Shown in pieces: positions 1-64,000 of a stretch of DNA of 64,000 nucleotides. How positions within the stretch are numbered: position 1 is the stretch's first letter; every line of letters begins with the position of its first letter. The DNA comes from Thermoplasmata archaeon (GTDB lineage Archaea > Thermoplasmatota > Thermoplasmata > Thermoplasmatales > Thermoplasmataceae), in the NCBI GenBank assembly GCA_021846395.1, contig JAJZXB010000004.1:62001-126000 (forward strand). The letters run 5' to 3'. The translations under genes and the position numbers were made by a program. A model generated the notes under the pieces. It worked only from the letters and a program-made list of their open reading frames with translations. It did not search any database and was not told the DNA's origin.

Positions 1-511
1 ACTGTTCATGACCGGATGAGATGAAATAGCCAGTTATTGCATATCCCATCACCGATCCTAGGATAATAAACAGCCCATCTATTCCAGCAGCAGTTCCACG
101 CTGATCCTTCTTTAAAATATCCACAAACAATGGCTGGTATGCACCCACAGATATGTTTGACGAAACCTGGATTATCAAATATCCTGTAAGAATGCCAATA
201 ACAGTTATTCTTATTTCATTGTTGATGAATATTGCTGCTATTGCTAAAATAGCACCTATGAGAATATATGGCCCTCTTTTCCCCCATAATATATTGTATT
301 TGTCACTGGATGTTCCGGATAATAATCCAATAAAAACACCAGCTGATGTGCCAATAAAGGCAATTAAGCCAAGAAAAAGACTGTTTTGATGGTATATTAT
401 CAATTCAAGAGGGAGAATATATGATTCAAATGAAATCCACAGATAATTGGTTCCCATATGAATTACATTCATTCCAAACAGGTAATGCAAACTTTTTTTT
501 GACCGAATCAT
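1..511 (-). CDS. MFS transporter, N-terminal part (runs off window start)
   Basis: About 170 residues are visible; the rest lies beyond base 1. Translation from the ATG at 511 gives alternating hydrophobic segments and an MFS motif-A-like loop at about residues 66-82 (GTSSDKYN followed by WGKRGP). This marks the loop between TM2 and TM3 of the major facilitator superfamily. The pattern S-D-K...GKRGP resembles sugar or drug porters, but the substrate cannot be inferred. Start choice: the ATG at 511 is followed by a basic MIRSKK leader typical of an MFS N-terminus. Confidence 0.75.
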   Translation of the reverse strand, partial: MIRSKKSLHYLFGMNVIHMGTNYLWISFESYILPLELIIYHQNSLFLGLIAFIGTSAGVFIGLLSGTSSDKYNILWGKRGPYILIGAILAIAAIFINNEIRITVIGILTGYLIIQVSSNISVGAYQPLFVDILKKDQRGTAAGIDGLFIILGSVMGYAITGYFISSGHEQ

Positions 512-661
512 ATATAATAACTTTTATCCCATTCGGTTATTTAAGATAGCGTTTTTCAGAATTGCCCTGAAATATCAATACCTCTAACTTACCATGATAT
601 TGTAATTTCAATACTTTACAATAAAATCATAAATACAGGTATTTAATTAACATACAATAAA

Positions 662-1417
662 ATGATGATAAAAATAATGAAATATCCCGGTGCAAAGAAT
701 GCAGCAATAGATGATATAAATTACAACTACATTAAAACTGGCAAGAAATATTTTATTGATATATTTGGTGGCTCTGGCACAGTACTGTTAAATATAGATT
801 CTGGAAATAAGGTATATAATGATAAGGATCCAGAGTTGGCAAATTTATTCAAGGTTATTAAATACAGTTATCCAGAATTAAATTCAATGCTTATGAAAAT
901 AACTAAAACTAAGGAAACATTCCTGAATTATTATGAAAATAAAATAGCCATTGACTTTCCAAGGGATAATGTTTACAGTGCTTTTTTAACATTCTATAAA
1001 TATAACGTGAGCTTTGGCGGGATGGGCGAAACATACAATACAAGGGAAAAATCAATCTATACAAATTTAGTTAGAAAAATAGATCTGCTTGACCATATCA
1101 AAATGGAAATTAAAAAATGGACAGTAGAAAACAGGGATTATGCCTATATATTAAAAAAATATGACAGTGAAGATGCGTTTTTTTATCTTGATCCCCCATA
1201 TCCCGGAAAAAATTGGTATAATTTTAATTTTACACATGAGGATTTTATTCAGTTAAAAAAACTTCTCATGGAAATAAGTGGGAAATACCTGCTCAACTTT
1301 TATGCTGGGGAAGAAATTGAAAAATTATTTGGAAACCCATCATTTAAAAGAAAATACCGGACAGGAAATAATCAGAATGATGGCTATAAATACGTGTATT
1401 TCTACACGAATTTCTAA
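662..1417 (+). CDS. D12-class adenine-specific DNA methyltransferase (Dam-like), orphan
   Basis: 251 residues. N-terminal KYPGAKN followed by FGGSGTV (SAM-binding motif I, about residue 37) and a DPPYPGKN catalytic motif IV at about residue 177 identify an N6-adenine DNA methyltransferase of the D12/Dam class. ATGs at 662, 665 and 677 are possible; the family usually begins just before the KYPGAK motif, so 677 is also plausible. No endonuclease, specificity subunit or phage gene is next to it, so it is an orphan. Upstream is AT-rich with a TATA-like tract. Role (restriction protection, replication marking, or phage-derived) is unknown. Confidence 0.85.
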   Translation: MMIKIMKYPGAKNAAIDDINYNYIKTGKKYFIDIFGGSGTVLLNIDSGNKVYNDKDPELANLFKVIKYSYPELNSMLMKITKTKETFLNYYENKIAIDFPRDNVYSAFLTFYKYNVSFGGMGETYNTREKSIYTNLVRKIDLLDHIKMEIKKWTVENRDYAYILKKYDSEDAFFYLDPPYPGKNWYNFNFTHEDFIQLKKLLMEISGKYLLNFYAGEEIEKLFGNPSFKRKYRTGNNQNDGYKYVYFYTNF

Positions 1418-1498
1418 ATCGAAGATTCTATTTCTTTTAAATAATAGATCATGGTAATTTTACAAAAATATTATATTGAAAAAATTCATATTTATATT

Positions 1499-2185
1499 AT
1501 GAGAAATATTATTTTAACTGGTGTTGGAAATGGAATGAGCTGCAGCATAGCCAAACTGCTCTCTGAGAGTGGAAATAACCTTTTTTTGGTGGGAAGGTCA
1601 GAAACTGTAAAAATTATTGGTGAGCGTTTTGACATTCCCTATGCAATGTGCGACCTGAATAATTACGGCGAATTAAAAAACAGGTTAAATGAAATATTAA
1701 AGACATTTAATATAACAGACATTGTCCACTGTGCTGGCAATTATTTTAGTACTGAAGATATTTTCAATACTGATATTGATTTTTTTGAAACCGCGTTGAT
1801 GAACAATGCAAGAACATTTTTCAATGTGGTTAAATTAATATCACCTTATATGAAAAATAATGGCGGGTCAATTACTGTAATAGGTGCAGCAAAAAATGTT
1901 TACTACAACAGCAATCCGGGCTATGCAGCCGGAAAAGGTGCAGTTATCTATATGATGAAATCACTTGCAAGCCAGCTGGCTAAATACAACATTCGGGTGA
2001 ATTCAATATCACCTGGATTCACGGCAAAGGATGACTGTTTCAAAATGCCAGAAAACATAAAACTTCTCTCAAATAGAAGAAATCCATCATATTATATTGC
2101 TCTCGCAGTTAACCAAATGGTTGAAAATAATATTATAACAGGGCAGAACATTGATGTAGATGGTGGAAATAGCACACAAATATAA
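1499..2185 (+). CDS. SDR-family NAD(P)-dependent oxidoreductase
   Basis: 228 residues. The N-terminus has the Rossmann signature TGVGNGMS, and the C-terminal half has the YAAGK form of the YxxxK catalytic pair and the NSISPGF and DVDGG landmarks of classical short-chain dehydrogenases. The Ser usually found upstream of the Tyr falls in VIGAAKN, so the catalytic Ser is replaced or displaced. The ORF is open from 1451, but ATG 1499 matches the family start and lies about 25 nt after an AT-rich TATA-like stretch. Substrate unknown. It converges on the Rieske gene, whose stop is 8 bp away. Confidence 0.8.
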   Translation: MRNIILTGVGNGMSCSIAKLLSESGNNLFLVGRSETVKIIGERFDIPYAMCDLNNYGELKNRLNEILKTFNITDIVHCAGNYFSTEDIFNTDIDFFETALMNNARTFFNVVKLISPYMKNNGGSITVIGAAKNVYYNSNPGYAAGKGAVIYMMKSLASQLAKYNIRVNSISPGFTAKDDCFKMPENIKLLSNRRNPSYYIALAVNQMVENNIITGQNIDVDGGNSTQI

Positions 2186-2193
2186 AATAAATA

Positions 2194-2529
2194 TTATAAA
2201 TTTATCATAATTTCGTTGTTTTCTGCTTTGACTTCGTAGGATTTAAGGTCAGAAGCATCTTTTCTGGTCATAAATTTAAATAATCCATTGATGTTTTTTT
2301 CAACTTTTCCTGTTTGAATGTTGAATATCGCATGGTGTTTTGGGCATATTATTGTGTTGTTGTCCTTTTTTCCTTTTGCAAGCTCTGCTCCAAGGTGTGA
2401 ACAGATTGCATCAATTGCATAGAACTTGTCATCCATATTTGATACAATAATTTTCTTTCCGTTTATATTGTACTCCTTTATTTCTCCCTGCTTCAGTTCA
2501 TCCGATTTGCCTATTTTATTCCATGCCAT
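2194..2529 (-). CDS. Rieske [2Fe-2S] ferredoxin-like protein
   Basis: 111 residues starting MAWNKIG. The two Rieske cluster motifs are CSHLG (CxH) and CPKHH (CxxH), the cluster of soluble Rieske ferredoxins, as in dioxygenase-type or NirD-like small electron carriers. There is no membrane anchor, so it is probably cytosolic. The ORF opens at a TTG at 2538 but the ATG at 2529 fits better. A nearly identical but 3'-truncated copy lies at 3691-3936, so this is the intact member. No oxygenase partner is adjacent; the electron acceptor is unknown. Confidence 0.88.
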   Translation of the reverse strand: MAWNKIGKSDELKQGEIKEYNINGKKIIVSNMDDKFYAIDAICSHLGAELAKGKKDNNTIICPKHHAIFNIQTGKVEKNINGLFKFMTRKDASDLKSYEVKAENNEIMINL

Positions 2530-2536
2530 TTTTATC
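2320..2536 (-). repeat. Direct repeat copy A covering the 5' part of the Rieske gene
   Basis: About 200 bp matching 3720-3943 with only scattered differences, in the same orientation. It contains the start region and both cluster motifs of the Rieske gene. This is a recent partial duplication. Confidence 0.9.
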
Positions 2537-3034
2537 AATAGAATAATATAATTGAAGTATTAAAGATTTCTTAAAATTTTAAAATATTTTATACAAATTG
2601 TAAAATATAATTATTATATAACGTAATTTTACAAATTTAATCGAATTTTTATAAAATTATGCGGTGTTTACTTCAACCTTAACAAAAACAAAAAAATAAA
2701 ATTAAAAGAATCAGAAACAGTAATAACCAGAGATTATATGGTAAATGCCCTTATTGACATTCCATCTGGAAATTCAAATTATTATGATGAAATATGATAA
2801 CATATAGTGGGAGTCGATTATTTAATTAAATGGATGTGACAAAAACGCCTAGATTCCTAAGAATTAAGAGTTGCTCCGCAGCATAGATGAAGTATTTAAA
2901 TGCTAAGAGAAGTTGACAGTAATATGATACCTGTCGAAGACATCTTATACAAAATAAAATTAACGGCATTCAATAATTGAACCTCTTCTCATACTCTTTA
3001 TGAGGAAACCACTCCAGCAATATTGCAATTATTT
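2530..3034. other. Intergenic, AT-rich, probable gene debris
   Basis: No intact gene seen. On the + strand about 2698-2797 there is a short open stretch reading LKESETVITRDYMVNALID and ending at a TGA, which looks like a fragment of a lost gene but cannot be assigned. On the - strand, just before the toxin relic, a 22-residue frame (VEIIAILLEWFPHKEYEKR) is also protein-like. Confidence 0.4.
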
Positions 3035-3145
3035 CTACTTCGCTCCCAGAAACTTGTAGAGAGATGGGTTATTTGCTTTCACCTCGAAATATGCGCGTTG
3101 AGTATCCTCATCCGCGAATACCACAGTGATCTTCTTATCGATCAC
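3035..3145 (-). pseudogene. Truncated RelE/ParE-like toxin remnant
   Basis: Reading from a GTG at 3145 that overlaps the stop codon of the upstream winged-helix gene gives 36 residues (VIDKKITVVFADEDTQRAY...) before a TAG at 3035-3037. From memory this resembles the start of an archaeal RelE-like toxin family normally encoded just after this type of small winged-helix protein, but the usual C-terminal half is missing. The overlap suggests translational coupling in the ancestral pair. The family assignment is from recall of sequence style, not a search. Confidence 0.4.
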
Positions 3146-3411
3146 TACTTTAACACCAGCTTGCTGTCGCTGTACTTTCTAACTAGTTCGGGATTCCACA
3201 CCCAGATTATCTTACCCTCTTTTTGAACGACCTTACCTGAATCTTCCAGATATGAGATGATCAGGTTGAATGTTTGGTACATTACTTTCTTCTTAAGTGA
3301 AAGCCATAGCTGCCTCTTTGACGGATATTCTTCTGCCTTTTTTAAAGCATCTTCTATCATTAAAATAGTATCTAGCCTTGGATAATGTGTTATTGTCTTG
3401 TTTCCCATCAT
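3145..3411 (-). CDS. Small winged-helix DNA-binding protein, possible antitoxin
   Basis: 88 residues from MMGNKTITHYPRLDTILM. The composition (three helices, then VVQKEGKIIWVWN as a beta wing) fits a small winged helix-turn-helix protein of a type common in Sulfolobales and Thermoplasmatales. The ORF is open from 3447 but ATG 3411 or 3408 lies about 25 nt after a tight AT-only tract (about 3418-3440) that would serve as TATA box. A truncated RelE-like frame overlaps its stop, so it may be the surviving antitoxin of a broken toxin-antitoxin pair. Confidence 0.6.
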   Translation of the reverse strand: MMGNKTITHYPRLDTILMIEDALKKAEEYPSKRQLWLSLKKKVMYQTFNLIISYLEDSGKVVQKEGKIIWVWNPELVRKYSDSKLVLK

Positions 3412-3568
3412 GCTGTATATCTCTATATAATATATAAATTTATACACACCCCCAACTAGAAAGAAGATACAATAGTGATTGTAAAATACATTTTTCTAAA
3501 GATATGCCATCTCTAGGAATAAATGGAGAGTCACGTAAATAATTAAGCGGATGCGTATTGTGGAAGAC

Positions 3569-3652
3569 TTAGCAAGACGTATATCCCTCAAGTTTCAGAC
3601 TTAAATGTTTCTCCCAGTTGTTTGCCCAATGAAAAATAGTGTCGAAATGAAT
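3569..3652 (-). pseudogene. Probable transposase fragment
   Basis: A 27-residue open stretch (SIHFDTIFHWANNWEKHLSL...) ends at the TAA at 3569-3571. An overlapping frame continues from the junction of the truncated Rieske gene (DIILDKQHVDPIRWKAL). The composition resembles insertion-sequence coding DNA, but the family is not recognised. It lies exactly where the second Rieske copy loses its 3' end. Confidence 0.3.
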
Positions 3653-3690
3653 GGATCAATGCTTTCCACCTGATCGGATCAACGTGCTGC

Positions 3691-3936
3691 TTATCCAGAA
3701 TAATATCTTTTCTGACATTTTTGAATATTGAACTGTGCACGATGTTTTGGGCATATTATTGTGTTGTTGTCCTTTTTTCCTTTTGCAAGCTCTGCTCCAA
3801 GGTGTGAACAGATTGCATCAATTGCATAGAACTTGTCATCCATATTTGATACAAGAATTTTCTTTCCGTTTATATTGTACTCCTTTATTTTTCCCTGTTT
3901 CAGTCCATCCGATTTGCCTATTTTGCTCCACGCCAT
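3691..3936 (-). pseudogene. Truncated second copy of the Rieske ferredoxin gene
   Basis: 81 residues from ATG 3936. Residues 1-73 match the intact Rieske protein almost exactly, including CSHLG and CPKH, then the frame runs into unrelated sequence (KCQKRYYSG) and stops. The lost part supplies the last beta strands of the Rieske fold, about 35 residues, so a stable protein is doubtful although both cluster motifs are retained. The break point abuts transposase-like debris, so insertion or recombination truncated the gene after duplication. Confidence 0.75.
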
Positions 3937-3943
3937 TTCAATC
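3720..3943 (-). repeat. Direct repeat copy B of the Rieske 5' region
   Basis: Partner of the repeat at 2320-2536. The differences are few point changes such as GAAGGG-type substitutions and an ATG GCG in place of ATG GCA at the start. Same orientation, 1.4 kb apart. Confidence 0.88.
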
Positions 3944-4200
3944 AAAACTATAACTGATAGAATTATTAAAAGATTCTTTTGGAAAGTGTAACGTTAACGT
4001 AATGCCATGGTATTAATTCTTATTCCTGACAGCTTAATTTGCCACATCAATTACCTCCAAACCAGTTTTTGTAGTAAATACGAGTGCATGAAGATTTGAT
4101 GGCAATACAAAATGAAAGCATATACTGATGATGGGAGACATATGCAATCGGGTTCCATTAAAAAAAATAAAGTGGAAAATTATGATTATTTGAACTATCT

Positions 4201-4998
4201 TTATTTTTTTATAGAAACACCGGTGGTAACACTTTTTATAATTTCTTTCATATCATTGTGTGACCCAATAAACATTTTCCATGCAGAATTTAAATCTATA
4301 TCATCTGATATTAATATTCCTCCCTTATTCAATTTATCATACGCCCAGCGATATTCAAAGGTCATGTTATCTTGTGTATGCAGAGAGTCATGCATAAATA
4401 TATCAATATTTTCTTTTAGTTCTGGCAAAACGTCACTAGTTGAACCTTTGATAATTTTCCAGTTTTCCCTCAAATCATCGGGAACAACAAATCCAATTTT
4501 ATATTTCTTTTTGCATAGCTCAACGTCATCGGAAATATCTATGCTAATAAGCCTCCCCTTGCCATTCAATTTTAGAGCTGACAGAATAATATAGGATGAG
4601 AATCCTCTAGATATGCCCGTTTCAACATACACATCCGGCATGTATTTCCTGGCCATCATGAAAATGATGCCGTGCGTTCCTTGTAGTCCCCACGAGTTGC
4701 TGGGCCATTCAGTGCATGCTTCTCTAAGTTTAGAATAAATATCCATACATACATTATAAAATATACTAAGATCACCCTCCGAATATGAGTTAAATTTATG
4801 TGACCAATAATAATAATTGATAATTGCCCACGCTGCACCAACTGGCACCTTTTCAAACTTCACTCCGTTTTTAAATTTTATATCAACCTGTATATACTCG
4901 TTGTTATGCCATTTACTAAAGGAATTTATAACATTCAAACTATTTTTTACAGACCAGAATACATAATATGATTTCTTTAAATTTTTAAGTATATTCAC
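4201..4998 (-). CDS. Class I SAM-dependent methyltransferase, CmcI/Methyltransf_24-like
   Basis: 265 residues. VYVETGISRGFSS (motif I, about residue 125) binds the SAM methionine, LISIDIS is the acidic end of strand 2, and FMHDSLHT and GGILISDDID match the metal-dependent O-methyltransferase-like group that includes CmcI and glycan or sugar O-methyltransferases. The protein is soluble. The start at 4998 is supported by a TATA-like TTTATAAAA about 25 nt upstream. It stands alone, so the acceptor (a surface glycan is one guess) is not known. Confidence 0.75.
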   Translation of the reverse strand: MNILKNLKKSYYVFWSVKNSLNVINSFSKWHNNEYIQVDIKFKNGVKFEKVPVGAAWAIINYYYWSHKFNSYSEGDLSIFYNVCMDIYSKLREACTEWPSNSWGLQGTHGIIFMMARKYMPDVYVETGISRGFSSYIILSALKLNGKGRLISIDISDDVELCKKKYKIGFVVPDDLRENWKIIKGSTSDVLPELKENIDIFMHDSLHTQDNMTFEYRWAYDKLNKGGILISDDIDLNSAWKMFIGSHNDMKEIIKSVTTGVSIKK

Positions 4999-5039
4999 TC
5001 TGTATAATAATTATGTTTTATAAATATATTTGTATATAT

Positions 5040-5504
5040 TTATTCCTTATTCGCTTCATGAAAAAGGTGGTTGACCATTTCTCTAATAATGCCAAATGCT
5101 ATCTTTTGGGCCTGCTCTGATCCTGGCAACGTGAATATTATCTTTCCCCTGTAAATAAACAGTGAAGCATCAGAAATGTATGGAAAAATCCCACCTGATC
5201 TGCTTCTAAATAATTCCCCAAATCCATTGATTTCCTTATCGCATATTTTTCTTATGGATAGTGATGTCTGGTCAAGCCTTGACACACCAGTTCCGCCAAT
5301 ATATATGAAAACATCATATTTACTATAATTATAAAACAGCTCATTTAAAATCTGAACCTCGTCATCCTTCACAATTGACCGGGAATAATTATCCTTAATT
5401 AAATCTCCCATGATTTTTCCTGATATGTCATTCTCCATTCTCCTTGAGGATGAAACAGTTATTACAAGATATTTCAAATTATATTCAGTATCACTGTGGT
5501 GCAT
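5040..5504 (-). CDS. moaB: MoaB/MogA-family molybdopterin adenylyltransferase
   Basis: 154 residues. Landmarks of the MoaB/MogA fold are IYIGGTGVSRLDQT (nucleotide and molybdopterin-binding loop), GFGELFR and the C-terminal FTLPGSEQA. The enzyme activates molybdopterin by adenylylation before metal insertion. Its start overlaps the end of moaC by 14 bp, so the two are co-transcribed and probably translationally coupled. Thermoplasmatales use MoaB in place of a Cnx1G/MogA protein. Confidence 0.9.
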   Translation of the reverse strand: MHHSDTEYNLKYLVITVSSSRRMENDISGKIMGDLIKDNYSRSIVKDDEVQILNELFYNYSKYDVFIYIGGTGVSRLDQTSLSIRKICDKEINGFGELFRSRSGGIFPYISDASLFIYRGKIIFTLPGSEQAQKIAFGIIREMVNHLFHEANKE

Positions 5505-5934
5505 TTATTTCCTCCTTTTTTTTATAAACAACATGAACATTAGATATTGATGTTTCTGGATAATTTCCATTGTCATCCTTTTCAAGATATTTCACCATAT
5601 CCCATATTGTTAACAGTGATGTTAAAACACCATTAATTGCCTCCATTTCAACACCAGTTCTGTATATGGCCCTAACCTGGCATAATGATTCAATATTTTC
5701 TCTATTTATTTTAAATTCATAATTTATGGCTGAAACAGGAACTGGATGACAGTATGGGATACTGCCCGAGGTATTTTTAACAGCCATTGTTCCGGCAATT
5801 TTGGCAGTCTCCAACACATCGCCCTTCTTCACCTCACCACTGGTTATCTTTGCTATTGTATCAGTTTTAAGATGGATTGTTCCCGTGGCCATGGCGTCCC
5901 TAAAAACAACTTTCTTATCGCTTATATCAATCAT
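5491..5934 (-). CDS. moaC: Cyclic pyranopterin monophosphate synthase
   Basis: 147 residues. MIDISDK at the start, KGDVLETAKIAGTMAVK, SIPYCHPVP and the EMEAINGVLTSLLTIWDM block are the conserved MoaC elements, including the Lys, His and Asp of the active site. It converts 3',8-cyclo-GTP, the MoaA product, to cyclic pyranopterin monophosphate. It is the first gene of a two-gene operon with moaB; moaA/moaD and moaE are in the same window but 50-57 kb away. Confidence 0.93.
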   Translation of the reverse strand: MIDISDKKVVFRDAMATGTIHLKTDTIAKITSGEVKKGDVLETAKIAGTMAVKNTSGSIPYCHPVPVSAINYEFKINRENIESLCQVRAIYRTGVEMEAINGVLTSLLTIWDMVKYLEKDDNGNYPETSISNVHVVYKKKEEINAPQ

Positions 5935-6160
5935 GGGTATAAATATGTAAATTTATTATTAAACATTATTGAATTTTTATAAATTTTACTGAAGATTAAG
6001 TAGATCGATAAAGGTTTAACCTTTCAGAATTGAAATATAAAGGCTTCAACCGCTTAAAGCTTTTATTAATTTTATCAAATGTATCCTCTAGTTGTAATAA
6101 AAAAAATCGGTATGAATAAAGGAATATTGCCATTTAAAAATTGTCGATCATGGGTTAAAC

Positions 6161-6742
6161 CTATTTCAGGTTATTTATAAAGAATTCGTGAATCTTTGTG
6201 TTGCCGGTTAACTCGGGATGGAATGTCATAGCAATAACATTCTTATTTTTTTTATTATTTTTAACAACCACGGGGTTATTATTGTATTCAGCAAGGACGT
6301 CAGCATCACGGACATTTTCTATTTCCGGAGCTCTGATAAAAACTGCATCAAAATTCCCTATATTTTTTATCTCTATATTCTGAATAAATGAATTTATCTG
6401 CCTTCCATAGGCATTTCTTTTTATTCCCATATTGATTAAATTCATTCCATTTACACGAGTGTCATTTGTATTTTTCGACAGTATAATTGCACCAGCACAT
6501 GTTCCCATAATGCCCATCCCTTCATTTGCCATTTCAATTATTCTATCGTAAATATCATTTTGAATTATAAATTTAAAAATAACTGTACTTTCACCACCTG
6601 GAATTATAAGCCCCTCAAGATTTGCCAGAGTATTTTTATTGTTTACCGCTACAGGGTTTACATTCAATTTTTTTGAAAGTTTTTTAATCATTAAGTAGTG
6701 CTCGGAAACGTCTCCCTGTATATTTAGAATGCCTATATTCAT
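6161..6742 (-). CDS. pdxT: Pyridoxal 5'-phosphate synthase glutaminase subunit
   Basis: 193 residues. MNIGILNIQGDVSEH at the start, LIIPGGEST, the nucleophile elbow GTCAGAIIL (Cys about residue 82) and FHPELTG (His-Glu of the catalytic triad) give PdxT, a class I glutamine amidotransferase. It supplies ammonia to PdxS for de novo vitamin B6 synthesis. PdxS is not in the window. It is divergent from the M20 hydrolase with an 83-bp shared promoter region. Confidence 0.93.
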   Translation of the reverse strand: MNIGILNIQGDVSEHYLMIKKLSKKLNVNPVAVNNKNTLANLEGLIIPGGESTVIFKFIIQNDIYDRIIEMANEGMGIMGTCAGAIILSKNTNDTRVNGMNLINMGIKRNAYGRQINSFIQNIEIKNIGNFDAVFIRAPEIENVRDADVLAEYNNNPVVVKNNKKNKNVIAMTFHPELTGNTKIHEFFINNLK

Positions 6743-6825
6743 GAATCATTATTGCCATAAAATATTAAAATATATTCAGAACCGCAGTTTTGCAATAAAA
6801 TCCATAAATTACAATATGATTATAT

Positions 6826-7986
6826 ATGGATGATTTATCTTATTTCATGAATACAGAGGAATATATTATATCTTTAAGAAGGTATTTCCATGAATATCCA
6901 GAATTGAGTTTTAAGGAATATAAAACAGCAGATAAAATTGAGGAAGAACTGATAAAGCTTGGATTGAAGCCTGAAAGAATAACAGAAACAGGGATAATAT
7001 GTGATATAAGGGGAAATGGAAATAAAACAGTGGCTATAAGAGCAGATATAGATGCACTGCCAGTAAAGGAAGAAAATAATATTGAGTTTAAATCAAAAAA
7101 TGAAGGTATCATGCATGCATGTGGCCATGATACACATATTGCAATGCTTCTTGGTGTTGCAAAAATGTTTTCCGAGGAAAAGAACATAAATGGAAATATA
7201 AGATTGATATTCCAGCCTGCTGAGGAATTACCTCCTGGAGGTGCACCTGCCATGATAAAAAATGGATGCCTTGATGGAGTAGACTATATAATAGGCCAGC
7301 ATATTTGGGGAAATAAGGAAATGGGTAAAGCATATATTTATGATCATGAAATGATGTCAAACGCTGATAGATTCGTGATCAAAATTAATGGAAAAGGTGG
7401 CCACGGATCAGCACCACAGGATGCAATAGATATTATTTACATTTCAGCCCATCTAGTTGAAATGCTCAATACGATAGTGTCAAGGGAAATAGACCCGCAG
7501 GAACCTGCAGTACTTACAGTTGGAACCTTCTACTCTGGAACCAGATTCAATGTCATAGCGTCCCATGCTGAATTAACTGGGACTGTAAGGACATTTTCAA
7601 GGGAGGTACAGGAAAAGATAGAGAGGAGAATAGGAGAAATTCTTAATGGCCTGAAGGAAACATATAAAATTAAATATGAATACGAATTTGAAAAGGGCTA
7701 TCCTGTTCTGATTAATAATGAAGAGGTTTCAAAAATTATAGAGATGAATGCTATTGGGATTCTTGGGAAGGAAAATATTATCCATCCTAAACCGGATATG
7801 GGAGGTGAAGATTTTGCATACTATTTGCAGAAAATTCCTGGTGCATATTACTTTCTTGGCGGCGGCAACAGGAAAAAAAATATGTTTTCACCAAATCACA
7901 GCTCCACATTCAATATAGATGAAAGAGCATTATACAGTGGATCCCTGATTCTTAAAAAATCTGCAGAATCCTTTCTTAAAAAATAA
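6826..7986 (+). CDS. M20-family metal-dependent amidohydrolase (N-acyl amino acid hydrolase or carboxypeptidase)
   Basis: 386 residues, full length for the family. Metal-site motifs are HACGHDTHIAML (about residue 98), FQPAEELPPGG with the catalytic Glu pair (about 130) and MGGEDFAYY near the C-terminus. The middle lid domain contains GKGGHGSAP. Members remove acyl groups from amino acids (hippurate hydrolase, aminoacylase, IAA-amino acid hydrolase, Sulfolobus CPSA); substrate cannot be settled from sequence. A TATA-like CCATAAATT sits about 22 nt before ATG 6826, consistent with a leaderless message. Confidence 0.9.
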   Translation: MDDLSYFMNTEEYIISLRRYFHEYPELSFKEYKTADKIEEELIKLGLKPERITETGIICDIRGNGNKTVAIRADIDALPVKEENNIEFKSKNEGIMHACGHDTHIAMLLGVAKMFSEEKNINGNIRLIFQPAEELPPGGAPAMIKNGCLDGVDYIIGQHIWGNKEMGKAYIYDHEMMSNADRFVIKINGKGGHGSAPQDAIDIIYISAHLVEMLNTIVSREIDPQEPAVLTVGTFYSGTRFNVIASHAELTGTVRTFSREVQEKIERRIGEILNGLKETYKIKYEYEFEKGYPVLINNEEVSKIIEMNAIGILGKENIIHPKPDMGGEDFAYYLQKIPGAYYFLGGGNRKKNMFSPNHSSTFNIDERALYSGSLILKKSAESFLKK

Positions 7987-7998
7987 TTAAATTTATTT

Positions 7999-8505
7999 TT
8001 AAACCTGAGTTATTTCAGTTGGGATTGGGTTTGCTATTGCATATAATGCTGGACAGGCTTTTTTTGAAAGTTCAAGTATTTCTTTAATATCTCTATCTGC
8101 TTCAACATCTATTTTAAGAGATCTGATTATTGGAAAATCCGAAATTGAAACAACAGGACCAATATCATAATACAGATGCCCTTTAAATTTTAATTTCTTC
8201 AATTCAACGCCATTTTTTGCAGCCTGTATTGCAACTGTTGAGGCAAAACATGACATCACGCCCATCATTAAATAATTCAAGGGTGTTGCGTGCACGCCTC
8301 TTCCACCAAGTATTCCTGGCTCATCGGCCCCAAAAACAAATTTAGCCCTTTCGGAGGTGAGTTGGGCTGTGAACATGGGGCTGCCATCAAAATGAAATTC
8401 ACCGTCTATGTGTTTTTCAGTTAAAAAATGTCCATTTTTATCTGAAACCTTTTTTGTTGTTTCTTCAAGGATGTCCATATCTATGTTATTTACGTATTTC
8501 ACCAT
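7999..8505 (-). CDS. OsmC/Ohr-family protein
   Basis: 168 residues. The two redox Cys of the fold are in SCFAST (about residue 92) and KKACPALYAI (about 149), and the N-terminal part ends with GGRGVHATPLNYLMMG, typical of OsmC proteins. Members reduce organic peroxides with thiol cofactors, which fits an aerobic acidophile. It converges with the M20 gene, 12 bp between stops. Confidence 0.88.
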   Translation of the reverse strand: MVKYVNNIDMDILEETTKKVSDKNGHFLTEKHIDGEFHFDGSPMFTAQLTSERAKFVFGADEPGILGGRGVHATPLNYLMMGVMSCFASTVAIQAAKNGVELKKLKFKGHLYYDIGPVVSISDFPIIRSLKIDVEADRDIKEILELSKKACPALYAIANPIPTEITQV

Positions 8506-8712
8506 ACTATATCAAAAATAAAACATATTGCATTATTTAAGGATTTGTATTTGTGGCATCTTTCCTGTATCAATGTTTATATTTATTTTTTATTTGTGAT
8601 AATTCTTGTTCAGAAATTTTAACAGAATCCATCATTTCTGTTTAAAAAATATTAGGGGTTGGAATTTTATAACTACCTCCAACTCATATTAATGTTTAAA
8701 AAATACAATAAT

Positions 8713-10320
8713 TTAACTCGATTCAGCTGGTTTTTCTGTGTTTTTTTTATTAATGTAATTGACGCTCTTCACTCCAAGGTTTACACCAAGCACATAGAAT
8801 ATCAATGTTACAATGATAAAGACCAGAGAATCATACGGAAATGGTATGATGTTTGATCCACCAAAGAAACTGCTGCCAATATAGGACATGAACAATATGA
8901 ATATTAGGTATATTGGCATCCATATTCCATATAAGGCATATTTTACATCAAGCTTTGTATAATGATTGTGCACAACCACGAGAAGGATTCCTGCAAAATC
9001 CAGTGGTATTATGATCTCCACTGCAGTCCATCCTGACCAGAAAACAAGTAGATTGGAAACAACAAAAGCTATCGGTGCCAGCACATTTGCAAATGGAAGT
9101 TTGAAAGGCCTTTTTGTTTTCGTATCAGTTTTTCTGAAAACCATCAGGCTTATTGAGCCGGGAGCATATGAAAGAAGAAATCCATCAACCATAATCCCTA
9201 TTATCGTTGCAAGGGATCTTCCAAGGGCTACCAGAACAATGGTGATGACCAATACCAGTATTATAGAATATATTGGTATACCCCTGACATTCATTCTCTC
9301 AAAAATCCTGGGAAGGAATTTATCCTCCCTTGCCAGTATTTCTCCAACTCTAGCAGTTCCACCATAGTAAATTACACCATCCTTAAACGTGGCAATAAGC
9401 GCGACTACGATAGCTATAACAACTATGGCTGGCATAACTAAGGTCTGTGATATCGTTGCATATGGAGAACTGTATGAAAAAAAACTGCTCCATGAACCTG
9501 AGGAAATGTCGAATTTTGAAAAGTTAACAGCTCCAGCAAATGCCAGTGATTCAAGGGAGAATATCAAACCAGATACCAGAAGAGAAACAATTATTGCAAT
9601 TGGTATGCTTCTCCCTGGATTCTTTACCTCTTCTGCATAATCCACAGGCTGCCTGAAGCCCCCATATCCAAAAACAGTGAGTGTGATTGCACCAAATAAT
9701 CCGGTAAATCCGTAGGGAGTAAATCCACCCACCGCCGATGATGTGAAATTTGACGGTTTGAAAAATAAAAATAAAGCGCCAATAACAACCCCAACAAGAA
9801 TTACTGTTACAATGGTGAGAATAACATTTATTGCACCCATGTGCCTTATTCTCAAAACATTTACAAGAAATACGAGTACAAGTATCATTTCGGCAATCAG
9901 AATGCCAAGATAGCTCAGTACTCCATTTACATAGAGAGGTGGATAATAAAAACTAAGGTATTCAACGGCTGCAAAAACTATAACCGGCCCAACAAAAAGA
10001 TAGCCCACCATGGATGACCATCCATTTATCGCACCAACTATAGGGCCATTGCTTTTTGATGGGTAATAGGCTACACCTCCAGCTTTGGGCCATGAGGTCC
10101 CGAGCTCGGCAAATACCAGACCTATGGGTATTATCATTACCATTGAAATGGGCCATGCAAGCACACCAACTGGACCGGCATATGCCAATGTATAAACCGG
10201 TGCATATGCAATTGCCGGTCCAAGAATTCCTCCGAGGGCTAACATGATTACGCTCCATAGACCAAGGTCTTTTTTATAATTATTTTTTCTTTCTGTGATT
10301 TTTATATCGGAATCAACCAT
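8713..10320 (-). CDS. APC-superfamily amino acid/amine permease (paralogue 1)
   Basis: 535 residues from ATG 10320, with about 12 membrane segments. The first segments contain GGILGPAIAYAPVYTLAYAGPVG and the GFRQPVDYAEEVKNPGRSIP loop typical of APC transporters. The open frame reaches 10398, but a TATATA at 10341-10346 lies about 25 nt before ATG 10320, so the shorter leaderless start is preferred. It is divergent from a cyclase-family hydrolase. A close paralogue (51600-53192) also sits near a cyclase-family gene, suggesting transport of the substrate of that enzyme. Confidence 0.9.
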   Translation of the reverse strand: MVDSDIKITERKNNYKKDLGLWSVIMLALGGILGPAIAYAPVYTLAYAGPVGVLAWPISMVMIIPIGLVFAELGTSWPKAGGVAYYPSKSNGPIVGAINGWSSMVGYLFVGPVIVFAAVEYLSFYYPPLYVNGVLSYLGILIAEMILVLVFLVNVLRIRHMGAINVILTIVTVILVGVVIGALFLFFKPSNFTSSAVGGFTPYGFTGLFGAITLTVFGYGGFRQPVDYAEEVKNPGRSIPIAIIVSLLVSGLIFSLESLAFAGAVNFSKFDISSGSWSSFFSYSSPYATISQTLVMPAIVVIAIVVALIATFKDGVIYYGGTARVGEILAREDKFLPRIFERMNVRGIPIYSIILVLVITIVLVALGRSLATIIGIMVDGFLLSYAPGSISLMVFRKTDTKTKRPFKLPFANVLAPIAFVVSNLLVFWSGWTAVEIIIPLDFAGILLVVVHNHYTKLDVKYALYGIWMPIYLIFILFMSYIGSSFFGGSNIIPFPYDSLVFIIVTLIFYVLGVNLGVKSVNYINKKNTEKPAESS

Positions 10321-10483
10321 AAAAAGTAAACAACGGCGAGTATATAATGCTTGTGATGGTGTATCATGGATACATTTAATCATCTTAACTTCCTGCAATA
10401 CTATTTCTTTGTAATTTCTTAATGTAAAGGTAGATTCAGATTACTTCAGTAAATGTTATATATTAAACGATTATTCTTTTGCT

Positions 10484-11137
10484 ATGGAAATTAAGAAAAT
10501 TTTTGATCTGACAGTAGATGTCAAAACAAATATGCCCTGCTGGCCCACCAATCCTCTGGTTAGAGTGGATCCAATAGGAGTTCTTACCAGAGATGGGTAC
10601 AGTGTAGAGAGATATGAATCCGTAACACATACTGGAACCCATATAGATGCCCCATATCATATGATAGACAATGCAATGACAGTGGATCAAATACCATTAA
10701 AACAAATAATTGGGATTGGATACTGCATAAAACCCGAATTTAAAGGGGATGAAATACATGTTGATGCACTGGAAAAAGTTTGGAAACCCCAGTTCGATAA
10801 CAGCATCATTTTGATAAATACCGGATGGGATAAAAAGAGAGGATTCACAAAGGAATTTCAATATGATTTTCCTGGTCTTTCAGATGACACTGTTGATTTT
10901 TTTGTAAAGCACAGTCCAAAAGTTATTGGTATAGATTCGCTAGGGATAGATCCATACAGCCATTCTGATTTCAGAGTTCATAAATCGCTGTTATCCCATG
11001 ATATAGTATTCATTGAGGATCTTGCAAATCTTGATCAACTGGAGAAAGAAAGGGAGTATACAGTTGTTGCCCTTCCATTAAAATTGCATGGTGCCAGTGG
11101 ATCAATGGCTAGGGTTGTTGCCATGGAAACGGATTAA
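10484..11137 (+). CDS. Cyclase-family metal-dependent hydrolase (kynurenine formamidase-like), paralogue 1
   Basis: 217 residues. The metal-binding motif HTGTHIDAPYHM (about residue 47) and the conserved IGIDSLGIDPYS and HDIVFIEDL blocks belong to the cyclase family (PF04199), which includes bacterial kynurenine formamidase and isatin hydrolase. These enzymes open or cleave amide bonds with a bound metal. ATG 10484 is about 22 nt after a TATATTAAA. It is divergent from an APC permease; see the second pair at 51600 and 54882. Confidence 0.85.
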   Translation: MEIKKIFDLTVDVKTNMPCWPTNPLVRVDPIGVLTRDGYSVERYESVTHTGTHIDAPYHMIDNAMTVDQIPLKQIIGIGYCIKPEFKGDEIHVDALEKVWKPQFDNSIILINTGWDKKRGFTKEFQYDFPGLSDDTVDFFVKHSPKVIGIDSLGIDPYSHSDFRVHKSLLSHDIVFIEDLANLDQLEKEREYTVVALPLKLHGASGSMARVVAMETD

Positions 11138-11707
11138 ATTATTTTTAAATAATCATGCAGGTAACCTCCTAATTTAAGCAGAGGTGCTGCATGCCATATC
11201 AACTGCCAATTTTCATATTTTGCTTTATTCATAAAATTTTAAAAAAATTGAGCGGGAAATTCACCTCTGAAAGGACAACTCTGGTCGCTAAATCAGAAAG
11301 ATCCTTGTGTTAGCTAGGGGAGAATGTCACATGGCAGGAATCGTAATTGTGTAATTGTTCACAGTAACGGTTACGACAATAATCTTCTGCGTTAACATTC
11401 AATGCAACTATGGCTCATCGGACTTTTGTGTGGGTACAGCAGAATTAAAAGCAAGGGAAGAGCATGAACCACCCAATTTGGATACATGTACATTGTAAAG
11501 CTACTTTATAGAGGTGTGATTTCAATATGATGGCTTTATTTGCCTGATTTCCTGAGCAGTTTAAAATGGGTTACCCATAGAAAACCAGGAAGAATCGTAA
11601 CTATATTTTATAAATAAAAGCTTTTAATTTTCTACATATATATTAAACACAAATTAATAATACAAATCTGCCTGACAATCGGACGCTATTTAATTTTACG
11701 TAAATCT
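11138..11707. other. Intergenic, probable decayed insertion-sequence DNA
   Basis: No intact gene. Between about 11260 and 11330 the + strand reads TLVAKSERSLC, a stop, then LGENVTWQES; this and the locally higher GC suggest an old insertion-sequence remnant, but the family cannot be fixed. Confidence 0.25.
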
Positions 11708-11812
11708 TGGCGGCAATAGTCCGTTAGGTCACTTTCATACATTTCTCAGTGTAGCACAGGTTGGAACGTCTATTTTTTGTATGGAATAATATGCTCATAC
11801 AATATTTTGATT
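11708..11812 (+). repeat. Left arm of inverted repeat enclosing the secretion cassette
   Basis: This 105-bp stretch matches the reverse complement of 15378-15478 over its whole length, with roughly four in five positions identical and two small gaps. Both begin TGGCGGCA outermost; the inner 25 bp around AATAATATGCTCATACA are nearly identical and contain a short GTATG...CATAC hairpin. Arms of this length flanking a four-gene block suggest ends of a mobile element or two inverted copies of a small repeat element. Confidence 0.85.
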
Positions 11813-11900
11813 CGTAGACTCAATATTTTACTTGATTAATTGCAATTATTATTGAAAAATTCTAACGGGCATTTGCCGGCATAGAATTAATAGAAAATTT

Positions 11901-11910
11901 TTTATATATA
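11901..11910 (+). promoter_or_regulatory. Probable TATA box of the secretion cassette
   Basis: TTTATATATA centred about 23 nt before ATG 11928, preceded by an A-rich BRE-like stretch. It is the only clear promoter for the four co-oriented genes, which are then spaced by at most 6 bp or overlap. Confidence 0.5.
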
Positions 11911-11927
11911 TACGAGTTATAATTTAT

Positions 11928-12677
11928 ATGAAAAAAAGTTTTATAGCAATAGTTATTATAACAATAATGGTAATGGCCGGCTTTACAGGACTTGCTTATT
12001 ATCAACCAAAAACAAATAGTAATAACTTAGTTACCCCAGACAGTATTAATACAATGCCAGATATTACATTATATAATACTGAAAGTTTTTATGGCAATTA
12101 TAAAGGACAAAATGTATTTACTGGTACTGTATATTATTTCTATATTCCTTATGGACCGGGCGGGGAAACAAACCCAAATTATAATTGGTATGTAATATCT
12201 GTTCAGATATACAGGGCAAATGATGGTGTTAATTTGGGCGGTACTTCAACGTGTATAAATTTAGATAGCAATAACGTTTGGAATGTTGCATATGCACCGA
12301 TAAACAAAAATCCATTATCTGGTGGAACAGTGAGTGTTGGCATTACGAGCAGTGGTCCAGGCGTTTCTGTCCCTCTTGATTATAATGGTTATTCACATGG
12401 ATCTTCAGTTGGTGGAAACAATGGTTATTGTGGTGGGGTTGTATGGAATCATAAAACAACCATAGCAGATCAAAATTCATGGAATACTTTAAACGGTGCA
12501 TATATGGGAAAAGTATCTGCCTCAAATAGTTACGCACAAGTTTCTGGTTATACAAGTATTTCCTTTTATATGTGGAATACAAATGGATGGGAACCTTGGG
12601 CGGGAGGTTCAGGTTGGTTATCTGCACAATATGATAGCGGTGCATCTTGTTGTGTCTCTTATCCTAATTCAGTGTGA
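11928..12677 (+). CDS. Secreted Cys-containing Gly/Asn/Tyr-rich protein, cassette gene 1
   Basis: 249 residues, no recognised family. Residues 1-25 are a Sec-type signal peptide (MKKSF, then a hydrophobic core ending GLAYY). The mature part is rich in Gly, Ser, Asn, Tyr and Trp, lacks TM segments and charged clusters, and has four Cys: STCIN, GYCGG and the tail pair SCC. Odd Trp-rich repeats such as YMWNTNG, GWEPWAGGSGW end the chain. Followed 6 bp later by a membrane-anchored protein, then an ABC ATPase and permease. By analogy with lactococcin-972-type and other bacteriocin operons (secreted peptide, membrane protein, ABC transporter), a secreted toxin or archaeocin is an inference only; a surface or matrix protein is the alternative. 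Confidence 0.7.
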   Translation: MKKSFIAIVIITIMVMAGFTGLAYYQPKTNSNNLVTPDSINTMPDITLYNTESFYGNYKGQNVFTGTVYYFYIPYGPGGETNPNYNWYVISVQIYRANDGVNLGGTSTCINLDSNNVWNVAYAPINKNPLSGGTVSVGITSSGPGVSVPLDYNGYSHGSSVGGNNGYCGGVVWNHKTTIADQNSWNTLNGAYMGKVSASNSYAQVSGYTSISFYMWNTNGWEPWAGGSGWLSAQYDSGASCCVSYPNSV

Positions 12678-12683
12678 GATAAA

Positions 12684-13475
12684 GTGAAAAAAAATATAAT
12701 TATATTTTTTATTTTTTTATTATGCGTTGTGATAATTTTAAATTCTTTCGGTTTGAATTTTTATCATTTTAATAATGAACACGAAAATAACAGTAATAGT
12801 TATAAATTAACCGATCCTTTTATATTACATAATGAAATTTCGAATTCTTCAATTAAATTTTATATTCATAGTGGAGTCTATGGAATATCAATAGCATCTA
12901 ATAATTTATATAAAAACAACTTTTATCTCTATATTAACAGTACAAATTTTAGTTATAGAATTTATAGTGATTATTGGGACTATCATATTTTATCAATCAA
13001 TCATTCAGGAAATTATTTTTTTAATACGACTGATAATGGTAGATATTTATTAAGTTTGAATACAGAAACTCCCGGTTATTCATATTATTTTCATATAAAT
13101 GAGCCTACAACTTTTGCATTAGCAACTGGAATAAACGGCTATAAAAAATTAAAGGTTGTTGAAAATGCTAATTATAATATGGTGTTATATAACTCAATAT
13201 TAAATAAAATAGCAACATCAAATAATAAAAGTGAGATTTATGCAAATTTATCAACGCCAAATTTTAATGGAATTGATTTTATTACAGTAATGGTTACATC
13301 GAGTGTAGGTCTTACTCTTAGCTGGGGAACATTTAGCGTAAATTTTCATCATACACCTCATTTTGGATATATTATAATCGCTATATTTATAATACCTATT
13401 TCTATAATATTATTAATTACATTATATTATAAAAAAAATAAAAAAAATCATCATGGAAAATTTAGGAGAAGATAA
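12684..13475 (+). CDS. Bitopic membrane protein with large extracellular domain, cassette gene 2
   Basis: 263 residues starting at GTG 12684, with GTGAGAT as ribosome site just before it. There is an N-terminal TM or signal anchor (about residues 4-24), an Asn/Ser-rich ectodomain of about 190 residues with many N-x-S/T sites, a second TM near 225-247, and a basic cytoplasmic end KKNKKNHHGKFRRR. No family recognised. Position between the secreted protein and the ABC transporter suggests an accessory, receptor or immunity component. Confidence 0.7.
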   Translation: MKKNIIIFFIFLLCVVIILNSFGLNFYHFNNEHENNSNSYKLTDPFILHNEISNSSIKFYIHSGVYGISIASNNLYKNNFYLYINSTNFSYRIYSDYWDYHILSINHSGNYFFNTTDNGRYLLSLNTETPGYSYYFHINEPTTFALATGINGYKKLKVVENANYNMVLYNSILNKIATSNNKSEIYANLSTPNFNGIDFITVMVTSSVGLTLSWGTFSVNFHHTPHFGYIIIAIFIIPISIILLITLYYKKNKKNHHGKFRRR

Positions 13476-13477
13476 CA

Positions 13478-14311
13478 ATGCAATTGGATGTAAGAAATCT
13501 GGATTTAAGTTACGATATTTCCGTGTTTAATAACATATCATTCAATTTAAATAATAATGAAATTATTACGATTATCGGGAAAAACGGGTCGGGAAAAACA
13601 TCTTTATTGGAATCATTATTAAATATAAGGGGGCATTATTCCGGGAATATTATTTATAACAATAAAGACATTAAAAAATATAAAAATAATTTTTTTAGGA
13701 ATATAGGTATAATATCCTACAACTTTCCATTTTTTGAAGAATTTTCTTTAATTTATAATTTAAAATATTTCCTTTCGTTAGATAAAATAAATTATGATGA
13801 TAAATATATAAAAGATGCTCTTTTAAAATTTGATTTGCTTAAACACATCAACAGAAAAATATCTGTATTGTCAACGGGGCTTAAAATAAGATTACAAATA
13901 ACATATAATTATTTAAAAAAACCTGAAATATTATTAATGGATGAGCCAACCGCTTTTATCGATCCTCCCGGCACATCATATATAGAATCTTTAATATCGA
14001 AAATAAAAAAACAGAATGAATTTTTTAAATCAGCAATTATCGCAACACATAATATGAATATTATAAAAAAATCAGATAATATAATTTTAATTGTTAATGG
14101 AAAAAATAAGATAACAGGCAATTTTGAAGAAATATTAAACAAATTTAAAGAAAATTATATAGTGATTTCAGATAAATACTATAATTTATTGAATGACTTA
14201 CCATATAATATTTCAGGAAACCGCATAATAATAAATAAAGAAGACTTTTATAAATTGAATCCAAGACCTGAAACGCTTGAAATAAAAGAGGAGGATATCT
14301 TTGAGGAATAA
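13478..14311 (+). CDS. ABC transporter ATP-binding protein, cassette gene 3
   Basis: 277 residues. Walker A is IGKNGSGKTS (about residue 35), the signature loop is VLSTGLKIR (the usual LSGG written LSTG), Walker B is ILLMDEPTAF (about 150), and the switch His is in ATHNM. A C-terminal extension of about 60 residues follows. It starts 3 bp after the previous stop with a GGAGA ribosome site. It pairs with the permease that overlaps its 3' end. Codon use is extremely A/T-rich compared with flanking genes. Confidence 0.9.
   Translation: MQLDVRNLDLSYDISVFNNISFNLNNNEIITIIGKNGSGKTSLLESLLNIRGHYSGNIIYNNKDIKKYKNNFFRNIGIISYNFPFFEEFSLIYNLKYFLSLDKINYDDKYIKDALLKFDLLKHINRKISVLSTGLKIRLQITYNYLKKPEILLMDEPTAFIDPPGTSYIESLISKIKKQNEFFKSAIIATHNMNIIKKSDNIILIVNGKNKITGNFEEILNKFKENYIVISDKYYNLLNDLPYNISGNRIIINKEDFYKLNPRPETLEIKEEDIFEE
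14288..14294 (+). promoter_or_regulatory. Strong Shine-Dalgarno for the TTG-started permease
   Basis: GAGGAGG lies 6 nt before the TTG at 14301, inside the end of the ATPase gene. It supports TTG as the start and shows that the cassette uses leadered, SD-dependent translation, unlike many neighbouring leaderless genes. Confidence 0.7.
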
Positions 14312-15158
14312 TGTAATCAATACTTCAATATTATTTCTTAAAATTAAAAAGGAATTCATATACATTTTTCTATTTATAAGCATAATAATATCAATATTAT
14401 TTTCACTTAATCAAAAAAATCAGCTTTATGCTTTTAATAATGGAAATTATCAGGGAATTTTAATGCTTTTTATACCCGTATTTATATTATTGATTTTTTA
14501 TGATGTTGTTTCAGGATTAAATGAGAGGGGGTCAATCAAAAGATTAATGATTGAACCTTATTTTAATAGAAATATAATGTTATCATTAATAATTAATTCA
14601 ATTTTAATGTCTATTTTGATTTCGGCATCATTTATTTTACCAATGTTTATTATTACAAATTTCACGGAACACAGTTTTAACAGTGAAATAAAACTTTTAT
14701 TTATCATAATAATTTTATTTGTTTATAGCTTATTCTGGTCTTTTCTTGCAGTATTATTTACAGTATTGCATAAACGATCCATATTTTCACTGGTATCATC
14801 TTTCTTATCTGTGATATTTTTGATATTGGTTATTCCTTCTTTTTTAAATAAAATAAATAGATATTTAATTTTTAAAATTTTTTATATTGGTGTAAATTCT
14901 CCTTTAAAAGGATTTATAGTAAACTTTGAATTATATCTTTTCCCCAATTTTATTAATAATTCTATTTATCCATTAATAGATAAACATTATATTTCTTATT
15001 CATTTAAATATGGGGAATTTGACTCTTTTACTAAGATTGCATCGCTTAACTTATCCATAAAAAATTCATCATTCTTTTTCATACCAGATATTATATATTC
15101 TATATTTATAATTATGATAATATTTTTCTTAATAAGAAGATATAATAAAAAATTTTAA
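14301..15158 (+). CDS. ABC-2-type permease, cassette gene 4
   Basis: 285 residues from TTG 14301, overlapping the ATPase stop by 11 bp. About six membrane segments are visible (for example residues 17-34, 48-66, 94-120, 127-155, 160-178 and 262-280), with long external loops, the layout of an ABC-2 exporter subunit. No family motif is strong enough to name a substrate. With the ATPase it would form a homodimeric or heteromeric exporter, or an immunity pump, for the product of gene 1. Confidence 0.8.
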   Translation: MRNNVINTSILFLKIKKEFIYIFLFISIIISILFSLNQKNQLYAFNNGNYQGILMLFIPVFILLIFYDVVSGLNERGSIKRLMIEPYFNRNIMLSLIINSILMSILISASFILPMFIITNFTEHSFNSEIKLLFIIIILFVYSLFWSFLAVLFTVLHKRSIFSLVSSFLSVIFLILVIPSFLNKINRYLIFKIFYIGVNSPLKGFIVNFELYLFPNFINNSIYPLIDKHYISYSFKYGEFDSFTKIASLNLSIKNSSFFFIPDIIYSIFIIMIIFFLIRRYNKKF

Positions 15159-15377
15159 ATTTGAGTTTTCCTTTGAGATGTTAAGTTTATACAACAATAT
15201 TGAGAGCAATATAATAATGTTCAATCTTTACCTCAGAACATTTTTAGGGAACAGATTCGATTCAAGGCCTAAAAGTTCTGGATTATGTAACATAATCGCT
15301 GTAAATTTAATAGGGTTTTCTATATTTAGTTAAAGATTAAAAAAATGAAAAAACCTAAATGATTTATTGAAAGATTT

Positions 15378-15478
15378 AATAAAAATAATGTATGAGCATA
15401 TTATTTCATACAAAAACTGACGTTTCAACATAGGCTACACAAAGAATATGAAAGCGACTTAACGCTAAAATGCCGCCA
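15378..15478 (-). repeat. Right arm of inverted repeat enclosing the secretion cassette
   Basis: Reverse-complement partner of 11708-11812. It ends 46 bp before the start codon of the next gene, so the promoter of that gene lies immediately outside the arm. The region 15159-15377 between the permease and the arm has no gene. Confidence 0.85.
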
Positions 15479-15524
15479 TAGACGTAAATGAAAAATTTAT
15501 TAATAAGATTAAAATGTGTTTGGT

Positions 15525-15971
15525 ATGTTGAATTTTAATGGGGACTTTGATGTAAAAGCAGATATTGATAAAGCCTATACATATATATCTACTCCGGACA
15601 ACATAGCCAAACTGGTTCCGGATTTGATCGATTACCAGAAAATAGATGATCATAACCTAAAATTAATAGCAAAAGCAGGAGTTTCATTCATAAAAGGTAA
15701 ATTCAATCTTGAATTGAACATAAATGATTCCGAAAAATTTGACCACCTGATATTGAAGGGAAAGGGATCAGGTACAGGTGCAAATGTTGATTTCACTGTT
15801 AATTTTTACTTCAAGGACAATGACGGGATTGCAAACATAAAATGGAACGCGGATGTTAATATTGTGGGCAGTGCAGCAAGCATGGGTGGCAAAATGATCA
15901 AAAGTGCAGCAGGCAAATACATAAATAAACTTGTTGATAAATACAGAGAAACCCTTGAAACTGGGTTATAA
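15525..15971 (+). CDS. SRPBCC/CoxG-like lipid- or ligand-binding protein
   Basis: 148 residues. The N-terminus FNGDFDVKADIDKAYTYISTPDNIAKLVP and the C-terminal helix matching SMGGKMIKSAAGKYINKL are the pattern of the CO-dehydrogenase subunit G (CoxG) group within the START/SRPBCC fold. CoxG proteins bind membranes or quinone-like ligands. The frame is open from GTG 15516, but ATG 15525 lies about 25 nt after TTTATTAAT, so it is preferred. No CO dehydrogenase genes are nearby, so a general lipid-binding function is more likely. Confidence 0.8.
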   Translation: MLNFNGDFDVKADIDKAYTYISTPDNIAKLVPDLIDYQKIDDHNLKLIAKAGVSFIKGKFNLELNINDSEKFDHLILKGKGSGTGANVDFTVNFYFKDNDGIANIKWNADVNIVGSAASMGGKMIKSAAGKYINKLVDKYRETLETGL

Positions 15972-16018
15972 TAATATACTTTTAAAAATATTTAAATAAC
16001 GCTTTATTCTGAACCTTT

Positions 16019-16540
16019 ATGATATATGACTTTGAAGGGAGAACCCCAAAAATAAGCGATAGTGCTTATATTTTTGAAAATGCCACAGTTATCGGCGATG
16101 TTACAATTGGTAATGATGTATGGATAGGCCCCGGTGCTGTTTTAAGAGGAGACTATGGTAAAATTATAGTTGATGACTTTACTGCAATTGAGGATAATTG
16201 TGTTATTCACGCCAGGCCTGGTGAAATAACATATGTGGGAAAACATGTTACCGTTGGCCATATGTCTGTAGTACACACTGGCACAATTCATGACTGGGTA
16301 GTTCTTGGAATGAATTCAACAGTTTCAGATTTTGCAGTTGTTGAAACATGGGCCGCAGTGGGTGAAGGAGCCGTTGTGAAAAACAGGGGTAAAATTGATG
16401 AAGAATCCATTGCCGTTGGTGTTCCTGCAAAAGTAGTTGGAAAAATAAATGAAGATTATAAAAAACTCTGGATAGATTACAAAAATAATTATAACACATT
16501 CTGCAGAAGATACAAAGAAAATTTGAAAAAAATTGATTAA
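16019..16540 (+). CDS. Gamma-carbonic anhydrase-like hexapeptide-repeat protein
   Basis: 173 residues. It has left-handed beta-helix hexapeptide repeats through residues 15-145 (for example ENATVIGDVTIGNDVWIGPG), and His residues at HARPG, VGHMSVVHTGTIH that match the zinc ligands of gamma-class carbonic anhydrases (Cam, CaiE, PaaY group). The C-terminus is an alpha-helical tail. Expected to be a trimer, converting CO2 and bicarbonate or acting on acyl-CoA-linked substrates. Its stop overlaps the converging SDR gene by 4 bp. Confidence 0.85.
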   Translation: MIYDFEGRTPKISDSAYIFENATVIGDVTIGNDVWIGPGAVLRGDYGKIIVDDFTAIEDNCVIHARPGEITYVGKHVTVGHMSVVHTGTIHDWVVLGMNSTVSDFAVVETWAAVGEGAVVKNRGKIDEESIAVGVPAKVVGKINEDYKKLWIDYKNNYNTFCRRYKENLKKID

Positions 16541-17322
16541 ATTGACCTTACTGCTCCTCCATCTATCTGTATATTGTCTCCGGTAATGTACGATGCAAGC
16601 GGTGAACATAGGAATGCAACAAGATTTCCAATTTCTTCTGGGTTTCCAAATCTTTTCATTGGTATTTCATTTTCTATATTTTTTGTTGCTTCCTCTATTG
16701 TAATTTTCAATTCCTCTGAATTTCTTTTTATTATATTCTTAAGCCTGTCAGTGTTAAAAAAACCTTGGGATATTGAATTAACTGTTATGTTCTTTTCAGC
16801 TAGTTCTATTGACAGAGTTTTTCCAAGGGCAACTATGCCTGACCTCAATGTATTTGATATGGAAAAGTTCCTGAGGGGATTCTTTGTTGTCATTGATGTG
16901 ACGTAAACAATTCTACCATCATTTTTCTGTATCATGTCAGGTATTACCATACGGGAAAGGTTTATTGTTGACAGGAGCATCATATCTATGCTGTATTTCC
17001 ATTCATCGTCGGAAATACCCATGAATTTATCCACCTTTGGATCACCATAGTTCATAACTAGTATATCTATATTCCCAAAGGTTTCACGCGCAGATTTAAC
17101 AACATTCACAATATCATCACTTTTTGAAAGGTTACCTTTGATGATATTAATATCCCTCCCAGTTTTCTCCCTAACCTCTCTCTTAACGGTATCAAGTTTC
17201 TCTATATTTCTTGAAAACGTTGTAACATTTGCCCCGTATTCTGCGAGAGTGGAAACAATTCCCTTGCCTATTCCACTGCTACCAGCACAAACAATTGCAT
17301 TCTTTCCCTTAAGCGTTAACAT
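16537..17322 (-). CDS. Atypical SDR-family oxidoreductase lacking the YxxxK pair
   Basis: 261 residues. The Rossmann motif GSSGIGKG (about residue 14), the MNYGD form of NNAG, and the C-terminal DNIQIDGG mark an SDR. At the catalytic site the sequence is VTSMTT...ISNTLRSGIVALGKTL: the Tyr and Lys of YxxxK are replaced by Asn and Arg. This variant is known in some FabG-like SDRs and implies altered chemistry or a non-catalytic role. Start at 17322, followed upstream by an AT-rich TATA-like stretch. Confidence 0.85.
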   Translation of the reverse strand: MLTLKGKNAIVCAGSSGIGKGIVSTLAEYGANVTTFSRNIEKLDTVKREVREKTGRDINIIKGNLSKSDDIVNVVKSARETFGNIDILVMNYGDPKVDKFMGISDDEWKYSIDMMLLSTINLSRMVIPDMIQKNDGRIVYVTSMTTKNPLRNFSISNTLRSGIVALGKTLSIELAEKNITVNSISQGFFNTDRLKNIIKRNSEELKITIEEATKNIENEIPMKRFGNPEEIGNLVAFLCSPLASYITGDNIQIDGGAVRSI

Positions 17323-17725
17323 TTTTATATATTTTTTAAAAATATTAAAACGTTATGATTGGTGCTGTTATTTCTGTTAGCCTTTATAAAGTTTAATAAA
17401 AAATGTCTTATTTATTGAAAAATGTTCTGCTGCCCTCTGGTATTTCATTATGCCTGCCATAGCGTGTACTTCCCATAAATTTGCCGATCCATGTAAGATT
17501 TTCATAATATTAGATAAAATACAGCTGGAATTTATAATTATTTTTAAAATGCACTGTATATTTTAAAGTAGTAGATTAAAAAATGATTTAAAAAAATTTT
17601 TTAATGTAATGCACCCGGTGATTAGAGTATTATTATTAGGGCTAATATGGTCAGAAAGTCCTAATTAAGAGTATGAAAAATCCCATTATAAACCATACTA
17701 AAAAATAAGTATTATTTATACATGA
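17323..17725. other. Intergenic, possible small-gene relic
   Basis: No intact gene. On the - strand around 17420-17515 a frame without an initiating ATG reads WIGKFMGSTRYGRHNEIPEG and ends FFNK; it looks protein-like but is too short to call. The rest is AT-rich spacer. Confidence 0.3.
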
Positions 17726-18265
17726 ATGTTGATGAAAAATTTTACAATTACCGGCAAAAATCTAATATTAAAAAATTATTTTGAATACAAGTATCTAAAG
17801 GATTTTATCACCATAGCCAGCGATGATGACCTTGAATTTTTATTGATGACACATAATTTTCCACATCCATATACCGAAGAGGATGCCAATTTTTTTATAA
17901 ACAAGAACAGAGAAATTGATAATGAGATATTCAGCATTGATTTCTATATCTTTTATAATAACAATATAGCAGGAGTTATCGGAATTAGCGATATTGACCA
18001 TATTAACTTGAGGGGTCATATTGGCTATTGGATTGGAAAAAATTACAGAAACAGAGGAATAGCAACTGAAGCGGTAAATGCAGTAATAAATTTTGCTAAA
18101 AATGAGCTGGGCCTGCACAGTATATATACAATGACTTTAATCGAAAACACCAAATCTATAAACATTCTCCTAAAGAATAAGTTTGAGATAAATGGAATTG
18201 AAAAGGACGTGTTTTATTACAGGAATAATTTCCATTCAGCATATGCACTGTCCAGAATTCTATGA
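17726..18265 (+). CDS. GNAT-family N-acetyltransferase (RimJ/RimL type)
   Basis: 179 residues. The RimJ-like pattern includes HIGYWIGKNYRNRGIATEAV (beta4 and the acetyl-CoA pyrophosphate loop Q/RNRGIA at about residue 113) and the C-terminal NTKSINILLKNKF. It transfers an acetyl group from acetyl-CoA to a protein N-terminus, antibiotic or metabolite; target unknown. ATG 17726 or 17732 can both serve. Confidence 0.85.
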   Translation: MLMKNFTITGKNLILKNYFEYKYLKDFITIASDDDLEFLLMTHNFPHPYTEEDANFFINKNREIDNEIFSIDFYIFYNNNIAGVIGISDIDHINLRGHIGYWIGKNYRNRGIATEAVNAVINFAKNELGLHSIYTMTLIENTKSINILLKNKFEINGIEKDVFYYRNNFHSAYALSRIL

Positions 18266-18391
18266 GTGAGGCTTTGCAACATTATATTTTATGCTCTTTT
18301 ACATCATTTTATTCAGTATTTGCTTAACAGTGTGGTTGCGGGAAATTGCCAAAAATAGAAAATATTAATAGAATCATATAATATATCAGCC

Positions 18392-18625
18392 ATGGATATT
18401 GAAAACCTGAAAGATGTTAAAAACGTCTGCCTAAAAAACATTAAAGATATGTACGGAGAAAGTATAGAAAATTTTACAGTAAATAGCATCGTCAATAATG
18501 GAAATACATGGGATGTATCCACTGAATTCGATTATGAAAAAAACCATCTTACCGTCTATATAAGCTTAAGCCCGGAAGGTGACATTATCAAATTCAATCA
18601 GGTTAGCAAAACACAGATATCATGA
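18392..18625 (+). CDS. Small hypothetical protein, 77 residues
   Basis: Acidic N-terminal helix (IENLKDVKNVCLKNIKDMYG) followed by beta strands with WDVSTEFDYEKNHLTVYI and LSPEGDIIKFNQV. The pattern of one helix plus a small antiparallel sheet resembles PepSY or GvpO-like small domains, but not strongly enough to assign. A TATA-like ATCATATAATATA lies about 20 nt before ATG 18392, so expression is plausible. Confidence 0.6.
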   Translation: MDIENLKDVKNVCLKNIKDMYGESIENFTVNSIVNNGNTWDVSTEFDYEKNHLTVYISLSPEGDIIKFNQVSKTQIS

Positions 18626-18701
18626 AATTTTTTCCCAATACTTCAACCAAAACTTCTCTGGCATGTTGTTTTAGTCATTAGGAACGGGAATTAGAATATA
18701 A

Positions 18702-20039
18702 TCATTTATAATCACTTTTCATATTACTGGTAAAATATCTGGATCTACCTGTTATAGAAGCTATAAGTACTAATGAGAATACAATAAATGCAAGTACAAG
18801 GGTGTTGTATCTCAATCCTATTGTGATTAAAAGAAAGCCACCGGCAAATCCACTGCCCGCCTCAACTATTTTATTTACCATATAATTTTGACCATTTGCT
18901 GTTCCTCTAATTTTTGATGGTATGAAAGAATTGAGCACAGCGTTATATGCCATTGGTCCGGCATAATTGAAGAATATTATAATTGCAGACAGAGGAATAA
19001 TAAAATAACCCGGAAGTATATTAGAAAATACAGTAAAGAGCAAAAATAATGATATTGCTGCAATGATTGATGGTATTACACTGGCCTTATAAATTCCAAA
19101 TTTTCTAGAAATAAACGGCGAAATTATTGCACCGAGGAACCCAAAAAAGTAAATAATTGAATCAGCCTCCAGTATCTGAAAAAACGAAATAAAATGAAGT
19201 TCAAACAGCATATATGTAATATAGAAGGCAAATCCCCATCCAATAAATCCAACTATACAGTTGAGGGAATATGTAAAAATTATCTCTTTATTAAGCCCAG
19301 ACCTGTAAACTCTGACTATATCCTTCAGGGATCTTTCCTGTTTATCCTGTTTATCAATTATAAGGGTATCACCATATACCTCTCGTATTATGCTTTCTGC
19401 CCCCTTTGAATCTCCATTATAGTATAGCCAAACCGGCGTTTCCCTCAATTTTGATCTTAGAATAAGTATTATGGCGGCAAATACCCCTCCTATTACAAAG
19501 ATATATCTCCATATAATTATATTTTGAACTAAGTGATATAAAAGAAATACGGTAAAAACGGCTATTAAAGCAACAACCGCAAATGAGTATGCCCATAATG
19601 AATAAAATTTGGTTCTCTGTCTCAAACTTATATATTCATATATATAGGAAAATCCTGTGGTCACATCTGCACCTATTGAGAATCCAAGTATAATTCTAAA
19701 TATTATGAATTCGTATAAATTTGTTGATACTGCAATAAGAAATGCAAATACGACAAATGCAACCATATTATAAATCAGCATTCTTTTTCTGCCAATGTAG
19801 TCGGTTAAATATCCACCCAGTATGGCACCTGCTATTCCGCCCAAATTTGCACCCGCCACAGATAGTCCAAGCAAAATTCCTGTGGGCAAAAATGTGGCTT
19901 TAAAAAGGGTTAAAACAAAAGAAAATGCAGTAAGATCCCATACATCCAAAAAAACACTGGCCGATACAATGAATATCATGTACAGGCTTTTAACATTATC
20001 GTGCTTCAGGACATAGTGAATGACCTTGTTATTTTCCAT
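18702..20039 (-). CDS. MFS transporter (sugar/organic acid porter-like)
   Basis: 445 residues with 12 predicted membrane segments. Motif A is GGYLTDYIGRKRM after TM2, with a matching FISRKFGIYK loop between TM8 and TM9; ILGFSIGADVTTGFSYIYEY corresponds to the TM4-TM5 region of the sugar porter/MHS groups. TM1 carries VWDLTAF. It is a single gene; the substrate is unknown. Start at 20039 has MENNK and a hydrophilic 16-residue N-tail. Confidence 0.85.
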   Translation of the reverse strand: MENNKVIHYVLKHDNVKSLYMIFIVSASVFLDVWDLTAFSFVLTLFKATFLPTGILLGLSVAGANLGGIAGAILGGYLTDYIGRKRMLIYNMVAFVVFAFLIAVSTNLYEFIIFRIILGFSIGADVTTGFSYIYEYISLRQRTKFYSLWAYSFAVVALIAVFTVFLLYHLVQNIIIWRYIFVIGGVFAAIILILRSKLRETPVWLYYNGDSKGAESIIREVYGDTLIIDKQDKQERSLKDIVRVYRSGLNKEIIFTYSLNCIVGFIGWGFAFYITYMLFELHFISFFQILEADSIIYFFGFLGAIISPFISRKFGIYKASVIPSIIAAISLFLLFTVFSNILPGYFIIPLSAIIIFFNYAGPMAYNAVLNSFIPSKIRGTANGQNYMVNKIVEAGSGFAGGFLLITIGLRYNTLVLAFIVFSLVLIASITGRSRYFTSNMKSDYK

Positions 20040-20352
20040 TTAAGTTTGATCATAAACAAATTAATAAATATTATCGTAAACCATTACTCACGGCATATAT
20101 AAATAGATTAAAAGTTATTTTTTAAAATTATTAATAACGTTTAATACTCCGTATGGCTCAATCATTTATAAAACACGCATTATAATTTTATAAATATCGT
20201 TATAGTTTAAAAGAAAGCACCATTTCTTGGAAATGAGTGAATATCACTTGTATGGCTTATAAAACGAGAGTGGTTTCAGTGTTTATTTGCTTGAATTTCC
20301 ATGAAATCATTGATTACACAAAAGATTAAATATGAATTTAAATTTTATAACT
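20040..20352. other. Divergent promoter region
   Basis: AT-rich spacer between the MFS gene and the alcohol dehydrogenase. No ORF or repeat seen. TATA-like stretches are at about 20098-20104 and 20327-20333. Confidence 0.4.
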
Positions 20353-21606
20353 ATGATCGAATTTAACAACAGCTACAGATATGACCTTAATTTGAAATTT
20401 GATCAGGTTAAGAGAATTATTTTTGGACAGAATATGTCAGGAGAAGCAGCAAATGAGCTCAAAAGAATTAACAGCAAAAATGTTATGATTGTCACTGACC
20501 CTAACGTGAATAGATTTGGCCTGTTGAAAAAAGTTATTGATTCGTTATCTGGTGCATCAATAAAGTATGAAATTTATGATGATTTATCCAATGAACCAAA
20601 GATGGATAATATAATAAATGCGGTAAATTTTGCCAGAAACTGTAAGGACTTCGATGCAGTTATTGGCCTTGGTGGCGGGAGTGTCCTTGATACAAGCAAG
20701 ATGGTTGCCAGCATGATTACAAATGAGGGTGAGCCAGCTGAATACCTGACTCCAGTTGAGGATAAATTTAAAAACCCAGCAGTACCAAAAATTTTAATGC
20801 CTACTACAGGTGGCACAGGAAGTGAAGTTTCCAATATGTCCGTTGTTATCGATAAAGAAAGCATGTACAAAACATGGGCTGCTAGCAGCAACCTGCTTGC
20901 AGATACGGCCATAGTGGATCCTGTATTAAATATGAGTGCCCCACCAAGAACTACAGCGGCAAGCGGAATGGATGCACTCGCTCACAACATTGAGGGCCTT
21001 ATCAGCAGTGAAGCCAACGCAATATCCGATGGTTTGGCAACCAAAGCAGCAACATTAATTTCTCAGAATCTCAGGACTGCTTATAATGATCCGGGAAACC
21101 TCGATGCAAGGTCTTCAATGTCAATGGGTGCGATGCTTGGTGGCATGGTGATCACATTTCCATGGGTTGCAGGTCCTTCAATACTGGGTCACTGCCTTGG
21201 CGAGGCTTTTGGGCCAAAATATGGTGCCATTCATGGTGTGGCTGTTGGTTTATCCTTACCGTATATACTTGATTTTAACATATCGGCTGCATACAGTAAG
21301 ATAGCATCTCTTGCTTCCATTTTTGGCATAAAACACCATGGGGAATCACCAAGAACAGTTGCTTCCAAAATACCTGAAGCAATAATCACACTTCTTGAGG
21401 ATCTTGACATGCCAACAACACTTAGTCAGATAAATTTTCCAAAAGGAGATATTGAAAAATTTGCAACGTATATTTATGAATCCAGGCAGAAACTTTATGA
21501 CCTTCCAAAATTTAACCCAAGAAGGTTAACAATAGATAATTCGATCCGTTTGATTTCAAACATGTACGATGGTGTGTTTGAAAATTACGACAATGGACAC
21601 AGGTGA
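20353..21606 (+). CDS. Iron-containing (type III) alcohol dehydrogenase
   Basis: 417 residues from ATG 20353 (ATG 20332 also open). GLGGGSVLDTSK (about residue 105) binds the NAD(P) phosphate, PTTGGTGSEV is the family signature, and metal ligands are in MDALAHNIEG, GHCLGEAFG and AIHGVAVG. It oxidises an alcohol to an aldehyde. The next gene, an aldehyde dehydrogenase, starts 6 bp downstream, so the pair would take an alcohol to the acid. Confidence 0.9.
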   Translation: MIEFNNSYRYDLNLKFDQVKRIIFGQNMSGEAANELKRINSKNVMIVTDPNVNRFGLLKKVIDSLSGASIKYEIYDDLSNEPKMDNIINAVNFARNCKDFDAVIGLGGGSVLDTSKMVASMITNEGEPAEYLTPVEDKFKNPAVPKILMPTTGGTGSEVSNMSVVIDKESMYKTWAASSNLLADTAIVDPVLNMSAPPRTTAASGMDALAHNIEGLISSEANAISDGLATKAATLISQNLRTAYNDPGNLDARSSMSMGAMLGGMVITFPWVAGPSILGHCLGEAFGPKYGAIHGVAVGLSLPYILDFNISAAYSKIASLASIFGIKHHGESPRTVASKIPEAIITLLEDLDMPTTLSQINFPKGDIEKFATYIYESRQKLYDLPKFNPRRLTIDNSIRLISNMYDGVFENYDNGHR

Positions 21607-21611
21607 TAAAG

Positions 21612-23105
21612 ATGGAAACATATAAAATGTACATAAATGGAGAGTGGGTAGTTTCATCCGAGAGAAAATTAATAGATGTCAAAAACCCCGCAACAGATGA
21701 GATAATTGCAAGGGTTCAGTCTGCAAGCAAAGAAGATGTGCAAAGAGCAACTAAGGCTGCCAGAACATCGTTTGATTCAGGTATATGGAGCAGAATGCCA
21801 CCTGGCGAAAGATCCAATATTCTCTCCAAGGTTGCTAATCTGCTTGAACAGAATATGGATACCTTTGTTAATATTGAGATGAAAAATACAGGAAAAAGCA
21901 TAAAGCAGGTATCTGGATATGATATTCCCTATACCATAGATAATATAAAATTCATATGTGGGGCATCGAGAATTATGGAGGGGAAGGCCATGGCAGAATA
22001 TGTCAGTGATGGTACAAGTGCAGTAAGACGGGAACCCATTGGCGCTGTTGGAATTATCACTCCATGGAATTATCCTCTGATGATGATAATTTGGAGAGCG
22101 TTTCCAGCAATAGCAACTGGCAATTCTGTTGTTGTGAAACCTGCAAGTTACACTCCTCTGACAGCGATTAAACTTGCTGAATTGTTGGAAAAAGCAGGCG
22201 TTCCTAAAGGAGTGTTCAATGTTATTACAGGTCCTGGAAGCTCAGTTGGAGAGGAACTTGCAAAGAGCAAAGACCTTGAAATGATTGCATTTACAGGCAG
22301 TACTGAAGTCGGCAAGAGGCTGTCTGAGCTTGGTGCTTCAAATCTGAAGAAGGTTTCTCTTGAACTGGGTGGGAAAGCTCCATTTATAGTTTTTAAGGAT
22401 GCAAATATAGATGCCGCTGTTGAAAGTGCCATAGTGGGTGGACTCGTAAACAATGGTCAGGACTGTGCAAACTCCACAAGATATTACATACATGAATCCA
22501 TTTTTGATGAATTCGTATCGAAATTAAAAAATAGGCTATCAAAACTGAGGATTGGAGATCCCGAAAGCATGGATACCGATATGGGTCCATTGATTTCCCA
22601 AAGCCAAAGAGAACGGGTCGAATCATATATAGAGAGAGGAAAAAATGAAGGGGGAAATATTCTTCTTGGTGGCGATAGACCTTCCATAAAAGGTCATGAA
22701 CATGGTTATTATATTAATCCTGCAGTTATTTATACTGAAAATGAAAATTCGGCAATTGTTAAGGAGGAAATATTTGGTCCTGTTTTTACTGTTTTAAAAT
22801 TCAAAGACTATGAAGATGTCATAAGAAGAAGCAATGATGTAACATATGGGCTCGGATCATCCGTATGGACATCAAATATTACCACAGCAATGAGGGCAAC
22901 AAGAGATCTGAGATTCGGTACAGTATGGGTGAATGAGCATGTTGTTGTTCCATCAGAAATGCCCTGGGCAGGATACAAGCAGAGTGGGCATGGGGCTTCC
23001 CTATCGGCATATTCTCTTGAGGAATTTACATACATAAAGCATGTTTACTTCGATCTCACTGGAAAAGTTAGAAAGGACTGGTATTCACAGATATTCAAAG
23101 GATAA
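21612..23105 (+). CDS. NAD(P)-dependent aldehyde dehydrogenase
   Basis: 497 residues. Landmarks: TPWNYPLMM (about 155), KPASYTPL, GSTEVGKRL, catalytic Glu in LELGGKAP and Cys in NNGQDCANS (about 285), EEIFGPV, and the PWAGYKQSG C-terminal block. The GQDC form of the Cys loop resembles gamma-aminobutyraldehyde dehydrogenases. The frame is open from a GTG at 21603 overlapping the ADH stop, but ATG 21612 has an AGGTGA ribosome site 6 nt before it and is preferred. Operon with the Fe-ADH. Confidence 0.9.
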   Translation: METYKMYINGEWVVSSERKLIDVKNPATDEIIARVQSASKEDVQRATKAARTSFDSGIWSRMPPGERSNILSKVANLLEQNMDTFVNIEMKNTGKSIKQVSGYDIPYTIDNIKFICGASRIMEGKAMAEYVSDGTSAVRREPIGAVGIITPWNYPLMMIIWRAFPAIATGNSVVVKPASYTPLTAIKLAELLEKAGVPKGVFNVITGPGSSVGEELAKSKDLEMIAFTGSTEVGKRLSELGASNLKKVSLELGGKAPFIVFKDANIDAAVESAIVGGLVNNGQDCANSTRYYIHESIFDEFVSKLKNRLSKLRIGDPESMDTDMGPLISQSQRERVESYIERGKNEGGNILLGGDRPSIKGHEHGYYINPAVIYTENENSAIVKEEIFGPVFTVLKFKDYEDVIRRSNDVTYGLGSSVWTSNITTAMRATRDLRFGTVWVNEHVVVPSEMPWAGYKQSGHGASLSAYSLEEFTYIKHVYFDLTGKVRKDWYSQIFKG

Positions 23106-23175
23106 ATATTTTTGAAAAATTATTTTTATCCGTTGTAATAATTTCTTGAAAATCACCTGATCCTGCTTTTTCAAG

Positions 23176-23295
23176 CTATTTTCTCTTATTTTTATATAGA
23201 TGCATATCAAACACAAATGTCCCAGTAATCCAGAAAGCAGCAAATATGAATGATAATATATATGGCCATGTAAGTTTATCAAATGCGAAACCCAT
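23176..23295 (-). CDS. Single-TM microprotein, 39 residues
   Basis: ATG 23295 to TAG 23176. The peptide begins MGFAFDKLTWPY, continues with one hydrophobic segment (about residues 11-30) and ends with the basic tail LYKNKRK, a complete small membrane protein. A TTTAAAT box lies about 27 nt before the ATG, fitting the leaderless rule of this genome. Function unknown. It is convergent with the aldehyde dehydrogenase. Confidence 0.5.
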   Translation of the reverse strand: MGFAFDKLTWPYILSFIFAAFWITGTFVFDMHLYKNKRK

Positions 23296-23456
23296 AATAG
23301 AAATCAAACAATGAAAAATCAATTCAGATTTAAACAGATATTATAAAATTGTCATGAATCGCATTTAAATATGGTTTTCACATTGTTTATAAGTTTGAAA
23401 TGTGTGATAAATAATTCAAAAGGAAAAATCAAATATATTAAAACTGGGTGTATAAA

Positions 23457-24131
23457 ATGCCTGCAAATAAAGAGGATATTGTAAGAAACGCCTTTGATTC
23501 AATTAGTGATAAATACGAGCTTATAGCTTCAATAATATCATTTGGAATTGTTCAAGAATTGAGGAAAAAAATGATAAAAGAAATTAAACCGCATGGCGAT
23601 ATTCTTGACTGTGGTGCAGGAACAGGAAAATTAACGGAAACAATTATCAAATACTATCCCGAATCCCATGTTATTCCCATGGATATAAACAATAATATGG
23701 TGCAGAATAGAAAAAACAAAAACATAGATTTTGTCATGGGAAATGTGGAAAATATGCCATTCAATGACCGTACCTTTGATTATGTGGTATCCTCATTTGT
23801 TACTAGAAATTTAAGCAATGTAGATAATTTTTTTTCTGAATCATTCAGAGTTTTAAAGCCTGGAGGAATTTTTGCCACAATAGATGCTTTCAATCCTGAA
23901 AATAAGGCTTTTTATAATCTTTATTCATTGTATTTTTATCATTTCATTCCATTTATTGGAAATATAATGACTGGTTCAAATGCATATACATATCTCGCAA
24001 ATTCCATAAAAAATTTCTATTCAATCAGGGAAATGTCAAATAGAATAGAATTGGCCGGTTTTAAAATATACGAGATAAAAAGTTACATTTACGGTATTGC
24101 TTCTATGCATATTGCTGTAAAACCAGAATAA
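23457..24131 (+). CDS. UbiE/MenG-family quinone C-methyltransferase
   Basis: 224 residues from ATG 23457 (GTG 23448 also possible). Motif I is LDCGAGTGKLT (about 48), followed by IPMDINNNMV, MPFNDRTFDYVVSSFVTRN and FRVLKPGG; AYTYLANSIKNFYSIREM near the C-terminus is the UbiE/COQ5 signature that separates these from other class I methyltransferases. It would methylate demethylmenaquinone, matching the menaquinone-type respiratory chain expected in Thermoplasmatales. The adjacent UbiA-type genes in the window are not linked. Confidence 0.8.
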   Translation: MPANKEDIVRNAFDSISDKYELIASIISFGIVQELRKKMIKEIKPHGDILDCGAGTGKLTETIIKYYPESHVIPMDINNNMVQNRKNKNIDFVMGNVENMPFNDRTFDYVVSSFVTRNLSNVDNFFSESFRVLKPGGIFATIDAFNPENKAFYNLYSLYFYHFIPFIGNIMTGSNAYTYLANSIKNFYSIREMSNRIELAGFKIYEIKSYIYGIASMHIAVKPE

Positions 24132-24219
24132 TGTATCCAAAAATAATTATTCATATATTTTTCATAGATAATTAATATTATTTAAAGTATAAAAATATTA
24201 ATAAGCATCCAAATTTTAT

Positions 24220-24771
24220 ATGCGTATGGAAATAGATGAAAAATACCTCACTAGAATCTTTGAAAAAAACATACCTGAAGAATTAAAAAAAATTGATCAC
24301 TGGGTAAACTGGAAACCATTAATTATTAAGGGAAAAATTACCAAGCCCCCCTTAAAAGTGGGAGGTGGCTTTGCATCTGTTGACGATCAAAATACATGGT
24401 CGTCATTTTCAGCTGCTCTTGATAAGGCACTGAAGAAAAATCAAGGAATAGGTTTTGTTTTAACAGGAGATTACATAGGGCTTGATTTTGATCATGTTAT
24501 TCTTGGAAATTCATATAAAAACTGGAGTACAGATATCATTGATTGCCTGAATACATATTTGGAAAAATCTCCCAGTGGTACTGGAGTGCGTGGGATTTTA
24601 AAAGGAAAAATACCAGAATGGTTTATCAATAGGAAAGTCGATGAAACCTCAAGATTTGAGATGTGGGATAATAAAAGATATATTACAATAACTGGCGATG
24701 CAATTAAAAATAAAAAAATAAATTATATAGACCTTGAATTATGCTTAAAAAATATAAGAAATAAATATTGA
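24220..24771 (+). CDS. Stand-alone PrimPol-like domain (phage NrS-1 polymerase type)
   Basis: 183 residues. The order PEELKKIDHWVNWK, KPPLKVGGGFASVDD, QGIGFVLTGDYIGLDFDHV (acidic metal-binding LDFDH, about 90), SPSGTGVRGILKG and RFEMWDNKRYITITGD is the pattern of the primase-polymerase N-terminal domain found at the head of plasmid or phage replication proteins. The helicase part that normally follows is absent and no virus or plasmid genes are adjacent. It may be a relic of an integrated element or a small repair primase. Confidence 0.7.
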   Translation: MRMEIDEKYLTRIFEKNIPEELKKIDHWVNWKPLIIKGKITKPPLKVGGGFASVDDQNTWSSFSAALDKALKKNQGIGFVLTGDYIGLDFDHVILGNSYKNWSTDIIDCLNTYLEKSPSGTGVRGILKGKIPEWFINRKVDETSRFEMWDNKRYITITGDAIKNKKINYIDLELCLKNIRNKY

Positions 24772-24811
24772 CTTTAATTAAAAAATAAATTAAAATCAAT
24801 TTTAGATTTAT

Positions 24812-25123
24812 TTATCCCCTCCATATTCCTATTCCAAAGCCTATTATGAAGAGCAATACAATAAAGGTCAGTGTAAACGAACCAAAGTGAAGGACTGATT
24901 CAAAAGTAGCTGCATTTGATGATATCTTTGATATTACTGATGATATTGAAACTTGAGGTATAAAACTCAATCCAATATATGTCCCTATGAACAGGCCAAT
25001 AGCTATGAGAATTATTGATACAACTCCCTTTTTGACTGCAACTCCAAACAGTAATCCATCCAGAAATACCAGAAACAACGTTAAATATGGTGCTACTGGC
25101 TCCAATGCTGCAGGGTAAATCAT
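24812..25123 (-). CDS. Small membrane protein, 103 residues
   Basis: The frame reaches 25195, but ATG 25123 is preceded by a TTTAAT-rich TATA region about 25 nt upstream, avoids overlap with the permease gene and gives a clean three- or four-TM protein: MIYPAALEPVAPYLT, a Gly-rich TM pair, then a C-terminal TM ending GIGIWRG. A loop with ISSVISKISSNAATF separates the last TM. No family recognised. It lies just after the ABC permease on the same strand and may be co-transcribed. Confidence 0.6.
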   Translation of the reverse strand: MIYPAALEPVAPYLTLFLVFLDGLLFGVAVKKGVVSIILIAIGLFIGTYIGLSFIPQVSISSVISKISSNAATFESVLHFGSFTLTFIVLLFIIGFGIGIWRG

Positions 25124-25175
25124 AAAAATTATAATTAAATCATTATATTTAATCCTTTGTTTAAATTTTAAAAAA

Positions 25176-25976
25176 TTAATCCCGGGACCGTGCAAGCATA
25201 AATGATATAAATGCAGGGACTAATATCCATATAATTCCGATGCCTGCTACGATACCGACATTTATTATAGATTTATATGATCCTTCTTTAAGATATTCCA
25301 TTATTGTTGAATAATTGCTCGGTGATATTGAATTAAGATAAATTAATATTGATTGAAATTTAATAAAGCTTGCATGTTCTAAGAAACGAATCAGAAGCAG
25401 ATACATTAATATACCCCAGAAAAATCCCAGTATAAACAATAATCCCAGACCGCTTCCTATCATAATATCAGAAGATTTTGCAAACTGTGCTATTAAATAC
25501 ATTAATCCTGAATAACCTATTGCAACCACAGAATATCCTATAACTATTGATAAAAATCCAGTATCGGATAAAAATGACCCTGTGTATTTATAGATTAATA
25601 TATCTGCAAGCCCTATTGCTAAAGTAATTGCCATGACAAATGTTAATGAGGTTCCAAGGAACCTTGACAAAAACAACCTTCCCTTTGTTACAGGTTTTGA
25701 TATTATTGATTCCAAAATGCCCGAAGTTTTGTCCTTTCCATAATAGAAATATGCTGAAAATATGCCAAACAAGGGAATCAAAAGTGCATAAAATCCGGAT
25801 ATTGAGCTCTGCATCCCAGTATATATTGAAGTTGAGGAGGGGGGTGAAACAGCTGAATTAACAGAGCCAACAGTTCCATAAGCTTCCATCATGGTAACAA
25901 TAACCAGCAAAACGATAATAATTATTGTGAAACTTCCAGTGAATATTCTTTTAAGGTCATATAAAAAGCTGTTCAT
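25176..25976 (-). CDS. ABC-2-type permease
   Basis: 266 residues with six TM segments. DKTSGILESIISKPVTKGRLFLSRFLG (about residues 84-110) is the amphipathic coupling region of ABC-2 permeases such as NosY/GldF. It begins 1 bp after the ATPase stop, so the two form one unit exporting an unknown substrate. Confidence 0.85.
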   Translation of the reverse strand: MNSFLYDLKRIFTGSFTIIIIVLLVIVTMMEAYGTVGSVNSAVSPPSSTSIYTGMQSSISGFYALLIPLFGIFSAYFYYGKDKTSGILESIISKPVTKGRLFLSRFLGTSLTFVMAITLAIGLADILIYKYTGSFLSDTGFLSIVIGYSVVAIGYSGLMYLIAQFAKSSDIMIGSGLGLLFILGFFWGILMYLLLIRFLEHASFIKFQSILIYLNSISPSNYSTIMEYLKEGSYKSIINVGIVAGIGIIWILVPAFISFMLARSRD

Positions 25977-25977
25977 T

Positions 25978-26886
25978 TTAATTCCTCACCAGGTTTAAAA
26001 AATATTCTTCAAGTTCTTCTCCAGCATAGGATACGGAAATAACATCATACCCATTATCAATCATGTATTTATTTATTTTTGATGAATCGTCCTCAGATAA
26101 ATCTGGAGCCTTGATTGTATATATATTATCATTTTTTGTGGTTTCTCCAAATTTATTAAGTAAATTTATAACATTATTGTCTGAATTTTTAATTTTTATA
26201 TTTATGGAAGGCGTCCCTCCAAGATTGCTTAGATCCTTCCTATCAATTATCTTTATAATTTCCCCATTTTTTATTATTGCAATTCTATCCGCTATATTCT
26301 GCAATTCGGATAGAATATGAGATGATAAAAATACAGCCTTACCGTTCTTTTTCATTTCAAGCATCAAATCCCTCATATCCTTTACACCCTGGGGGTCAAG
26401 GCCATTCAAGGTTTCATCAAATAGATAATTATCAGGATCTCCTATCATTGCAGCAACTATAGAAAATCTTTTTTTCATTCCCATGGAATAATTACTCAGG
26501 CGTTTATTTCTTGCATCCCAGATATTTAATTTTTTCAATAATTCTTCTGCCTTTATTTCGGCATCTTTTGATTTGATCCCATAAAATCCTGCATAATATT
26601 TTAATAAGGAAAGTGAGCTGGTTTCGGGTTCAAAATTTGGGGATTCTGGTACCCAGCCTATATGTTTTGATGCTTCCATTTTTTCTCTTACGATATCGTG
26701 GCCATTTATGGCAATATTGCCAGAAGAAGGAAATATAATACCAGAAATAATTCTAATTGCAGTGCTTTTTCCTGCTCCATTTAAGCCCGCAAAGCCAACT
26801 ATTTCTCCATTATTTATCTTAAGATCTATATTTTTCAATGCAGCTGTTTTTCCAAAATTTTTGGATACTTTTGCAATGTCTATCAT
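25978..26886 (-). CDS. ABC transporter ATP-binding protein
   Basis: 302 residues. Walker A GLNGAGKST (about 35), Q-loop region WVPESPNFEPE, signature NYSMGMKKR (LSGGQ counterpart), Walker B DNYLFDETLNG where the usual DEP is DET, and switch His in LSSHILSE. The Pro-to-Thr change after the catalytic Glu is unusual but tolerated. A C-terminal domain of about 80 residues, ending AGEELEEYFLNLV, is typical of the NatA/CcmA-like exporters. First gene of a two-gene operon. Confidence 0.88.
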   Translation of the reverse strand: MIDIAKVSKNFGKTAALKNIDLKINNGEIVGFAGLNGAGKSTAIRIISGIIFPSSGNIAINGHDIVREKMEASKHIGWVPESPNFEPETSSLSLLKYYAGFYGIKSKDAEIKAEELLKKLNIWDARNKRLSNYSMGMKKRFSIVAAMIGDPDNYLFDETLNGLDPQGVKDMRDLMLEMKKNGKAVFLSSHILSELQNIADRIAIIKNGEIIKIIDRKDLSNLGGTPSINIKIKNSDNNVINLLNKFGETTKNDNIYTIKAPDLSEDDSSKINKYMIDNGYDVISVSYAGEELEEYFLNLVRN

Positions 26887-27033
26887 TCCTTAAAGTATGT
26901 ATAAACAATTATTAAATACTTTCCCACAAAATCAAACAATAATTTAAAACAAGAGGAATTTTAAAATAGAATTATATATTAAACAATTCAACTTAAATAT
27001 AAAATATACATTTATAAATACAGGTGTTCTTAT

Positions 27034-27648
27034 ATGTTTCATAAAAAATCACAAGAGTATCCGGAAAAAATTGAGAGGATAGATAATATAAAGGTCAACG
27101 TTTATGTAATTAAACTGGATAAAATTGTTCAGATTGATGCTGGAAGATCACAGGACGCAGATAAAATTATAAAATATTATAGAAATTCTGGATCGGCACC
27201 AGATTATATTCTGATTACAGCGGTGGACTATCTACACGTTGGTGGCCTTAAAAAATTATACGAGGAATTCAAACCAAAAATTTTTGTCAGTAAATATGAA
27301 ATGGATAAATTATCAAATGGTTCGGATTTTAAAGGGATAATGGAGGTGGAAGGTAAATCTATAAGTTATGAAGGACTTAAATATTTCAACACTTATGCGA
27401 GATTGAATATGAATGATTTTGAAATTATATATACTCCTGGATATACATCTGGAAATATATCAATATATTATAAACCGGATAATGTTTTATTCACCGGAGA
27501 AGCTGTCGTTATTAAAAGAAATGGAATCACCATAGATAAAATGTTCATCATAAACGAAAGCCAGGCAATTGAATCGATGAATAAAATAAAAAATATGAAG
27601 CCTGTATTAATTCTGCCATCTCATGGTAAACCTTTATTGTTAAAATAA
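27034..27648 (+). CDS. Metallo-beta-lactamase-fold protein with degenerate metal site
   Basis: 204 residues with the MBL order of strands. The THxHxDH metal motif is written LITAVDYLHVGG, so only the last His is kept; TPGHTPG is TPGYTSG (His to Tyr); the bridging Asp position is FTGEA; the final LPSHGKP His is present. Most zinc ligands are therefore lost and hydrolase activity is doubtful. It may bind a ligand or be a regulator. Start at 27034 is about 22 nt after TTTATAAAT. Confidence 0.75.
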   Translation: MFHKKSQEYPEKIERIDNIKVNVYVIKLDKIVQIDAGRSQDADKIIKYYRNSGSAPDYILITAVDYLHVGGLKKLYEEFKPKIFVSKYEMDKLSNGSDFKGIMEVEGKSISYEGLKYFNTYARLNMNDFEIIYTPGYTSGNISIYYKPDNVLFTGEAVVIKRNGITIDKMFIINESQAIESMNKIKNMKPVLILPSHGKPLLLK

Positions 27649-27684
27649 AGTACTTGGATAGCTAAACTGTGCACCTCTATAAAA

Positions 27685-27882
27685 CTATATTTTAATGTAA
27701 AACAAAAATTTTAAATCTGGGCATTTTAACTGATACCATTTGTGAATATCCACCATTATCATCCGTAGATCTATAGATTCAGGAATTATATCAAACTCTG
27801 GAAAATTATATAGATTGGATGAAAATAGTATCAAAATACATATAATTTTTTCGTCTAAATACTACAAATTACTGATTACCAT
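27685..27882 (-). pseudogene. Small gene relic with an in-frame amber codon
   Basis: From ATG 27882: MVISNL, TAG, then about 58 residues (YLDEKIICILILFSSNLYNF...) ending at TAG 27685-27687 in one frame. The regular composition, with DIIPESIDLRMIMVDIHKWY, suggests a real protein broken by one stop codon. No family recognised. Confidence 0.3.
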
Positions 27883-27936
27883 TGAATGTTTATGTTAGCT
27901 AAATAAATACAAAATAAATAGCCCTTGAAATTATTA

Positions 27937-27965
27937 ATAGACAATATTCTATAATTAATTATTAG
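27937..27965 (+). promoter_or_regulatory. 29-bp promoter element shared with 37780-37808, copy 1
   Basis: 26 of 29 positions match the second copy, with an exact 19-nt run AATATTCTATAATTAATTA. It ends 23 nt before ATG 27989, so it covers the TATA region and about 20 bp upstream. Both copies precede membrane-protein genes at nearly the same distance, suggesting a shared regulator or promoter class. Confidence 0.5.
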
Positions 27966-27988
27966 ATAATTTATAAGATATACAATAA

Positions 27989-28471
27989 ATGAATAAATTA
28001 GTACTGGTTATAGGTGTAATATTATTGATAATAAGTTTTTCCATATATGGAGTTGGATCAATGGAAAAATCAAATATTTCATACAATCTTAAACAGAATG
28101 GCAATGGTGAATACTCATCTCCAGTACTTAACGTAAAAAGCAATTATCTAATAACTGTTAAAAATCCCATGGCTTCCTCGGGGCTTGTAAGTTATAAAAA
28201 TGTGTCTAAAGTTACAAATTCGACAACGTTAAGTAAATATAGTATACCAACAACAACCAGTTTTGGAATAATTAAGGAATATAATAATTTATCAGGGAAA
28301 TATGTATTTATTGAATTTACAAATGGGCATGAATATACAACATTAACATCGGCATCATATTCCTATCTTGAATACCTTGGATATATGACATATGCGAGTG
28401 CAACAGGTATAATTATTGGCATACTTATAGTTATAGCTGGAATACTCCTGAAACCGGCAAAGAAAAAATAG
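27989..28471 (+). CDS. Membrane protein with extracellular domain, 160 residues
   Basis: N-terminal TM (LVLVIGVILLIISFSIYGVG), an extracellular region of about 85 residues with several N-x-S/T sites and a Thr/Ser-rich stretch (VTNSTTLSKYSIPTTTSF), then a second TM (about residues 130-155) and a short basic tail KPAKKK. No family recognised. It carries the shared promoter element described at 27937-27965. Confidence 0.7.
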   Translation: MNKLVLVIGVILLIISFSIYGVGSMEKSNISYNLKQNGNGEYSSPVLNVKSNYLITVKNPMASSGLVSYKNVSKVTNSTTLSKYSIPTTTSFGIIKEYNNLSGKYVFIEFTNGHEYTTLTSASYSYLEYLGYMTYASATGIIIGILIVIAGILLKPAKKK

Positions 28472-28675
28472 GGGAAGAAAATACTTTAAAATTTTAAAAA
28501 CTCTATCCATAGTGCTGGATATTATGGGTTGTATAACCATAATTATTAAATACAAATAAATATAAAATAATTCAAATTATTTTGGCAGAGTTAAAATAAA
28601 TTTGTTTAAATCCTTTATTAAAAATAATGCATATGCCGCATATACTCACATAATACAAAATAATAAATATAAAAT

Positions 28676-29539
28676 TTAAGTAAAAGACACTATAATTACA
28701 ATTAGCAATACCAACATGTACATATTTGAGAATCCAAAGGCAGAACGAAAAGCTTTTTTATCATAGTTTTTAATCATTGGTTTTGTCATATAATATAATA
28801 ATATAGCATCCATGATTATAGCAAATGGCACATATATCTTACCGAGATGTATTATTCCTGTGAATAAAGGTATCAACGAATAGGCAATTAATATAACGGT
28901 ATTAACTATGATCCAAAACTCAGTTTTTTGCACCCCAACTGTGGCAGGTAGCATTGGAACATTGCCATTTTTGTAATCATCGACATTATCAATTGATAAG
29001 TTCCAAAAGTGTGTTGGAGTCCACATAAATACAAGGAAAGCTATAAATAAAGATGTTGCTGAAACGGAATTAGTTAAAGCTGCCCAACCCGCAAGTGCAG
29101 GAAAACTACCAGCAATTCCACCAATAACTATGTTCCATGATGTTCTTCTTTTTAATATAATTGTGTATAATACAACGTAACTTAAGAATCCCCCAAGAAT
29201 GAATAACATTGTAAGAAGGTTTATCAGTATTGAAGACACTAGCAGGGATACAATTATCATCGTTGACGCAAATACAATCATTTTATTTCTGGAGTTTAAA
29301 TTAACTATTTTTGATCTTGATTTTGTTCTATTCATTTTAATATCTATGTCCATATCATAAATGTTATTGAATAAACTTGCAGACATTGAGGCAAGAGTTC
29401 CACTTACTACGACTAAGGCCAATATTAAAGGATATTTTGTACTTCCTGGAACCGCCATAAAGGCAGCTATTGCAACAATATCAATGAGAATTGTAATTTC
29501 CATCTTTGTAATCTTCATGAAATTTTTTATTGTAGACAT
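28676..29539 (-). CDS. ctaB: Protohaem IX farnesyltransferase (haem O synthase)
   Basis: 287 residues, UbiA superfamily with about nine TM segments. NNIYDMDIDIKMNRTKSR (the NxxYDxxxD prenyl diphosphate site) and WTPTHFWNLSIDNVDDYKNGNVPMLP are diagnostic for CtaB/CyoE. It converts haem B to haem O for the oxidase. It is the last gene of the terminal-oxidase operon. The frame opens at GTG 29548, but ATG 29539 follows a GGTGAT ribosome site. Confidence 0.93.
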   Translation of the reverse strand: MSTIKNFMKITKMEITILIDIVAIAAFMAVPGSTKYPLILALVVVSGTLASMSASLFNNIYDMDIDIKMNRTKSRSKIVNLNSRNKMIVFASTMIIVSLLVSSILINLLTMLFILGGFLSYVVLYTIILKRRTSWNIVIGGIAGSFPALAGWAALTNSVSATSLFIAFLVFMWTPTHFWNLSIDNVDDYKNGNVPMLPATVGVQKTEFWIIVNTVILIAYSLIPLFTGIIHLGKIYVPFAIIMDAILLYYMTKPMIKNYDKKAFRSAFGFSNMYMLVLLIVIIVSFT

Positions 29540-29587
29540 ATTAATCACCAGAAATTTTTAAGTTATTAATAAAAAATAAAAATATAT

Positions 29588-30415
29588 CTAGTCACCAGCT
29601 GACGGTGGGGTTGCAGTTATATTGCTGTTGTAAAGCGTTGGACCATAGTTGTATGTCACTCCATGGTAAACGAATGTTTCATTCAGCTCTCCCGGTTTTT
29701 GTTGGCTTTGCCATTTCGACCAGTTCTGGTATGGAATAACGAATGCATTTCCCCTCATATGCGCATGTCCAAGACCACATAGTTCAACACACTCAAACTG
29801 GTATATTCCTGGATTTGTTATATTTGTCCAGATATAGTTATAATGCCCAGGAAATGCATCAACCTTTGTGACGTTAACCATATAGAATGAATGCATCACA
29901 TCCACACTGGTCACATTAAACTGAATCGGCGTGTTGGCTGGCAATACAGCATAATGCCTTGTTGATGATCCATTTGGATATATGAATATCCATTGCCATT
30001 GATACCCAACTACATTTATATCAAGATAGTGATGGCTGTCTGTTGGAGCACCTGGTGCAGCTCCAGCAACTCTTATACCATATGCTGGTGGCAAATCATA
30101 CACCAGTAAGGATAACAATACCATGACCACGAAGAGAACAAAGACCTTAAATAAGGTCTTATTTCCCCTTTCTAACGGTTCAATTCTGCCAGGCTTCATA
30201 TCATTTTTTGCATCATATGGTCCATTCTCATTATATTCATCATGCCTTTTCCAACTCTTAAGGAACACATATATGTACCAGAAAGCAAATCCTGCACCTA
30301 TAACAATTCCAGGTATTATATATGCCAGGAATATAGATGTAATTTCTGCTCCGGTTATGGATCCCTTCGGTATCAAGTGATACGTTTGCGGTAATATATT
30401 TAATATATCAAACAT
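29588..30415 (-). CDS. Haem-copper oxidase subunit II (CuA domain)
   Basis: 275 residues. Two N-terminal TM helices (about 23-45 and 95-115), then a cupredoxin domain with GYQWQWIF, VMHSFYM and CVELCGLGHAHM, giving the complete binuclear CuA ligand set. The gene follows sulfocyanin with a GAGGTGAG ribosome site 6 nt before the ATG. Sulfocyanin or another blue copper protein would be the electron donor. Confidence 0.93.
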   Translation of the reverse strand: MFDILNILPQTYHLIPKGSITGAEITSIFLAYIIPGIVIGAGFAFWYIYVFLKSWKRHDEYNENGPYDAKNDMKPGRIEPLERGNKTLFKVFVLFVVMVLLSLLVYDLPPAYGIRVAGAAPGAPTDSHHYLDINVVGYQWQWIFIYPNGSSTRHYAVLPANTPIQFNVTSVDVMHSFYMVNVTKVDAFPGHYNYIWTNITNPGIYQFECVELCGLGHAHMRGNAFVIPYQNWSKWQSQQKPGELNETFVYHGVTYNYGPTLYNSNITATPPSAGD

Positions 30416-30426
30416 TTTTTCTCACC

Positions 30427-31041
30427 TCATTTTATCGTATAATATGGTACTGTTACACTTGAGCTCACAACAACATATACATACATACCAGCCTCAGCAT
30501 GTGTTGTTAACCCGCATACTATCCAGTAGTTTCCAGACAATGTGTCATTCCACCATATTGATCTGTAATGCGCATGATTACCGTACCATATTGGAAGTAT
30601 TGTTCCTGTACTGTTTAAAATCTTCTTTACATGAACACTTGTATGTGCCCATATTGGCCCTTTTGCCCACTGCGATGAGTGGGGTAACTCAATTTTTAAG
30701 GTATGGGGTTTAACCTCATAATTAGTCATATTAACGTGTATGTCTGCATTAGCTGGTAGATATATTGTCATTGCACCATATGATGTTCCATTGAAGTTAA
30801 ATGGATATGCATTAGAGTATCCATTTCCTTGACCCCATGCTGCCAGTGAAAGATTTACAATTTCGGTCTTCTTTCCATTAATTGTCCCATTATAATATGG
30901 TAAATTTTTATGGTGAACTGCCCCCTGTACAGACATTGGTATATCTGTTGGTTGATAAAGAGATTCAGTAAGACCAACAGTTGTGATGAGGACGATAATA
31001 ATTACAAGAACAACAATTGCCACTTTTTTTATTGGTTTCAT
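30427..31041 (-). CDS. Sulfocyanin-type blue copper protein
   Basis: 204 residues with one N-terminal TM anchor (about 6-25). The type 1 copper ligands are H in VKPHTLKIEL and C, H and M in CGLTTHAEAGM (CxxxxHxxxxM). This spacing and the position in an oxidase operon match sulfocyanin (SoxE) of Sulfolobus and Ferroplasma more than rusticyanin. Its ATG forms an ATGA overlap with the upstream small-subunit stop, and GGGAGGTG lies just before it. It would carry electrons to CoxII outside the membrane. Confidence 0.88.
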   Translation of the reverse strand: MKPIKKVAIVVLVIIIVLITTVGLTESLYQPTDIPMSVQGAVHHKNLPYYNGTINGKKTEIVNLSLAAWGQGNGYSNAYPFNFNGTSYGAMTIYLPANADIHVNMTNYEVKPHTLKIELPHSSQWAKGPIWAHTSVHVKKILNSTGTILPIWYGNHAHYRSIWWNDTLSGNYWIVCGLTTHAEAGMYVYVVVSSSVTVPYYTIK

Positions 31042-31280
31042 GAAAACCACCTCCCAATAAATACGTTAATAAATAGCCATAAAGAAAACCACATTGCTAT
31101 AATAATTATAGCAAGAGCATAGGGGTTCTTCCATATGCTCGTCTCCTTGAAATCAAAGTCCTCTTCTGTAAGATTGAGCTTCTCATTATCTATTTCTTTC
31201 TTTTGTGCATATTTTTTTTCATTTGTATTTTCCGCATGCACTTTTCCGTTTATTTCATTATTCATATTATTTTCGGTCAT
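31038..31280 (-). CDS. Small single-TM terminal-oxidase subunit
   Basis: 80 residues. A charged, Asn/Glu/Lys-rich N-terminal half (about 1-52) precedes one TM (YALAIIIIAMWFSLWLFINVF). It lies between CoxI/III and sulfocyanin, starts after a GAGGTG site and is coupled to sulfocyanin by an ATGA overlap. Small subunit IV-like proteins occupy this place in archaeal oxidase operons; no sequence family can be named. Confidence 0.7.
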   Translation of the reverse strand: MTENNMNNEINGKVHAENTNEKKYAQKKEIDNEKLNLTEEDFDFKETSIWKNPYALAIIIIAMWFSLWLFINVFIGRWFS

Positions 31281-31289
31281 TTTAACACC

Positions 31290-33785
31290 TCACACAACAA
31301 ATGCTATAGTAGTAAATACACTTGTAAGAAATACAAATGCTATAAACCACATTAGTATGTCTGCAGTTGTTGCAAGCCTACCCCATAAAAATGTCTTTGT
31401 CTTTTTTATCTGAACCACATATTTTATCATCACTATTGTTACACCTAGTGCAAATCCGATATTCATCAATGAAATTAACCAAAACATTGAAACAACGGGA
31501 TTATTTCCTGTTGCAACCAGGTTTATGGAGCTGTAGGAATTAACTTCAAACAGTGATATTATAGAGCTTATGAGATATACAAAGGCAAATACAACAGATA
31601 CGATCATATTTACAGAGGTTTCTGAAGCTTTTTTCTTTATTGCATGGGATGTTGAGAACCATGCAAATAGTCCCGCTGTGCCGGAGGCAGCTATCGATAT
31701 AATGATAAATACCATAGCAATTGCCGGTAGCGAAAATGCCGTTGGATCACTTCCCGTGATATATGGTGATACTGCTTGTAGCTTTAACCATTCAACCATG
31801 CCATAGAATGTAGCCATCCATATCATGTCCCCTGCAAGGAAGATTAACATGCCAAGACGCATATTGTTGAAACCTTTCATAACAGGTTCTTTTTTATACA
31901 TTATGGGCACGCTTGGCGATTTCAGTTTAAAATCGTCATACATCCATCCTATTCCACCCCATGCAAATAGGGCGAATCCTATTATGACTATTGCCAATCC
32001 CAGGTAAAACGTGCCAAAGGTGTATGGGGCAATTCCCATTACAGTTACTACCGTTCCTACAAATACAAGGAATAAACCGAGTGTAATTAAAAGTGGCCTT
32101 GTTGATAGCTCAACCTTTGGCGGTTTAATTGCTTTATTTGTATCAAGAAGTAGATCTCTTTTGTCTTTTCCTCCCACGTAAGGTTCATAATCAAAGTTAT
32201 AATATTTTGGTGGATTTGATGTATACCAGACAAAACCTGCACTTGCCTTGTATGGATTATCTGATTTGACCTTTTCACCATATTTAAGTGCCCATGCAAA
32301 ATTTGCGAACATTATAAGAAATGATAAACCAAATATGAAAGCCCCTATTGTTGAAATTTGGTTGAAAATTGTGTAACCGAATCCAGATTGATAGGTATAA
32401 ACCCTTCTTGGAAGATCATAAAGAAAGAACATTGGAAAATAAAGAATGTTTAAACCGGGATATGCTATTGCCCAGTGGATTCTTCCAAGTTTTTCGCTGT
32501 ACATTTTTCCTGTGAATTTCGGAAAATAGTAATATAAATTACCCATCAATGCCATTGTAGCCACTCCAACCATAAAGTAATGGAAATGTGCTACAATATA
32601 ATAATCCCCATGAACTAATGTATCTATAGCTAAAGATGAATTCGTTACACCCGTTACCCCTCCAATCATAAACGATGTTGAAGCGGCCAGAGCAAATAAA
32701 ATTGGTGTCTGAAATTTATGTTTTGCACCCAAAAGAGTTGCAATTATGCCAACAATCATCATTCCGGTTGGTATTGAAATAGTTTCCGTGAATATACTAT
32801 TTGCCATTAACCACGCAAACACGATACCCGTCATGAATGTGTGGTGCAGAAAAACCATGGCACTATCAATAGATATGGCACCCATAGCCGCAATCATCCA
32901 TTTTTTCAGATATGGTGCTTTATGACCAAGATTTGCAAGATAATCAAACATTGCACCTGTGCCTGGAAGTAGTAATAAATAAACTTCAGGATGCCCAAAA
33001 TACCAGAAAAGATTTTCCCACATAAGTGCTCCACCGTATGTTGATGTATATATTGAAAGATGAAGTACATTTGCAGCAACAAGCACAAAGAATAGTGCAG
33101 TGAATTCTGGGAAAATAAACCATGAAATTGCCGCAACCCAGAATACTGCCCAAATAAACAGGGGCATATCCATCATTCTATATCCTCTTGCCCTGGCTTT
33201 AAATATCGTCGCTATAATTTCCGTAGATGCTATTATGGTTCCCAAACCTCTTAATACAACACCGGCTGCTGCAGAATCTGCTCCAAGATATGGTGTAAAT
33301 TTAAACGATGCCAAGGGCTGATAAACCGTCCAGCCTGTATCAAGATTGCCTCCTGGAAGGAAGAAACCTATCCAAAGGAGAACTCCACTAAAAAAGAATA
33401 ACCAATATCCTAAAGCATTCATCCTTGGATATATCATATCCCTCGATCCTATTGCCAATGGAATCAAATAAATGGCGAATCCTGTCCCCAATGGTCCAAG
33501 AAACCATACAAGCATTGTCAAACCGTGTATTGTAACAAGCTGGTTATACTGCAAAGCGTTAAGAAAACGCCCTGAAAATAAACTGAAGTTTACAAGATCA
33601 TATCTTGGTATTGTAAGCTGCACCCTCATTAAAAGGGCCAAAACCCCTCCACCAATAAAATATGCCAACGCCGTTAATATATACAACATACCAATTTGTT
33701 TGTGGTTTGTTGTAAAAATCCAGCCTTTCACAGAGTTATAGACTTTATTATTTATCTCATATTCTGTTTCTCTTGAACTTTCCAT
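31290..33785 (-). CDS. Haem-copper oxidase, fused subunits I and III
   Basis: 831 residues. Residues about 20-520 are CoxI: FTTNHKQIGMLY, the CuB/Tyr crosslink motif GHPEVYLLLLPG, the HHTFM CuB His pair and the haem ligand region HFHYFMVG. Residues about 620-831 form a five-TM CoxIII-like domain. The linker (about 525-620) carries NPPKYYNFDYEPYVGGKD. Fusion of I and III occurs in Sulfolobus SoxM and Ferroplasma oxidases. It reduces oxygen to water and pumps protons. First gene of the operon. Confidence 0.95.
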   Translation of the reverse strand: MESSRETEYEINNKVYNSVKGWIFTTNHKQIGMLYILTALAYFIGGGVLALLMRVQLTIPRYDLVNFSLFSGRFLNALQYNQLVTIHGLTMLVWFLGPLGTGFAIYLIPLAIGSRDMIYPRMNALGYWLFFFSGVLLWIGFFLPGGNLDTGWTVYQPLASFKFTPYLGADSAAAGVVLRGLGTIIASTEIIATIFKARARGYRMMDMPLFIWAVFWVAAISWFIFPEFTALFFVLVAANVLHLSIYTSTYGGALMWENLFWYFGHPEVYLLLLPGTGAMFDYLANLGHKAPYLKKWMIAAMGAISIDSAMVFLHHTFMTGIVFAWLMANSIFTETISIPTGMMIVGIIATLLGAKHKFQTPILFALAASTSFMIGGVTGVTNSSLAIDTLVHGDYYIVAHFHYFMVGVATMALMGNLYYYFPKFTGKMYSEKLGRIHWAIAYPGLNILYFPMFFLYDLPRRVYTYQSGFGYTIFNQISTIGAFIFGLSFLIMFANFAWALKYGEKVKSDNPYKASAGFVWYTSNPPKYYNFDYEPYVGGKDKRDLLLDTNKAIKPPKVELSTRPLLITLGLFLVFVGTVVTVMGIAPYTFGTFYLGLAIVIIGFALFAWGGIGWMYDDFKLKSPSVPIMYKKEPVMKGFNNMRLGMLIFLAGDMIWMATFYGMVEWLKLQAVSPYITGSDPTAFSLPAIAMVFIIISIAASGTAGLFAWFSTSHAIKKKASETSVNMIVSVVFAFVYLISSIISLFEVNSYSSINLVATGNNPVVSMFWLISLMNIGFALGVTIVMIKYVVQIKKTKTFLWGRLATTADILMWFIAFVFLTSVFTTIAFVV

Positions 33786-34014
33786 AAAAGAATAGTTTTA
33801 ATTTTTTAATAAAATTATTTATAGAATATATTCATGGTATACCTTCCATTTTAATATTATCCTTGATTTTTATTGGAATATAATAACTGTTTTAATCAAT
33901 TTTTGATTGAATGTATTAATATAATGATTCGTTTTAATTGCATAATTAAATTATATTTTTCTGTATAAAGAAAATAAAGAAAAATATTAAATATAAATTC
34001 AAAATTTCAAAACA

Positions 34015-34806
34015 ATGGCTGAGGAATCAGATAAACCAAAGATTAGTTGGAAACTTCTTGCTTTTTTTATTGCGTTTTTCGTTATAGTAGTAGCAGCGGC
34101 CATTGAATATGACATCCATTTTAATCCTTCTGAAGAAAATATAGAAATGGAAAAATATTGTAGAGTATCTTCATCCAATCTTGCGAATAATGGAAATTAT
34201 ATTTATTTTATAACGTGGAACGGAAGCCCATTCGGTAATTCCAATTCATGGGCATTTTATTATATGCTTGAACAGTACAACTCAAGTGCAATCAAGGGCA
34301 ATTATACATATTCAACTTCAATGCAAAATTATCAATATAATAGTACTCCTGGAATAATTTTTAACAATAGCGAGTACAATTTCACAGTAAATAATCACTT
34401 AATTCATTTTATACCAGTATATCTTTACGGAGAAAATATAACGAATAACACAAATGAAATTAAAAGTGGATTGTCTAAACTTAAGAATAATCCCAATATA
34501 TCGAGTGAGGTATACAATAACATTAAAATATATACGACCGAAGCATTAATATCTGGTACCAATTATTCCAGTGCTAACTTTTCTAATATTCCACATATAA
34601 ATACAGTATCATTAATAACTGGGCAAAACGGTGCTTATATTTTTAATGGATATATAATAAATCCTTCCACATTTTATAATAAGCCAACTTATTTATCGCC
34701 TGATAGCGTTATGAAAAAACTTACAGTTACACCCCCTAATGCAATTGAAAAGTCAATTAAAAGTAACGAAGGCCTATTCATATACCATCTTAAAAAAGTT
34801 TACTGA
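34015..34806 (+). CDS. DUF929-like membrane-anchored protein, Cys-less
   Basis: 263 residues. One N-terminal TM (WKLLAFFIAFFVIVVAAA) and an extracytoplasmic domain. FITWNGSPFGNSNSWAFYYML resembles the GCPYCxxxSW motif of DUF929, a thioredoxin-like family of Thermoplasmatales and Sulfolobales, but the Cys are replaced by Ser and Gly. The rest has many N-x-S/T sites. It is divergent from the oxidase operon; an assembly or copper-related role is possible but not shown. Confidence 0.55.
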   Translation: MAEESDKPKISWKLLAFFIAFFVIVVAAAIEYDIHFNPSEENIEMEKYCRVSSSNLANNGNYIYFITWNGSPFGNSNSWAFYYMLEQYNSSAIKGNYTYSTSMQNYQYNSTPGIIFNNSEYNFTVNNHLIHFIPVYLYGENITNNTNEIKSGLSKLKNNPNISSEVYNNIKIYTTEALISGTNYSSANFSNIPHINTVSLITGQNGAYIFNGYIINPSTFYNKPTYLSPDSVMKKLTVTPPNAIEKSIKSNEGLFIYHLKKVY

Positions 34807-34889
34807 TGATTTATGTGTATATGCTCTAATATTGCAAAAGCATATTCTTAATTTTTAAATGAATGTGTAATAATTTAGCTAATGTATAA

Positions 34890-35114
34890 TCAGTTACTCC
34901 TGTTTTTATTTTTACGACTATAATATATGAGATAAGATACAAAAGCAAGCCCTACTGCCAATAAAAAATAGTCCACATCATATCCTAAACTGTAAAAACC
35001 CCCTACTATAGAACTACTTGCGGCGATTCCATATAAACTCTTTCTCATGTAAGGATTAATTTCCATGTTATTTTGGCCAGTTAAATATTTTTTTATTTTC
35101 TCCTTAACATACAT
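34890..35114 (-). CDS. Small two-TM protein, 74 residues
   Basis: Starts MYVKEKIKKYLTGQNN, then two hydrophobic segments (about 28-45 and 50-66) and a basic end RKNKNRSN. A TATATAA box is about 25 nt before ATG 35114. No family recognised. It sits in the respiratory region between the DUF929-like gene and the 499-residue membrane protein. Confidence 0.6.
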   Translation of the reverse strand: MYVKEKIKKYLTGQNNMEINPYMRKSLYGIAASSSIVGGFYSLGYDVDYFLLAVGLAFVSYLIYYSRKNKNRSN

Positions 35115-35248
35115 TTATGTTTATCCAATAATTATATATAAATTTTTTCATATATTCAAAAAAAATAAATTTTATAAACTTTAAAACAAAATACTAACAA
35201 TATATAGATGAAAAAGCGAAAAATAGAAGTTTTAGCGAATGTATGATC

Positions 35249-35419
35249 TTATCGTCTCATTAAAAACATTTTCACTATTATCACCGCACCTATAGCAATT
35301 AAAGATACGCATGCCACTATAATGGGTATAAACATTGGACCATTAGGATTATAGGCTGCTGGTTGCAAGGGTTTTGATGTCATTTCAGTCAAATAATTTA
35401 TCAATATATTAAATACCAT
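35249..35419 (-). CDS. Single-TM microprotein, 56 residues
   Basis: ATG 35419 to TAA 35249. It reads MVFNILINYLTEMTSKPLQP, then YNPNGPMFIPI and one TM ending IVKMFLMRR. A TTTATAAAC box lies about 22 nt before the start; ATG 35383 is an alternative. The PxxPNGPM-TM-RR layout resembles small accessory subunits of haem-copper oxidases, and it lies close to that operon, but the identity is unproven. Confidence 0.5.
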   Translation of the reverse strand: MVFNILINYLTEMTSKPLQPAAYNPNGPMFIPIIVACVSLIAIGAVIIVKMFLMRR

Positions 35420-35538
35420 ACAATCCTATCATATAAGTTTATAAATAAGTTATTAATGAATATATTCTATTAAAATAGATAAGTTGCCTCATTTAATAAG
35501 GCGGAAAATATATAATAAACAAATTCATTTTGTTATAC

Positions 35539-35710
35539 CTAACTGATTTTTTTATGAATATATTCAAGCTCAGTATCATTAACCCCTTTATACTCCCACG
35601 GCCTGGCCAGCACCAGCCCGTGTATATGCCTTTGATTCGTCATACCTGTTTATCCATGCCTTTGCAGACTTTACATTGACATGCCATACATGCCCTTCCC
35701 TTGCACCCAT
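35539..35710 (-). pseudogene. Frameshifted small gene
   Basis: From ATG 35710 the frame reads MGAREGHVWHVNVKSAKAWI and continues RYDESKAYTRA; one frameshift in the GGGCTGG run then gives LVLARPWEYKGVNDTELEYI and HKKIS before a stop at 35539-35541. The two halves join sensibly, so a single protein of about 57 residues was probably broken. No family recognised. Confidence 0.4.
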
Positions 35711-35740
35711 GAATATTCAAACAATAAACATTGAATAAAA

Positions 35741-35893
35741 TTAAAAGTTGCAGCCGTAAGTGGCCATGAAAACCAACCAAACAGCATAAAATGTGGCCAT
35801 GGATTTTCTCAGCCACAGTTTATCTACAATAGTTCCCCTCGGAAAGTTAAAAAGTGCATATGCCTGAGACCATGCAAATAATATAATTGTATA
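35741..35893 (-). pseudogene. MFS transporter fragment
   Basis: A 50-residue open stretch reads ILFAWSQAYALFNFPRG and TIVDKLWLRKSM, then a TM-like AVWLVFMATYG, ending at TAA 35741-35743. This is the TM2-loop-TM3 part of an MFS protein. It is fused to the transposase relic upstream, so it is an insertion-truncated remnant. Confidence 0.5.
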
Positions 35894-36096
35894 ATTTCCC
35901 TGATCTTCGCAAGGAACACTATAAAACTATTTGGAACAGTATATGGTCTCCCTTTCTTTCACCTGTTGATTTCCTGATGAAGTTCATTCCAGTTATTGAA
36001 AAACTATAGATAAAGAGGATCAAAACCAAGGTCAATAAGTGACCCTACTATACTTATCCAATTTTCTCTTGGAGCCAATAAAATGCCTTTTGGTAC
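35894..36096 (-). pseudogene. Transposase relic (IS5/IS4-like N-terminal part)
   Basis: One frame with two stop codons reads VPKGILLAPRENWISIVGSL, DLGFDPLYL, stop, FFNNWNELHQEINR, stop, KKGRPYTVPNSFIVFLAKIR. The last block, a Gly-Arg-Pro-Tyr followed by a Pro and a hydrophobic helix, is typical of the N-terminal part of IS5-type transposases. The C-terminal DDE region is absent. Confidence 0.55.
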
Positions 36097-36235
36097 TTCT
36101 ATTCATTGATATATAGGCTGGAATAGCACACATATTATCATCAGCCATTCAACCAAATATAATTATTTCAACGTTCTGAATTAGGAAATATACTTAACAA
36201 CCAGAAATTCATTATATAAAATCAAAAGGATTTTT

Positions 36236-37735
36236 TTAATTTTCTACAGCTTTTTTGTGTTTATTTTTTGTATTTATATAGAAATTTTTTGGAACAGAAT
36301 ACTGGTACAGAGTATCAATAGTGCTCAACCACATAAATGGAAGGGAAACACTCCATAAAATAGCTGAAAATATAACTTGCTGTTCCAAACCATAAAGTGG
36401 GTACATAACAGTCGGTGAGATCAGGGACATATAAAATATTATGAGTGCCGTCATGCTAAACATCATTGAATTATATTCCACAAATCCCCTTTTAAGATTT
36501 TCAAGATTTGAGTAAATTAAATATGTAATAAATCCAGAAATAAATGTTAAAACATTCATTAGCAAATAGATATTATAATGCAAATAAGAAAGTTTTGTTA
36601 AAGGTGGTATAAACCAGATAAACATAATAGTAGATGAAATTACAGTCAAGGTAATTAAAAACAGTGTATTTTTAATCCTTATATGAAAACCAATTTTAAA
36701 TAAAACATACATGAAAAATATTCCCGCAACAAACATCAAAATATTCATTCCAAAAAAGAATAACAGCGAAGTGAATTCAAGTTTAAAAAATATGCCTATG
36801 ACCTCTGCAATCGGGGCAATAAATATAAAAAACATGGCCAGAAATGGAAATATGTTGCTGTTTCTAATGTTTTTTATTTTTGAAACAATTTCTATTTTTG
36901 TTTTTCTATGAAGGAATACTGTAAGCATAAAGTTACTCAACAGCAGCAATAAAATGCTTTCGGAAAGCAATACAGTGCTTATTGCCGATGAAAGTGCCGC
37001 TGCAACTGTGGGCAAAGTCGCAGTAAGTCCTTCACACTGGCAGCTTAAAGCTGATACTCCCCCGGTAATTGTGGGATTTACCATATTCTTTGCCATGGAA
37101 TTGTGCCTGACAATGCTAAATATCATGAAATAATTTTCAGACAATAAAACTGCCAGTATTAAATAAAGTATTATCGACTGTATTGCAGTTGTGAAATAAA
37201 CAAAGTTTATTCTCATAATTATTCCTGCATAAAAGAAAAATGGAACTTTACTTGCTGGAAAATCGGCATATATTGAATCAACAACTATTTTTGTTGGTTC
37301 AACAGGTGTGGCTATAACCATGAATCTTGAAATTAGAAGCATTATTATAAGTATTAATATAAAACCGGCACCTCTGTAAAACAATTGTTTGTTTTTATTA
37401 TAGTAAAGCTCCTCAATTATATCTGCATAAAATGCGATTATTAGAAAAAGCATTATTTCATACATTATGTATACTATATATGTGGCCAGTAAAATTATTG
37501 CCGTAACCATGCCTATAAATAAAAAATACATGTATACTCTATCAACTATTGAATTTTTTCTAAAAAATACAAGCAATGGTAGCACAACGTATGGAATCAA
37601 AATAAACATAAACTGATATATAGAAGGGTATAATTTTGTACTGAATACAACAAAAATTCCTGAAATGTCAGAGTAAATAAATAAATACGCCGTAAATACA
37701 GAAATCAATATACTTTCAACAATTTCACGCTTCAA
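36236..37735 (-). CDS. Polytopic membrane protein with CxC motif, 499 residues
   Basis: About 13 membrane segments and few soluble loops. A distinctive conserved-looking loop NPTITGGVSALSCQCEGLTA lies at about residues 220-240, between two TMs; the SCQCEG pair could bind a metal or haem-copper factor. No family recognised. Head-to-head with the polyferredoxin gene, 98 bp apart, so probably co-regulated. Likely part of the same respiratory or metal-handling system. Confidence 0.65.
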   Translation of the reverse strand: MKREIVESILISVFTAYLFIYSDISGIFVVFSTKLYPSIYQFMFILIPYVVLPLLVFFRKNSIVDRVYMYFLFIGMVTAIILLATYIVYIMYEIMLFLIIAFYADIIEELYYNKNKQLFYRGAGFILILIIMLLISRFMVIATPVEPTKIVVDSIYADFPASKVPFFFYAGIIMRINFVYFTTAIQSIILYLILAVLLSENYFMIFSIVRHNSMAKNMVNPTITGGVSALSCQCEGLTATLPTVAAALSSAISTVLLSESILLLLLSNFMLTVFLHRKTKIEIVSKIKNIRNSNIFPFLAMFFIFIAPIAEVIGIFFKLEFTSLLFFFGMNILMFVAGIFFMYVLFKIGFHIRIKNTLFLITLTVISSTIMFIWFIPPLTKLSYLHYNIYLLMNVLTFISGFITYLIYSNLENLKRGFVEYNSMMFSMTALIIFYMSLISPTVMYPLYGLEQQVIFSAILWSVSLPFMWLSTIDTLYQYSVPKNFYINTKNKHKKAVEN

Positions 37736-37779
37736 TATATCACAAACTGGGAATTATGATTTTTTGCATAAATTTAATT

Positions 37780-37808
37780 ATAGATAATATTCTATAATTA
37801 ATTAATAA
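37780..37808 (+). promoter_or_regulatory. 29-bp promoter element shared with 27937-27965, copy 2
   Basis: Lies 25 nt before ATG 37834, within the divergent promoter of the two large membrane genes. Same 19-nt exact core as copy 1. Confidence 0.5.
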
Positions 37809-37833
37809 TATGAATTTTAAATACTGATTTGTT

Positions 37834-40035
37834 ATGAATTTTATTACCTTTCTTTTAGGTATAATAACAATCGTTTTAATGGTAACATATATTTCAATTG
37901 TTTTTTCATATGTTCTAAAAAATAAATTCACAATATCATTTTTAAAAATAGCATCTATCGGAATATTCACTGCCATGATGGCAAGCATGCTAGATGCATT
38001 CACTTTTTATATTACAACGGCAAGAGGATTCCTGGACACCATATCTGCCTTTGTTATTGGAATGGCACTTATGACCCAACCTCTGGTTGCAGCCTTTATT
38101 GGGGTTATTCATGGTGGATTATCAAGAAAGGGGCTTACAAAGTCTACAGGAACCGCGTTTACCTTTTTGATAATATGGAATGAGGTATCCATGGGAATCT
38201 TCCTATATTATCTATTTAATCCAATATTAATACATTTTGATTATTACCATATATTTTATTCACTATCCTTCGTTTATGCTCTGAGTTATGGAATAAATAC
38301 AATGTATTTTCTTGTACCAATGTCAATAGAAATGGCTGTTCTATTCTTTGTTTACAAACCAAAGGGAATACATAAATATGCCGCAATATCCATTTTTACG
38401 ATGGATTTATTTTCTCCAACTTTACTGGGGAATGACAAATTTGTATTCATTGGTGGTGTTGGTGAAACTGCTATAATGATAATATTTATGGTAATTTTCT
38501 TTGAATTTATTGCATCCCACAGGATGCTATTGCCAAAAAAGGATGCTTACCATATAAAAATGGTTTTTATAGATTACCTTTTGATGGCTTCAGGTACATT
38601 TATTGGCACAATTATTCTTAAACCGTTCGGCCTTGTGTGGATCTTTTATTCTATGGCTATTATATTTGGCATGTGGTATTATTTCCATAGCATGTTCAAT
38701 GAAAATATAAACCCCGAACTTCCGGAAAATCAGGAACGGGTTCATAAGGTAAAAATTTCAAAGCCGAGAAATTTAATTTTTATGGTCCTCCTTATATCAT
38801 TTATTTCTGAGCTTTTAATGGCAGGAAGCATGGATTTTGCAACCTATGATTACCTTCCATTTTTCAGGGTAATAGATACTTTACCTGCATACCATGGATT
38901 GGCAATTGAAGGATTCTATGCTAAATCGGTGTTATCTGAATTTGTATCACCATTTGTCCCCGCTACAACCGGGATAAATAACTTTTTGGTCTTATATGGG
39001 ATGGCAGGCGGAGTTTATAAATTGAATCCAATTTCAAGTTTTATAGAATCACTTTACATTATAGGATACATAACGGATTCACCAACATTTCTTATTATCA
39101 TGGGCATTGAAATGGGTGCCCTTGTAATATCACAGATGAGAAAATTAAAGGATAGGGGTAAAAAAATAAACCTTGCTTTCGCTCTAACGGCATATATTGT
39201 ATATACAACTGTTGGACCCAACTTTTTAAACCCATTATGGTACAACAAATTGCCTTTATGGGCAAACACGGGTGCCGAGGCATCCCTATATCCATACCTT
39301 GTTATTCCATTAATAGGTTCATATGCACTGTATGCTTTTCTTGCAGTGCTATTTGGCAGAAGGTCATATTGCTCAACACTATGCCCATCCGCTGTTATGT
39401 TCGGCGGCACACTTGGGCAATCAATGATAAAATACAATTATGAATCAAAACTCAGTAAAAAAATGAGAGGCTCACATTTTACAAACGTAATAATGTTCAT
39501 CATTACCGGTTCCTGGATCTGGGCGTTACTGGCTTCACTTTTCTCATATTATTATACAACCACGGGCTTTCTTGGATTCAGCATATATGGTATTGATCCA
39601 TCAGTATTTTACTCCTATTTCATCTGGAATATTTTATGGTATGTATTCTTTTTTTCCATACCTTTTGTTGGTATGAGCCCATGCAGAAAATATGGCTGGT
39701 GCTCCACGGGAAGTTTTATAGGGCTATTCAGCGTGCTTGGTTTTTTCAAATTGAAGGTGCGGGATAGAAATTTGTGTGTGTCATGCAAAACTAAAGATTG
39801 TGCCATATCATGTGAAGTCGGTTTGTCAAATATGCCTGGAGAATTCATAAAAAATGGATACTTTAAAAGTGCAAAATGTGTAGGTTCAGGGGATTGCATA
39901 AGGGCGTGCCCATATAATAATATATATTTCTACGATGTTAGAAATTATTTAAAAGAAAAACTCCACTCAGGAAATACATACAAAAATTCACATGAGGAGA
40001 GCTTAATGACGGAAAATTTAACGGGGAAAAAATAA
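37834..40035 (+). CDS. Membrane polyferredoxin, NosR/NapH/CcoG-like C-terminal half
   Basis: 733 residues. The first 480 hold about ten TMs with no recognised family. From about residue 500 comes a NapH/NosR-type module: RRSYCSTLCPSA after one TM, then PCRKYGWCSTGS after another, and a cytosolic ferredoxin region with CVSCKTKDCAISC (about 647-659) and CVGSGDCIRACP (about 681-692). The second cluster motif lacks one of the four usual Cys. The protein could pass electrons across the membrane, as NosR or CcoG do. Next to a CtaA-like gene, it may serve oxidase maturation. The large N-terminal domain is unlike NosR. Confidence 0.75.
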   Translation: MNFITFLLGIITIVLMVTYISIVFSYVLKNKFTISFLKIASIGIFTAMMASMLDAFTFYITTARGFLDTISAFVIGMALMTQPLVAAFIGVIHGGLSRKGLTKSTGTAFTFLIIWNEVSMGIFLYYLFNPILIHFDYYHIFYSLSFVYALSYGINTMYFLVPMSIEMAVLFFVYKPKGIHKYAAISIFTMDLFSPTLLGNDKFVFIGGVGETAIMIIFMVIFFEFIASHRMLLPKKDAYHIKMVFIDYLLMASGTFIGTIILKPFGLVWIFYSMAIIFGMWYYFHSMFNENINPELPENQERVHKVKISKPRNLIFMVLLISFISELLMAGSMDFATYDYLPFFRVIDTLPAYHGLAIEGFYAKSVLSEFVSPFVPATTGINNFLVLYGMAGGVYKLNPISSFIESLYIIGYITDSPTFLIIMGIEMGALVISQMRKLKDRGKKINLAFALTAYIVYTTVGPNFLNPLWYNKLPLWANTGAEASLYPYLVIPLIGSYALYAFLAVLFGRRSYCSTLCPSAVMFGGTLGQSMIKYNYESKLSKKMRGSHFTNVIMFIITGSWIWALLASLFSYYYTTTGFLGFSIYGIDPSVFYSYFIWNILWYVFFFSIPFVGMSPCRKYGWCSTGSFIGLFSVLGFFKLKVRDRNLCVSCKTKDCAISCEVGLSNMPGEFIKNGYFKSAKCVGSGDCIRACPYNNIYFYDVRNYLKEKLHSGNTYKNSHEESLMTENLTGKK

Positions 40036-40048
40036 TGAGGGTGAAAAG

Positions 40049-40822
40049 ATGAATGAAATATTAATATATTACTTTATTTTTCAGATTGTTCTTGCCTTTG
40101 GCATTGTCATTGTGGGAGGAACCGTTGAGGGTTATGGGTATGGCTTATCGCTTGGAACAAACTGGCCCTATACAAAGGATATGCCAGTAAAGGCCAAAGC
40201 TGGAGATCCCGAAGTGTGGCATAGAATTCTTGCTACTCTTCTGGGCATAAACGCAGTTGTTATGGTAATTATTGTACCGAAAACCCTTGAAATCACGGGT
40301 TTAGTGCTTGTAATATTAACGGCATTACTGGGTATGGCAACGTTGTATACTCTGGCGGGTAAAGCTCCTGCCGTCGTACAGGGACTTCATGACATTCTTG
40401 CATATTCAACTGCAATTACGTATATATTAATTGTAACTCATATTTACCCCAATGAACTGGCTTCGATATATCACAATATCCCTCTGTATTTCTTTTTCTT
40501 AGTGATATTCATGGGGGGGATGACAACCGGCCAGAGAGGTTATCAAAAACCCATTGGTTACTTCAAAATACCTAAAACAAAAGCCCAGTTGATCTGGGTG
40601 ATTCATATTATTTCCGTATTTATCTTTCTAATGTCTATCGTATTTTTCTTTTATAAATACAATGTAACATTAATTTTTATAACAATTCAAATTCTTATTG
40701 GAATTACAGTGTTTATATCTGTTAATAAATCACCATCGCGGCCTGGAGCAATAATACCAGCTCATCAGACATTTACAATTTTGATATTATTATCAATAAT
40801 ATTTCAGCTGGGGCCTCTCTGA
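40049..40822 (+). CDS. CtaA/COX15-like haem A synthase family protein
   Basis: 257 residues with about eight TMs in two similar halves. Four membrane His occur at CtaA positions: EVWHRILA and GLHDILAY in the first half, WVIHIISV and PAHQTFTI in the second. ExxHR is the catalytic-site motif of haem A synthase. It starts 13 bp after the polyferredoxin gene with a GAGGGTGAAAAG ribosome site, so they form an operon. It would complement CtaB in making haem A for the CoxI/III oxidase. Confidence 0.6.
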   Translation: MNEILIYYFIFQIVLAFGIVIVGGTVEGYGYGLSLGTNWPYTKDMPVKAKAGDPEVWHRILATLLGINAVVMVIIVPKTLEITGLVLVILTALLGMATLYTLAGKAPAVVQGLHDILAYSTAITYILIVTHIYPNELASIYHNIPLYFFFLVIFMGGMTTGQRGYQKPIGYFKIPKTKAQLIWVIHIISVFIFLMSIVFFFYKYNVTLIFITIQILIGITVFISVNKSPSRPGAIIPAHQTFTILILLSIIFQLGPL

Positions 40823-40874
40823 TATTATTTAAACTTAAAAATATATTAAATGCCTGAAAAGAATGCAACTTTTA

Positions 40875-41504
40875 TTATTTTAAATGCTTACTGATAAGCT
40901 GTTTCAATGATCTCCTCAACATGAGATTGAGCGATGTCTGTGGAATATGGAGTTCTTCTGATAATTTATCAAGGCTTATCCTTTTTGGAACATCAAAGTA
41001 TCCCATTTCATATGCCTGTTTCAATATATACATGCTTTTTGTATTTGATTTTCTGCCACGATGTATTCTTGTTTCAATATCCACTATATCATACTCTTTA
41101 AGCGCATCAGCTATTTTATGCATCTTATTGCATTTATCAACATTAATTGTCCAGTGAGAATTTCCCTTATAATCAATTCTTTCCAGAACCGGGTTATTTT
41201 TACCCTTTAAAATGTATGGCTTCATGACGTTAATTATAGGGCAACACCCATTCTTTATTTCCGCTTTAACGGTCAGCAGATTATTTTGGCTGGACATTAA
41301 TTCAATATTTTCTATGCTGTTTTTTTCTTTTAAAAAAACAATTATTTTATTTAAAATATCTGATGAGTCTATGTAAATAGAAAATATTTCAGTATAAACA
41401 CCATTTTTCCAGTATTGATTGATCATGTGTAATTTTACGTGATAATCCTTTATAAGTTTTGAAACAAAACATTTGTCATAATTAAATATGTATGTTACTT
41501 CCAT
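40875..41504 (-). CDS. Bat-like transcription regulator (HTH-10 domain)
   Basis: 209 residues. The C-terminal 55 residues MGYFDVPKRISLDKLSEELHI and PQTSLNLMLRRSLKQLI match the HTH-10 domain of bacterio-opsin-activator-like archaeal regulators. The N-terminal part, with one GCCP motif in a beta-rich region, is the sensor-like domain of these proteins; the Cys pair could sense metal or redox state. It converges with the CtaA-like gene and may control the neighbouring respiratory genes. Confidence 0.8.
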   Translation of the reverse strand: MEVTYIFNYDKCFVSKLIKDYHVKLHMINQYWKNGVYTEIFSIYIDSSDILNKIIVFLKEKNSIENIELMSSQNNLLTVKAEIKNGCCPIINVMKPYILKGKNNPVLERIDYKGNSHWTINVDKCNKMHKIADALKEYDIVDIETRIHRGRKSNTKSMYILKQAYEMGYFDVPKRISLDKLSEELHIPQTSLNLMLRRSLKQLISKHLK

Positions 41505-41711
41505 TACATTATATAGATATTACATTTAGTATTAACTTTTTTCGTTAGGTATACCAAATTTTATTTAGTTTTATATCTAAAAAAAACTGACAACATATAA
41601 TATAAATGGAATATTTATTAATAAGTAATAAAATGATATATACTTTCAAAAAGTGGTTGTATGTATCTATTTTTAGGGGTTTTTGTCATTAATATTATTG
41701 GTGGTGATATG

Positions 41712-41958
41712 AACCAAAATTGTGGATAAATCCAGATGATGCCAGAAGATTGAAAATAAATGATAATGATACTGTAAATCTGAAATCAGGATCCGGTGAA
41801 ATGAAAATAAAGGTCAGAATTACTGGTGACGTTATGGCTTGAACCGTTTTTGCTTGCATGCACAATTCAGAGATAAATTATATAGTTCCAGCTGACCTTG
41901 ATAGGGAAATAGAACACCCAAATATAAATACGTGGAGGTTGGTGTTGAAGCGGCATAG
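41712..41958 (+). pseudogene. Molybdopterin oxidoreductase C-terminal relic
   Basis: The frame reads PKLWINPDDARRLKINDNDT, GEMKIKVRITGDVMA, then TGA, then TVFACMHNSEINYIVPADLD; a frameshift near the end gives KYVEVGVEAA and TAG. This is the molybdopterin dinucleotide-binding domain of formate dehydrogenase or nitrate reductase-type enzymes. One stop and one frameshift, with the rest of the gene missing, show a dead remnant. The region 41505-41711 before it holds no gene. Confidence 0.7.
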
Positions 41959-42065
41959 ACGCATATAATTCAACCGGTGGTTATTTTTCTTGCATTTTCC
42001 ACAATATGTTCGAATATGCACATTTTAAAATTTTAACTTCCACTGACTATTATAAAAATTAATAA

Positions 42066-42464
42066 ATGAATTATGAATATGATTTCATGAAAGGATATTA
42101 TAATGGGAATTTAAATGATACAAAAATGGATGAGGTAAAACTGGGAAAAACAAAGAATACATACATACAATGGCTGGTAACAAGGGAAAATAATGCACCG
42201 TACGCAATGAGAAAATTCACAATAAAACCTGAGGGCTTTATACAGATGCATTATCATGATTATGTTGAAACATTATTCATATTAAATGGAGAATGCAAAA
42301 CATATGTTGATGATGATTTGTTGAACTTAAAAAAAGGTGATTATATTTTCATAGATACAAAGCACAGGCACAAAATAATCAATACTGGAAAAGAAGACCT
42401 TGAATTCATTTGCGTAATTGATTATCCTGATAACATGGATATAATTCCTGTCGACGAGGAATGA
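42066..42464 (+). CDS. Cupin-domain protein
   Basis: 132 residues. The two cupin motifs are MHYHDYVETLFILNGE (metal ligands H, H, E) and KGDYIFIDTKHRHKIINTG (H). Single-domain cupin, soluble. It may bind a metal and act as a dioxygenase, isomerase or small-molecule sensor; nothing nearby fixes this. Start 42066 follows TTATAAAAATTAATAA. Confidence 0.85.
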   Translation: MNYEYDFMKGYYNGNLNDTKMDEVKLGKTKNTYIQWLVTRENNAPYAMRKFTIKPEGFIQMHYHDYVETLFILNGECKTYVDDDLLNLKKGDYIFIDTKHRHKIINTGKEDLEFICVIDYPDNMDIIPVDEE

Positions 42465-42499
42465 ATATTTTTATATTATAAAATTCATAAAATTTTAAT

Positions 42500-44533
42500 T
42501 TACGGTGGAATATTCAATCTTGTTATGTATCCAGAGGAATAATAAAAGCACTCAGAATAATTTGTTTTATTCCCTCCTTTAAGATTAGATGGTTTTATCC
42601 CAATATCTGTAAAAATATTTACTGGATCCTTTTGCCTGAATATGAAAAAATGCATCGAATTTTTTAAAATTGACCTTGAAAACTCATTAAAATAGAAATC
42701 ATCTATATTCTGTGTTATGTTTATCAAAGATGTACTGTAATGCCTTGAATTTCGTATAACCATGTCCAACATTTCAGCTATTTCAGGATTTTTCAATAAT
42801 GTATGTACTTCATCTATGATAATAATTTTTTTATTGTTATCTACTGTTATAATATTATAAATTGTTGACAGAATAAAGCCAAAATTTGTAATGATAAATT
42901 TTTCCTTTGAAAAATCATATTTAAAGGTAATTTTATCGGATAATTTAACCGGATTCTTAAAATGTGTTCTTATATAATATTCAAGTGATTGGTAATGGAT
43001 ACTGTTTTTATATATTTTTAATAATTCATTCAAAATATATTTTATGTTTTTATTAACTTTTGAAATATCTTCTATATTTTTTAAAATTTCCATTTCCGAT
43101 GTATCTTTCAATATGCTTTTTATAGCGTTTCCCAGTATATTTTTCTGCGAGTTCCCATCAATATTTATGTCAATGTAGTCCCCTTTAGAATAGTCAACAA
43201 TTGTACCTGTAGAATATTCATTTAACGGGTCTATTATAAAAATGGATTCCATATCATACTGTTTTATCAGTTTTTTTGAAAAATAGGTCTTTCCAGACCC
43301 TGTTTCTCCAGTAATAATAACGTTATATGATTCTTTTTTAAATTGATTGAAATAAAATGCTTTCCTATTTATTATTTCAAATCCAGTATAATTTTTATAA
43401 TCCTGAGGATATTCAGTAAATGAAAAGGGCATTATTGTGGATATTTCCTTTGAACCTATTATGTATTTTATTCCATTTTTATTCAGTTTCAGCATTTCAT
43501 TTGATTCCCTGTTGTAATATTTATAGGTTTTAAAGTTCATGCCGATTGATTTAAATAAGCTCGAAACTTCATTGAAATTAAACTTCAAATCAACTGGATG
43601 CTTTGCCTTTATAATTATTCTTAAATACATATTGAAGACGTTTTCATTTTTCATAATATTCCTTATGCTCTCTATCTGGCTGTCAAGATTTTTATTTTTT
43701 GTATTTTTATTCCTTTTTTCTGATAATCTTTCAGCTAGCATTCTTTTTAATTTGGTATCATAATGATTATTTTTCTTAATTTCCATATTTATCATTACTG
43801 GAAAATTTAAACTTTCTATCAGTAAATTGTATAAAAAATCCTGGTCATAATTTGCATCTTCTAAATCCATAAATGAAATATAATCGTCATGCAACTTTGC
43901 ATAGGAATTGTATTTTTTATCAAAATTCATTACAATTAATTCCTTTATTGTTGAAATATCATCAATTTCAACACAATTACTAAAATAATTTTTCAATATT
44001 GCCGAACTTTTTGATACCTTTTCTTTATCGCCATGAAGAATGAAATAGGGTTCATAATATATTTTTGAGGTCCCCTTATGATCATTATTGCTCATTTTTT
44101 CTTTCGTTATTGTATTGAGGTCACATTCAATTAAATCGATAAAATTGTTTAATAAATCAATATAATTCTTTTTTTCCACGTTTAGGTAAACATTTATGGT
44201 ATTAACTTTATAAATCTTGAAATATGTTTTGTTATAATAACAAAAATCATTGACCTTTTCAATATTTACGGCCTTACTTTTATCATTGAAACTGATTTTT
44301 CTTAAAAATTCATTTATGTTTGACGGGTCAAATTTTATAAATTTATTGAACATCATGTATGCTGTTAAAAATATTATTGCAATTACTAAATTGATGTTAA
44401 AAAGTATTGAAAAAATGGATATGCCAATAATAATTATGATAAATTTATCAATTGGAATCCCATAAATATAAGATTTGTATTTCAAAACATTAACAGGCAG
44501 TTTAATATTTGATTCCTTCTGAATCGTAAACAC
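42500..44533 (-). CDS. VirB4/HerA-type ATPase with N-terminal VirB3-like TM hairpin (CedB-like)
   Basis: 677 residues. Two TMs near the N-terminus (IDKFIIIIIGISIFSILF and NLVIAIIFLTAYMMF, about 29-64) resemble VirB3/TrbD, fused ahead of a long middle domain. Walker A is GETGSGKT (about 407-415), Walker B KIIIIDEVH (about 568), followed by NITQNIDDF, the Gln-containing motif of VirB4/HerA ATPases. The start overlaps the next upstream gene by 32 bp. It would power DNA or protein transfer or pilus assembly. The relation to crenarchaeal CedB is inferred from architecture and gene company. Confidence 0.8.
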   Translation of the reverse strand: MFTIQKESNIKLPVNVLKYKSYIYGIPIDKFIIIIIGISIFSILFNINLVIAIIFLTAYMMFNKFIKFDPSNINEFLRKISFNDKSKAVNIEKVNDFCYYNKTYFKIYKVNTINVYLNVEKKNYIDLLNNFIDLIECDLNTITKEKMSNNDHKGTSKIYYEPYFILHGDKEKVSKSSAILKNYFSNCVEIDDISTIKELIVMNFDKKYNSYAKLHDDYISFMDLEDANYDQDFLYNLLIESLNFPVMINMEIKKNNHYDTKLKRMLAERLSEKRNKNTKNKNLDSQIESIRNIMKNENVFNMYLRIIIKAKHPVDLKFNFNEVSSLFKSIGMNFKTYKYYNRESNEMLKLNKNGIKYIIGSKEISTIMPFSFTEYPQDYKNYTGFEIINRKAFYFNQFKKESYNVIITGETGSGKTYFSKKLIKQYDMESIFIIDPLNEYSTGTIVDYSKGDYIDINIDGNSQKNILGNAIKSILKDTSEMEILKNIEDISKVNKNIKYILNELLKIYKNSIHYQSLEYYIRTHFKNPVKLSDKITFKYDFSKEKFIITNFGFILSTIYNIITVDNNKKIIIIDEVHTLLKNPEIAEMLDMVIRNSRHYSTSLINITQNIDDFYFNEFSRSILKNSMHFFIFRQKDPVNIFTDIGIKPSNLKGGNKTNYSECFYYSSGYITRLNIPP

Positions 44534-45404
44534 CTCCGGATAGATTTTGGTCTATAGAAACGCCAGAATTTAATAAGCTGCCCATATCAAAATTGCCCAA
44601 TATAGCAGAATCAAATGACATGCCAAAAAATGGAAACATTGTGCCGGCTCTGAATAATTGGAACATTTCCGTTACAAAATATAGTGGCACAATAGCAGAC
44701 GCGTATATTATTCCCATTTCAAGAAAAAAATCGTTTGAAAATATGGTTAATGTATATAGCATCATTATTGTAAAAAACTGGAAAAATGCTACCTCAAAAA
44801 ACATCCGTATAAATTTAAAAACATACTTCTCGGAATCTGGGAATATCAGAAAAATGGATATTAATGGCAAAACAAGAATAAAAAAGATAATGATTGCCTG
44901 CCTGATAATCAATATTCCAAACAAAATTGATATGGCAAAGAACATTGACCCAGAGAAAAATAATGACAAAAATTTGCCTTTCACATCCAGATTGTTGTAT
45001 ATTAAACCATACCAGTTATGGTTCATCGAATAAATATAGTTATAAAAAACATATGATGTTTTTAAAAAAATATATGAAATGTCATGTGCATTCCAGAAAA
45101 TAATAAAGGCTGCCATGAATTTAATTATTGTTTTTGAAAATTTATATGGCATTTCAAATGAATTTTTATAAAGAATATATATTGCCGACACTGGCATCAA
45201 TATCATAAATATATTTATATAAACATTGTTATTTAAATTATAATAAAATAATAAAAAACTCTTTGAAGGCGTTATGAACTGTTTATATGCATATTGCGGA
45301 TTCAACCCGTATTTCACTGTAATATCCCACATTACTGTTATCGAATATTGTATTGTGCTTAATATGTAATACAACAGTTCACCAAATATTGAGAGAACAT
45401 TCAT
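44502..45404 (-). CDS. VirB6/TrbL/CedA-like polytopic membrane protein
   Basis: 300 residues with six or seven TMs and an extended N-terminal periplasmic stretch. The central pair SMFFAISILFGILIIRQAIII and FFILVLPLISIFLIF, followed by FIRMFFEVAFFQFFTIMM, is the layout of VirB6 and CedA inner-membrane channel subunits. The C-terminal 50 residues are Gly/Ser-rich and soluble. The start overlaps the pilin-like gene stop by 4 bp, so the genes are coupled. Confidence 0.6.
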   Translation of the reverse strand: MNVLSIFGELLYYILSTIQYSITVMWDITVKYGLNPQYAYKQFITPSKSFLLFYYNLNNNVYINIFMILMPVSAIYILYKNSFEMPYKFSKTIIKFMAAFIIFWNAHDISYIFLKTSYVFYNYIYSMNHNWYGLIYNNLDVKGKFLSLFFSGSMFFAISILFGILIIRQAIIIFFILVLPLISIFLIFPDSEKYVFKFIRMFFEVAFFQFFTIMMLYTLTIFSNDFFLEMGIIYASAIVPLYFVTEMFQLFRAGTMFPFFGMSFDSAILGNFDMGSLLNSGVSIDQNLSGGVYDSEGIKY

Positions 45405-45661
45405 GGTTTCCCTGTTACAATATAATTGAATAATACAAATATAGTTCCTGATATTGCCATTATGTATATTACAGTTCCAATTGATGCGTTCTTGAGCCTC
45501 TGCCTTGCCATATATTGCTTATTCTCATCTGCACTGAAAAAGTTCAAAGCTATTGGAATCCACAGTAATGTAATTAAAATAGCTGATATTGCTATAACTA
45601 TATCATCTATTCTGGATAGCATTGTTTGCAAAGCTACTACGCTAAAAATATACAGTAACAT
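45401..45661 (-). CDS. Small two-TM pilin-like protein (VirB2/CedA1-like)
   Basis: 86 residues. Two TMs (about 20-42 and 62-82) are joined by a short charged loop SADENKQYMARQRLKNA. This hairpin with basic cytoplasmic loop is the architecture of VirB2/TrbC pilins and of CedA1/TedC, which form conjugation-like pili in Crenarchaeota. No signal peptide cleavage site is obvious. An ATG at 45622 is an alternative start. Confidence 0.55.
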   Translation of the reverse strand: MLLYIFSVVALQTMLSRIDDIVIAISAILITLLWIPIALNFFSADENKQYMARQRLKNASIGTVIYIMAISGTIFVLFNYIVTGKP

Positions 45662-45715
45662 AGAAAGATAATAAAAAAATGATATATATTATTAACCTAT
45701 ATTCGGCAAAAAGCA

Positions 45716-47851
45716 TTATTTTAAAATTATAAACTTTTTCCCATCCATATCCTTCTCTATGCTAATCTCACCTGTTTTTTCCATCCTTTTGATAAATTTT
45801 CTGGCCCTTAATTTTGAAATTTTATTTTTCTTGTATAACTTTAACGCATCCTTCATATGCATGCCATAAATGTCGTTGATTAGGGAATTTACATCTTTAT
45901 TACTGTAATATAGATTGTATAAAAAAATAAACAAAACAGCAATAACTCCGGAAAAAGATACATAATATGGTAAATTTCCTACTATGATAAAATTATGGGT
46001 TACCTCCCTGTGATTATTATGGTATTTAATTTCCATTGTTATTTTATCATATCCAATGGGAAGACTTTTACCAGGACTCACGCCTGAACCAAAATATTTC
46101 CCATTCACATACCATATTATGCTTGCATTTTTTAAATTGGTCCCATTTATCAATGCAACAGGTCTGCCATTTATGATTTTGATTTTTTGTAGCACAATAT
46201 CTGTAAAATAATTTATTTTTATGGTTTTATTCAAATAGGATTCCATTCCAATTGTATTTTTTATTAAAATATTAATATTGTAAGCTCCATTTTTATTATA
46301 CGTTTCATTAAAATTTAGTGTATTTCCAGTAAGTTTCAATTCCGTAACATTTACACTGTTATTTATGAACACAGTGTATGAATTTACATTACTATTCAAA
46401 TGAATGTGAAATGATGCAACATTTTTAACAACAGATGTATTGTAAAAGATTGTTATGTTTGAAGGCACGTATACATTAGGGGTGTATAGGTTCATGACAC
46501 CAGTTGACATTACGATAAAGGTATTATTAAAATTGGACATATATCCGGTATCATTTATTCCCGTGTTATAAAATGTATTGTTATTTTTATAATAAAATTC
46601 ACCATTTTCCATAAATATGTTTCCGTGGATATTTTTAAAATTGTTCATAATTGTTCCATTAATATTTATAGAACTGTTATTATACAAAAACGATGAAATT
46701 CCATTATTTTCAAAGTATGTAATTGCATTGAAATTTTTATTTACCCTTTCATTTGTTATATTATGCAGTATTACAATATTTGAATTAATTGTATATTCAG
46801 AAATGGCGTTATTTTTAACTGTGTATATATCCAGATTATTTTGGGTTGATATCCTGAAAATTGGACCATTCAATTTAACTGTTTTACTTGAATTATCATG
46901 ACAGAAATATAAAGTTGAATTGTGATAAAAAACATAATAATTATCAAAAATAATCATTCCAGAAACAGTATGGTTGATATTGACAAAACTGCTTTTAATT
47001 GAGCCGTTATTATATATTTTTATAATAGAAACGTTATTTCCTGAAATAAAATAAAAATAACTTGAATTATTAAAATTGATCATTGATGCTTTTTTAATAT
47101 TTTTTAATGTGTTGTTGTAATATACTGATGAGGTGTGATTGTATAAATTATATTTTATTATATCATAATTCAAGGATAAATAAAAAACTGAAAATGTTTT
47201 TTTAAAATAAACGGCATTGTTATTTTTATTCAATGGCTTGTATTCTATGTTGTATTTTTCACTCTTTAGGTTCATTTTACTGCTTGATGTTCTATAAATT
47301 CCCGAATACTTTTCAGATGTGACATTGTATATTTTTTGATAGGAGTATTTTCCTCCAAAAAATATTGATAAATTTTCGTTTATATACGGATGGGATAAAT
47401 TTATTTTATATGGTATGTTTATTTCTGAATTATTTTCATTGATGTATATATATGACTGGTGACTATTCAATGACATTACTATTTTTATTGAGTAAATATA
47501 ATTCTGCCTTGCTAAAGAGAATGTGTTTTTATGTGTACTGTTTCCCTTTATTACTGTCTGGCCAATATTCTGCTTACCGTATGTAATATTCAATAATTCA
47601 TTATTCCCCTGTTTCAATATAATCGAATTTTCTGTTAAGGAACAATATTTACTTTGATTCCATGAAATATTTATATTGTATTCTGCATATTTATGATAAG
47701 GCTCATTATATTTTAAATATAAGGAAGAACCACCTGATGAAAATATTTTAGGCCCTGTGGAATCATTCAAATTCATTCTATCATTATAATGAAATGCAAC
47801 TGTGGATAAAATCATAGATAATATAATGATGGCTATTACTGTCTTTTTCAT
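45716..47851 (-). CDS. Large surface protein with cytoplasmic winged-helix-like tail
   Basis: 711 residues. Signal peptide (about 1-22), then about 600 Asn/Ser/Tyr-rich extracellular residues with many N-x-S/T sites and repeated YFYFISGNN- and VVFYHNST-like strands suggesting a beta-propeller, an Ig-like region before the TM, one TM (about 627-650) and a 60-residue inner tail containing MKDALKLYKKNKISKLRARK and EKTGEISIEKDMDGKKF, which looks like a winged helix. First gene of the four-gene secretion-like operon. It could sense partner cells or act as adhesin or regulator. Confidence 0.65.
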   Translation of the reverse strand: MKKTVIAIIILSMILSTVAFHYNDRMNLNDSTGPKIFSSGGSSLYLKYNEPYHKYAEYNINISWNQSKYCSLTENSIILKQGNNELLNITYGKQNIGQTVIKGNSTHKNTFSLARQNYIYSIKIVMSLNSHQSYIYINENNSEINIPYKINLSHPYINENLSIFFGGKYSYQKIYNVTSEKYSGIYRTSSSKMNLKSEKYNIEYKPLNKNNNAVYFKKTFSVFYLSLNYDIIKYNLYNHTSSVYYNNTLKNIKKASMINFNNSSYFYFISGNNVSIIKIYNNGSIKSSFVNINHTVSGMIIFDNYYVFYHNSTLYFCHDNSSKTVKLNGPIFRISTQNNLDIYTVKNNAISEYTINSNIVILHNITNERVNKNFNAITYFENNGISSFLYNNSSININGTIMNNFKNIHGNIFMENGEFYYKNNNTFYNTGINDTGYMSNFNNTFIVMSTGVMNLYTPNVYVPSNITIFYNTSVVKNVASFHIHLNSNVNSYTVFINNSVNVTELKLTGNTLNFNETYNKNGAYNINILIKNTIGMESYLNKTIKINYFTDIVLQKIKIINGRPVALINGTNLKNASIIWYVNGKYFGSGVSPGKSLPIGYDKITMEIKYHNNHREVTHNFIIVGNLPYYVSFSGVIAVLFIFLYNLYYSNKDVNSLINDIYGMHMKDALKLYKKNKISKLRARKFIKRMEKTGEISIEKDMDGKKFIILK

Positions 47852-47928
47852 TTATTTGATATTAAAAATTGTTTTAAAAATATTTCTTCCAAAATATCTG
47901 TATTTTTATGGAAATATAAATTAAACAC

Positions 47929-48789
47929 TTATTTAAACCTGCCAGATACAAATATTCCTGCACTTACTATTATTAAACCCAGAATGGTATAAAAATTTAA
48001 AACCTCATTTAGAATGAAAATTGAAAGTATAACTGATATTATGGGAACTGTAAAAAAGTAGGCTGAAAGTGTAGCAACCCTGTATTTTTTATATAATAGT
48101 AAAAAGATAAAATAGGAAATTGCTGTACCGAGTAAACCCATGTAAATCATGACAAGATTCAACTTTAAATTTATCATGTTTATATTAAACCCCCCAAAAA
48201 AGAATGAAATTATGAGAATAGCGGGCAGGGCATACAGCAATTGTATTGTATTGGTATTTGCAGGGTCATTTTGTGTTAAATATTTCCTGTAAAATACTGT
48301 GCCTCCTGCCCAGCTCATTGCCCCAAATATCAGCATTATAAGGTAAATGTAATTTGAATATGTTATATTGTTTAAAAATATTATTACAATACCAATGAAT
48401 CCGGTAATTATGCCAGAAAATTTAATTATTCCCAATTTTTCTCCAGCAAATAGATATGCAAATAATGTTGATATAATTGGATAGGAATATATGATAATTG
48501 AAGTTAATGAAGCACTTACATAGGTTTCGCCAAAGATCCAGAATGTAAAAAACCCAGTTATATTTAAATTTCCAAATATGAACATTTTCAGATTTTCCTT
48601 TAAGCCGTTTGGAATTTTTATATGCCTGAAAAACAATATAAATGAGAATGCGAATGCATAAACCACCCTCAATAGAAGAATTGTTGCGGAATTATCATAT
48701 AAATAAGCAATCTTCACAACTATATAATTTGAACCCCAGAAGAATACCATTAAAAAAAATAATAAGGGTTCAAACGCTTTATTTTGCAT
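47929..48789 (-). CDS. EamA/DMT-superfamily transporter
   Basis: 286 residues with ten TMs in two EamA repeats. FWGSNYIVVK near TM1, and the duplicated SAYFFTVPIISVILSIFILNE at TM8-9, are typical of the 10-TMS drug/metabolite exporter group. Substrate unknown. Start at ATG 48789. Confidence 0.88.
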   Translation of the reverse strand: MQNKAFEPLLFFLMVFFWGSNYIVVKIAYLYDNSATILLLRVVYAFAFSFILFFRHIKIPNGLKENLKMFIFGNLNITGFFTFWIFGETYVSASLTSIIIYSYPIISTLFAYLFAGEKLGIIKFSGIITGFIGIVIIFLNNITYSNYIYLIMLIFGAMSWAGGTVFYRKYLTQNDPANTNTIQLLYALPAILIISFFFGGFNINMINLKLNLVMIYMGLLGTAISYFIFLLLYKKYRVATLSAYFFTVPIISVILSIFILNEVLNFYTILGLIIVSAGIFVSGRFK

Positions 48790-48993
48790 TGTTGTTAATG
48801 TTTTTATTTCTTATATATGTAATTATTGTATTTAAAATAACAGGGATTACTCACTCCAATTATGTTACTGAGATTCAAGCCACAGTGAAAGGTAGCAGTA
48901 TTATACAAAACAAGAAGAAGAGAATATATGCATATCAGCAAAATATATTTGTTTATATCACTTATTTTAAATATTCATCAGAAATATCTGATC

Positions 48994-49416
48994 ATGGTTC
49001 TATATGCTGAAGATATAATGAGGAAGAATATTCGGATATTTGATGAAAATTTAAGTGCCAGTGAAGGGGCCAGAATTATGGCTTCTAACCATACAGGTTT
49101 CATAATTGTTGGAAAAAATAATGTTCCGGAAGGAATTATTACAGAGTGGGATTATGTAAATAAGGTGGTGGCAAAGGATCTTGACCCCAAAGATATAAAG
49201 TTAAAGAGTATTATGGAAACACCACTTACGTATGTTTCACCAGATACACCCATGGAAAAAATTGCCAAAATAATGTCAGAACATTCCATTAGAAGATTGC
49301 CGGTAATAGATGTTAATAAACTTGCAGGTGTTATCACCTCAAGGGATGTTATAAAATTCTTTAATGAGTATGTAACAACAATGGTTGATATAGCATCAAA
49401 ATTTGGAATAAGATAG
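48994..49416 (+). CDS. Two-CBS-domain protein
   Basis: 140 residues from ATG 48994 (the frame is open from 48928). Two CBS repeats: AEDIMRKNIRIFDENLSAS... with GFIIVGKNNVPEGIIT, and SIMETPLTYVSPDT... with RRLPVIDVNKLAGVITSRDV. CBS pairs bind AMP, ATP or SAM and regulate transport or enzymes; as a stand-alone it is probably an adenosyl-nucleotide sensor. It converges with the BtuF-like gene. Confidence 0.88.
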   Translation: MVLYAEDIMRKNIRIFDENLSASEGARIMASNHTGFIIVGKNNVPEGIITEWDYVNKVVAKDLDPKDIKLKSIMETPLTYVSPDTPMEKIAKIMSEHSIRRLPVIDVNKLAGVITSRDVIKFFNEYVTTMVDIASKFGIR

Positions 49417-49418
49417 GA

Positions 49419-50249
49419 TTACGTGCTATTTTTAACCTTATTATAAATGCCAGCTGACCATGGAATAACATCCATGTAAAAAGATGGTCCGTGGTGAGCA
49501 AAAAAATCAAGCTTTCCCGGAGTGATAAAAACATTTCCTTTTTTAACGGCTGATATGTTTTCCCATCCTCTATTTTTAATGAGTTTGTGCATATCATCTT
49601 CGCTGAACCCCCTGTACATTTTGTGCTCATAAATAAATACATCCGGGTTCATTTTTTTGACATAATCAAAATCTGGGCTAATCCATTCCCTATCCTCATT
49701 TCTGTATATTGTACTAAATCCCATCAAATACAGTGAATCCGTAATATAACTCATTGAACCAAATGTAACCGGACCACCCAGGTCAATTTCAAAATATGTT
49801 TTAAAACGATTTTCAACATTTATTAATTGTTCATATTTCATTAAACTATATTCCAGTTCCCGGGATTCATCTTTTTTATTTACAACTATTCCCACCCTAG
49901 ATATCAATTCTAAAATTCCATGCATGGAAGATGGTAATTCAAATATATAGGTTTTAATGTTGTTATCCCTCAAAGTGTTGTATAACTTTTCCTGATAACC
50001 TCCGATTGTCAGAATAATATCGGGATTTAGTTCCTTTACAACATCTAATCTTGTTGATGAATAACTTGCCAGTTTTCTTTTATTTTTTGCATCTTCTGGT
50101 CTGGAGCAAAAGGCAGAATCTGCAATGATCTTATCTCCATAACCAAGCATAAATAGCGTTTCTGTAATTGCGGGACTGAATGAAATTATTTTATCGATAT
50201 TTTCAGGTATATTTATCTCAAGACCATTGACCATTTTTAAAGTTCGCAT
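49419..50249 (-). CDS. Periplasmic-binding-protein-fold protein (BtuF/FhuD-like), no signal peptide
   Basis: 276 residues from ATG 50249. DKIISFSPAITETLFMLGYG and ADSAFCSRPEDAKNKRKL fit class III solute-binding proteins for cobalamin or iron complexes (BtuF/TroA fold), with the second lobe ending FITPGKLDFFAHHGPS. No signal peptide or membrane anchor is seen under any start. A cytosolic cobamide-binding or corrinoid-handling role is possible. No permease or ATPase is adjacent. Confidence 0.75.
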   Translation of the reverse strand: MRTLKMVNGLEINIPENIDKIISFSPAITETLFMLGYGDKIIADSAFCSRPEDAKNKRKLASYSSTRLDVVKELNPDIILTIGGYQEKLYNTLRDNNIKTYIFELPSSMHGILELISRVGIVVNKKDESRELEYSLMKYEQLINVENRFKTYFEIDLGGPVTFGSMSYITDSLYLMGFSTIYRNEDREWISPDFDYVKKMNPDVFIYEHKMYRGFSEDDMHKLIKNRGWENISAVKKGNVFITPGKLDFFAHHGPSFYMDVIPWSAGIYNKVKNST

Positions 50250-50406
50250 TATTAATGAATGAATCAACGAATAAAATATTTACTCAGCATGAGTATAATT
50301 AGGTTAAAAATCACAGTATTAGAATTCATATTTGGCAGTCTTATTGAAATAAATAATAATATATGGCATTGTTTAACTTTACGATGTGAAATGCTCTAAG
50401 TACTGT

Positions 50407-50648
50407 GTGAACTACCTCACGCTAAAGCAGTGAAGCTTCCTATATCAACCACAAAGCTTGCCTTCACGCGGAATACTGTTCAGGCATTCCATCATGGATG
50501 TATAGGCTTTAATGTCCATAGGCTTATATTCCCTGTGTTCCACAGGTACACTAAGTGTACATTGTATAATGGTATAAACTTTCGAACTTCATCCGCATCA
50601 CAAATTCAGTGGCTTTCGTGCTTTAAATTGTTTGTAAATCCAATTCAA
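50407..50648 (-). mobile_element. Internally deleted derivative of the tnpB element (MITE-like)
   Basis: About 242 bp. One side (50407-50553) matches the 3' end and right end of the tnpB element at 53232-53377; the other side (50585-50648) matches its left end at 54639-54703. The middle 1.25 kb is gone. It keeps the terminal GTGAACTACCTCAC hairpin and the CCTGTG-TTC-CACAGG hairpin. Same orientation as the full copy. It lies 65 bp before the deacetylase gene. Confidence 0.85.
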
Positions 50649-50712
50649 TTTAAAATGTCTTAAAATGTTCAAAGTATATAAATAATAAATGTATGATTAA
50701 TGAGGTGAATAA

Positions 50713-51594
50713 ATGTTCAGTTTTAGAGATTTTAAGGGATATGGCAAAAATTTGCCAAAATTCAAATGGCCCGGAAATAAAAGTCTGGCTCTATCCTTTG
50801 TATTTAATTACGAAGAAGGAGCTGAACACTCAGCTGTTATTGACGGAAGTGTTGAGCAGATAGGCGAGTTTTCTCCTGTTGACATTAAGGTTCGCGATAT
50901 GGGTATGGAATCGGTGTATGAATATGCACAGAGAGTTGGAATATGGAGAATCTTAGATCTATTAAGGGAAAAGCATGTTATGGCAACTTTTTATGCATCT
51001 GCTCTTGCACTTGAAGCAAATCCTGAAGCAACAAAACAAATTATGCAAGATGGCCATGAAATTTGTGATCATGGTTACGGATGGAGAGAGCTTTTTAACA
51101 TGACCCCGGATGAGGAGAGAAAGGAGATAATGGATTCAATTAATAAAATAGAGCGTTTAACCGGCAAAAAACCGACCGGGTTTTATGCAAGGGAACCCAG
51201 TGAGAATACACTTAACATATTATCAGAATTCCATAATTTTTTATATGATTCTGATTCCTATGCTGATGATATACCATATTTCCACAGAGAAACCGGAATG
51301 CTGATAATTCCATACACCCCTGATGCAAATGATTTTCATTTTCAAAATCCCATTAATAGGTTCTCCACAGGAAGAGAATTTTATGAGTATTTAAAAGATA
51401 CTTTTGATATACTTTACAGCGAATCAAAGCAATCGTCAAAAATGATGTCAGCTGCTTTTCACATAAGGGTTTCTGGAAGGCCAGGGAGATTTTCTGCACT
51501 GAAACAATTTATTGATTATGCTATTTCTAAAGATAATGTGTGGATAACCACACGAGAAAATATTGCTAGATTCTGGCTGAAGGAGTTTAAATGA
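50713..51594 (+). CDS. Polysaccharide deacetylase-fold hydrolase, PuuE/allantoinase-like
   Basis: 293 residues. LALSFVFNYEEGAEHSAV near the start, DGHEICDHGYGWREL (metal His pair) and TGKKPTGFYAREPSENTL are features of the PuuE (cofactor-free allantoinase) branch of the NodB fold. The first lobe has the EEGAE of ureide-type enzymes. It starts after a GAGGTGA ribosome site. It converges with the APC permease (6 bp between stops), suggesting catabolism of an imported cyclic amide. Confidence 0.8.
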   Translation: MFSFRDFKGYGKNLPKFKWPGNKSLALSFVFNYEEGAEHSAVIDGSVEQIGEFSPVDIKVRDMGMESVYEYAQRVGIWRILDLLREKHVMATFYASALALEANPEATKQIMQDGHEICDHGYGWRELFNMTPDEERKEIMDSINKIERLTGKKPTGFYAREPSENTLNILSEFHNFLYDSDSYADDIPYFHRETGMLIIPYTPDANDFHFQNPINRFSTGREFYEYLKDTFDILYSESKQSSKMMSAAFHIRVSGRPGRFSALKQFIDYAISKDNVWITTRENIARFWLKEFK

Positions 51595-51599
51595 TGCAA

Positions 51600-53192
51600 T
51601 CATTCAGCATCTGTGACCCCCTTTCCTGTATATTTCATACCAAAGTGGAAACCTATAAAATAGAATAAAACTGTATCAAGTATAAAAACAATATTATCGT
51701 AGGGAAATGGGATTATATTTAAACCTCCAAAAAGAGAACTGCCAGCGTATGATATAATTACCACAGTAATAAGATATACAGGTAACCAGAATCCGGCGTA
51801 TATATCTTTCATGTTTAAATTATCCTTTTTCTTTGCAAGGATCAGGAAAATCAATCCTGCATAAACGGATGCTATACTTATTGATACTGCTTTAAAACCT
51901 GACCAGTAAACCAGAAGTCCTGATAGAACGTATGCAAGCGGAGCCATTATTCTGTATACTGGCAGCTTATATGGCCTGTTTATATCCGGGTATTTTTCTC
52001 TAAATATAGCCAGGCTTATTGCAGATTGAGCATACGATATAACTACAGCATCAACAAATACGCCAATAAGAGAGGCAAACGAAGGTAATAGAATAAGATA
52101 AAAAACAGAAATAACAAAGACAACCACAACTGAATTGAATGGTATGCCCCTATTGCTTAATTCAGAGAATAAATCCGGAAAATACCTGTTGTATCTTGAC
52201 ATGGTATTGCCTATTCTTGCTGCCCCTCCCCAGTATATAAGACCATCACTGAAGGAGGCAATAATTATAACTATAACTGCAAGTACACCAAAGGCTATAA
52301 GTCCAACATTAATGGACGCACTGGAAAAAGGAGAACTCAGGCTAAAAAGGCTTCTCCATGAACCAGCCGATAGGTTAAATTTAGCCCAGTTAATGGTGCC
52401 AAGAAATGCCAGGCTTTCAAGAACATAAAGAACCATTACAATGATAAGAGAGATTGCAATGGCTTTTGGTAAAAATTTTCCAGGATTTTTAACCTCCTCG
52501 GCATAATCAATTGGTTGCCTGAACCCGGCATAGGCAAATATTGTTGCTGAAATTGCCAGAAAAATACCACTTACTCCAAAGGGCGCAAATCCCCCGTTGG
52601 CTGTGAAATTTTTGAAATCAAAAAATGAGATGAGAACGAGTGCAATAATTATCATGAGTGATGCTTTTGCGACTGTAAAAGCGTTGTTCACATTGCCCAT
52701 TATTTTAACATGCCTTACCTCAACTATAAATATAAGGAAGAGCATGACTATTCCAATAGCTATTCCAAGTGGTGTTATGGCCCCATTGTTATATAAAGGT
52801 GGATAATAAAGAGCAATATATTCTATGACCACCGCTACCTGTGTGGGAAGGGCCATTGTATAACCAATAAAGGTGCTCCACCCATTAATAAGGCCCACTA
52901 CCGTGCCGTGGCTTCTAGCGGGATAATATGCAACTCCGCCTGTCCTTGGCCACATTGCTCCCAATTCAACGTATACAAAGGCTATGGGCAGAATAAGCAA
53001 CAATGCAATGGGCCATGCAATTATACCTGCAGGTCCGCCATATGCAAGAACATATATTGGTACAAATGCAACTGCAGAGCCAAAAATAGCTCCAACCGTA
53101 AGCAATACAACATGCCAGAAATTAAGTTCCTTTCTATACTCCTTCTTATTTTCAGCAGTTATCTCAGAACCAGTATCTTCTTTACCTTTCAT
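51600..53192 (-). CDS. APC-superfamily permease (paralogue 2)
   Basis: 530 residues from ATG 53192; the GTG at 53210 is less likely because a TTTAAATAT box lies about 25 nt before 53192. It shares layout and many segments with paralogue 1, for example GSAVAFVPIYVLAYGGPAG, GFRQPIDYAEEVKNPGKF, and the end SLFGGLNIIPFPYDN. The tnpB element begins about 40 bp upstream, next to its promoter. Substrate unknown but probably related to PuuE-like and cyclase substrates. Confidence 0.9.
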   Translation of the reverse strand: MKGKEDTGSEITAENKKEYRKELNFWHVVLLTVGAIFGSAVAFVPIYVLAYGGPAGIIAWPIALLLILPIAFVYVELGAMWPRTGGVAYYPARSHGTVVGLINGWSTFIGYTMALPTQVAVVIEYIALYYPPLYNNGAITPLGIAIGIVMLFLIFIVEVRHVKIMGNVNNAFTVAKASLMIIIALVLISFFDFKNFTANGGFAPFGVSGIFLAISATIFAYAGFRQPIDYAEEVKNPGKFLPKAIAISLIIVMVLYVLESLAFLGTINWAKFNLSAGSWRSLFSLSSPFSSASINVGLIAFGVLAVIVIIIASFSDGLIYWGGAARIGNTMSRYNRYFPDLFSELSNRGIPFNSVVVVFVISVFYLILLPSFASLIGVFVDAVVISYAQSAISLAIFREKYPDINRPYKLPVYRIMAPLAYVLSGLLVYWSGFKAVSISIASVYAGLIFLILAKKKDNLNMKDIYAGFWLPVYLITVVIISYAGSSLFGGLNIIPFPYDNIVFILDTVLFYFIGFHFGMKYTGKGVTDAE

Positions 53193-53231
53193 GAAGAATA
53201 CAACAGGCACTGATATTTAAAATTATTGACT

Positions 53232-53400
53232 GTGAACTACCTCACGTTAAAACGATGAAGCTTCCTATATCAACCACAAAACTTGCCTTCACGTTTGGAA
53301 TACTGTTCAGGTATTCCATCATGCAGGTATAGGTTTTCATGTCCATAGGCGTATATTCCCTACGTTCCGTAGGTACCATATATTCTAATATATTTATTGA
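53232..53400 (-). ncRNA. Candidate omega RNA (guide RNA) region of tnpB
   Basis: In TnpB systems the guide RNA overlaps the 3' end of tnpB and the right end. Here a CCTACG-TTC-CGTAGG hairpin at 53359-53373 has two compensatory base-pair changes relative to the derivative copy (50532-50546), and a second hairpin marks the end. Inferred; no transcript evidence. Confidence 0.35.
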
Positions 53401-54489
53401 TGCATTTAGATCCCGATCAATAGAGATATTGCATGATCCACAGTTGAATGTTCTTTCCTTCAGAGGCATCTTCTGCCTATGGCCACATATTGAGCATACC
53501 TGTGATGTGGGTGTATATCTTGGAACAACCTTAGGAGTACGTGATTTTCTCTTTAAATCATCCATTATTCCTCCTATTGCTGATCCCCGAATCTTTCTTC
53601 CCCACAATCTCATCCACCCTTTTATGGGATCATTCTGGAATGCAATTGTCTCAAAACTATTTGTTATAATATTAACTATCTTATTTATTTCATCCTTCTT
53701 CTTCTGTGTTATATACTTATATTCTTTATTCAACTTATTCAGTGTTTTATACCAGTTCTTCCCATGCTGTTTTCTACGTGATAGTTCTTTATGAAGTTTT
53801 ATAGCCTTCCCTGTTAGTGGTATATCTTCATTAATGATTATTCCATTTGATAGTGTTAATGAACTTTTAATACCGAAATCAATACCAATTCCATTATCAG
53901 AATGTGTTATATCTTTTATTCCAGTAAATGTTGATATATGGATAAAATAATCCCCATTTCTAGATTCAAGTGTTGCATTAGCTATATCAGCATCTTTTGG
54001 TATCTGTTCAATACCGGAAACCTTTAACTTGCCTATCCTCTGGATTCTAATATATTTGCCTGAAATATTGTATGTATTTTTATATTGCTTCAAAGGTATT
54101 GAGTATATTCTCTTTTTGAAATGCAACCTTCCGATCTTATTGCCATTCTTCTTTAAATTTGAAAGACCCTTTATGCTATCCTTAGTTTTATCAATAATCT
54201 CCTGTTTCATCTGTGATGATAATAACAATATATCTCTATCCTCATAATGGTCCTTTACCTTTATCTTAACTTTATTAATCCTATAATCCTGGTTATAGAT
54301 ATCATCTTCTGATAAAATATAATTATAAAACCACTTTGCCTCAAGAAAGATACGATTAAGATTCTTTACCTTTGTTTTGCCTAGATGGGATATATCTATT
54401 TTCAGTTCATAGGATCTGCATGTCTGTGATTTCCTCCTTTCCCTTGTCTCCGATATGGTCTTTCTGATTGCATCATTCTTCTCAGACAT
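53242..54489 (-). CDS. tnpB: RNA-guided nuclease TnpB of IS200/IS605 family
   Basis: 415 residues. RuvC-like motifs: GIGIDFGIKSSLTLSNG (Asp), IAFQNDPIKGW at the second acidic position (an ND in place of ED, common in this branch) and CDRDLNASINIL (Asp). Zinc ribbon CSICG and CGSC at about residues 335-355. N-terminal HTH region with many Lys/Arg. The gene looks intact. TnpB cuts DNA under a guide RNA and favours retention of the element. Confidence 0.88.
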   Translation of the reverse strand: MSEKNDAIRKTISETRERRKSQTCRSYELKIDISHLGKTKVKNLNRIFLEAKWFYNYILSEDDIYNQDYRINKVKIKVKDHYEDRDILLLSSQMKQEIIDKTKDSIKGLSNLKKNGNKIGRLHFKKRIYSIPLKQYKNTYNISGKYIRIQRIGKLKVSGIEQIPKDADIANATLESRNGDYFIHISTFTGIKDITHSDNGIGIDFGIKSSLTLSNGIIINEDIPLTGKAIKLHKELSRRKQHGKNWYKTLNKLNKEYKYITQKKKDEINKIVNIITNSFETIAFQNDPIKGWMRLWGRKIRGSAIGGIMDDLKRKSRTPKVVPRYTPTSQVCSICGHRQKMPLKERTFNCGSCNISIDRDLNASINILEYMVPTERREYTPMDMKTYTCMMEYLNSIPNVKASFVVDIGSFIVLT

Positions 54490-54881
54490 GTTTCTATTTC
54501 TCTATATATTTATTTACAGTTTCCAATATTATTCGACTCACAGATGAATACCTATCAATAAAATGACCTGTGGGCTTTATCGGCTGTGATATCTTCATAT
54601 ATTAAAAATATGCAATTCAATAATATAAATATTTGCACTTCATCCACATTGCAAGACTCAGTGGCTTTCGTGCTTTAAATTGTTTGTAAAAACCAATTTT
54701 ATGACGGTAATTGTTTTATTTGCCTATCTTCAATTGATTCCTTTGCAATGTGCCAACCTTTATTTGCTTGTTTGAAAATGATATAATTTAACAGTGCTGG
54801 ATATTTTACATCTTTCTGACTTATTTTTATAAAAAATGTGAGGGTCAAAATAATTTTTATACTATATGCTATTACCGTATT

Positions 54882-55472
54882 ATGATTGATATAAGCATCC
54901 CGTATAATAATAACCTGATAACATATATAGGTGACAGACCCTTTGAGGAGTATGTTTTCAAATCACATGAAAAGGATCATGTGCACATAATGCGTGTTAT
55001 CATGGAGACACATTCTGGAACACATTTTGATGCACCGTACCATATGATATCTAATGGGAAAAAAGCTGATGAAATTGATATTGAAAGATTCGTGGGCAAA
55101 GCCTCCGTCATTGAAGTTAATTCCGACAGAATAACCGCGGAAGACATACCTGAAAATGTGGAAAAAATTGTTATTTTTAAAACACCAAATTCTGAAAAAT
55201 ACGATAAATTTTACGAATCATTTACATATCTCACAATGGAGGGCGCCAATAAGCTCATTGAAAAAAAAGTTAACGTTGTTGGAATTGATTACCTTTCCAT
55301 TGAAAAATTTGGAACCGATGAACCTAGAGTTCACAAATATCTATTTAATCACGATGCTGTTATAATTGAGGGGCTTAACTTAAAGGGTGTGTTACCCGGA
55401 ACATATGACTTTATATGTTTACCATTGAAAATGGGTGAAGATGGGGCGCCTTGCAGAGCGGTGCTATTATAA
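54882..55472 (+). CDS. Cyclase-family metal-dependent hydrolase, paralogue 2
   Basis: 196 residues. The motif THSGTHFDAPYHM (about residue 46), GIDYLSIEKFG and HDAVIIEGLNL match the cyclase/kynurenine formamidase family. It is shorter than paralogue 1 and starts MIDISIP. It is separated from the APC permease by the tnpB element. ATG 54882 follows TTTTTATACTATATG, about 25 nt. Confidence 0.85.
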   Translation: MIDISIPYNNNLITYIGDRPFEEYVFKSHEKDHVHIMRVIMETHSGTHFDAPYHMISNGKKADEIDIERFVGKASVIEVNSDRITAEDIPENVEKIVIFKTPNSEKYDKFYESFTYLTMEGANKLIEKKVNVVGIDYLSIEKFGTDEPRVHKYLFNHDAVIIEGLNLKGVLPGTYDFICLPLKMGEDGAPCRAVLL

Positions 55473-55772
55473 ATAAATATATACCACAATTTTAACAGCA
55501 TTAGTTATGGAGGTTTTTATAATGTTTATATTTTAATTGTATCTTCACAGAAATAATTTAAATGGCCAATGATGTCCATTGCTTGTAAATACCAATAATA
55601 AAAAATCAAAAAATTGGATATAGATATTTTCCTGTTTTGAATTGTATAATTATTTAAATGTGATTTTCGCTCTTATACAGAAATCTGGCTTTTGGAAGGG
55701 ATATAGGGAATTATCCTGCCATAGAGCTAACGTATACAAAATAATAATATATTATAATCAATTGTTAAGAGC
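55473..55772. other. Intergenic, nothing seen
   Basis: AT-rich spacer between the cyclase gene and moaE; no ORF, repeat or RNA gene recognised. Confidence 0.4.
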
Positions 55773-56189
55773 ATGATAAAAATACAGGGAATCCCCATAA
55801 ATATCCTGGAACTTGAAAATGATGTTAATAGTCCAGATTCAGGTGCAATAGTTACCTTTCTTGGAACAGTAAGGGAGCACGATGAAACATCAAAAATTAA
55901 AATCAGGGCTTTATATTATGAAGCATATGAGGATATGGCTATAAAAAAGATAAATGAAATTATAGATGAAGCAAAGGTCAGATTTCAAATAAAAAAGGTT
56001 TCAGTGATTCAAAGAATAGGGAATATAAATGTTAAAGAGGCTTCAATTGGGATTGCCGTTTCATCGGAACACAGAAAAAATGCATTTCTTGGATGTGAAT
56101 ATATTATTGATAAAATAAAAGAAATACCCCCCATATGGAAAAAAGAAATTTACGCAGATAATAGTGAAATATGGAAGTCTGAAACGTAA
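55773..56189 (+). CDS. moaE: Molybdopterin synthase catalytic subunit
   Basis: 138 residues. GAIVTFLGTVREH near the start, IRALYYEAYEDMA, SSEHRKNAFLGCEYIIDKIKE and PPIWKKEIYADN are MoaE landmarks, with the catalytic Lys in the last. It takes sulfur from MoaD-thiocarboxylate to build the dithiolene of molybdopterin. Its partner moaD is 7 kb downstream with moaA. Confidence 0.93.
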   Translation: MIKIQGIPINILELENDVNSPDSGAIVTFLGTVREHDETSKIKIRALYYEAYEDMAIKKINEIIDEAKVRFQIKKVSVIQRIGNINVKEASIGIAVSSEHRKNAFLGCEYIIDKIKEIPPIWKKEIYADNSEIWKSET

Positions 56190-56194
56190 TAAAA

Positions 56195-56896
56195 TCAAAA
56201 TATTTTCCAGATATTACTGAGCAGTATAAGTATAGTGAATGTTATTGAAAACAATACCACTGATTCAAGAATCTTTTCATAATATTTTGTTATGGCCTGA
56301 ACGTCCATTTTTTCATTTTTTTTAAGAGACCGGTATGGTCTTGAAGCCTGAATTTCTATCTGTATAAGAGAATATCCCAGGATAAATAAAAGAAGAAATA
56401 TTATTATGCTGTTTCCGTTCTGTATTAGGTATCCGGAAACTACCGGCATGGAACCTGTGGCGAAGGCAAGCCATTTATTATTGTGAAAAAAACCATTGAA
56501 CAATTCAAGGTTATATGAAAAAATAAAGAAAATTTCAATTATTCCAGCAATTAAAAGATAAGGGTATTCCAGAGCATATCTGAATGAGAGCAGTATTCCA
56601 AAAAATAATGACAAGAACCCCATTATAAGAAGATATTTGTTCTTTATATACTGGCCCCATGGTGCATTTTTTGACGAAAATGAATCAAATGAATGTGCTG
56701 ATATTCCAAGGCATATAACATAGGTTGTGAAGAGAATAACACTTCTTGATATGACAATATGATCGGCGAATGATGTTCCCATGAAAATAAAACCACTAAC
56801 CATAAGTGTATAGGGGTAAAATGTTAACCCAATAAATGCCCTGAACCACATGGGACCAAACTTTGGGACGTACCATTCTCCGAATCTATTATTCAT
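56195..56896 (-). CDS. UbiA-like polytopic membrane protein
   Basis: 233 residues from ATG 56896 with about seven TMs. GISAHSFDSFSSKNAPWG in the second loop takes the place of the Asp-rich UbiA motif but with few Asp, and LELFNGFFHNN is in the second loop. It resembles an archaeal UbiA-superfamily branch of unknown prenyl acceptor. It converges with moaE (6 bp). Confidence 0.5.
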   Translation of the reverse strand: MNNRFGEWYVPKFGPMWFRAFIGLTFYPYTLMVSGFIFMGTSFADHIVISRSVILFTTYVICLGISAHSFDSFSSKNAPWGQYIKNKYLLIMGFLSLFFGILLSFRYALEYPYLLIAGIIEIFFIFSYNLELFNGFFHNNKWLAFATGSMPVVSGYLIQNGNSIIIFLLLFILGYSLIQIEIQASRPYRSLKKNEKMDVQAITKYYEKILESVVLFSITFTILILLSNIWKIF

Positions 56897-57035
56897 TGTG
56901 TTCAATAATATCATATTTATATTTACAATATTATTTAATAATTTTTTGTTATATATCCTGATATAACATTTTTATAATAATGATACCGTAAGGGGCAATA
57001 AATAAATTTAATATCATTTTAGTGCATTATCATGT

Positions 57036-57518
57036 ATGGAAATGGAAGAAATTGATATGATAATGCCTGAAAATTCTAATATTATCCTTGGTTATTCGCA
57101 TTTTATAAAAACAGTCGAGGATTTAACCGAAATAATTAAAACCTCAATTCCAGAATGCAAATACGCTGTTATTTTTTCCGAGGCATCCGGTGAAAGATTG
57201 ATAAGATATGATGGTAATGATGAGGAACTAATAAATTCAGGAATAGAAAACATAAGAAAATTATCAGCAGGCCATACATTTTTGATATTTTTGAGAAGGG
57301 CGTATCCAATAAATGTTTTGAATGCAATAAAAATGTGCCAGGAGGTTGGAAGCATATATGCCGCTACTGCTAACCCGCTAAAGGTTATTTTGGCACATAC
57401 GGATAATGGAAATGCAGTACTTGGCGTATGTGATGGATATTCACCTGTTGGCATTGAGAATCAGGATGACAGGAAAAAGAGATATAAACTTTTAAGAGAT
57501 ATAGGCTATAAATACTGA
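57036..57518 (+). CDS. Adenosine-specific kinase (DUF355)
   Basis: 160 residues. ILGYSHFIKTVEDLTE, FSEASGERLIRYDGNDEEL, AGHTFLIFLRRAYPINVLNA, CATANPL-like AATANPLKVILA and GVCDGYSPVGIE follow the family sequence nearly along its length. The structure-based function is adenosine phosphorylation with ATP. Directly upstream of tRNA-Arg. Start 57036 gives the usual N-terminus. Confidence 0.88.
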   Translation: MEMEEIDMIMPENSNIILGYSHFIKTVEDLTEIIKTSIPECKYAVIFSEASGERLIRYDGNDEELINSGIENIRKLSAGHTFLIFLRRAYPINVLNAIKMCQEVGSIYAATANPLKVILAHTDNGNAVLGVCDGYSPVGIENQDDRKKRYKLLRDIGYKY

Positions 57519-57537
57519 TTTACTGTAACAGTACTTC

Positions 57538-57610
57538 GGGCCCGTGGTGTAATGGATTATCATATAGGCCTCCGGAGCCTATAATCCGGGTTCAAATCCC
57601 GGCGGGCTCA
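57538..57610 (+). tRNA. tRNA-Arg, anticodon CCG
   Basis: 73 nt. Acceptor GGGCCCG pairs with CGGGCTC; anticodon stem TAGGC/GCCTA encloses loop CTCCGGA (anticodon CCG); the T arm is CCGGG-TTCAAAT-CCCGG. No CCA and no intron in the gene. The 3' side opens into accessory DNA. Confidence 0.93.
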
Positions 57611-57692
57611 TTGGATGATGGAAAATTTATAGGATCAAAAAAACGCTTCTTTTAATATTCTAACTTTATAACTTTAATCGATCATTTTTTAA

Positions 57693-57911
57693 AATTTCTC
57701 AATCCAATTTCCAAAAAACCCTTCCCTAACACTTTCGAATTTCAATGTTGTGACCAATCTCATTGAACTTAATAGCATTCCGATACCTGAAGTAAAAATT
57801 GGCCTTGGTGCATATTATTATGGATTGGTATGGTTGTTGCTTTCTTTAAAATATATTTCATCCTGTAAAAACCGGTATATTTCCCTGCTCATACTTTCAG
57901 TGTATTTGTAA
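57693..57911 (+). pseudogene. Possible VKOR-like membrane protein fragment
   Basis: A 72-residue open stretch with no start codon includes NVVTNLIELNSIPIPEVKIG and AYYYGLVWLLLSL, then a second hydrophobic stretch. IPIPxxxxGLxxYYYGLVW is similar to the second helix of vitamin K epoxide reductase-type proteins, but the CxxC part is not seen. A further hydrophobic run in another frame follows. It lies just after the tRNA gene. Uncertain. Confidence 0.3.
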
Positions 57912-58067
57912 TCTTTATACTTTATTCATCTATGATTATTTTAAATACCTTATTCTAACAGGTATAACATTTCTCCATACAATAACTTTCTAAACAGGAA
58001 TGAATCAAGTAACTGGTTTGTCTGGAATCAACAGATAATATTTAATATGTTTATTGGTTATCATTGT

Positions 58068-59222
58068 ATGATTTATTCAGTTAATTCTAAAAGATCTCCA
58101 GAAAACAAAATAGAATACGAACATAAACATGAATTTCTCAGCGATTTGGAAAAAAAAGAGTTTGATTATCTTCTGAAAATATTAAAAAAAAACGGGGTTG
58201 AATATTCTAAATTGAAAAATGCCCTTGTTCCAAATTTAGACAAGAGAGAAATTATTCTTGCGATTAAACAAGATAACCCCAATTTTGGATATAAAGCATT
58301 TGAGCAAATTTATAAATTTCTTAAGCTGGAAAATAGCCATGCGATAGTATACGGTTACCTTGCATATAATGATTTTTCAGGTGACCGTTTAAAAATGTTT
58401 AAGTTCTTTGAGCAGGAGATGGATGAAATCATTAGTATGGACATAATGAATACTCAAGAATTTTTTTTGATATATATAAACAATCTGGAATATAGTCAAA
58501 TTAGAAAACTTGTGTACAGATTTATTAATTTAGGCCTACTGATTGGATACAAACAAGCATCAGTTAATTCGAGGATGAAGACAACAGTTTCAGAATTTTC
58601 TCAATATGAAATTCAATGTGATGGAAATATTATTAAACCGTATCCTGAAGGTGACGGCTTTGATTCCGATGATGGGGATATAGGAAAAATAAATAATAAA
58701 AAAATTATTGATTATGGATATAGAGTGATTTTTGTAAGGCGTGTAGCGTTTGATTTATTTTTATCACCATTAATAACCGATGGGAGTAATTCTCCATTTA
58801 AACACGATGAGGATATGATAATTGAGCAAAACGAGGAAACTACAATAATAATTCCAAATGTGTTGATAGAGGATCCCGAAATAATAGAGAAAATAGAAAA
58901 TAAACTTGGAAAAATAAATCCAAGTGATAAAGAAAAAATAAAGGAAATATTGAAGAACGTTGTTCTAGAGAAATTCAAAAATAAATTCCTTTTTGAAATA
59001 GAAAAGGATGTGGAAAAAGATTCATGGAAGATGAATACTTTCGTTGATATTCGAAATTTTGGAAAGAGAGCAGTTTGTAGATTTGGACTTGCTTTAGAAT
59101 TTGATTGTCAAAAGAAGATTTTAAAAATTAAATCTTTATTTGGGAGTTCTAAACTTTCCAAAGATAGATCCTACAGGTATGATATGATGGAAGACTGGGA
59201 TGCTGAATATCGTTATAGATGA
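58068..59222 (+). CDS. Orphan accessory protein, 384-391 residues
   Basis: No family recognised. Frame open from ATG 58047; ATG 58068 lies about 27 nt after a TTTAATAT box and is preferred. The N-terminal part (about 1-170) is mostly helical with two similar-looking KKNGVEYSKL / LDKREI blocks; the middle has an acidic loop EGDGFDSDDGDIGKINNKKI; the C-terminal part (about 250-390) is charged, with NKLGKINPSDKEKIKEILKN and a final beta sheet. No TM or signal peptide. It lies between tRNA-Arg and vapBC, so it may be part of a small island, perhaps a defence or regulatory protein; this is a guess. Confidence 0.65.
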   Translation: MIYSVNSKRSPENKIEYEHKHEFLSDLEKKEFDYLLKILKKNGVEYSKLKNALVPNLDKREIILAIKQDNPNFGYKAFEQIYKFLKLENSHAIVYGYLAYNDFSGDRLKMFKFFEQEMDEIISMDIMNTQEFFLIYINNLEYSQIRKLVYRFINLGLLIGYKQASVNSRMKTTVSEFSQYEIQCDGNIIKPYPEGDGFDSDDGDIGKINNKKIIDYGYRVIFVRRVAFDLFLSPLITDGSNSPFKHDEDMIIEQNEETTIIIPNVLIEDPEIIEKIENKLGKINPSDKEKIKEILKNVVLEKFKNKFLFEIEKDVEKDSWKMNTFVDIRNFGKRAVCRFGLALEFDCQKKILKIKSLFGSSKLSKDRSYRYDMMEDWDAEYRYR

Positions 59223-59434
59223 TTACAAATCACAGTTCCAAAATTAAAAAATTCTGAATAGTAAGATCATGATCATTGATAGATATTCGGGCCTAAAACC
59301 GCATATCTAAAAGTTCACTTTAAAAGACAGTTCACTCACTGATATGATATAATATCCATAATGTTCTTATTTTTTTATAATTTATACAGTATTAATGAAA
59401 TCAAAAAAAATTCACAATTTTTATTGTTATATTT

Positions 59435-59866
59435 TCATATTAACAATGTATTTAACCCAAGATCAATTGCAATTAAATACTGTTCCTTATCAGCAGTTAT
59501 AAATAAATCAGAATTAATAGCAGAGACAATATGTATCACATCCATAAGAGGGGAATGTTTATCAAGACATATTTTTCCTGATTTAATAATTTTCTCTGGG
59601 GTTATATTTATTATATCTATTGAATTTATTTTTGTTAAATTATCTATTTCATTAATGAATTCTGAATAATATAAATTAGCATTTTCTATAAATTGTTTCC
59701 TCTCATATTTATCAAAAACAATGGAAACTTCACCCAATACTATGACGGAAATAACGAGCTTATAATTACCATTATATATATTTTTAAAGATTTCTTCAAT
59801 TTTATCGGATGATTCTTCATTTAAATATCTTTTAACAATTGCGCTAGTATCTAGATAAACGTTCAT
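59435..59866 (-). CDS. vapC: VapC-type PIN-domain ribonuclease toxin
   Basis: 143 residues from ATG 59866 (MNVYLDTSAIVKRYL). PIN acidic residues: D in YLDTSA, E in VLGEVSIV, D in SPLMDVIHI and D in FITADKEQY. It cleaves RNA when released from the antitoxin. It overlaps the antitoxin gene by about 23 bp. Confidence 0.88.
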   Translation of the reverse strand: MNVYLDTSAIVKRYLNEESSDKIEEIFKNIYNGNYKLVISVIVLGEVSIVFDKYERKQFIENANLYYSEFINEIDNLTKINSIDIINITPEKIIKSGKICLDKHSPLMDVIHIVSAINSDLFITADKEQYLIAIDLGLNTLLI

Positions 59867-60128
59867 CATAATCATTCCTCATTTCTTTTATAATGTCCAT
59901 GGAATTGGTCTTTTTCATTTTTTCCCTGTTTTTTCTAATGTAATCGTCATTGATGCTAATAAATTCAATATTATTTTCTTTCATGCATTTTTCAATTTCA
60001 TATTTTAATGACAATAATTTTAAATCATTTTCAACAATTTCACTTAGAGTTTTATTTTCAAGTGCCAATATTGATTTTGCATTTTTTATTACATTTTCAT
60101 CAATGGATAATGTTAATTTTTTTTTCAT
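59844..60128 (-). CDS. vapB: VapB-type antitoxin, CopG/RHH-like
   Basis: 94 residues. MKKKLTLSIDENVIKNAKSI and LENKTLSEIVENDLK have the strand-helix-helix pattern of ribbon-helix-helix antitoxins; the C-terminal half, acidic and helical, would block the PIN site. Its start codon overlaps a perfect 24-bp palindrome, its probable operator. Confidence 0.8.
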   Translation of the reverse strand: MKKKLTLSIDENVIKNAKSILALENKTLSEIVENDLKLLSLKYEIEKCMKENNIEFISINDDYIRKNREKMKKTNSMDIIKEMRNDYDERLSRY

Positions 60129-60150
60129 ACGTATATAATTATATACGTAT
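60127..60150. promoter_or_regulatory. Perfect 24-bp palindrome, vapBC operator
   Basis: ATACGTATATAA followed by its exact reverse complement TTATATACGTAT, overlapping the first two bases of the vapB start codon and containing the only nearby TATA-like sequence. Ideal for binding by an RHH antitoxin dimer to repress its own operon. Confidence 0.75.
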
Positions 60151-60415
60151 AGTTAAACTTTTTGAATTAAAAATAGTTGATTATATATTGGCAATATTGA
60201 TATATTTTTACGCTATTTTTAGCAGTTTATTCACTGAAGTGTTTTTCCTATAGAAATTTACAAAATTCCGATATATTTAAAGAACAATTGTTAATAAATC
60301 TTTAAATTACAAAACAGGTTTTTAACGAATTCTCCAATTAAATTACAATACAAAATTCGGTAAAAAATTTAAAAATTAAGAAGGAATTATGGAAACTATT
60401 CCCTAGTTTTATTCT

Positions 60416-61678
60416 TTAATTATTTAATACCCCCTCTATATCTCTCTTATATCCATATATTTCTCTAAACACAAATACAGTAACCAGAACTCCAAAGAGT
60501 GGCGATAATGCTATTACTATTGTGGAAAATCCAATGCCGATTAACGAAAACATAATTGGAAATATTGTTATTGAAAAAAATGCAGGTATTTGTGTAATAA
60601 AATTTGTTAACCCAATTGCTCTTCCCCTGTACTCTGTTTGAGATACAAGAGACTGGGAAGTTATTATTGGCTGATTATTCAGGTGGTTTCCAATGACAAA
60701 AATTATCATCGGAAGTGGAACAAGAATATACTCTTTAAAAATTAAAAACGTGCCCGCCATTATCAGTGAAATGAAGGAAATTGCAAATCCAGAATAGCTT
60801 ATCTTTCTCAATCCCAATTTTGGTATCAGTGCAGGGCCTATTATTCCAGCGGGAACACCAAAAGAATATATCAAAATTATAATTATTCTTGAATAGAACA
60901 TATTCGAAACGTGAATTGTAGTCAAAATATATGGCATGAAAAATGCAAATGTGCCAACCTCAATTGCACTAGCCATTCCACAGATCCAGGCATATAGAGT
61001 TGTGTTCCATGCAGTTTTATCTTTTCTCAGTTTTTTAATGAACATCATGTATGTTATTTTCTTACTGTATGGACTGGATTTCCACAATCTTGATTCCTTG
61101 ATTTTCCCGGAATATGCTATAAGAACTATTGAAGGAATCAGGGAAATGCCAATTGCAATTTTCCATATAATCCCAAATGGTATATGAAGAAACAGGGAAA
61201 GAAGAACCACAAAATTCAGTCCGAGAATAGCATAGCTTGCCATCAGGGTATTTTTTGAACCTGATATCTCCCTCTTTCCGGGTTTAAGTGTTTCCATTAT
61301 ATATGAATACACATTTGTAATATCTGAACCCGCAGGAAACCCTGCAATGAATCTTGAAATTATGAAAATCAAGGATGAAGGTGATATAATTGAAAGTATT
61401 GCAGAAAATATGAAAAGTATCATATTAATGTAGAAACCTTTTTTCCGCCCAATGCGATCGTTTATTATCCCGCCTAGAATAGAACCTATAGATGCTCCTC
61501 CCACTGTTGCGGCCGTAATCAAACCAAGTTCAATATGGCTTAAATTGTAATAAACAGCTAAAAAAATGCTCAACATCGGTACTGCGAAAATATTCCACTC
61601 ATCTATGAACAGTGAAACAAGCATAAATTTAGATACATATCTTTCATAGCTGTTTTTTTTACTGTATGATGTTTCCAT
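60416..61678 (-). CDS. MFS transporter
   Basis: 420 residues, twelve TMs. Motif A is GGIINDRIGRKKGFY, with ALIPKLGLRKISYSG at the TM8-9 loop; ISRFIAGFPAGSDITNVYSY is like the metabolite/H+ symporter and sugar porter groups. Some similarity in style to the 18702-20039 transporter, but not a duplicate. Substrate unknown. Confidence 0.85.
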   Translation of the reverse strand: METSYSKKNSYERYVSKFMLVSLFIDEWNIFAVPMLSIFLAVYYNLSHIELGLITAATVGGASIGSILGGIINDRIGRKKGFYINMILFIFSAILSIISPSSLIFIISRFIAGFPAGSDITNVYSYIMETLKPGKREISGSKNTLMASYAILGLNFVVLLSLFLHIPFGIIWKIAIGISLIPSIVLIAYSGKIKESRLWKSSPYSKKITYMMFIKKLRKDKTAWNTTLYAWICGMASAIEVGTFAFFMPYILTTIHVSNMFYSRIIIILIYSFGVPAGIIGPALIPKLGLRKISYSGFAISFISLIMAGTFLIFKEYILVPLPMIIFVIGNHLNNQPIITSQSLVSQTEYRGRAIGLTNFITQIPAFFSITIFPIMFSLIGIGFSTIVIALSPLFGVLVTVFVFREIYGYKRDIEGVLNN

Positions 61679-61920
61679 CTATGATAATAGCAGTATTTAC
61701 TAAAATTGTATGGAAAGGTGCATATTTTGCATTTTACACAAATTTTTATAAAATATATACAGGCAGCATTTTTAATTTCTCAGGACTTAATGTCCCCAGA
61801 AAGCGGTCAATGCAGATCACGCTTTATTAATTCTTTTCATGAATAAGTACTGAATATTATATATTTCCTGATAATTGGAGATAATAAATCTTTAAATATG
61901 GTTTTTGCGATTATTAATAA

Positions 61921-62865
61921 ATGATCAATGACATTATTTCAAACGATTTTATTTATGATGATTACGGCCGACCGGTTAACAGTTTAAGGATACAGCTCAA
62001 TGCAATATGCAATCTTCACTGTTTTTTCTGCCATATGGAGGGAACGGAAAGGAACATGGAATATTTAACATCAGAACAAATAGGGGAAATTGTTGAAGTA
62101 GCACACAGCCATGGAGTAAATAAGATCAAATTTACCGGTGGAGAGCCCACTCTGAGGCATGACATTATAGAAATAATTAAGGAAACAAGAAAATACATAA
62201 CTGGAGATATATCCATGACAACAAATGGTGTTATGCTGCCAAAACTTGCAGATGAACTGAAAAATGCGGGCCTCAGCAGAGTAAATATATCCATGCACGC
62301 CATTGATGAAAATAACTTTGAGTTAATAACAAATGTAAACAGAAATTACCTTAAAACAGTTCAGGATGGAATAAACTCTGCAAATAACGCTGGACTGAAA
62401 CCCGTTAAGGTTAACTTTGTTGTATTGAAGGGCGTAAATGAAAATGAAGTGAGTGACATGATCAACTTCTGTGCCAAAAATGATGCAATATTACAGTTGA
62501 TAGAGTTTGAAGCCGATAGAATAAAGGAATATTCAGGTGAGTACCAAAAGTATCACATGAGCCTTGATTCCATTGAAAAGGAGATAGGTAAAAGATCTCT
62601 TGAAATGGAAAGAAACTCACTGCATAATAGGGAGAGATACACCATAAATACGGAATATGGAGATGTAAAAATAGAATTTGTTAAGCCAATGCACAATAAG
62701 GATTTTTGCAATAACTGTACAAGATTGAGAATCACCGCAGATGGAAATTTCAAAACGTGCTTATTAAGGGAAAATGATTATTTTAAAATAAAAAATTATG
62801 ATAAGGATAATCTAGATGAGCTTTATATGAAAGCAGTTAAAAGCAGAATTCCATACTGGGGGTGA
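61921..62865 (+). CDS. moaA: GTP 3',8-cyclase
   Basis: 314 residues. Radical SAM motif CNLHCFFC (about residue 27) and a C-terminal cluster motif CNNC...C (FCNNCTRLRITADGNFKTCLL). KFTGGEPTLR and MTTNG are typical. It starts molybdopterin synthesis by converting GTP to 3',8-cyclo-GTP. The C-terminus ends PYWG without the double-Gly tail of bacterial MoaA. Operon with moaD, 4 bp apart. Confidence 0.93.
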   Translation: MINDIISNDFIYDDYGRPVNSLRIQLNAICNLHCFFCHMEGTERNMEYLTSEQIGEIVEVAHSHGVNKIKFTGGEPTLRHDIIEIIKETRKYITGDISMTTNGVMLPKLADELKNAGLSRVNISMHAIDENNFELITNVNRNYLKTVQDGINSANNAGLKPVKVNFVVLKGVNENEVSDMINFCAKNDAILQLIEFEADRIKEYSGEYQKYHMSLDSIEKEIGKRSLEMERNSLHNRERYTINTEYGDVKIEFVKPMHNKDFCNNCTRLRITADGNFKTCLLRENDYFKIKNYDKDNLDELYMKAVKSRIPYWG

Positions 62866-62869
62866 AGCA

Positions 62870-63106
62870 ATGAGGGTTAAAATTTTATATTTTGCACATA
62901 TAAGGGAAATTACTGGCAAAAGTGAAGAATGCATGGATATAAGTTCAAATAAAATGGATGAAATCAAAAATATTCTTTTCAACGAATATCCTGAAATAAA
63001 AAATGAAAGAAATTTGCTCATTGCGGTGAATAACGAATATTATGACGGCAAAGATATTATGGAAAATGATACGGTGGCAATATTCCCTGCCGTAAGTGGT
63101 GGATAA
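62870..63106 (+). CDS. moaD: Molybdopterin synthase sulfur-carrier subunit
   Basis: 78 residues with the ubiquitin-like fold and the terminal VSGG. MRVKILYFAHIREITGK and TVAIFPAVSGG are typical. Its C-terminal Gly is thiocarboxylated and donates sulfur to MoaE. GGGGGTGA before the ATG is the ribosome site and overlaps the moaA end. Confidence 0.9.
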   Translation: MRVKILYFAHIREITGKSEECMDISSNKMDEIKNILFNEYPEIKNERNLLIAVNNEYYDGKDIMENDTVAIFPAVSGG

Positions 63107-63139
63107 TTTTCATGGGAGCCATGTTTAAAAAAGGGGATA

Positions 63140-64000
63140 TTATTTATATTTTCCCAACGTATCAAAAATGTAATTTTTGAATTTTTTTACATCTATATCG
63201 GTGGAAACATATGTGTTTTTCTCCTTTCCTGTTACACTGTAAAAATCAACAGTTGTTCTGCCACGGCTTGGCCCTGGTGATATCTGCACATCAACATTCA
63301 AAAGCTGTGTTTTTATAAACCCCGGGTGTAATGCCTCGACAAGTGCGCATGCATCATGTATTGGCACCCCTCCCAGTTTAAAATTATCCTCATAGGTTTT
63401 GTAAAAGAAATTCAGAAGATCCGCCACCGTTTTACCAACACTGGTTCCCAACTTCTCAATTTTTTTAATATCCTCTTTAAAGAAAAGGGTTTTATGGGTG
63501 ACATCCAGTGTTATCATGGTAAAATCCATATTTGAATCAAGAACAATTTTCAGAGCCTCTGGATCATTATATGCGTTAAATTCAGCATCCGGTGTTATAT
63601 TTCCCATGGAATATGAGCCACCCATCCATACTATTCTGTCTATGTTTCCCTTAATTTCGGGATATAAGGTTAGCAAGAGAGCAATGTTTGTAAGAGGTCC
63701 AGTTGTAACAATTGTTGCCGTTTTGAACTCAGTCAACTTGTCCCTGATATAATCCACGGCATGCCTGGAGTCCCTTTCCCTAATTGGTTCTGGTAAATTT
63801 GCACCATCGAGGCCTGAAACTCCGTGAATATCCGGTGCCGTACTTAATTTCTCAATTATTGGGGAAGGGCACCCCATGGCAACATCAATATTTTTTTCTC
63901 CGGCAAGTGAGAGTATTTTCAGAGCATCTAATGTGGTTTTATCCACAGTTTGGTTTCCCGCAACAGTCGTTATTCCCAGGAGATTTGCATCATCATCTTT
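63140..64000 (-). CDS. Inosine-uridine-type nucleoside hydrolase (5' end beyond window)
   Basis: 286 residues visible, open through base 64000 (KDDDANLLGITTVAGNQT upstream of the first internal GTG). IVTTGPLTNIALLL, VWMGGSYSMGNITPDAEFNAYNDPEA and GVPIHDACALVEALHPGF are nucleoside hydrolase motifs; the N-terminal DxDxxxDD ligand block lies outside. It splits purine or pyrimidine nucleosides to base and ribose. Converges with moaD. Confidence 0.9.
   Translation of the reverse strand, partial: KDDDANLLGITTVAGNQTVDKTTLDALKILSLAGEKNIDVAMGCPSPIIEKLSTAPDIHGVSGLDGANLPEPIRERDSRHAVDYIRDKLTEFKTATIVTTGPLTNIALLLTLYPEIKGNIDRIVWMGGSYSMGNITPDAEFNAYNDPEALKIVLDSNMDFTMITLDVTHKTLFFKEDIKKIEKLGTSVGKTVADLLNFFYKTYEDNFKLGGVPIHDACALVEALHPGFIKTQLLNVDVQISPGPSRGRTTVDFYSVTGKEKNTYVSTDIDVKKFKNYIFDTLGKYK

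Follow-up and report, generated by a model that had tools for sequence, protein, structure and literature searches.

The closest described counterparts of the locus reported here are Ced and Ted, two domesticated type IV secretion systems (T4SSs) of Thermoproteota (PMC9905601, PMC11868833), of which Ced occurs in Sulfolobales (CedA/A1/A2/B, CedD, CedE, PMC11868833) and Ted in Thermoproteales (TedA/TedB/TedC, PMC9905601). Some Ced parts have been assigned to export as well (PMC11868833). No Ced-like system was found described for Thermoplasmatota in the literature outside subscription papers and preprints, where the sole prior mention of a T4SS in Thermoplasmatales is a 2016 report of such components in Cuniculiplasma divulgatum, which also possesses a separate TraG/VirD4 ATPase (PMC5155288). 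Here we describe a gene cluster of near-certain T4SS origin in an acid-loving relative of Acidiplasma, which probably constitutes a domesticated minimal T4SS (conjugation) apparatus exchanging chromosomal DNA between cells, and which by its description can be regarded as analogous to Ced and Ted.

The cluster lies on the minus strand of the window, as we call the whole analysed stretch of 64,000 nucleotides, in a 1.66 Mb genome of 25 contigs that is 97% complete and belongs to the same genus as Acidiplasma aeolicum VT. Its four genes encode, in order of transcription, a large surface protein, a pilin, a putative polytopic channel protein and an ATPase, with sizes, order and overlaps as first described in an earlier note made from the sequence. 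The surface-protein gene starts 77 bp downstream of an EamA transporter gene, and 54 bp separate its end from the start of the pilin gene; the pilin and VirB6 genes overlap by 4 bp (ATGA) and the VirB6 and ATPase genes by 32 bp. As tight or overlapping gene spacing is repeated in nearly all relatives, these overlaps are not due to chance. An Rfam scan of the region gave no match. Elsewhere in the window, an IS605-type element spans positions 53231-54698 and carries a TnpB-like gene (53242-54489) with a Cas12f-like TNB domain; a repeat of about 250 bp at 50406-50640 matches both ends of this element, with its middle missing. As this repeat has 44 matching places in the window genome, such copies probably form a family of non-autonomous derivatives.

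The pilin gene (45401-45661, minus strand) encodes 86 residues that form two hydrophobic helices and a charged loop, with no evident signal peptide. Although the window copy matches the T4SS_pilin family PF18895 at E 1.2e-4 and 22.5 bits, below the cut-off of 26.6, the family is matched by 33 of 36 aligned relatives (best E 1.7e-8), two of which additionally match TrbC/VirB2, so that the VirB2 likeness proposed in the earlier note holds and the protein is, as far as sequence can tell, a type IV secretion pilin. The pilins of the window's family begin directly at the hydrophobic region and those of other families carry signal-peptide-like N-termini; both states have been described before, for the unprocessed CedA1, which starts at its hydrophobic region, and for TedC with its signal peptide (PMC9905601). 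The pilin profile gave only chance matches to PDB sequences. Structure prediction, which the earlier note had proposed as a check, yielded an AlphaFold model of a single continuous long helix with a pTM of 0.36, and no PDB chain was matched in a fold search with this model.

The putative VirB6/CedA-type channel protein (44502-45404, minus strand, 300 aa) has no Pfam or PDB sequence match and no significant sequence link to any VirB6. Its description as a protein with six to seven transmembrane segments fits most relatives, for which hydropathy gives 4-9 and mostly 6-7, but not the window copy, for which hydropathy gives 5 and the AlphaFold model eight long helices. This model exceeds a pLDDT of 90 over most of residues 1-245, and when it was searched with Foldseek against 350,542 PDB chains, R388 TrwI/VirB6 took ranks 1-4 at E-values of 0.29-0.59 that are not significant singly. 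The specificity of an all-VirB6 top ranking obtained with a predicted fold is nevertheless notable and in line with the proposed VirB6 similarity. In the loci of relatives, the channel gene always lies between the pilin gene and the genes for VirB3 and VirB4.

The ATPase gene (42500-44533, minus strand, 677 aa, GTG start) encodes a VirB4-type ATPase to which a VirB3-like transmembrane hairpin is fused N-terminally. Its Walker A motif GETGSGKT (residues 408-415) is located at 43289-43312 on the minus strand, and residues G409, G412, G414, K415, D435, E439, E575 and R597 are invariant in 29 aligned ATPases. Against NCBIfam, the protein matched TraC at 7.6e-20 and the CD1110 VirB4 at 6e-19, both below the full-length cut-offs; the profile of the ATPase family found VirB4 4ag5 first among PDB sequences at 1.2e-26, with HerA-type proteins following at 9e-18 and weaker. 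A search of plasmids with tblastn retrieved 1,055 records, 936 of them typed as conjugative. In our tree, the ATPase is split from four HerAs at 100/100 and placed with VirB4s against VirD4-like ATPases at a support of only 72/90. A separate HerA gene was found elsewhere in the window genome (contig C18). The open designation as a VirB4/HerA-type ATPase is thus narrowed to its VirB4 side, and the protein is, judged by its sequence, VirB4-like and not a HerA.

The two-transmembrane hairpin itself occupies approximately residues 29-65 (44338-44447, minus strand), and residues 24-73 match the VirB3 family PF05101 at an E-value of 0.27. In many relatives, the hairpin and the N-terminal domain form a separate protein of 190-280 aa, the gene of which is located between those of VirB6 and VirB4. 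Scanned alone, these split N-terminal proteins gave weak matches throughout, to PrgI in five cases and to TcpE and VirB3 in one case each, PrgI and TcpE being names of VirB3 counterparts in monoderm systems (PMC12857230). VirB3 homologues have been stated to be absent in archaea (PMC11868833), a statement that a VirB3-like hairpin in Thermoplasmatota would modify.

The surface protein gene (SURF, 45716-47851, minus strand) encodes 711 residues with a hydrophobic N-terminus, 33 N-X-S/T sequons, one C-terminal transmembrane segment and a short cytoplasmic tail. Its only sequence homologue occurs in A. aeolicum, there too directly upstream of the pilin. Large surface proteins upstream of the pilin are also present in two other families of the class, f15 and f5, where they carry one transmembrane segment and a winged-helix-like cytoplasmic tail of about 60 aa; with a profile of this tail, such proteins were found in nearly all f15 and f5 loci. 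The tail of the window protein aligns with it in register, at about 3 bits and an hhalign probability of 6%, which is not significant and was rated as resemblance only. We suggest that the surface protein may serve as an adhesin or contact sensor of the system.

The pilin-VirB6-VirB4 gene order was found in about 50 genomes, including those of Ferroplasma acidarmanus Fer1, Thermoplasma sp., A. aeolicum, Thermogymnomonas and E-plasma, and the order B2-B6-(B3)-B4 is fixed in the loci of several families. Within the window's family, 32 of 33 well-assembled genomes contain one copy of the pilin according to its profile, and one such genome is listed without it. In one congener (G001, 96% complete) the whole cluster was not found; when the syntenic empty site was searched, the flanks were unmatched too and no clean loss was visible. 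Among the other families of the class, the cluster is present in most genomes of f15, in f3 and f4, and in 4 of 8 genomes of f5; for f11 and f24, there was no pilin among the matches listed. About 18 loci of the family share a thioesterase gene upstream of the operon and a small convergent two-transmembrane gene downstream, with ribose-5-phosphate isomerase and Trm1 as further housekeeping neighbours. In most of the family, the small convergent protein (L043:3686-3946 and its equivalents) is encoded directly downstream of VirB4; Acidiplasma and Ferroplasma lack it.

Pairwise distances of pilin, VirB6 and VirB4 track those of HerA within the family (r 0.64-0.85, p <= 0.0004). Neither pilin nor VirB6 was found in 72,556 plasmids, nor was the pilin found in viral contigs, and the operon neighbours at the locus include no relaxase, integrase or mobile-element signs. 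A mobile-element reading was rejected for the window's family, because the locus is syntenic and single-copy there and was found neither on plasmids nor in viral contigs. The locus of this family is thus, as its sequence comparisons support well, vertically inherited, chromosomal and domesticated, and the idea that Thermoplasmatales carry a version of their own is supported.

The earlier note had argued from the lack of a nearby relaxase or coupling protein that the system imports DNA. The observation is correct for the neighbourhood, and a coupling-protein homologue was not found anywhere in the 97%-complete window genome either; the argument loses weight, however, since a VirD4-like ATPase is encoded by most relatives and, in family f3, directly downstream of VirB4. 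Most genomes of the window's family carry this 620-690-aa protein elsewhere, with DUF87 and TrwB_AAD_bind domains above cut-off. The window's genus, Ferroplasma and genus g19 lack it, but it is present in the other f1 genera with adequate genomes, so that the missing coupling protein is a matter of loss or absence within one sub-lineage.

Several features of the VirD4-like proteins and related loci deserve mention. The Thermoplasmatales VirD4-like ATPases (L192:4195-6099, L193:4270-6183, L202:2637-4550) have their P-loop near the N-terminus, no transmembrane anchor, and a C-terminal IPD...VEVEVSD...SR...K pattern resembling PD-(D/E)XK nucleases; this nuclease-like domain could make the DNA substrate. 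In the f3 loci (L079, L077, L078, L046), a gene for a GINS-like protein comes after VirB2-VirB6-VirB3-VirB4-VirD4-like genes, and the array is divergent from topoisomerase VI subunit genes in a replication/repair neighbourhood, which counts in favour of the reading as a DNA-exchange apparatus. In f15, L236 and L237 hold pilin domains inside open frames of 700-1,112 aa, suggesting fusions to ectodomains or, alternatively, frame-calling artefacts in GC-rich DNA. The f5 genome G040 (1,486,778 bp), which we take to be probably that of Aciduliprofundum boonei, encodes a full VirD4 (TrwB_AAD_bind 2.5e-38) about 40 kb from its cluster. There, a tandem array (L080:9326-16427) encodes five proteins whose pilin domain is close to the C-terminus and, in four of the five, is preceded by a large ectodomain, with an Ig-domain surface protein at its head and the VirB6 and VirB4 genes after it; adhesin-tipped pili on an ICE-like element are a possible reading of this array.

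For the window's family, exchange of chromosomal DNA between cells appears the most likely function by analogy, given the vertically inherited core locus, the lack of relaxase and mobile-element signs and the parallel to Ced and Ted. Pilin subunits would assemble together with lipid into a thin pilus of the conjugation type, and the VirB6-like protein would serve as the pore through the single membrane. A hexameric VirB4-type ATPase, kept at the membrane by the VirB3-like hairpin fused to it, would drive pilin assembly, DNA passage or both, and the large surface protein would act at the cell surface on contact with another cell. As no coupling protein was found in the window's genus and the locus there contains no DNA-processing gene, the DNA would have to be passed on by other factors, such as the HerA found at a different place in the genome. 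The minimal T4SS-type apparatus recognised in the earlier note is supported in its VirB2- and VirB4-like parts and, more weakly, in its VirB3- and VirB6-like parts. Sequence and model comparisons establish the T4SS origin of pilin and ATPase, the conserved gene order and the domestication, from which we infer a pilus, a pore and DNA as cargo.

A surface pilus or protein exporter that derives from a T4SS but transfers no DNA, its VirB2 pilus serving adhesion, biofilm formation or secretion, is an unlikely but serious alternative, under which DNA transport would have been lost in Acidiplasma and Ferroplasma along with the VirD4-like ATPase. The distribution of that ATPase speaks for it, as do the adhesin-like fusions of pilin domains to large ectodomains in some relatives and the large surface protein upstream of the pilin; however, Ced too works without a known VirD4 (PMC9905601, PMC11868833), and the full ATPase and channel are retained with catalytic residues intact. 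A remnant or active integrative conjugative element (ICE) serving its own transfer instead of a host system is very improbable and already largely refuted for the window's family, where the cluster is single-copy, near-universal and syntenic, distances track the host, and the relaxase, coupling protein and integrase that accompany the T4SS of an ICE are lacking among the operon neighbours, with no VirD4 homologue in the genome. Such an element has more to recommend it in f5, where the patchy cluster, together with the full VirD4 of G040, fits the single archaeal ICE reported, in A. boonei (Guglielmini et al., PMC3158045). That the operon encodes a DNA-repair helicase of the HerA type together with unrelated small membrane proteins is hardly credible: the ATPases do match DUF87/HerA domains, yet the window protein falls outside the clade of the four HerAs in the tree, its family profile favours VirB4 among PDB sequences, the pilin matches its own family and the genome holds a separate HerA, and a HerA identity of the ATPase was rejected.

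Ced and Ted are described only in Thermoproteota, so a core-genome T4SS in Thermoplasmatota would extend host-owned conjugation to a second archaeal phylum, and the cluster would be a tangible candidate for the means by which recombination occurs in Ferroplasma, Thermoplasma and their kin. Since some lineages lack the VirD4-like ATPase and others have it, nature also provides a comparison from which the contribution of a coupling protein could be read. More tentatively, one might envisage a third, phylum-wide domesticated conjugation system, in which VirB3 is fused to or split from VirB4, some genera can do without the VirD4-like ATPase, and a receptor at the cell surface could, through its winged-helix-like cytoplasmic tail, couple cell contact to the transcription of transfer genes.

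Among the known systems, the components reported for C. divulgatum (PMC5155288), a VirB4 of arCOG04034 with membrane proteins, apparently represent the same cluster, although in that report no pilin was identified, no function assigned and no relation to Ced proposed. With the bacterial monoderm T4SSs (MPF_FATA; pCF10 with a PrgI-type VirB3, CD1110 VirB4) the locus would share the core of VirB3, VirB4 and VirB6, and VirB4 and weak PrgI profile matches were obtained, but it lacks VirB1/VirB8, a relaxase and a mobile element and adds a VirB2 pilin. The likeness to Ced, drawn from published descriptions, is that of a minimal, domesticated T4SS which has neither relaxase nor VirD4, with a short pilin that, like CedA1, has no evident signal peptide; unlike Ced, which has CedB and CedD, the cluster has one VirB4 with an N-terminal hairpin, no link to Ups or UV regulation shown, and a single operon that unites the genes for pilin, channel and ATPase. 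Ted, from another phylum and likewise compared by published description, resembles it in that a chromosomal locus holds genes for a VirB2 pilin and for VirB4-type and, here putatively, VirB6-type proteins, and the signal-peptide-like N-termini of some relatives' pilins recall TedC, whereas the window locus has no adjoining ParA or Rad50, adds a surface protein and fuses the VirB3-like hairpin to VirB4.
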